A DNA stretch of 21,841 nucleotides from a virus, in the IMG/VR virus record IMGVR_UViG_3300045999_005621, positions 1 to 21,841 of that record, one strand, 5' to 3'. Each line of letters starts with the position of its first letter. Position 1 is the stretch's first letter. Under the pieces are notes generated by a model. That model made no database searches and was not told the origin of the DNA. It saw only the letters and a program-made list of their open reading frames with translations. The translations under genes and the position numbers were made by a program. This document shows, in pieces, positions 1 through 21,841 of the stretch.

Positions 1-660
1 ACCGAGAATAACGAAATACATTTTTCCAGTGATAAAGAATTGAAAGAATACTATTCTGATGGTGTTCAAATCCTACAATGGTTTAAGGCACATCGTGCAG
101 ATTTTTTCCAAAAGAAAGACCATGAATTAGTTGGTATAGAAGTTCCGATAAACATAGTTCCACTTGAAACTCACCCAACTGTAAAGTTGGTTGGGTTTCT
201 TGATTTGGTAATTAAGAATACCAAAACAGGAGACATATACATATATGATTTCAAAACGAGCACAAACGGCTGGAACAAATATGCAAAGACTGATAAAGTA
301 AAAACATCACAGTTGTTACTTTACAAAACATATTACGCAAAACAATATGATGTTAGTCCAGAACAAATACATATTGAGTATTTAATTCTTCGCCGTAAAA
401 TAATGGAAGATGCGGAATATGAGGCGATGAAACAACGAGTTCAACGGTTTGAACCATCCAACGGCAAAGTTTCACAGAACAATATCAAAAAAGAAATTGC
501 AGAATTTATCACAACAAACTTTACGGAAGAAGGTGAGTATCGTTTGAATGTTATACAACCAGCAGAAGCTGGTCGCGATTATGCAAATTGTAAATACTGT
601 GAGTTCAATAAAAATGAAGAACTCTGTCCGAAAGAAAAAAGAAATGCTTTACCATTCTAA
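1..660 (+). CDS. PD-(D/E)XK nuclease, RecB/Cas4-like (5' partial)
   Basis: The reading frame is open from base 1 to the stop at 658-660, so the gene begins before the window; the TTG at 40 is not a convincing start. The visible 219 residues carry the core of a PD-(D/E)XK nuclease. A GFLDLV strand supplies the first metal-binding Asp (codon 202-204), a following strand ends in YDFKTS with Asp at 247-249 and Lys at 253-255, and a QLLLY helix gives the Q-x3-Y motif typical of RecB, AddB, Cas4 and related phage exonucleases. The last 25 residues hold a C-x2-C-x8-C cluster, which in Cas4/AddB relatives binds an Fe-S cluster together with a fourth Cys further upstream, here possibly outside the window. 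Likely role: DNA end processing in phage replication or recombination. The fold call is firm; the specific role is inferred. Confidence 0.82.
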   Translation, partial: TENNEIHFSSDKELKEYYSDGVQILQWFKAHRADFFQKKDHELVGIEVPINIVPLETHPTVKLVGFLDLVIKNTKTGDIYIYDFKTSTNGWNKYAKTDKVKTSQLLLYKTYYAKQYDVSPEQIHIEYLILRRKIMEDAEYEAMKQRVQRFEPSNGKVSQNNIKKEIAEFITTNFTEEGEYRLNVIQPAEAGRDYANCKYCEFNKNEELCPKEKRNALPF

Positions 661-664
661 AAAT

Positions 665-747
665 GTGGGGTATGGACTATTGATTGAATAGTTTGTTGTC
701 AAAATTCTATTAAAAAAATCTCCGTCCATATCCTACTTTTTATTTTT
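665..747 (+). terminator. Long stem followed by T-rich tract; candidate terminator
   Basis: Bases 665-677 (GTGGGGTATGGAC) pair with 724-736 (GTCCATATCCTAC) over 13 positions, two of them G-U wobbles. The 46-base intervening segment contains a weaker AATAG/CTATT pairing. The right arm is followed directly by TTTTTATTTTT (737-747). Stem plus T-run right after the stop of the nuclease gene fits an intrinsic terminator, although the loop is unusually long. It could instead be a processed or regulatory RNA structure in front of the endonuclease gene. No folding energy was computed. Confidence 0.45.
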
Positions 748-754
748 CAGATTG

Positions 755-764
755 ATATTTATAG
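755..764 (+). promoter_or_regulatory. ATATTTATAG motif, candidate phage promoter element
   Basis: ATATTTATAG lies 42 bases before the preferred ATG of the endonuclease gene at 807 and just after the stem/T-tract. The same ten bases recur at 17845-17854, and a variant lies at 19063. A phage-specific -10-like element is plausible. The reverse complement contains TATAAATA, the T4-type late promoter core, but that would point away from the genes. Confidence 0.35.
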
Positions 765-806
765 ATGACAACAAATTTATATTTCAATCTGAAAACGGGA
801 GATGTT

Positions 807-1250
807 ATGGTTATCTATATTACCACAAATCTTTTGAATGGCAAAAAATATATCGGAATGGATGGGAAAAACAATCCTAAATACTTAGGTTCCGGAACTG
901 CTATAAAAAATGCTATTAAAAAGTATGGAAAAAATAATTTCAAAAAACAAATAATAGAACAATGCTCTTCATTGCAAGAATTGATTATCCGTGAAGAATA
1001 CTGGTTGAACTATTATGACGCTGGAAATAATGACAATTTTTACAATATGCACAATCGTAGTGTTGGTGGACATTACTCATCTAATGTCATTAAAGAGAAA
1101 ACCTCAAAGAAAAAAGAGAAATTTTGGAGCATTCAAATTCGTACCGATGTTAAAAAAGAATTGAATGACTATTGTAGAAATAACGGATATACTGTAATTG
1201 ATTTTGTAGAAAATATAGTTAGAAATCATTTATCAAAAACTAATTCTTAA
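807..1250 (+). CDS. GIY-YIG endonuclease with C-terminal ribbon-helix-helix domain
   Basis: The start at 807 is preferred: CGGGAG lies five bases before it and the protein then opens directly with the GIY-YIG domain. The upstream in-frame ATG at 765 sits immediately behind the ATATTTATAG motif. The 147-residue product has IYI at 3-5 and YIG at 15-17 (the variant GIY...YIG pair), a helix with KKYGKNNF at 38-45, IREEYW at 61-66 with the likely metal-binding Glu, and an Asn-containing FYNMHN segment at 78-83. Residues 107-142 look like a ribbon-helix-helix DNA-binding unit: a short strand SIQIR, a helix DVKKELNDYCRNNG and a second helix FVENIVRNHL. The gene does not visibly interrupt another gene, so it looks like a free-standing homing-type endonuclease. 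The nuclease family is clear; the RHH call is by pattern. Confidence 0.8.
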   Translation: MVIYITTNLLNGKKYIGMDGKNNPKYLGSGTAIKNAIKKYGKNNFKKQIIEQCSSLQELIIREEYWLNYYDAGNNDNFYNMHNRSVGGHYSSNVIKEKTSKKKEKFWSIQIRTDVKKELNDYCRNNGYTVIDFVENIVRNHLSKTNS

Positions 1251-1277
1251 TCATTTAACCGGAAGTTTAGGTGTTTC

Positions 1278-2663
1278 GTGAAAATAGCTCAATTGGCAAT
1301 CATTGACCTATCAGTTTATAGGGGCATACATACATTCACTAAAAATATATCATCGCTTGATAGTGTTGATACTTTTTATTTTAACCCAAGTGAAACAAAC
1401 AATTTCAAATCAGAATATCAAAACTGTTTAGATATTTCCGAAATGGGAATAGCTGAATTGAAAGATAAATTGGAAGGTTATGATATTGTTGTTTTGAACC
1501 TAAACAAATTTATCTATGATGTTGATGGTATTCAAAAAAGAAAACCAGAACATAGAGAAAGACTGATTGAATTGGCAAAGATGTATTGTCAGTTGAATAC
1601 TATTACTGCATTCTTTGACCACGAGATATACCCGTATGAGGGCATGCATTTCAATACAATCTGTGTTCCGGCATTCATAAAGTATAGTGATTACTATTTG
1701 ACATACACTCCTTTCTTTGTAGATGCCTTGAAAGAATATATTGGAATGAGAGGAACTTCAAACTATACTTTTCAAGTCGGTGGTTATATTGACATGAGTA
1801 TTTATGACAAGTGGATTGAAAAATCATGGTTAGATAAAAAAGAATTACCATATATTTCAGAATGTGCTTACTATGCCAAATTCAAAGGACATGGAAACTT
1901 CAAACCAATAGTGGAAACAATGAGTAAGATGGGATTGAAAGACCTATCTGGTAAGAAATTGGTTCACATTGGAAATACATACTCACCCGAAAATTATTTC
2001 AATCATGTAAAGATATTGGCAGAACACGCGAATGTTTCTCGTAAAACTTTTAGTGATACATTTTTACCAGACTATGATTTGGATCCAACCTTATTCAAAG
2101 TTTTTGATAACCATAAACCCATGATACTTGCCGGAACATATACTATGGAAAGTATGATGGACTTTTTAACTGGTTGTAGATTCAGTATATCAACAACAAA
2201 TACAAAAGTGCCTTTCTTTGGAATGTTTATTACACCAAGATTTGAATATGCTCAAATAGAGAAGAACTTGATGACAATTCCAATCTACGATAAAACATAT
2301 GTTGATTTGTTTGAGGGGACAGAATTTCCTGAATTAGTTTTATCTTATGATATAAATGATTTGGAAAATTCATTAAAAAGTCTTATATTAGATATTCAAA
2401 GATTAGAACAAGATGAAGAAGAATATAACAGACGAAGATTGAGATTGATACGATTAACAGGAGATATGAATAAACTTGATAACTTTGTTCGTGATATGCA
2501 AACAATAGTTTCAAATGGTAAAAGAAATAAAGACGATTACTTGGAAGATTGGTTTAATTCTTCATTGGAACAGATGGGTTACAAATTCAAACCATACCGT
2601 AAAATGCTTATTAACATGAACGGTGTTTCAACAACTACAACACAAAAGTTTTTTAACATATAA
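1278..2663 (+). CDS. Probable GT-B glycosyltransferase
   Basis: The start is GTG at 1278, with AGG at 1269-1271 as ribosome binding site; no other early start is available before residue 57. The 461-residue protein has the look of a two-domain GT-B enzyme. The N-terminal half alternates strands and helices with FFDHEIYPY at 112-120 and VGGYIDMSIYD at 167-177. The C-terminal half opens with a segment like those starting the second Rossmann domain (ECAYYAKFKGHGNF, 195-208) and has a KKLVHIGNTY strand at 226-235. Phage glucosyltransferases related to T4 Agt share this layout, but I do not see a diagnostic motif. It stands first in the glycan cassette, directly before two clear GT4 enzymes. The acceptor (DNA, protein or glycan) is unknown. 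It may also be a protein of this fold with no transferase activity. Confidence 0.5.
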   Translation: MKIAQLAIIDLSVYRGIHTFTKNISSLDSVDTFYFNPSETNNFKSEYQNCLDISEMGIAELKDKLEGYDIVVLNLNKFIYDVDGIQKRKPEHRERLIELAKMYCQLNTITAFFDHEIYPYEGMHFNTICVPAFIKYSDYYLTYTPFFVDALKEYIGMRGTSNYTFQVGGYIDMSIYDKWIEKSWLDKKELPYISECAYYAKFKGHGNFKPIVETMSKMGLKDLSGKKLVHIGNTYSPENYFNHVKILAEHANVSRKTFSDTFLPDYDLDPTLFKVFDNHKPMILAGTYTMESMMDFLTGCRFSISTTNTKVPFFGMFITPRFEYAQIEKNLMTIPIYDKTYVDLFEGTEFPELVLSYDINDLENSLKSLILDIQRLEQDEEEYNRRRLRLIRLTGDMNKLDNFVRDMQTIVSNGKRNKDDYLEDWFNSSLEQMGYKFKPYRKMLINMNGVSTTTTQKFFNI

Positions 2664-2672
2664 AGGTTTCAC

Positions 2673-4109
2673 ATGGCAAAGAAAAAGATATTATTATTAT
2701 CGGATGATATGAGACTAACATCTGGTATAGCAACTGTATCGAGAGATATGGTTATTGGAACGGTAAAAGATTTTGATTGGGTTCAGTTGGGAGCTGCTAT
2801 AAATCATCCAGATAATGGAAAGGTATTAGACTTATCAGAAGATGCAAAGAAAATGACAGGAGATGAAACTGCAAACGTTAAGATATATTGCTATAATAGT
2901 TATGGCGATTCAATGATGCTTCGTAGAATCATAGAACAGGAAAATCCAGATGCTATTTTACATTTTACTGATCCAAGATTTTGGGGTTGGTTGTATAACA
3001 TGGAACACGAGATTAGAACAAAAATTCCTTTATTGTATCTAAACATATGGGATGGTGCAGGTTTAGTCGGTGATACACCAACTGATCCAATGTGGAACAA
3101 AGAGGCGTATTCAAGTTGTGATTTGTTGATGGCAATATCAAAACAAACTTATGGCATAAATCATAGAATATTAAAAAGATTCGGTGAAGATATTCCACCT
3201 CACAGAATAACTTACGTTCCACATGGAATAGACACTGATATGTTTTTTCCAATAGAACCGGTAAAGTCTGAAAGAGAAATTGATTGGAATGAATTGCAAG
3301 AAGAAAGTAAAAAAATACGTGGTAACAATAAAAATAAATTTGTTGTGATGTGGAACAATAGAAATATTCATCGTAAACATCCAGGTGATGTAATTCTTGC
3401 ATACAAACATATGTGTCAGCTTATTGATAAAAATGGAGGAAATGCATCTGAAGATTGTATTTTACTTATGCACACACAACCAATTGATCACAACGGAACT
3501 GATTTAGTTGCACTTGTTGGTGAGTTATGCAATGAATATAATGTTTTATTTGATGATAAAATAGTTCCATCTAATAAATTAAATGTTCTGTATAATTGTG
3601 CAGATGTTGTTGTTAATATGGCGTCTAATGAGGGATTTGGATTGGGAACCGCTGAGGCAATTGCAGCTGGAACTCCAATAGTTGTTAATGTAACAGGTGG
3701 TTTGCAGGATCAATGTGGGTTCATAAATCCAGAAACAAACAAATATTTTACTGCAGATGATTACATAAATATTCACACACTACATAGAAAAGATGTTTGG
3801 GGTGACATACATCATGGTGAATGGGTAAAACCTGTTTGGCCATCTAATATATCGGTTCAAGGTTCTGTTCCAACACCATATATTTTTGATGACCGTGCAG
3901 ACTTTAGAGACATTGGAAATGCTTTATATGAGTGGTACATTGTACCAAAAGAAGAAAGAAAATCTTGTGGATTAAAAGGTAGACAATTTATATCAAATCC
4001 AGAAGTTGGTATGTCCAGAAAAGTTATGGGCGAAAGGGTATCTAAAAGTATAAAAGATACATTAGATAATTTCAAACCAAGAAAAAAATTTAGTTTACAT
4101 TTAGCATAA
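2673..4109 (+). CDS. GT4-family glycosyltransferase
   Basis: This 478-residue protein is a GT-B retaining glycosyltransferase of the GT4 (group 1) family. It opens with a Rossmann strand (KKKILLLSDD, residues 3-12) followed by TSGIATVSRD, the nucleotide-sugar/acceptor loop. YVPHGIDTDMF at 181-191 is the typical interdomain linker, FVVMWNNRNIHRKHP at 223-237 starts the C-terminal domain, and NEGFGLGTAEAIAAGTPIV (319-337) is the E-x7-E donor-binding motif with Glu320 and Glu328. Full-length for the family. ATG at 2673 follows AAAGG closely, nine bases after the previous stop, so it is probably co-transcribed with its neighbours. The transferred sugar cannot be told from sequence. Confidence 0.88.
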   Translation: MAKKKILLLSDDMRLTSGIATVSRDMVIGTVKDFDWVQLGAAINHPDNGKVLDLSEDAKKMTGDETANVKIYCYNSYGDSMMLRRIIEQENPDAILHFTDPRFWGWLYNMEHEIRTKIPLLYLNIWDGAGLVGDTPTDPMWNKEAYSSCDLLMAISKQTYGINHRILKRFGEDIPPHRITYVPHGIDTDMFFPIEPVKSEREIDWNELQEESKKIRGNNKNKFVVMWNNRNIHRKHPGDVILAYKHMCQLIDKNGGNASEDCILLMHTQPIDHNGTDLVALVGELCNEYNVLFDDKIVPSNKLNVLYNCADVVVNMASNEGFGLGTAEAIAAGTPIVVNVTGGLQDQCGFINPETNKYFTADDYINIHTLHRKDVWGDIHHGEWVKPVWPSNISVQGSVPTPYIFDDRADFRDIGNALYEWYIVPKEERKSCGLKGRQFISNPEVGMSRKVMGERVSKSIKDTLDNFKPRKKFSLHLA

Positions 4110-4118
4110 GGATTTTAT

Positions 4119-5432
4119 ATGAGTTATAGACCAAAATTAGTTTTTTGTGGACCGGTTGCAACTATGAGTGGATATGGATCACATGCAAGAGATTTAGTTC
4201 ATTCATTGATAGATATGGATATGTTTGATATTAAAATCATGTCAATAAATTGGGGTGAAACACCAATGAATGCATTGAATCCAAATAATCATCTTGATAA
4301 AAAAATATTAGATAGAATTTTACCAGGACAACTGACAGAACAACCAGATATATGGATGCAGTGTACAATCCCAAATGAGTTTCAAAAAGTTGGTAAATAC
4401 AATGTTGGCATAACTGCAGGAATTGAAACAGATATATGTGATGCGAGTTGGATAGAGGGATGTAATCGAATGGATTTGGTTATAGTTCCATCTAAACATT
4501 CTAAAAAAGTTTTTGAAGATAGTAAATTTGAAAAGAGAGATAAAAATACACATCAAGTTATCGGTGCTGTGGAGTTACAAGTTCCTGTTGAAATTCTACA
4601 CGAGGGGTTCAGAGAAGAAATATACAACAAGGATGCAGAGTTAGATTCTGATGTTGTTGGTTTATTGGATGAAATTAAAAATGATTTTGCATTTTTATTT
4701 GTAGGTCATTGGATGAAAGGGGATTTTGGTCAAGATAGAAAAGATGTTTCTGGATTGATATACACTTTTTTTGAAACATTTGGAGATACACAAAACCAAC
4801 CCGCATTGATATTAAAAACTTCTGCAGGAACTTTTTCTGTATCAGACAGATCTAGAATTATTGAAAAAATAAATTTGATAAAGAGTATGTCCAAGAAAAA
4901 AGTTCTGCCACCTGTTTATTTGTTACACGGTGATTTAACAGACGAACAGATGAATACATTGTACAATCACCCAAAGGTTAAGGCATTTGTTTCTTTTACA
5001 AAAGGTGAGGGTTATGGAAGACCTATTGCTGAATTTGTTACAACAGGAAAACCAGTCTTAGTTTCTGGTTGGAGTGGTCAAACTGACTTTGTTGATGAAA
5101 AGTTTCATACTCTTTTGAAAGGAGAGGTAAAGGAAGTTCATTCTAGTGCGATTTGGGAAGGAATAATAAATGCCGGAACTAATTGGTTCACAGTAGATTA
5201 TCAATCAGCCGCTAAAAAGTTACAATCTATGAAACAAAACTATAATCAACATTTAACAAGTTCAAAACTATCATTGAAATATTTTCATAAAAAATGGTCA
5301 TATTCTGCAATGGTTGATAATTTTAAGAAAATGTTAGAAGAAAGATTGCCAAAATTTTCCGAAAAGGTTGCATTAAACTTACCAAAGTTAAATGCATTAC
5401 CAAAATTGACTACTCTAAAAAAAGAGGATTAA
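4119..5432 (+). CDS. GT4-like glycosyltransferase
   Basis: This is a 437-residue GT-B enzyme. MSGYGSHARDLV at 16-27 is the N-terminal glycine loop, VIVPSKHSKKVFE at 121-133 is the usual surface-helix segment, LHEGF at 160-164 is the linker, FLFVGHW at 192-198 begins the C-terminal Rossmann domain, and GEGYGRPIAEFVTTGKPVL (296-314) is the E-x7-E motif with Glu297 and Glu305. AAGGA precedes the ATG at good spacing and the stop of the previous gene is nine bases upstream. It is only distantly similar to the preceding GT4 gene, so the pair is unlikely to be a recent duplication. Donor and acceptor are unknown. Confidence 0.85.
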   Translation: MSYRPKLVFCGPVATMSGYGSHARDLVHSLIDMDMFDIKIMSINWGETPMNALNPNNHLDKKILDRILPGQLTEQPDIWMQCTIPNEFQKVGKYNVGITAGIETDICDASWIEGCNRMDLVIVPSKHSKKVFEDSKFEKRDKNTHQVIGAVELQVPVEILHEGFREEIYNKDAELDSDVVGLLDEIKNDFAFLFVGHWMKGDFGQDRKDVSGLIYTFFETFGDTQNQPALILKTSAGTFSVSDRSRIIEKINLIKSMSKKKVLPPVYLLHGDLTDEQMNTLYNHPKVKAFVSFTKGEGYGRPIAEFVTTGKPVLVSGWSGQTDFVDEKFHTLLKGEVKEVHSSAIWEGIINAGTNWFTVDYQSAAKKLQSMKQNYNQHLTSSKLSLKYFHKKWSYSAMVDNFKKMLEERLPKFSEKVALNLPKLNALPKLTTLKKED

Positions 5433-5433
5433 A

Positions 5434-6063
5434 ATGATTTCATACACAATAACGGTTTGTAACGAAGATAAGGAATTGGATGAACTACTGTTATTCCTGA
5501 ATCAACATATAAAAGATGATGATGAAATCGTTTTACAAATGGACAGTATGAATGTCACATCAAAGGTTAGATGTGTTATAGATAATCACCGGAATAAAAC
5601 AAAAAATCTCACGGTTATAGAGTTTCCATTAGACAAAGATTTTTCTTCTTTCAAAAATAATTTGAAGAATCATTGTACAAAAAAATGGATATTCAATATA
5701 GATGCAGATGAAATTCCGTCTGAAATTTTAATCAAAAATATACATGATATATTGGAATATAATGATAACATCGATCTTATATTGGTTCCAAGATGGAATA
5801 CCGTTGATGGTATAACGGATTATCATATAAAAAAATGGGGTTGGAATTTGGATAAACAAAACCGTGTGAATTGGCCGGATTATCAAACAAGAATATACAA
5901 AAATAGTGAAAACATTTATTGGAGAAATAAAGTTCACGAAAGGATTTTTGGTTTTGATAAATATGCAAATCTACCGGATGATGAATCATATTGTCTTTAT
6001 CACAAAAAAAGCATAGAAAGACAAGAAACTCAAAACTCATTTTATGAAACAATTGGGAAATAA
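5434..6063 (+). CDS. GT2-family glycosyltransferase (short)
   Basis: This is a 209-residue GT-A protein. It starts with the GT2 opening strand (ISYTITVCNEDKELDELL), has FSSFKNNLKNHCTKKWIFNIDADEI at about 70-94 with a DADE metal/donor motif at 90-93, and then a segment (RIYKNSENIYWRNKVHERI) like that of WaaE/SunS-type transferases, where a conserved Trp-x(n)-His-E element closes the active site. It lacks the extra C-terminal repeats that many bacterial relatives carry. The previous stop is one base upstream, and AGAGGA in the end of the previous gene serves as ribosome binding site. Confidence 0.83.
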   Translation: MISYTITVCNEDKELDELLLFLNQHIKDDDEIVLQMDSMNVTSKVRCVIDNHRNKTKNLTVIEFPLDKDFSSFKNNLKNHCTKKWIFNIDADEIPSEILIKNIHDILEYNDNIDLILVPRWNTVDGITDYHIKKWGWNLDKQNRVNWPDYQTRIYKNSENIYWRNKVHERIFGFDKYANLPDDESYCLYHKKSIERQETQNSFYETIGK

Positions 6064-6068
6064 TTAGA

Positions 6069-7652
6069 ATGAAAGATTTAATAGTAACAACTATAAGTGA
6101 AAATTATGTTTGGACTGATATTAACAATTGGATTAGCTCATTAAAAAATACAACATATTCTGGTGATATTCTTGTTATAGCATATAACTTTGAAGATAAT
6201 CATTCTCATTTAGAAAAATTGAGAGATATGGGTGTAACTATATTGGCACCAAATAATACATTTCGTGGTGAGATAGAAAATAAATTTGTTTGGCACTCTG
6301 GAGAAGTGAACCCTTCAAATGCAAACAAACTTATACATAATGTTAGATTGTTCCATCTTTGGCAATACTTTAATGAAACAAATTTAGATAAAGGTTACGA
6401 TCGAGTTATATTTACAGATGGTAGGGATGTATATTTTCAAACAAATCCATCAGACTGGCTGGATTCTAATATGAAATCGGATGTAATAGTTCCATCCGAG
6501 GCGGTTACATATGAAAATGAACCTTGGAATAGAAATAATCTTTTGAGTAATTATGGTCCATATTTGTATGAATATCTTCTAAAAGAAAAGTCTGCGTGTA
6601 ATGTTGGAACATTTGCTTGTAAAGCCGATATTGTTAGAGATTTATGCTTAATACTATATTTGATGTCAAACAATACTGGTCATGCCGACCAACCTTCATT
6701 TAATATAATCACAAACACTTTATTGAAAGATAAGTCACAATGGGTAGACTACAACGATTCTTGGGCACTGCAGATAGGAACAATAGTAAATGAATTGGAT
6801 AAATATGTTGATACAAAAGACGGATTACTATATCCAAAAAATTCATCAACACCGTATTCATTAGTTCATCAGTATGATAGGATTCCTCATTTGAAAAGTT
6901 TTGTGGATAAAAAATTCAATCAGATAGATGATAGGATGTTATCATTCATCATTCCATACCGGAATAGAGAAAATCATCTTTCAAAATTACTACCAAGATT
7001 AAAACAAGTTCTTGCTGGTAAGAACTATGAAATAATAATTGCAGAGCAAAATGATAATGAAAAGTTTCTGTTGAGTTCATTGTATAACATTGCATACAAA
7101 TATACAAGTGGAGATACAATTGTGTTTCACGATGTAGACTATTATCCGTCTGATAATGTTGTTTATGACACCGATAATGATAAACCATTTTATCCTGTTG
7201 GTAAGTTAGTATTCTTGGATGAAAACGATAAACAGAGATCAATTGATGATATACCAGATGGATATAGAAATTTTCACAATACAGTTGGTGATCATGCCGG
7301 TGGAGTTTTTGTATTACCGAAAAATGTTTTTGAGAAGATAGGGGGGTTCAATCCATATTATCGAGGTTGGGGTAAAGATGATGATGATACGAAAACTAGA
7401 GTTAGAATAAATGGATATGAATGGAACAGAAACAATCAAGGACTGTTTTATGCATTATACCATGAAGATAGTAAACCAGAAGATAATGATAATGATTTTA
7501 TCCGTAACCATGAAATACTCTATAAATTTAAAGAGTATTTGAAATATGGGTATAAAGATGTATCGGCAGATGTTGAAGTATTTCAAGTTGATGATAAAAC
7601 AAAATGGTTGAAAATAAACAATTTTAAATACACAGAAACGGGATTAAATTGA
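6069..7652 (+). CDS. Two-domain glycosyltransferase; C-terminal half galactosyltransferase-7-like
   Basis: This 527-residue protein is apparently a fusion of two GT-A domains. Residues 1-280 have FTDGRDVYFQTNP at 115-127, a donor/metal site placed after a long strand, and NVGTFACKADIV at 178-189, as in GT8/DUF616-like enzymes. Residues 290-500 open with LSFIIPYRNRENHL (291-304), have FHDVDYYP at 353-360 (DVD as the DXD motif) and carry HAGGVFVLPKNVFEKIGGFN at 409-428 followed by GWGKDDDD at 433-440. That run matches the C-terminal domain of the beta-1,4-galactosyltransferase (GT7) family, where the GWG-x-[ED]-D segment binds acceptor and metal. The two active sites may add two sugars in sequence. 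The family call for the second half is strong, that for the first half moderate. Confidence 0.8.
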   Translation: MKDLIVTTISENYVWTDINNWISSLKNTTYSGDILVIAYNFEDNHSHLEKLRDMGVTILAPNNTFRGEIENKFVWHSGEVNPSNANKLIHNVRLFHLWQYFNETNLDKGYDRVIFTDGRDVYFQTNPSDWLDSNMKSDVIVPSEAVTYENEPWNRNNLLSNYGPYLYEYLLKEKSACNVGTFACKADIVRDLCLILYLMSNNTGHADQPSFNIITNTLLKDKSQWVDYNDSWALQIGTIVNELDKYVDTKDGLLYPKNSSTPYSLVHQYDRIPHLKSFVDKKFNQIDDRMLSFIIPYRNRENHLSKLLPRLKQVLAGKNYEIIIAEQNDNEKFLLSSLYNIAYKYTSGDTIVFHDVDYYPSDNVVYDTDNDKPFYPVGKLVFLDENDKQRSIDDIPDGYRNFHNTVGDHAGGVFVLPKNVFEKIGGFNPYYRGWGKDDDDTKTRVRINGYEWNRNNQGLFYALYHEDSKPEDNDNDFIRNHEILYKFKEYLKYGYKDVSADVEVFQVDDKTKWLKINNFKYTETGLN

Positions 7653-7653
7653 A

Positions 7654-8298
7654 ATGAAATCATACCAAGATATTGTTGGATTTTTTAATTATGAAAAAAT
7701 ATACTATGATAATGTTATGAGCGCATATGATGGTGATGTATTTGTTGAAGTTGGAAGTCTTTGGGGACGCAGTGTAATTTACATGGGACAGGCGTGTAAA
7801 CAGTTCAATAAGAATATAAAAATTTATGCAGTTGATTATTGGGATTACAGAGGAGTTCCAGAGTTAATGACTCCTGGTTTGGATCCATCTGGATTGGATT
7901 ATGAAAAAGATGGTCCAGATTGTTTATATGATTCATATTTAAAAAACTTAAAGGATTGTGGTGTAGATGATATTGTTACATCTTTAAGGTTATCATCAGA
8001 AGATGCTAGCAAAACGTTTGATGACGATTCCGTAGATTTTATTTTCATAGACGCTAATCATACATATGAAAGTGTAATGAATGATTTAAAGTGCTGGCAT
8101 AAAAAAATAAAACCAGGAAAAATAATATCTGGACACGATTACGATTGGGATGGTGTTAGAACTGCTGTTAATGATTTTTTTGGAGAAGGTAATATATCAA
8201 CCTACAACACATCGTGGATATATCAAAAACCAGTTTTTGATATTGATTCCGAATCTATTAAAAAATACAATCAATATAATTTATACACAAACATATGA
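7654..8298 (+). CDS. Class I SAM-dependent methyltransferase (Methyltransf_24 type)
   Basis: This 214-residue Rossmann methyltransferase has VFVEVGSLWGRSVIYMG at 29-45 as SAM-binding motif I, IYAVDYWD at 57-64 as motif II with its acidic residue, and VDFIFIDANHTYESVMNDL at 127-145. That last run, the IDxxHxYE signature of the Methyltransf_24 / macrocin-O-methyltransferase-like group, is followed by PGKIISGHDYDWDGV (154-168). These enzymes often methylate sugar hydroxyls in surface polysaccharide or antibiotic loci, which fits the location. The start lies one base after the previous stop. The substrate is not known. Confidence 0.82.
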   Translation: MKSYQDIVGFFNYEKIYYDNVMSAYDGDVFVEVGSLWGRSVIYMGQACKQFNKNIKIYAVDYWDYRGVPELMTPGLDPSGLDYEKDGPDCLYDSYLKNLKDCGVDDIVTSLRLSSEDASKTFDDDSVDFIFIDANHTYESVMNDLKCWHKKIKPGKIISGHDYDWDGVRTAVNDFFGEGNISTYNTSWIYQKPVFDIDSESIKKYNQYNLYTNI

Positions 8299-8305
8299 TA
8301 AAAAA

Positions 8306-8917
8306 ATGAATTTGAATTTAATATCAAAATATTTTATACCACATCGAGTTTTAGATATTGGTGCAAATATAGGAGAGTTTCATAAAGAATTTAAAACTAT
8401 TTATCCAAATAGCTATGTATTCAGTATAGAGGCATCTAGAGAATGTGAATCCGAATTGAAAAAAATAACAAACGATTATTTGATAGCACTTCTTGCAAAA
8501 GATACCTCTATTTATCAATTTTATAGTAGAAAAGGAAACCCAACATGCACAGGTAATTCTATTTATAGAGAACTAACTCATTTCTATTCGGATGATCAAA
8601 TAGATATTCTTGAAATTGAAAGTATGACCTTGGATGATATATTCACCGAAGATTCAGAGTTTGATGTCATTAAAATAGATACACAAGGATCTGAATTGGA
8701 TATTATTTCTGGTGGAAATAAATTGTGTAGTAAGGCAAATGGTATGATATTGGAAGTATCTTTGACTCCATATAATCAGGATGCACCTTTATATGATGAG
8801 GTTTTATCGTTTATGGATAATTTTGGATTCATAGCCAAAGAAATACTAGATGAATCTTTTAATAACGGTTCACATCAACTTGATATTTTATTTATTAAGA
8901 AAGAGATTAAAAAATGA
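8306..8917 (+). CDS. FkbM-family methyltransferase
   Basis: The ATG at 8306 is chosen because it lies seven bases after the previous stop and the protein then starts just before its first domain motif; the frame is open further upstream within the preceding gene but shows no domain there. The 203-residue product has VLDIGANIGEFHKEF at 15-29 (SAM motif I), VFSIEASRECESELKK at 38-53 (motif II with Glu) and FDVIKIDTQGSELDIISGG at 119-137, the hallmark IKxDxQGxE signature of FkbM (Methyltransf_21) proteins. FkbM enzymes commonly O-methylate sugars. It overlaps the next gene by four bases (ATGA), indicating translational coupling. Confidence 0.85.
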   Translation: MNLNLISKYFIPHRVLDIGANIGEFHKEFKTIYPNSYVFSIEASRECESELKKITNDYLIALLAKDTSIYQFYSRKGNPTCTGNSIYRELTHFYSDDQIDILEIESMTLDDIFTEDSEFDVIKIDTQGSELDIISGGNKLCSKANGMILEVSLTPYNQDAPLYDEVLSFMDNFGFIAKEILDESFNNGSHQLDILFIKKEIKK

Positions 8918-9777
8918 AAATACTAGTAAAGACAATGGGATTTATCGGTGACAATATATTTGCTACACCGATTGCAAAAAAATTAAAAGAGAAACACGGA
9001 AATGATTGTGTAGTTGATTTTCATATATCAATACTTGCACCGTTTGAATTGATACATAATAGTCCATATATTGATAATGTTTATACAAGTGCACCGGATG
9101 AAGATGGATATGATATTGTTCATAGACTGAACCCAATACATAGAAAAGAAACGCCAATTATTCAATTGCAAAAACAATGTGGTATAGAAAACCCAACAAC
9201 TGATTATGAAGTTTATACAAATTCTGCAATAGATTCATTGGTTAGTGCGGCATTTATTGAACACAGAAAAAACAATAAACTACTTTTGGCTTTTCAATTG
9301 AATTGGGAAGAAAAAACTTTTATATTCACAGAAGAAGAATATAAAAAAGGTATTGATGTTCCAGGAAAAGGATATGGCGGTAAACATAGAAATATTGATT
9401 TCATTTTGAATGAACTAAATAAAAATCCAAACTTTATATTGATTCCTGTTGGTAAACCAAATGGCTATGATCAAAGAGTTACCGATGTGACGTGTGTTAG
9501 TGAATTAACATTAACAGCATCAGTAATAAAAGAATGTGATTGTTTTATAGGAACGGAAGGTGGTCTATCTAATATAGCAGCAGGAGTTGGAACCAAAACA
9601 ATACTCACTGGAGATTTTGTTCACCAGTTGTATGGGTGGAACGGTGTTATTGAAAAAAATGAAGATCCAAAATTAGGACCAATATTTTATTTTCCAGAAT
9701 TTGGCCATGTCACACTAAATCCGTATATTACAGACCGAGAAGTTGTTGATAGTATAAACAAACACTTAATTCCTTGA
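8914..9777 (+). CDS. GT9-like (heptosyltransferase-fold) glycosyltransferase
   Basis: This 287-residue GT-B protein is of the GT9/heptosyltransferase type. It opens with MKILVKTMGFIGDNIFATPI (1-20), the GxxGDxxxxTP-like loop of the family. It has the PYIDNVYTS step at 51-59, a strand NFILIPVGKP at 173-182 beginning the second domain, and CDCFIGTEGGLSNIAAGVGT at 208-227, the typical D-x(n)-G-x-x-G-G-x-x-H/N-x-A nucleotide-sugar site. It is shorter than LPS heptosyltransferases (about 320-350 residues), as phage and capsule-locus versions often are. The start overlaps the previous stop (ATGA). Confidence 0.78.
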   Translation: MKILVKTMGFIGDNIFATPIAKKLKEKHGNDCVVDFHISILAPFELIHNSPYIDNVYTSAPDEDGYDIVHRLNPIHRKETPIIQLQKQCGIENPTTDYEVYTNSAIDSLVSAAFIEHRKNNKLLLAFQLNWEEKTFIFTEEEYKKGIDVPGKGYGGKHRNIDFILNELNKNPNFILIPVGKPNGYDQRVTDVTCVSELTLTASVIKECDCFIGTEGGLSNIAAGVGTKTILTGDFVHQLYGWNGVIEKNEDPKLGPIFYFPEFGHVTLNPYITDREVVDSINKHLIP

Positions 9778-9797
9778 TTGTAATTTTAAATGATAAT

Positions 9798-10538
9798 ATG
9801 ATAAAAGAAATAGAAAATTGGTTAATTGAATACATTACAACAAATAAAATGGATTGTTTTGTTGTTGGTATAAGTGGTGGAATTGATTCCGCATTGGTTT
9901 CCACTCTTTGTGCACAAACTGGAATAAAAACATATGTTATTAGTATGCCAATACATCAGAAATCATATCAACTCCAAAGGGCAAGAAATCATGCAAAATG
10001 GTTAGTGGATAGATATTCAAATGTAAAATTTTTAGAATTTGATTTGACAGATGTTTTTGATTTATTTTCTTCTTTGTTTACAGATAAAAAAGAATTATCA
10101 CTTGCAAACTCTAGGTCTAGATTAAGAATGGTAACTCTCTATCAAATAGCAGGTGACAATCACGGATTGGTAGTTGGAACCGGAAACAAAGTTGAAGATT
10201 TTGGAATAGGATTTTTTACCAAATATGGCGATGGTGGTGTTGATATTTCTCCAATTGCTGATTTAACAAAAACGGAAGTTAGAATAACTGCAAAAGAGTT
10301 GGGTATAATAGATGAAATACTTAAAGCAAAGCCAACAGATGGTTTATGGGAAGATGATAGAAGTGATGAAGATCAAATCGGAACATCCTATGAATATTTA
10401 GAGTGGGCTATGGAATTTGATGGTAATTTAAATGAATGTTCCGATGAACAAAAGAGAGCGTTTGAAATTTTTAATAAATTGAACAATTTGAATAAACATA
10501 AAATGGTTTCGATACCAATTTGGAAAAAAAATAAATAA
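9798..10538 (+). CDS. nadE: Ammonia-dependent NAD+ synthetase-like amidating enzyme
   Basis: This 246-residue adenine nucleotide alpha hydrolase-fold protein has the full NadE pattern: P-loop GISGGIDSALV at 24-34, NSRSRLRM at 104-111, GTGNKVEDFGIGFFTKYG at 127-144 then DGGVDISP (145-152), DLTKTEVR at 155-162, KPTDGLW at 178-184, DEDQIG at 190-195 and a C-terminal NKHK (232-235). NadE activates nicotinic acid adenine dinucleotide with ATP and amidates it with ammonia to give NAD+. There is no glutaminase domain. The ATG at 9798 is preferred over an in-frame TTG at 9774 inside the previous stop; neither has a clear ribosome binding site. It sits between a GT9-like gene and a sugar dehydrogenase gene, which raises the alternative that it amidates a uronic acid. 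The family is certain, the substrate is not. Confidence 0.85.
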   Translation: MIKEIENWLIEYITTNKMDCFVVGISGGIDSALVSTLCAQTGIKTYVISMPIHQKSYQLQRARNHAKWLVDRYSNVKFLEFDLTDVFDLFSSLFTDKKELSLANSRSRLRMVTLYQIAGDNHGLVVGTGNKVEDFGIGFFTKYGDGGVDISPIADLTKTEVRITAKELGIIDEILKAKPTDGLWEDDRSDEDQIGTSYEYLEWAMEFDGNLNECSDEQKRAFEIFNKLNNLNKHKMVSIPIWKKNK

Positions 10539-10548
10539 GGAGTTTTAT

Positions 10549-11790
10549 ATGAATGTAGGTTTTATTGGTTTAGGAAAACTTGGTCTTCCATGTGCACTTG
10601 CTGCTGAAAATCACGGTCACACAATATATGGATATGATATTGATGATAATGTTAAAAATATTTTAGATACAAAAAAATTACCTTACAGAGAAGAAGGTGC
10701 TCATGAATTATTACAAAATCACAATATAAATTGGTGTAGTATTTCGGATGTAGTTTCAAATTCAGATATTATTTTTGTCCCAATTCAAACCCCACATGAT
10801 CCGAGATATGAGGGAACAACTAGATTACCGGAAGAAAGAATTGATTTCGATTATAGTTGGTTGAAATCCGGAATGAAATCACTTGCCAAAGAAATTGAAT
10901 CACAAGGTAAAGATAAAATTGTTGTCATAATATCTACCGTTTTACCTGGAACAGTTCGTAGAGAAATAAAACCTTTATTGAATAGTCATGTAAAACTTTG
11001 TTACAATCCTTTCTTCATTGCAATGGGAACAACTATAAAGGATTTCTTATATCCAGAATTTGTTTTGTTTGGGGTTGATGATGAAGGTGCTTATGAAAAG
11101 GCAAAAGAATTTTATTCAACGTTACATAACAAACCAATTTACAAATGTACTATTGAAGAAGCCGAAATGATTAAGGTTACTTACAATACATACATAACAA
11201 TGAAGATATGTTTAGCAAATGTTGTAATGGAGGCATCACATAAATTGAATAATATAAATTGTGATAATGTTATGAATGGTTTATTTATGGCAACCGAAAG
11301 ATTGATTAGTCCAAAATATCTTTTAGGTGGAATGGGTGATGGCGGTGGTTGTCATCCTCGTGATAACATTGCATTATCATGGCTAGCGAAAGAGTTGAAC
11401 ATGAGTTATGATTGGTATGAGAATCTAATGATATGCCGTGAAAATCAAACAGAATGGTTGGGTGATTTGTTTATAGATGAAATGAATAAAAACAGTTTAC
11501 CTGGAGTTATTTTAGGAAAGTGTTTTAAAAAGGAAACTAACTTGACGGTTGGAAGTCCGTCTATATTATTAAAAAATTTGTTAGATGAAAGGGGTGTAAA
11601 TGTTGATATGTTTGATCCTTGGATAGATGATGGGGTTGCTCCATTAGATGAACCAAAAGTCTATTTCATCGGCACAAATCACGATATTTTTATTAACTAC
11701 AATTTTCCGAAAGGTTCTGTTGTAATAGATCCATGGCGTTTTATCAAACACAAAGATGGAATAAATGTAATTCATGTTGGGATTAGTTAA
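10549..11790 (+). CDS. UDP-glucose/GDP-mannose dehydrogenase family protein
   Basis: This 413-residue protein is close to full length for UDP-sugar 6-dehydrogenases, which oxidise a nucleotide sugar twice to a uronic acid. GFIGLGKLGLPCALAAENHG at 4-23 is the N-terminal NAD-binding loop, FVPIQTPHDP at 76-85 corresponds to the conserved VxTP segment, ISTVLPGTVR at 128-137 to STVPxGT, CYNPFF at 151-156 to the NPEF segment, and GGMGDGGGCHPRDN at 260-273 holds the catalytic Cys268 in a GGGCHPRD setting in place of GGSCFPKD. A C-terminal nucleotide-sugar binding domain follows. AAGGAG seven bases before the ATG is among the strongest ribosome binding sites in the window. The substrate sugar is unknown. 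Confidence 0.85.
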   Translation: MNVGFIGLGKLGLPCALAAENHGHTIYGYDIDDNVKNILDTKKLPYREEGAHELLQNHNINWCSISDVVSNSDIIFVPIQTPHDPRYEGTTRLPEERIDFDYSWLKSGMKSLAKEIESQGKDKIVVIISTVLPGTVRREIKPLLNSHVKLCYNPFFIAMGTTIKDFLYPEFVLFGVDDEGAYEKAKEFYSTLHNKPIYKCTIEEAEMIKVTYNTYITMKICLANVVMEASHKLNNINCDNVMNGLFMATERLISPKYLLGGMGDGGGCHPRDNIALSWLAKELNMSYDWYENLMICRENQTEWLGDLFIDEMNKNSLPGVILGKCFKKETNLTVGSPSILLKNLLDERGVNVDMFDPWIDDGVAPLDEPKVYFIGTNHDIFINYNFPKGSVVIDPWRFIKHKDGINVIHVGIS

Positions 11791-11792
11791 TC

Positions 11793-12539
11793 ATGGATGT
11801 AAAAAACTATTTTATTATACCACTTGGAAAATGTAAAGGTGGTTCAAGAAATGAAGATTACACCGATGTATATTCATTATATGAAGAAATGGTTTCCATT
11901 CAAATACAAAGTGTAGTACAGAATGTAAAAAATGTAGATAGAATAATAATAGTTTCCGGTGAATATGAAACAACAGAGGAACTATTCTATGAAGTCTTTA
12001 AGAGAGCATATGAACTTTGGAACAATGAGGAATGTAACATATTATGTTCTGGTGCAGATGTTTTATTCATAAAGGATGTTGATATATTTGGTAAATACGA
12101 AGACTTTACATTATTTGGACCAAACGCGGGTGATGCAGTTATAGATGATGTTCCAATATCACTTGATAGTTTAAGATATTTTCCGTCATCAATGGAAAAG
12201 AATATATTTGATATGGGAATGGATTTGTGGAATGAACAAATTTCAAATTATTTATCTGATGATAAAAAAATAAGTTGGGAATTTGAAATGTTTGTCTTTA
12301 ACAAAATGTTTTATACACAAAGGAATGGAAAGTATCTTGATTCAAATTTGACATTTAATCATTTAGAACAATCAAAAAAATATCACAGACTAATGGTTGA
12401 GGGGTTTGTAGAAAATATATGGAATCCATGTTCGATAGATGATGCATCGGTGTTAATATTCTCAGCAACAAGAGGTCATTTGAATCAATTAAATAAAATG
12501 AAAACATATCATAATCAATATAACAATAAAACCGATTGA
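11793..12539 (+). CDS. Putative GT-A-like glycosyltransferase, unassigned family
   Basis: This is a 248-residue protein without a family signature I can name with certainty. It shows an alternating alpha/beta N-terminal half, with DRIIIVSGEYET at 49-60, a helix, and then CNILCSGADVLFIKDVDIFG at 81-100. An Asp-containing segment after a core strand, followed by a listing of scene-like strands (FTLFGPN), resembles the donor-binding region of GT-A enzymes such as GT8. A WEFEMFVFNKMFY segment about 60 residues later could supply acidic catalytic residues. The start is two bases after the previous stop. Its place among transferases supports a role in glycan assembly, but a non-enzymatic role cannot be excluded. 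Confidence 0.5.
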   Translation: MDVKNYFIIPLGKCKGGSRNEDYTDVYSLYEEMVSIQIQSVVQNVKNVDRIIIVSGEYETTEELFYEVFKRAYELWNNEECNILCSGADVLFIKDVDIFGKYEDFTLFGPNAGDAVIDDVPISLDSLRYFPSSMEKNIFDMGMDLWNEQISNYLSDDKKISWEFEMFVFNKMFYTQRNGKYLDSNLTFNHLEQSKKYHRLMVEGFVENIWNPCSIDDASVLIFSATRGHLNQLNKMKTYHNQYNNKTD

Positions 12540-12546
12540 GGTAATT

Positions 12547-13170
12547 ATGGCTAATAAAATACATCCACTTGCATTTGTAGATTATTCAACTGTAAAACTT
12601 GGTAATAGTAATATCATAGGTCCTTATTGCTACATAACAGGTGATACCGAAATAGGTGATAATAACATATTTCAATCGCATTGTGTTATTGGAACACAGG
12701 CGGAACATCGTGATTACATGAGAGATAATCCAGGAAAAACATATATTGGTAATAACAATATATTCAGAGAGTTTACAACTGTTCATGCAGGTAGTTCGGA
12801 TGAAACGGTTTTATCAGATTATATTGTTATGTTAAGAGGAAGTCATGTCGGACATGACAGTTATATTGGAAAAAAAGTAAATTTATCTTGTAATGTTTTA
12901 ATAGGTGGACACTCTCATATAATGGATGGTGTAAACTTTGGGTTGGGTAGTATGTGTCATCAGTTTAGTGTTATTGGTGCATATTCTATGATAGGAATGG
13001 GATCTGTTATTACAAAAACGAACAAAATAGAACCTGGAAAAATATATGTTGGATCACCCGCAAGATTTCTCAAAGAGAATAAAATCGGTTTAGAAAGAAA
13101 TAATATACAAGAATCTGATTTACTCGATTTGAATTTTGCTTTTAATGCTTTACATAAAAATAGGAATTGA
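12547..13170 (+). CDS. LpxA-like hexapeptide-repeat acyltransferase
   Basis: This 207-residue left-handed beta-helix protein aligns by eye with UDP-N-acetylglucosamine O-acyltransferase (LpxA). N-terminal hexapeptide coils occupy 1-50. NNIFREFTTVHAGS at 70-83 corresponds to the LpxA RESVTIHRGT segment. SHVGHDSYIG at 99-108 holds His100 and His103, His103 matching the catalytic His of LpxA, and further conserved His residues occur at 122 (GGHSH) and 138 (CHQF). The C-terminal helical domain is cut to about 35 residues, so the protein is some 55 residues shorter than E. coli LpxA. It could transfer an acyl or acetyl group to a UDP-amino sugar. The ATG has GAGGT at good spacing. Confidence 0.82.
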   Translation: MANKIHPLAFVDYSTVKLGNSNIIGPYCYITGDTEIGDNNIFQSHCVIGTQAEHRDYMRDNPGKTYIGNNNIFREFTTVHAGSSDETVLSDYIVMLRGSHVGHDSYIGKKVNLSCNVLIGGHSHIMDGVNFGLGSMCHQFSVIGAYSMIGMGSVITKTNKIEPGKIYVGSPARFLKENKIGLERNNIQESDLLDLNFAFNALHKNRN

Positions 13171-13171
13171 A

Positions 13172-13774
13172 ATGAATAAAAATTTAGTGAGTTTTTTAAC
13201 TCCGGTTAGAGCAACTGCTGGAACGTTCATAGAAGACTATTCTTTGGAACAAAATAATGGATTGATTGGTTTGGATTTAATGATAAAAAGTATTTATGAA
13301 AATTCAAAACACAAATCTACTGGAGAATTTTCTTTTGAAATAATACTAAAAATAGATGAAGATGATTGTGATATGATAAGTCATGTAGAAAATAATTACA
13401 CCGATGTTGATTATGTTAAGTGGATTATCAGTAAAAGAAATTCATCCAGTAAAAATGCCCACTATGAGATAATTCATTTGTGGTTAGAGGAATGTTTTAA
13501 TGTATCGAAGCCATCAAAATATTATTGGTTATGGAATCATTCAAATAGGATAATTTCAAATGATTGGGATGATATTTTATTCCATAATGAAGTTATTGAT
13601 ATTCCACTACACCCTACACATCCTAATAGACGTGGTGGAAATTTATTCCCAATAATATCTGAATACCTCGTTGATAAACATGGAACTGTTTGTGGATCAT
13701 CTCCTTTTGATTTATATTGGGAAAGCCATTATAGACTTGGAAGTAAAATAGATAATATAATACTATACTGTTAA
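13172..13774 (+). CDS. Putative GT2-like protein
   Basis: The ATG at 13172 is chosen because it directly follows the previous stop (13168-13170) and has AGGA nine bases upstream; the frame is open further up inside the previous gene, but that part has no support. The 200-residue product starts like a GT2 domain, with VSFLTPVRA at 6-14, a helix at 33-44, then FSFEIILKIDEDDCDM at 53-68 where IDEDD fits the first donor-binding acidic site. The usual second DXD strand is not obvious; NDWDDILFHNEV in the latter half is a candidate. It may be a reduced or divergent glycosyltransferase. Confidence 0.5.
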   Translation: MNKNLVSFLTPVRATAGTFIEDYSLEQNNGLIGLDLMIKSIYENSKHKSTGEFSFEIILKIDEDDCDMISHVENNYTDVDYVKWIISKRNSSSKNAHYEIIHLWLEECFNVSKPSKYYWLWNHSNRIISNDWDDILFHNEVIDIPLHPTHPNRRGGNLFPIISEYLVDKHGTVCGSSPFDLYWESHYRLGSKIDNIILYC

Positions 13775-13783
13775 GGGATAAAA

Positions 13784-14485
13784 ATGATTAAAGTAATATA
13801 CAGAATATCAGACTTTGGTTACAACAAAGTAAAACCGTTATACATTAACAATGCAAATTGTCTACAAAATGCAGTAAGAGTTTTTGGAAAAGAAAACTTC
13901 CATGTTATTGCAGATAATATATCGGAAAAAACAAAACAAATAGTTTGGGATTGTGATATAGAAGATGGACAGATTGATTATGTTTCTGTTGGTCATGGTG
14001 CAGGGACTTTTAATTTGGCATTGGATTGGGCATTGAAACAAGATGAAGAAACGCTTGTTTATTTCCTTGAAAATGATTATATTCACAAATCAAATTCAGA
14101 TAAGATATTATTGGAAGGAATTGAATTGGGTGCAGACTATGTTAGTCTTTATGACCATCCCGATAAGTACATTCCAGCAAATCGTGGTGGTAATAAGTTT
14201 GTTGATGATGACGGTGGTGAGATAACAAAAATATATTTGTCTGAATCTTGTCATTGGAAATTGGCAAATAGCACAACAATGACTTTTGCTGGTAAGGTAA
14301 AGAGTTTGAGGCGAGACGAACATATACTTCGTAAGTGGACAAACATGGGACACTACCCAAGAGATTTTGATATGTTTTTAGAATTAAGACAGAATGGAAG
14401 TGCATTGATGACACCCATTCCTGGTTTTTCAACTCATGGTGAAACGGCATGGTTATCACCATTAACTAATTGGAGTGATGTATGA
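13784..14485 (+). CDS. Putative GT-A-like glycosyltransferase (LYDHPDKY type)
   Basis: This is a 233-residue alpha/beta protein. After an N-terminal strand-helix unit with NCLQNAVRVFGKENFHVIAD at 25-44, it has GTFNLALDWALKQ at 74-86 and LVYFLENDYIHKS at 91-103, which looks like the donor/metal strand of a GT-A enzyme with END in the DXD place. ADYVSLYDHPDKYIP at 117-131 and a late FSTHGE segment are the most distinctive parts. I recall similar DYVxLYDHPDKY proteins among uncharacterised bacterial and phage proteins, without a known function. It overlaps the next gene by four bases (ATGA). Confidence 0.5.
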   Translation: MIKVIYRISDFGYNKVKPLYINNANCLQNAVRVFGKENFHVIADNISEKTKQIVWDCDIEDGQIDYVSVGHGAGTFNLALDWALKQDEETLVYFLENDYIHKSNSDKILLEGIELGADYVSLYDHPDKYIPANRGGNKFVDDDGGEITKIYLSESCHWKLANSTTMTFAGKVKSLRRDEHILRKWTNMGHYPRDFDMFLELRQNGSALMTPIPGFSTHGETAWLSPLTNWSDV

Positions 14486-15195
14486 TAAATTTAATTGATC
14501 ACGAATGGCGTTGGTGGTCACAACACGGAGAAGATGGTGTTCTTGAAAAGATATTTGAAATAGTTCCACCTAAAAATAAACAATTTATTGAAATAGGTGC
14601 ACATTTTCACGAGGCAAATTGTTTAAAGTTGCAACAACATCGAGGGTGGAAAGGTTTTTATTTTGACGATTTCCATGAATTTCTACCATTGGGATTTGTA
14701 AAGGCATGGATAACAAAAGAAAATATAAATAATGTTTTTGAGCAGGTTCACAATGCTGGAATATCAAAAGACTTGGATATTTTATCAATAGATGTGGATG
14801 GTGTTGATTTTTATTTGTGGAACGAATTGGATGAGTCTTGGAAACCTTCATTGGTAATTGTTGAGTGTACACATCAACCGGAAGAAGAAAGATTTGCAGA
14901 TAAAGTAATCAAATATGATGCAAATTTTAGATGGGACAATACAATTTATGCGGGAGCAAGTGCACAAGCATGGGTTAATCTGGCAAAACATAAAGGTTAT
15001 TCTCTGATACATATTGAAAAGTCTGGCATCAATATGTTCTTTTTAAGAAATGATTTAGTGAACGGTCAATTTTTGTATACTAATGATTTGGAAAAACTTT
15101 TGGAACAAGTTGATAGTAAACCGTATGATCCAGATAAATTGAATCGTGAATATGTAACTAGCAAAGAAGTAATAGAAAATAAATTACAAGGTTAA
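14482..15195 (+). CDS. FkbM-related methyltransferase-like protein
   Basis: The 237-residue protein begins with WWSQHGEDGVLEKIFEIV (11-28), the SQxGEDG motif common in a sub-group of FkbM-like proteins from polysaccharide loci. It continues with FIEIGAHFHEANCL at 35-48 and GWKGFYFDDF at 55-64 in the positions of SAM motifs I and II, and DILSIDVDGVDFYLWNEL at 99-116 in the place of the FkbM core strand. Motif I lacks the usual second glycine, so SAM binding may be altered. Nearby GT genes suggest a sugar-modifying role. Family membership is moderately sure; activity is not. Confidence 0.65.
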   Translation: MINLIDHEWRWWSQHGEDGVLEKIFEIVPPKNKQFIEIGAHFHEANCLKLQQHRGWKGFYFDDFHEFLPLGFVKAWITKENINNVFEQVHNAGISKDLDILSIDVDGVDFYLWNELDESWKPSLVIVECTHQPEEERFADKVIKYDANFRWDNTIYAGASAQAWVNLAKHKGYSLIHIEKSGINMFFLRNDLVNGQFLYTNDLEKLLEQVDSKPYDPDKLNREYVTSKEVIENKLQG

Positions 15196-15200
15196 TACAA

Positions 15201-15989
15201 ATGATTTCAGTAATAATCCCATCGTATAGAAATCCAAAGTGTTTAGACATTTGTTTGAAGTCTGCATTAGAAAATCAAACTTATGAGAACGAAATAATAG
15301 TTGTCATAGATGGATTTGTTGAAGAATCACAACACATCATTGATGAATATAGTAATAGAGTTTCATTTATACCATTAGACCAAAACTCTGGTATGCAGTA
15401 TGCACTAAATGTTGGAACATACAATGCAAACAATGAGTGGATTTTGATTGTTAATGATGATAATGTTTTTCCGAAAGATTGGGACACTATTCTTGAAAAA
15501 GACTTTGAGGATAAGTTAGTCATAACTCCAAATCAAATAGAGAGAACACCGAGTATATTTAATTTTGTTACACTTGACTTTGGTGATGTGAATAACTTTG
15601 ATTTTAAAAAATATACCGAAGAAGAACAAAAATATCGTCAAGATTTATCAACTACTGATGGGGAGATATTTCCTTTCATAATGCAAAAGAAATATTATAT
15701 GGCCGTTGGTGGATTTGATACAATATATGATTCACCCTTTATATGTGATTGGGATTTCTTTCTAAAATTAGAATTGATTGATTTGAAGTTTACCAGAAGT
15801 AGAAAATTAAACTTCTATCACTTTGGAAGTATGGCTACAAAAAATGGTTCTGAATCTGACAGGTTTAAGAAAAGTGAAATTGATGCAGTGAATACTTTTA
15901 CATATAAATGGGGATTTAAACCTTTTAGAACAAAAGAAAATTCACATTCACCAAAAGGAAATACTATTAAAGGAATAATATATGAATGA
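15201..15989 (+). CDS. GT2-family glycosyltransferase
   Basis: This is a classical GT2 enzyme of 262 residues. ISVIIPSYRNPKCLDICLKS (2-21) is the opening strand and loop, EIIVVIDGF at 31-39 gives the first Asp, and EWILIVNDDNVFPKDW at 79-94 contains the NDD donor/metal motif. VGGFDTIY at 169-176 and CDWDFFLKL at 182-190 form the acceptor-side GGFD and catalytic-base region (D-W-D in place of the usual ED). The C-terminus ends in a short basic tail. It overlaps the start of the epimerase gene by eight bases. Confidence 0.88.
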   Translation: MISVIIPSYRNPKCLDICLKSALENQTYENEIIVVIDGFVEESQHIIDEYSNRVSFIPLDQNSGMQYALNVGTYNANNEWILIVNDDNVFPKDWDTILEKDFEDKLVITPNQIERTPSIFNFVTLDFGDVNNFDFKKYTEEEQKYRQDLSTTDGEIFPFIMQKKYYMAVGGFDTIYDSPFICDWDFFLKLELIDLKFTRSRKLNFYHFGSMATKNGSESDRFKKSEIDAVNTFTYKWGFKPFRTKENSHSPKGNTIKGIIYE

Positions 15990-16986
15990 TAAAACTATAT
16001 TGATTACCGGAGGTGCCGGTCTATTGGGTGCTAGACTTTGTGATTGGATAGTGAAATATCATCCAGAATATACGGTTGTTTCTGTTGATAATTTATCCGG
16101 TGGTTATATTGATAATGTTAATAGTGATGTTATTTTTTACCAATCAGATTGTGTTGATAGAAAACAGATAGATGATATATTCAATAGACACAAACCAACG
16201 TATGTTTATCATTTGGCTGCGTATGCAGCAGAAGGATTATCACCGTTCATACGATGTTTTAATTATGAGAACAATCTTCTTGCTACTGCTAATATAGTCA
16301 ATAACTGTATCAAACATGATGTGAAAAGATTGGTATTCACATCAACTATGGCAGTCTATGGACACGGTAATCCACCATTCGATGAATCACATCAACCTGC
16401 ACCGATTGATCCATATGGTGTTGCTAAGTTTGGTTGTGAACAAGACATTCAAATTGCCGGTGAACAACATGGTTTGGATTGGTGTATAATCAGACCACAC
16501 AATGTTTATGGTATTAAACAGAACATTTGGGACAAATATAGAAATGTTCTTGGGATTTGGATGTATCAAGTTCTCAATCATAAACCAATGACCATTTATG
16601 GTGACGGTAATCAAGTTCGTTCATTCAGTTATATCGATGATTGTCTTGAACCACTTTGGAAGGCAGCAGTGGATTCTCTTGCTTCAAAACAGATAATAAA
16701 TTTAGGTGGAACAAAAGATTACAGTATAAACGAAGCTAATGATATTCTAAAATCAGTTATTGGTTATGGTGAAACGATATATCTTGAACCAAGACATGAA
16801 GTAAAGTATGCACATCCAACTTGGAAAAAGTCTGTTGATTTGCTTGATTATTCGGATAACACTTCGCTTGAAGATGGATTGAAACAGATGTGGGATTGGG
16901 CAAAAGAACAACCTATGCGTGAACAATTCATTTGGAGTGAATATGAATTGGAAAAGGGTATTTATTCATTTTGGAAAAATAAGTGA
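15982..16986 (+). CDS. NAD-dependent sugar epimerase/dehydratase, GalE-like extended SDR
   Basis: This 334-residue extended short-chain dehydrogenase acts on nucleotide sugars. It has ILITGGAGLLGARL (6-19) as NAD-binding GxxGxxG motif, VYHLAAYAA at 75-83, the catalytic triad segment FTSTMAVYG at 119-127, and YGVAK at 145-149 with Tyr145 and Lys149. HNVYG and VRSFSYIDDC, in the C-terminal half, are typical substrate-domain motifs of GalE/UDP-GlcNAc epimerase relatives. Length is normal. It may interconvert a UDP-hexose for use by the transferases nearby or by the dehydrogenase gene that follows after six bases. AAGGA in the previous gene serves as ribosome binding site. Confidence 0.9.
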   Translation: MNDKTILITGGAGLLGARLCDWIVKYHPEYTVVSVDNLSGGYIDNVNSDVIFYQSDCVDRKQIDDIFNRHKPTYVYHLAAYAAEGLSPFIRCFNYENNLLATANIVNNCIKHDVKRLVFTSTMAVYGHGNPPFDESHQPAPIDPYGVAKFGCEQDIQIAGEQHGLDWCIIRPHNVYGIKQNIWDKYRNVLGIWMYQVLNHKPMTIYGDGNQVRSFSYIDDCLEPLWKAAVDSLASKQIINLGGTKDYSINEANDILKSVIGYGETIYLEPRHEVKYAHPTWKKSVDLLDYSDNTSLEDGLKQMWDWAKEQPMREQFIWSEYELEKGIYSFWKNK

Positions 16987-16992
16987 GGTGAT

Positions 16993-17829
16993 ATGAAAAC
17001 GATAGGAATAATCGGTCAAGGTTTTGTTGGTAACTCTGTAAATCAAGGGTTAAAAAATTATTTTAATATAGAAACATATGATACCATTCAAGAAAAAAGT
17101 ACGGTAAACAATATAGATGAATTGTTCTATAAGTCAGAGGTCATCTTTGTGTGTTTACCAACACCAATGAAATCCTCCGGTGAGTGTGACATTAGTATAA
17201 TCGAATCTGTATTCAACGAATTAAATTCTATTGGGAATAAAATTGTTATACTGAAATCAACTGTTCCTCCGGGAACTTGTGATGAACTCGCTAAAAAATA
17301 TGAAAATTTAGATGTTGTATTTAATCCAGAGTTCCTAACAGAGGCAAATGCAGTTCAAGATTTCATAAACCAAGATAGGATTGTTTTAGGTGGAAGTAGT
17401 GATGAAACTTTATCTTACGTTGAATCTTTATTCAAAATTGCATTTGAAATCGTTCCAATAATAAAAACAAATAGAAAAACTGCTGAAATGGTTAAGTATG
17501 TTACAAATTGTTTTTTGGCAACGAAAGTATCTTTTGCTAATAACATCTATGACATTTGTGATAAGTCTGATATAAACTATGATGAAATGATAAATATTGT
17601 TAAATTGGATAAAAGAGTTGGGGATAGTCATTGGAAAGTACCCGGACCAGATGGAGATAGAGGATATGGTGGTCATTGTTTTCCAAAAGATATGGGTGCT
17701 TTGGTTTACTATTCATCAAATATTGGTGCATACCCAACATTGATACACACTGCAATTCAGGTAAATGACTGTGTTCGTAAAAATAGAGATTGGGAAAATA
17801 TGAAAGGAAGGGCAGTTTCAGATCAATAA
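16993..17829 (+). CDS. UDP-glucose/GDP-mannose dehydrogenase family, short form
   Basis: This 278-residue dehydrogenase has IGIIGQGFVGNSV (3-15), VCLPTPM at 53-59, STVPPGT at 89-95, FNPEFLTEANA at 110-120, and NCFLATKVSFANNIYD at 172-187 with the conserved Lys178. GYGGHCFPKDMG (224-235) holds the catalytic Cys229. It keeps the NAD-binding and central domains but lacks most of the C-terminal nucleotide-sugar domain (family usually 400-450 residues), ending soon after the catalytic loop. The C-terminus (RDWENMKGRAVSDQ) reads as a natural end. GAGGTGAT before the ATG is a strong ribosome binding site. It is the last gene of the cassette and differs clearly from the dehydrogenase at 10549. Confidence 0.85.
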   Translation: MKTIGIIGQGFVGNSVNQGLKNYFNIETYDTIQEKSTVNNIDELFYKSEVIFVCLPTPMKSSGECDISIIESVFNELNSIGNKIVILKSTVPPGTCDELAKKYENLDVVFNPEFLTEANAVQDFINQDRIVLGGSSDETLSYVESLFKIAFEIVPIIKTNRKTAEMVKYVTNCFLATKVSFANNIYDICDKSDINYDEMINIVKLDKRVGDSHWKVPGPDGDRGYGGHCFPKDMGALVYYSSNIGAYPTLIHTAIQVNDCVRKNRDWENMKGRAVSDQ

Positions 17830-17844
17830 AACAAAATCAAATAC

Positions 17845-17854
17845 ATATTTATAG
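17845..17854 (+). promoter_or_regulatory. ATATTTATAG motif, candidate phage promoter element
   Basis: This is an exact copy of the ten bases found at 755-764, placed 35 bases before the ATG at 17890 in the largest gap (60 bases) after the cassette. It marks a change from sugar genes to small phage genes, so a new transcript starting here is plausible. No clear -35 element is visible and the orientation is not proven. Confidence 0.38.
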
Positions 17855-17889
17855 TTAGAAAATAAATTTTAATTTTTTGGAGCATAGGG

Positions 17890-18246
17890 ATGCATGAAAT
17901 AGCAAGCACACTAGTTGCGATTCAGACACAATTACGATTCTTTCATTGGCAAACTAAATCATATGCCCGTCATCAGGCATATGGTGGAACATACGGTGCA
18001 ATGGATGGATTGATTGACAATTTCGTTGAAGTTCTAATGGGTAAGTATGGTAGAGTCCCAGCACTTCCATTTAAACTTTACAACAGAAATGAGAAAGATA
18101 TTATGGCATTTATAGATGAAACTGTTTCTTACTTATTGAATTTGGACAATGTTCTGAACACACAAACTGATACAGACTTACTCAATATTCGTGATGAAAT
18201 GGTTGCAGAATTTAATAAACTTCGTTATTTAATTACATTAAAGTAA
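17890..18246 (+). CDS. DUF5856-type ferritin-like phage protein
   Basis: This is a 118-residue all-helical protein. The first 60 residues, including the helix ending LRFFHWQTKSYARHQAYGG (about 16-34) and then AMDGLIDNFVEVLMGKYGR, match the pattern of DUF5856 proteins of T4-like and other large phages. The HWQTxxxxxH spacing and the D-x2-D/E acidic helix resemble Dps/ferritin-like proteins, where His and acidic residues bind metal. Iron binding or DNA protection is possible but unproven for the family. GGAG lies seven bases before the ATG. Confidence 0.72.
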   Translation: MHEIASTLVAIQTQLRFFHWQTKSYARHQAYGGTYGAMDGLIDNFVEVLMGKYGRVPALPFKLYNRNEKDIMAFIDETVSYLLNLDNVLNTQTDTDLLNIRDEMVAEFNKLRYLITLK

Positions 18247-18268
18247 AACTAATTGAAAGGTGGTTATT

Positions 18269-18448
18269 ATGAGTAAAGAGAACAAAAATCAAAAATCAAC
18301 AGGTTTAGGTGATACTGTTGCTAAAATTACAAACACATTTGGATTGGATAAGGTAGCAGAGGCAGTTGCAAATGCAGTTGGTAAAGATGATTGTGGTTGT
18401 AATAAAAGACGCCAAAAATTGAATGATATGTTTCCGTATAAAAAATGA
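18269..18448 (+). CDS. Small conserved phage protein with DCGC motif
   Basis: The ATG at 18269 is chosen over the in-frame GTG at 18260 because AAAGGTGG (18256-18263) sits at proper distance. The 59-residue product has a Lys-rich N-terminus, a helix around GLGDTVAKITNTFGLDKVAE (positions 12-31), DDCGCNKRRQKLNDMFPY near the end, and nothing membrane-like. I recall small phage and Bacteroidota proteins with the same DCGCxxRxxxLNxxFPY ending, of unknown function. The C-x-C pair might bind metal. It overlaps the next gene by four bases (ATGA). Confidence 0.65.
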   Translation: MSKENKNQKSTGLGDTVAKITNTFGLDKVAEAVANAVGKDDCGCNKRRQKLNDMFPYKK

Positions 18449-18639
18449 CACCCAAAAATATACATAAAATTGCAGATAAGTTAGGTATATCTTGGGATGG
18501 TGATAAAACATTTATGGCATGGTGTCATTCAGTTGTTGGAAAAGAACATTTAGATGATATGAATGAAGTTGAACTGATTATGATATACAATAGATTGAAG
18601 AATGGGAAATACCCCATGGAGTTTATATCAAATGGCTAA
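18445..18639 (+). CDS. Small hypothetical protein
   Basis: This 64-residue protein starts in the stop of the gene before it (ATGA), which supports translation by coupling. It has KNIHKIADKLGISWDGDKTF (4-23) and then WCHSVVGKEHLDDMNEVELIMIYNRL, which reads as two or three short helices. The second part faintly resembles the C-terminal stretch of Mu Gp16/GemA-like proteins (GKxHLDxM-x-ELxxVYxxL), too weak for a name. Function unknown. Confidence 0.55.
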   Translation: MTPKNIHKIADKLGISWDGDKTFMAWCHSVVGKEHLDDMNEVELIMIYNRLKNGKYPMEFISNG

Positions 18640-19063
18640 TATAAATCATATATCACCCGAGGAACTCTCTAAAATAATGAAGCCAGGTGCAGCAGGTATT
18701 TTAACCATGACTGAATCTGGAGAATTTCTTTTAACCAAGAGAACATCTAAGGCACACTATTTGGGTGGTCACTGGTCAGTTCCTTCTGGTGAAGCTGATG
18801 TTAATAACTTCGAGTCAATGGAGCAATGTGCCCGTAGAGAATTTTTTGAAGAAACCACTCATCAAATACATCCCAATGAAAAACTCATTTGTATAGATAG
18901 ATACTTTACAGATAATAGAATGTATTTTCTTTTTATCTATAAAGTGAAAAAAAGATTTTTTGTTAAAATAGATTGGGAACATGATGATGTAAATTGGTTT
19001 ACAAAAGACAATCTACCACATCCAATATCTTCACAAATTTACGATGCAATACAAAGAATCTGA
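18632..19063 (+). CDS. Nudix hydrolase
   Basis: The ATG at 18632 is chosen because GGAG (18618-18621) precedes it and the Nudix fold begins soon after; an in-frame upstream ATG at 18602 lies within the previous gene. The 143-residue product has AAGILTMTESGEFLLTKRT (20-38), then HWSVPSGEAD, then a Nudix box ending ARREFFEETT (67-76), in which the R-E-x2-E-E core is intact. The box has two extra residues between its Gly and first Glu (G-x7-E instead of G-x5-E). Nudix enzymes hydrolyse nucleoside diphosphates linked to another group, so substrates could be NDP-sugars, NAD derivatives, oxidised dNTPs or RNA caps. It overlaps the preceding gene by eight bases. Confidence 0.85.
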   Translation: MANINHISPEELSKIMKPGAAGILTMTESGEFLLTKRTSKAHYLGGHWSVPSGEADVNNFESMEQCARREFFEETTHQIHPNEKLICIDRYFTDNRMYFLFIYKVKKRFFVKIDWEHDDVNWFTKDNLPHPISSQIYDAIQRI

Positions 19064-19072
19064 TATTTATTA
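19063..19072 (+). promoter_or_regulatory. ATATTTATTA variant of the shared AT-rich motif
   Basis: This is an eight-of-ten match to the ATATTTATAG element seen at 755 and 17845, overlapping the stop codon of the Nudix gene and ending two bases before the ATG at 19075. If it works as a -10 element, the transcript would begin at or inside the start codon. It may also be chance in AT-rich DNA. Confidence 0.22.
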
Positions 19073-19074
19073 TT

Positions 19075-19431
19075 ATGAAAAATAACAAAACATATAAAGC
19101 TCTTAAAGACGCAAAGTATATTATGGATATGATGAAAGAAGATGTTTTCGGACATAGAGTTACGTCATATTCACCAAAAGATACACTTCGTTTGAAAAAT
19201 AAACTAATGCAACCCACAACTGATTCTGAAAAAGAAATGTTTGTTGCAATGGTTGAACCTCTGATGAAACGAAAAACATACATATCTCCGGATAAGGATG
19301 CATTTCTCGATTCATTTGTTGATTTAGATACACGAGTTAGTCAGAAAGATTTCATTCAACCTGAAGATGAAACCGATGAATTAGATTATTTGTTTGGTGG
19401 CATTGAAGATATTTTGAGTGATGATGAATAA
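19075..19431 (+). CDS. Hypothetical protein, acidic C-terminus
   Basis: This 118-residue protein starts at an ATG eleven bases after the Nudix stop. No Shine-Dalgarno sequence is visible. The N-terminal third is basic and helical (MKNNKTYKALKDAKYIMDMM), the middle has KDTLRLKNKLMQPTTDSEKEM, and the last 25 residues are strongly acidic (EDETDELDYLFGGIEDILSD). I do not recognise it. The acidic end resembles, at smaller scale, that of the protein encoded from 19500. It could be a small structural or assembly protein, but nothing in the sequence decides this. Confidence 0.6.
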   Translation: MKNNKTYKALKDAKYIMDMMKEDVFGHRVTSYSPKDTLRLKNKLMQPTTDSEKEMFVAMVEPLMKRKTYISPDKDAFLDSFVDLDTRVSQKDFIQPEDETDELDYLFGGIEDILSDDE

Positions 19432-19443
19432 TTTGCTTTTTAA

Positions 19444-19485
19444 TTTGAAATAATTTTAGTATATTTGTATATTCTCTGTTAGAGA
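19444..19485 (+). promoter_or_regulatory. Candidate promoter with small hairpin at the start region
   Basis: TTTGAAA at 19444-19450 and TATATT at 19468-19473 are spaced as TTTG-N20-TAnnTT (Bacteroidota style) or, equally, TTGAAA-N17-TATATT (sigma-70 style). A five-base stem TCTCT-GTT-AGAGA (19473-19485) follows and precedes GGAG at 19490-19493. The 68-base gap between genes supports a transcription start here. The hairpin might be an operator or leader structure. Confidence 0.45.
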
Positions 19486-19499
19486 TATTGGAGATTGTA

Positions 19500-20087
19500 A
19501 TGAACCCAATTAAACGAATCATAATCGAAGAAACTGCTAAAGTTTTGAGAGAAATGAAAGATAGAAAAAAAGTAAGTAGTGTTAAATCTAATTTATACGA
19601 AGCAATTAAAACATCGGAAATTGTGAAGAACAATCCGAAAAAATATAGAGTTGCAAAAAAACTTATTGCCATAAGTGAAAACAAATTTATCAAAGAGAGA
19701 AATCGTCTGAAAGAAGAACATGGCCCAGAAGACGAATCAGAAATGGCAAAGGCACAATTAGCTGCAATAATAGAGAAGTCCACAGAGTTACATAGAATGT
19801 TAGATGGTGTAACACAACTTGAAGATTGGTTACAATATAAATTATCAATAGCAGAAAATTATATCGATGCAATTCACGGTTATATCAAATACTTTAATGG
19901 AGAAGATGATATGGAACATGAAAGACCAGATGAAGATGAAATGCAATGGGATGATGTTGAAGAAGAAGACTTCAATGATGAAGATGCTGAATACTTTGAT
20001 GATGAAGAAGACTTTGAAGACTTCGATGATTTTGAAGACGATTATGATGAAGAAGATTTCGATGAAGAAGATGAATATTTTATTTAA
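19500..20087 (+). CDS. Phage protein with conserved helical motif and extreme acidic tail
   Basis: The ATG at 19500 is chosen for the GGAG six bases upstream, over an in-frame TTG at 19488. The 195-residue protein has three parts. Residues 1-75 are basic and helical. Residues 86-131 hold EKSTELHRMLDGVTQLEDW (92-110) and then LSIAENYIDAIHGYI (115-129), a pattern I recall from several T4-like phage proteins (x-ELxxM-x(n)-LExWxQxKIxxAxDYIDxVxxY). Residues 134-195 are a tail with about 40 Asp/Glu and a single Arg. The tail is encoded by repetitive GAT/GAA/GAC codons. Possible roles include DNA mimicry, packaging or assembly; no function is established. Confidence 0.7.
   Translation: MNPIKRIIIEETAKVLREMKDRKKVSSVKSNLYEAIKTSEIVKNNPKKYRVAKKLIAISENKFIKERNRLKEEHGPEDESEMAKAQLAAIIEKSTELHRMLDGVTQLEDWLQYKLSIAENYIDAIHGYIKYFNGEDDMEHERPDEDEMQWDDVEEEDFNDEDAEYFDDEEDFEDFDDFEDDYDEEDFDEEDEYFI
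19957..20078 (+). repeat. Low-complexity GAT/GAA tract within the acidic-tail gene
   Basis: This is imperfect repetition of GATGAAGAAGAC-like units encoding runs of Asp and Glu with interspersed Phe/Tyr. The same DNA gives spurious open frames in other phases (Lys/Met-rich and Ile/Phe-rich). Such tracts may vary in length between relatives by slippage. Confidence 0.6.
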
Positions 20088-20102
20088 ATAAAAAGGTAAT
20101 AA

Positions 20103-20309
20103 ATGAGTTTCGTTCCATTTGTATTCATAGATGATTGGAAGATGATTTCCCACTCCGGTGAATATTTGAACATAACAGATAAAGATTTAAAAAATTACCG
20201 TGAAAATGGATTGACCGATTCAGAAATAAAAGCAATGGCATATTCGTATCTAACATCCCTTTCAATATCAGATTTACAAAAACCATCATTCCAAGATTAT
20301 GAATTTTGA
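20103..20309 (+). CDS. Small hypothetical protein
   Basis: This 68-residue protein has AAAGGT eight bases before its ATG. It opens with MSFVPFVFIDDWKMISHSGEY and continues with ITDKDLKNYRENGLTDSEIKAMAYSYL, two short helices, the second with an L-T-D-S-E-I turn like that of UBA/HTH-type helices. No family was recognised. The end overlaps the next gene by eleven bases. Confidence 0.55.
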   Translation: MSFVPFVFIDDWKMISHSGEYLNITDKDLKNYRENGLTDSEIKAMAYSYLTSLSISDLQKPSFQDYEF

Positions 20310-20577
20310 TACAAGAACTGTTATAGATCTGATTAAATTGGATCAAGAATTATTAGAAGATTTAAGATATACTATTGCAGAAGAACAGAGATTTTCTGAA
20401 AATATTGAACAATACGATTATGATGTTTTTGTTGATTCAATATCACCATTGATAAAAGATATATTAAAAAAATTTATCAAAACGAAATTAAAATCAATCG
20501 AACTACCTATACTCAAAGGTATTGTTAGTATAGATAATATAGACTATAAAATATTTGTAAATGAAATACAAAAATAA
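20299..20577 (+). CDS. Small hypothetical protein
   Basis: This 92-residue protein begins inside the end of the previous gene, without a strong ribosome binding site (AAG at best), so it is probably translated by coupling. It is rich in Ile, Leu, Asp and Lys and appears mainly helical, with TVIDLIKLDQELLEDLRYTI near the N-terminus and SPLIKDILKKFIKTKLKSI in the middle. No motif was recognised. Confidence 0.5.
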   Translation: MNFDTRTVIDLIKLDQELLEDLRYTIAEEQRFSENIEQYDYDVFVDSISPLIKDILKKFIKTKLKSIELPILKGIVSIDNIDYKIFVNEIQK

Positions 20578-20591
20578 CAAATGAGGTTTTT

Positions 20592-20786
20592 ATGAATACG
20601 GAGAATAAGTTTTTTGAGTTCCTTTCGATTGGAATAATTACTCCCATATTATATGTCATTTATTCCGTAGTTACTGTGTTGTTCACGTTTATGTTAGGAC
20701 TTCCTATTGCTATTGGTGTATATTTGATAAAATTGGCAATGAATTTTATTTTCAATGTAGGGGGTCTTTTTTATGCCAGTTTATGA
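20592..20786 (+). CDS. Small two-helix membrane protein
   Basis: This 64-residue protein is dominated by two hydrophobic segments: about 11-34 (LSIGIITPILYVIYSVVTVL and on) and about 36-63 (GLPIAIGVYLIKLAMNFIFN and on), joined by a short turn. Only the first eight residues are polar. GAGG precedes the ATG at good spacing. Small phage membrane proteins like this can be holins, superinfection exclusion factors or envelope modifiers, but nothing here selects one. The end overlaps the following zinc-ribbon gene by 14 bases. Confidence 0.6.
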   Translation: MNTENKFFEFLSIGIITPILYVIYSVVTVLFTFMLGLPIAIGVYLIKLAMNFIFNVGGLFYASL

Positions 20787-20964
20787 TTTCAAATGTGGTA
20801 AATGTGGAAATACAAACGAATACTATGTTAAATCATTTGATGGTTGTCCTGAAAAATGTTTTTGCGGTAAGAGTAAAAAATTAAAAAAAGTAGATTCATT
20901 TTCTTCGAGTAAACCAATATTGAAAGGAAATGGATTTTACGAAACAGATTACAAAAATAAGTGA
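20773..20964 (+). CDS. FmdB-like zinc ribbon protein
   Basis: This 63-residue protein starts MPVYDFKCGKCG, the standard opening of the FmdB/CxxC_CXXC_SSSS zinc-ribbon family. Cys8 and Cys11 form the first zinc knuckle, and Cys25, Cys29 and Cys31 supply the second. The middle SFSSSKP and the end LKGNGFYETDYK match the family's SxxxFxLKGxGWYxTDY ending. GGGGG upstream serves as ribosome binding site inside the membrane-protein gene. FmdB proteins are annotated as putative regulators and are frequent in phages; the true role is unclear. Confidence 0.8.
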   Translation: MPVYDFKCGKCGNTNEYYVKSFDGCPEKCFCGKSKKLKKVDSFSSSKPILKGNGFYETDYKNK

Positions 20965-20971
20965 GGTGGTT

Positions 20972-21304
20972 ATGAATTATCCCAAACACAGAATGGGAAA
21001 GGATATTGTGGTTAGACTTGCACCACAAGTTGGCGTTATGGAATGTGAGTATAGACATTTGATTAGGGCATTTGGACAACCAACATTCTCAACTGAATCA
21101 GGTGATGATTTTGACGGTGTAGAAAAAGTCGCCTGGCATATTGAATTTGAAACAGGTCATGTTGCTAAAATATCAGATGTTCGTCCATTTGGTTTGCATG
21201 AAATACAAATTACAAGTATAAAAGAATGGAAAGTAAACGCACACGATGAAACAGTATATGAATGGATTAAAGATAAAATTAGAAATGCCAACCCAATGGG
21301 TTAA
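20972..21304 (+). CDS. Conserved phage protein of unknown function
   Basis: The ATG at 20972 is selected because GAGGTGG lies just upstream and the previous stop is seven bases before; the frame is open upstream inside the zinc-ribbon gene but without support. The 110-residue protein carries EYRHLIRAFGQPTFSTESGDDFDGVEKVAWHIEF within about 26-60, then DVRPFG and a WKVNAHDETVYEWI ending. I recall a widespread phage family with the same plan (LVxAFGEPTxxxxDDFDKVxxEWxxxFxDGTVAxIYD...WHIGG). No function is known to me. Confidence 0.62.
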   Translation: MNYPKHRMGKDIVVRLAPQVGVMECEYRHLIRAFGQPTFSTESGDDFDGVEKVAWHIEFETGHVAKISDVRPFGLHEIQITSIKEWKVNAHDETVYEWIKDKIRNANPMG

Positions 21305-21311
21305 TTTTTGT

Positions 21312-21340
21312 TTTGATCTTATCTTCAAATTTGTTATATT
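21312..21340 (+). promoter_or_regulatory. Candidate promoter for the secreted-protein genes
   Basis: TTTG (21312-21315) and TATATTAG (21335-21342) are separated by 19 bases, close to the Bacteroidota -33/-7 pattern TTTG-N19-TAnnTTTG with one mismatch. The 71-base gap and the strong AGGAG at 21363-21367 before the next ATG support an independent transcript for the secreted-protein genes. Confidence 0.45.
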
Positions 21341-21375
21341 AGTATAGTTAATAATTTTCAAAAGGAGTTTAGACA

Positions 21376-21792
21376 ATGAGATATATCATTGCCTTATTCC
21401 TCGCAGTTGGCGTATTAACTGCGAGTGATACCAAACCACACTTACTTAAATCAATAGTTAGTGGTGGTAATGGTAATGCAACAATTGGACAAGTTGTTGC
21501 TGGTTTCAAGAATAGGTTTCATATTGGTATTCGTGTTCCAAATAGAGTAGCACTTTCCGTAGAAGAAACTAGAAATGTTGATGGTTTGGTTTATCCGAAC
21601 CCGTGTTATGGCGTTGCAACTGTTGGTATGGACGATGTTAAATCAATTCAAGTATCTGACCTGTATGGTAAGTTTCTAACAGAGGGGATTGATGTTTTTA
21701 CCAGAACTATCACATTCACAAATCGTGGTGTGTATATTGTTAGAGTTACAACAAACTCTAATGTTACTTATTCAACAACTATCATTTACTAA
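21376..21792 (+). CDS. Secreted protein with T9SS-type C-terminal sorting domain
   Basis: This 138-residue protein starts with a Sec signal peptide (MRYIIALFLAVGVLTAS, cleavage likely near residue 16). A linker follows, with GNATIGQVVAGF at 33-44, reminiscent of the TIGQ-containing segment seen in many Bacteroidota/Ignavibacteria secreted proteins. The C-terminal part begins VYPNP (72-76), continues with IQVSDLYGK (91-99) and ends GVYIVRVTT (118-126) plus a last strand STTIIY. This is the YPNP...DLxGK...GxYxxRV layout of the type A T9SS sorting domain, which directs cargo across the outer membrane. There is almost no separate passenger domain. AGGAG lies eight bases before the ATG. The sorting-domain call is by pattern and fairly sure; the function is unknown. 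Confidence 0.72.
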   Translation: MRYIIALFLAVGVLTASDTKPHLLKSIVSGGNGNATIGQVVAGFKNRFHIGIRVPNRVALSVEETRNVDGLVYPNPCYGVATVGMDDVKSIQVSDLYGKFLTEGIDVFTRTITFTNRGVYIVRVTTNSNVTYSTTIIY

Positions 21793-21813
21793 TTTTTAAG
21801 AGGTTTTATTACA

Positions 21814-21841
21814 ATGCGTTATTTTATTTTGGCACTTGCTG
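21814..21841 (+). CDS. Start of a second secreted-protein gene (3' partial)
   Basis: AAGAGG (21798-21803) precedes an ATG at 21814, 21 bases after the previous stop. The nine visible codons read MRYFILALA, which parallels MRYIIALFLA of the gene before it and looks like the beginning of another signal peptide. The rest lies outside the window. A tandem paralogue is likely but cannot be shown here. Confidence 0.5.

Follow-up and report, generated by a model that had tools for sequence, protein, structure and literature searches.

Viruses recurrently encode a protein of the NAD synthetase family (NadE) beside a UGDH-like nucleotide-sugar 6-dehydrogenase (UGDH). We lean toward the view that UGDH-paired viral NadEs use the NadE fold to amidate a nucleotide-linked uronic acid, the product being destined for a phage glycan. 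We hold as evenly balanced the wider claim that UGDH-paired phage NadEs act as nucleotide-sugar uronamide synthetases, an activity new to the NAD synthetase family. They would then form an ammonia-using route independent of AsnB in cyanophages, pelagiphages and Bacteroidota-type phages, hidden under the name 'nadE auxiliary metabolic gene'.

Genomic context strongly favors uronate amidation: the pair is seen from both sides, it involves three UGDH types, it is accompanied by NadE fusions, and true NAD contexts are separate. Evidence against it is that the pocket is unchanged, that linked NadEs are not one clade, and that NadE and UGDH each also occur without the other. We give context more weight than residues because three UGDH types in both gene orders are hard to explain by NAD supply, and because NadE residues change little even across a known substrate switch. 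The initial annotation had set NAD+ replenishment against amidation of a uronic acid made by the neighboring dehydrogenase, and this was the right pair to weigh. That interpretation is partly supported: the recurrent pairing favors amidation, the residues resemble those of a normal NadE, and neither reading is refuted on the grounds then proposed (clustering, pocket residues and gene context).

The window gene and its glycan island

The window, meaning the whole stretch of DNA analyzed, is an IMG/VR virus record of 21,841 bases; gene searches covered its open reading frames (Table 1). Its NadE matches PF02540 NAD_synthase (1.5e-48, 165.5 bits, cut-off 21) and PHROG_11189 'NAD synthetase' (2.8e-78), and passes the curated threshold of TIGR00552 nadE (171.2 bits, cut-off 63.65). 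The P-loop SGGIDS, GT..E..F.TKYGDGG.D, K158, PTDGL and H234-K235 are all kept. An in-frame TTG at 9774 is a possible alternative start. The protein has a single domain and lacks AsnB-type glutaminase and synthetase domains (17.9 bits with the AsnB model TIGR01536, cut-off 267). The initial annotation had described intact NadE motifs, glycan-gene neighbors and no other visible NAD-synthesis gene. The first two descriptions are borne out, and no other NAD gene was recognized among the window open reading frames searched.

Table 1. Predicted genes of the glycan island in the window
Feature	Coordinates	Strand	Evidence
Glycosyltransferase	2673..4109	+	PHROG_2170 1.5e-15
Glycosyltransferase	4119..5432	+	PHROG_2170 2.6e-19
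Glycosyltransferase, C-terminal half galactosyltransferase-like	6069..7652	+	PF13733 1.8e-12, PF02709 2.3e-11
Methyltransferase	7654..8298	+	PF13578 2.3e-20
Gene immediately 5' of nadE, weakly heptosyltransferase-like	8914..9777	+	TIGR02201 5.9e-4, far below cut-off
nadE, predicted NadE-family ammonia-dependent amide synthetase	9798..10538	+	246 aa, intact ORF from ATG 9798
UGDH-like nucleotide-sugar 6-dehydrogenase, 'type 1'	10549..11790	+	PF03721 6.5e-23, PF00984 3.8e-16
LpxA-like hexapeptide acyltransferase	12547..13170	+	PF00132 4.4e-17; NF003657 138.9 bits, below cut-off 226
SDR nucleotide-sugar epimerase/dehydratase	15982..16986	+	PF01370 3.6e-44
Second UGDH-like dehydrogenase, 'type 3'	16993..17829	+	PF00984 3.8e-26, PF03721 2.8e-25

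The first UGDH-like gene follows the nadE stop codon after a gap of 10 bp. An AAGGAG upstream of its ATG shares bases with the nadE stop codon, as read by eye, and the two genes may therefore be translated as a pair. Its product carries the active-site motif GGGCHPRD and matches PHROG_9148 (1.4e-80), and scores slightly below the cut-off of TIGR03026 (182.9 bits against 189.8). The second UGDH-like protein exceeds that cut-off (207.8 bits) and lacks the C-terminal UDP-binding domain. For the gene immediately 5' of nadE, Pfam gives a chance-level match alone (0.043).

Three further genes lie 3' in the window. A DUF5856/starvation-regulator-like gene (17890-18246; PF19174 1.7e-17, PHROG_858 5e-17) and a NUDIX hydrolase gene (18602-19063; PF00293 1.7e-14) follow the glycan island. 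The third (21376-21792) encodes a small protein whose N-terminus looks like a signal sequence and whose C-terminus matches the type IX secretion sorting domain PF18962 (6.5e-6, 26.8 bits, slightly below the cut-off of 27), which points to a Bacteroidota host.

Recurrence of the NadE-UGDH pair

We compared 97 distinct viral NadEs, with identical proteins removed: the window protein, 9 from phage records and 87 from IMG/VR (overlapping sets of 31 loci and the best 80 of 563). A UGDH lies within 5 kb of NadE in 70 of the 97 loci, window included. The two genes are immediate neighbors in 48 of these 70. Random placement of UGDH among the genes of each locus would give 8.9, and none of 200,000 simulations reached 48. 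When the set was reduced to 16 representatives (60% identity), 12 pairs were still adjacent against 2.3 expected; 7 representatives at 55% gave 5 against 0.75, and 2 at 50%, a number too small for a judgment, gave 1 against 0.18. UGDH follows NadE in 33 adjacent pairs and precedes it in 15. The partners fall into three UGDH types (51, 14 and 5 members) with mutual identity below 40%; a fourth UGDH cluster consists of the second window UGDH and a single relative.

The pair is also found when the search starts from UGDH. The large type has 431 relatives in IMG/VR, of which the best 80 were kept, 72 of them distinct. NadE is present in 56 of these 72 loci, within 120 bp in 43, and absent from 16, proportions biased upward by the NadE-linked query. 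The scan seeded with the window UGDH found NadE in 7 of 14 loci, with the same upward bias. At the 16 loci without NadE, glycosyltransferases and methyltransferases flank UGDH, and inspection by eye revealed no obvious AsnB-like or other amidotransferase beside it. All six annotated isolates (the cyanophages and pelagiphages Bellamy, S-SSM7, P-TIM68, HTVC008M, Sf-FS3 and S-SCSM2R) carry the pair in a glycan cluster. The genes are directly adjacent in five; in Bellamy a methyltransferase lies between them.

Phage glycan islands shuffle, and linked NadEs partly share ancestry (a clade of 23 cyanophage members), as would be seen if nadE and UGDH were a cassette hitch-hiking through such islands without functional coupling. 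We consider this hardly credible, given three UGDH types, two gene orders and many NadE lineages.

The phage UGDHs have unusual sequences. They, including the first window UGDH and those of loci L159 and L009, have a C-x-PRD motif where the canonical one is CFPKD, and their sugar substrate may be other than UDP-glucose. The large type is short C-terminally whether paired with NadE or not. At L235 (6001-8529) and L236, UGDH is interrupted by an apparent split intein, as judged by eye. The N-terminal part ends in GGMGDGGG, followed by an intein-like Cys; next comes an open reading frame that looks like an endonuclease gene (7147-7947); and behind VHN the C-terminal part continues with the catalytic Cys (CHPRDN). 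We take this layout to resemble the 'fractured gene' arrangement.

NadE fusion proteins

Four different single-frame NadE fusions were found, and UGDH is adjacent in all four. In L138, NadE carries an N-terminal GT2 glycosyltransferase domain (PF00535 1.2e-5, above cut-off). The L020 and L156 fusions have an N-terminal domain that, by eye, looks like the product of a stand-alone gene located 5' of NadE in L007 and matches no Pfam family above cut-off; three contigs carry the L156 fusion in identical form. In L141, NadE has a C-terminal extension with no family assigned.

The carboxylate that is amidated could instead be another one of the glycan pathway (lactyl, carboxyethyl or aldonic), or amidation could follow transfer to a lipid or protein acceptor. 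The glycan context and the glycosyltransferase fusion agree with this version too, and the C-x-PRD motifs and truncated or divergent UGDH C-terminal domains make the partner's product uncertain. The tight link to UGDH points at the UGDH product itself, however, and we judge another carboxylate improbable.

Fold and active site

The AlphaFold2 model of the window NadE (pLDDT 91.8) was searched against the PDB. The top 38 entries are all NAD or NMN synthetases (Z 29.8-19.5), followed by a GMP synthetase (Z 16.7). The best match is the Francisella NMN synthetase 3fiu (Z 29.8, rmsd 1.8, 224 aligned residues), with a small lead over the Helicobacter pylori NAD synthetase 1xng (Z 28.4, rmsd 2.1, 231 aligned). 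In sequence, too, 3fiu is the solved structure closest to the window protein (1.6e-51; the next scores 4e-40). An NMN synthetase like Francisella NadE*, converting NaMN to NMN and rescuing NAD+ from NAD-depleting defences, would fit this double match. We nevertheless rate it very unlikely: 3fiu is barely ahead in fold, neither a NaMN supply nor NadM is seen nearby, and the UGDH link would be unexplained.

From UniProt/HAMAP and Bacillus subtilis structures, we take Y33, R140, Y147, T160, E165, K173, D180, K189, T211, H260 and K261 of E. coli NadE to contact NaAD or ATP. In our alignment, which also sets the numbering, these positions are 93-100% conserved alike in 80 bacterial and archaeal, 70 UGDH-linked and 27 unlinked viral NadEs. 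P-loop, Mg/ATP and deamido-NAD contact residues are present in the window protein and invariant in a 26-row alignment that includes E. coli NadE. Among the alignment columns, no residue marking a pocket change toward a sugar uronate cleanly separates linked from housekeeping or NAD-context NadEs, and a search for a C-terminal tail signature of linked NadEs gave nothing diagnostic. The best near-site shift is at window L231 (Q, K or R in linked NadEs; A, I or V in NAD contexts), which we rejected as a specificity mark, as E. coli NadE has K there.

The initial annotation had regarded altered pocket residues together with consistent glycan contexts as evidence against NAD+ replenishment; the contexts were found and the alterations were not. 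Judged from its residues, the pocket neither argues for a new substrate nor excludes one, because a UDP-uronate shares pyrophosphate and carboxylate with NaAD and because Francisella NadE* switched substrate within the family.

Cellular relatives and phylogeny

Searching bacterial and archaeal contigs with a profile of ten phage NadEs gave 591 relatives. We kept the 80 best, most of them from Flavobacteriia or other Bacteroidota and some from archaea of the Poseidoniales type. Viral NadEs are 52-60% identical to the Flavobacteriia-type proteins. They share with them the fold, the catalytic and NaAD/ATP positions, and a one-residue insertion relative to E. coli (KVED-G-GF), which we therefore rejected as a mark of a glycan clade; the viral C-terminal tail is shorter than in most Flavobacteriia proteins. 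Of 30 genomes searched among the 80, all but one, a Myxococcota MAG, lack a second NAD synthase match exceeding 45 bits (29 of 30), so this subfamily is the housekeeping NadE type of Flavobacteriia.

Genomic neighborhoods differ. Bacterial copies have neighbors that include gldB and gldC, recognized by eye; the viral copies have UGDH and glycan genes beside them (70/97), not gldB/gldC-like or NAD-pathway genes. No UGDH was found near NadE in the best 80 of the 591 bacterial and archaeal loci, using an HMM built from phage UGDHs and run without a bacterial positive control. Seven bacterial loci inspected by eye, including the Myxococcota genome with other NadEs, had no sugar genes beside NadE.

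We built a quick maximum-likelihood tree of 178 rows, in which E. coli is a long outgroup, the root is unsure and many forks are open. Linked, unlinked and bacterial rows interleave within the one subfamily. The UGDH-linked NadEs do not form a single clade, since at least five changes are needed to fit the branches with good support. All 23 members of the cyanophage clade are linked. Grouping with metabolic NadE, together with an unaltered NaAD pocket, had been named in advance as evidence against amidation, and both are largely what we find.

NAD-pathway contexts

These results bear on a rival explanation, that the viral protein is an ordinary NAD synthetase from Flavobacteriia-like hosts. 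It would convert NaAD to NAD+ for the two dehydrogenases and the epimerase, or for phage replication. The unchanged NaAD/ATP positions fit this explanation, as do the 52-60% identity to the cellular relatives and their role as the only strong NAD synthase in 29 of the 30 genomes searched. In addition, members of the same subfamily adjoin NAD-pathway genes in viruses. Among the 27 of 97 viral NadEs unlinked to UGDH, as judged on the flanking DNA available, PncB or NadD lies beside NadE in four (L029, L032, L035 and L036), against none of the 70 linked loci; the PncB/NadD families were confirmed above cut-off for L029, L032 and L036.

We still consider an ordinary NAD synthetase unlikely for the UGDH-paired proteins. 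It leaves the fusions and the adjacency to UGDH, with three types in both orders, unexplained, and UGDH reduces NAD+ rather than consuming it. Upstream NAD genes are absent from most linked phages: nicotinate phosphoribosyltransferase is missing in six of seven complete phage genomes carrying the pair, and none of the seven has NadD above cut-off (three have weak matches). For this reason replenishment of NAD+ against host defences is a weaker form of the NAD reading.

The seventh genome, that of the 642-kb phage LR756502, illustrates the separation. Its NadE, 62% identical to the window protein, adjoins UGDH. About 320 kb away (LR756502.1 133119-135581; L237 2620-5082, minus strand) lie a phosphoribosyltransferase gene (NF006629, 583 bits), of what we take to be a NadV-type family, and a NadM-Nudix-like gene (33.6 bits, far below its cut-off). 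These two are likely a NAD+ salvage pair. That NMN-type route would be independent of NadE, so nadE would not be needed to complete it.

Separately, in nine of the 27 unlinked loci (L013, L014, L015, L016, L018, L039, L148, L151 and L168), HSP20-, GroES- and GroEL-like genes directly precede nadE, as recognized by eye.

Proposed reaction

We infer the substrate, the uronamide product and its use in a glycan from the gene contexts above. UGDH would act on a nucleotide-linked sugar, probably a UDP-hexose, and oxidize its C6 to a carboxylate. The NadE-fold protein would use ATP to convert this carboxylate to an acyl-adenylate, and ammonia would displace AMP, giving a nucleotide-linked uronamide. 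Glycosyltransferases of the island would then transfer the uronamide sugar to a phage-specified glycan. Like NaAD, a UDP-uronate is a pyrophosphate-linked nucleotide that ends in a carboxylate, so one set of phosphate and ATP contacts could suit either.

If correct, this reaction gives a further substrate to an enzyme that ranks among the most conserved in NAD metabolism and explains the role of a recurrent 'NAD synthetase' of marine phages. Phages would build amidated sugars, perhaps to mask charges on the surface of the virion or the host. A further consequence would be caution in assigning phage nadE to NAD metabolism or anti-defence when context is not considered.

Relation to known systems

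A change of substrate within the NadE family has a precedent in the NMN synthetase NadE* of Francisella tularensis, according to the accessible part of PMC3376133. The window protein has 30% identity to NadE* over the structural alignment, and its genomic context differs.

The known uronamide enzymes in the available text of PMC7468200 are AsnB-like (WbpS, WbqG, PGN_1234), and in their glycan pathways the proposed reaction is the same, the conversion of a sugar uronic acid into a uronamide. Those are glutamine-dependent and belong to another family, and we claim no homology, whereas a NadE-type enzyme would use free ammonia. The N-acetyl sugar amidotransferases WbpG/NASAT, likewise PP-loop ATP-pyrophosphatases acting in glycan modification, form an acetamidino group on an N-acetyl sugar and have a tetracysteine zinc site (PMC10607449, accessible part); the best families of the window protein are NadE. 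Phage NAD+ salvage by NadV-NadM, as in KVP40 (cited in the available part of PMC11097641), bypasses NadE, and the LR756502 salvage genes probably represent such a pair.

Parts of the pattern appear in earlier work, as far as the accessible portions of these papers go. LPS clusters were noted in S-SSM7 (PMC3037559), cyanophage 'NAD synthetase' was listed with photosynthesis genes (PMC10452541, PMC7238727), and nadE and UGDH of snow viruses were listed as separate AMGs (PMC11097641). The literature we covered, to which most subscription papers do not belong, yielded no link between phage NadE and UGDH or uronamides.

The label 'NAD synthetase' of PHROG_447 looks mistaken. P-TIM68 gp170 (L003:3614-4048) matches it at 5.5e-66, also matches homing endonuclease families, and is not among the PF02540 matches of the P-TIM68 genome. 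A homing endonuclease gene in the window (765-1250; PHROG_314 3e-24) matches PHROG_447 as well (3.9e-9). Published counts of cyanophage 'NAD synthetase' may thus mix PHROG_447 with true NadE.
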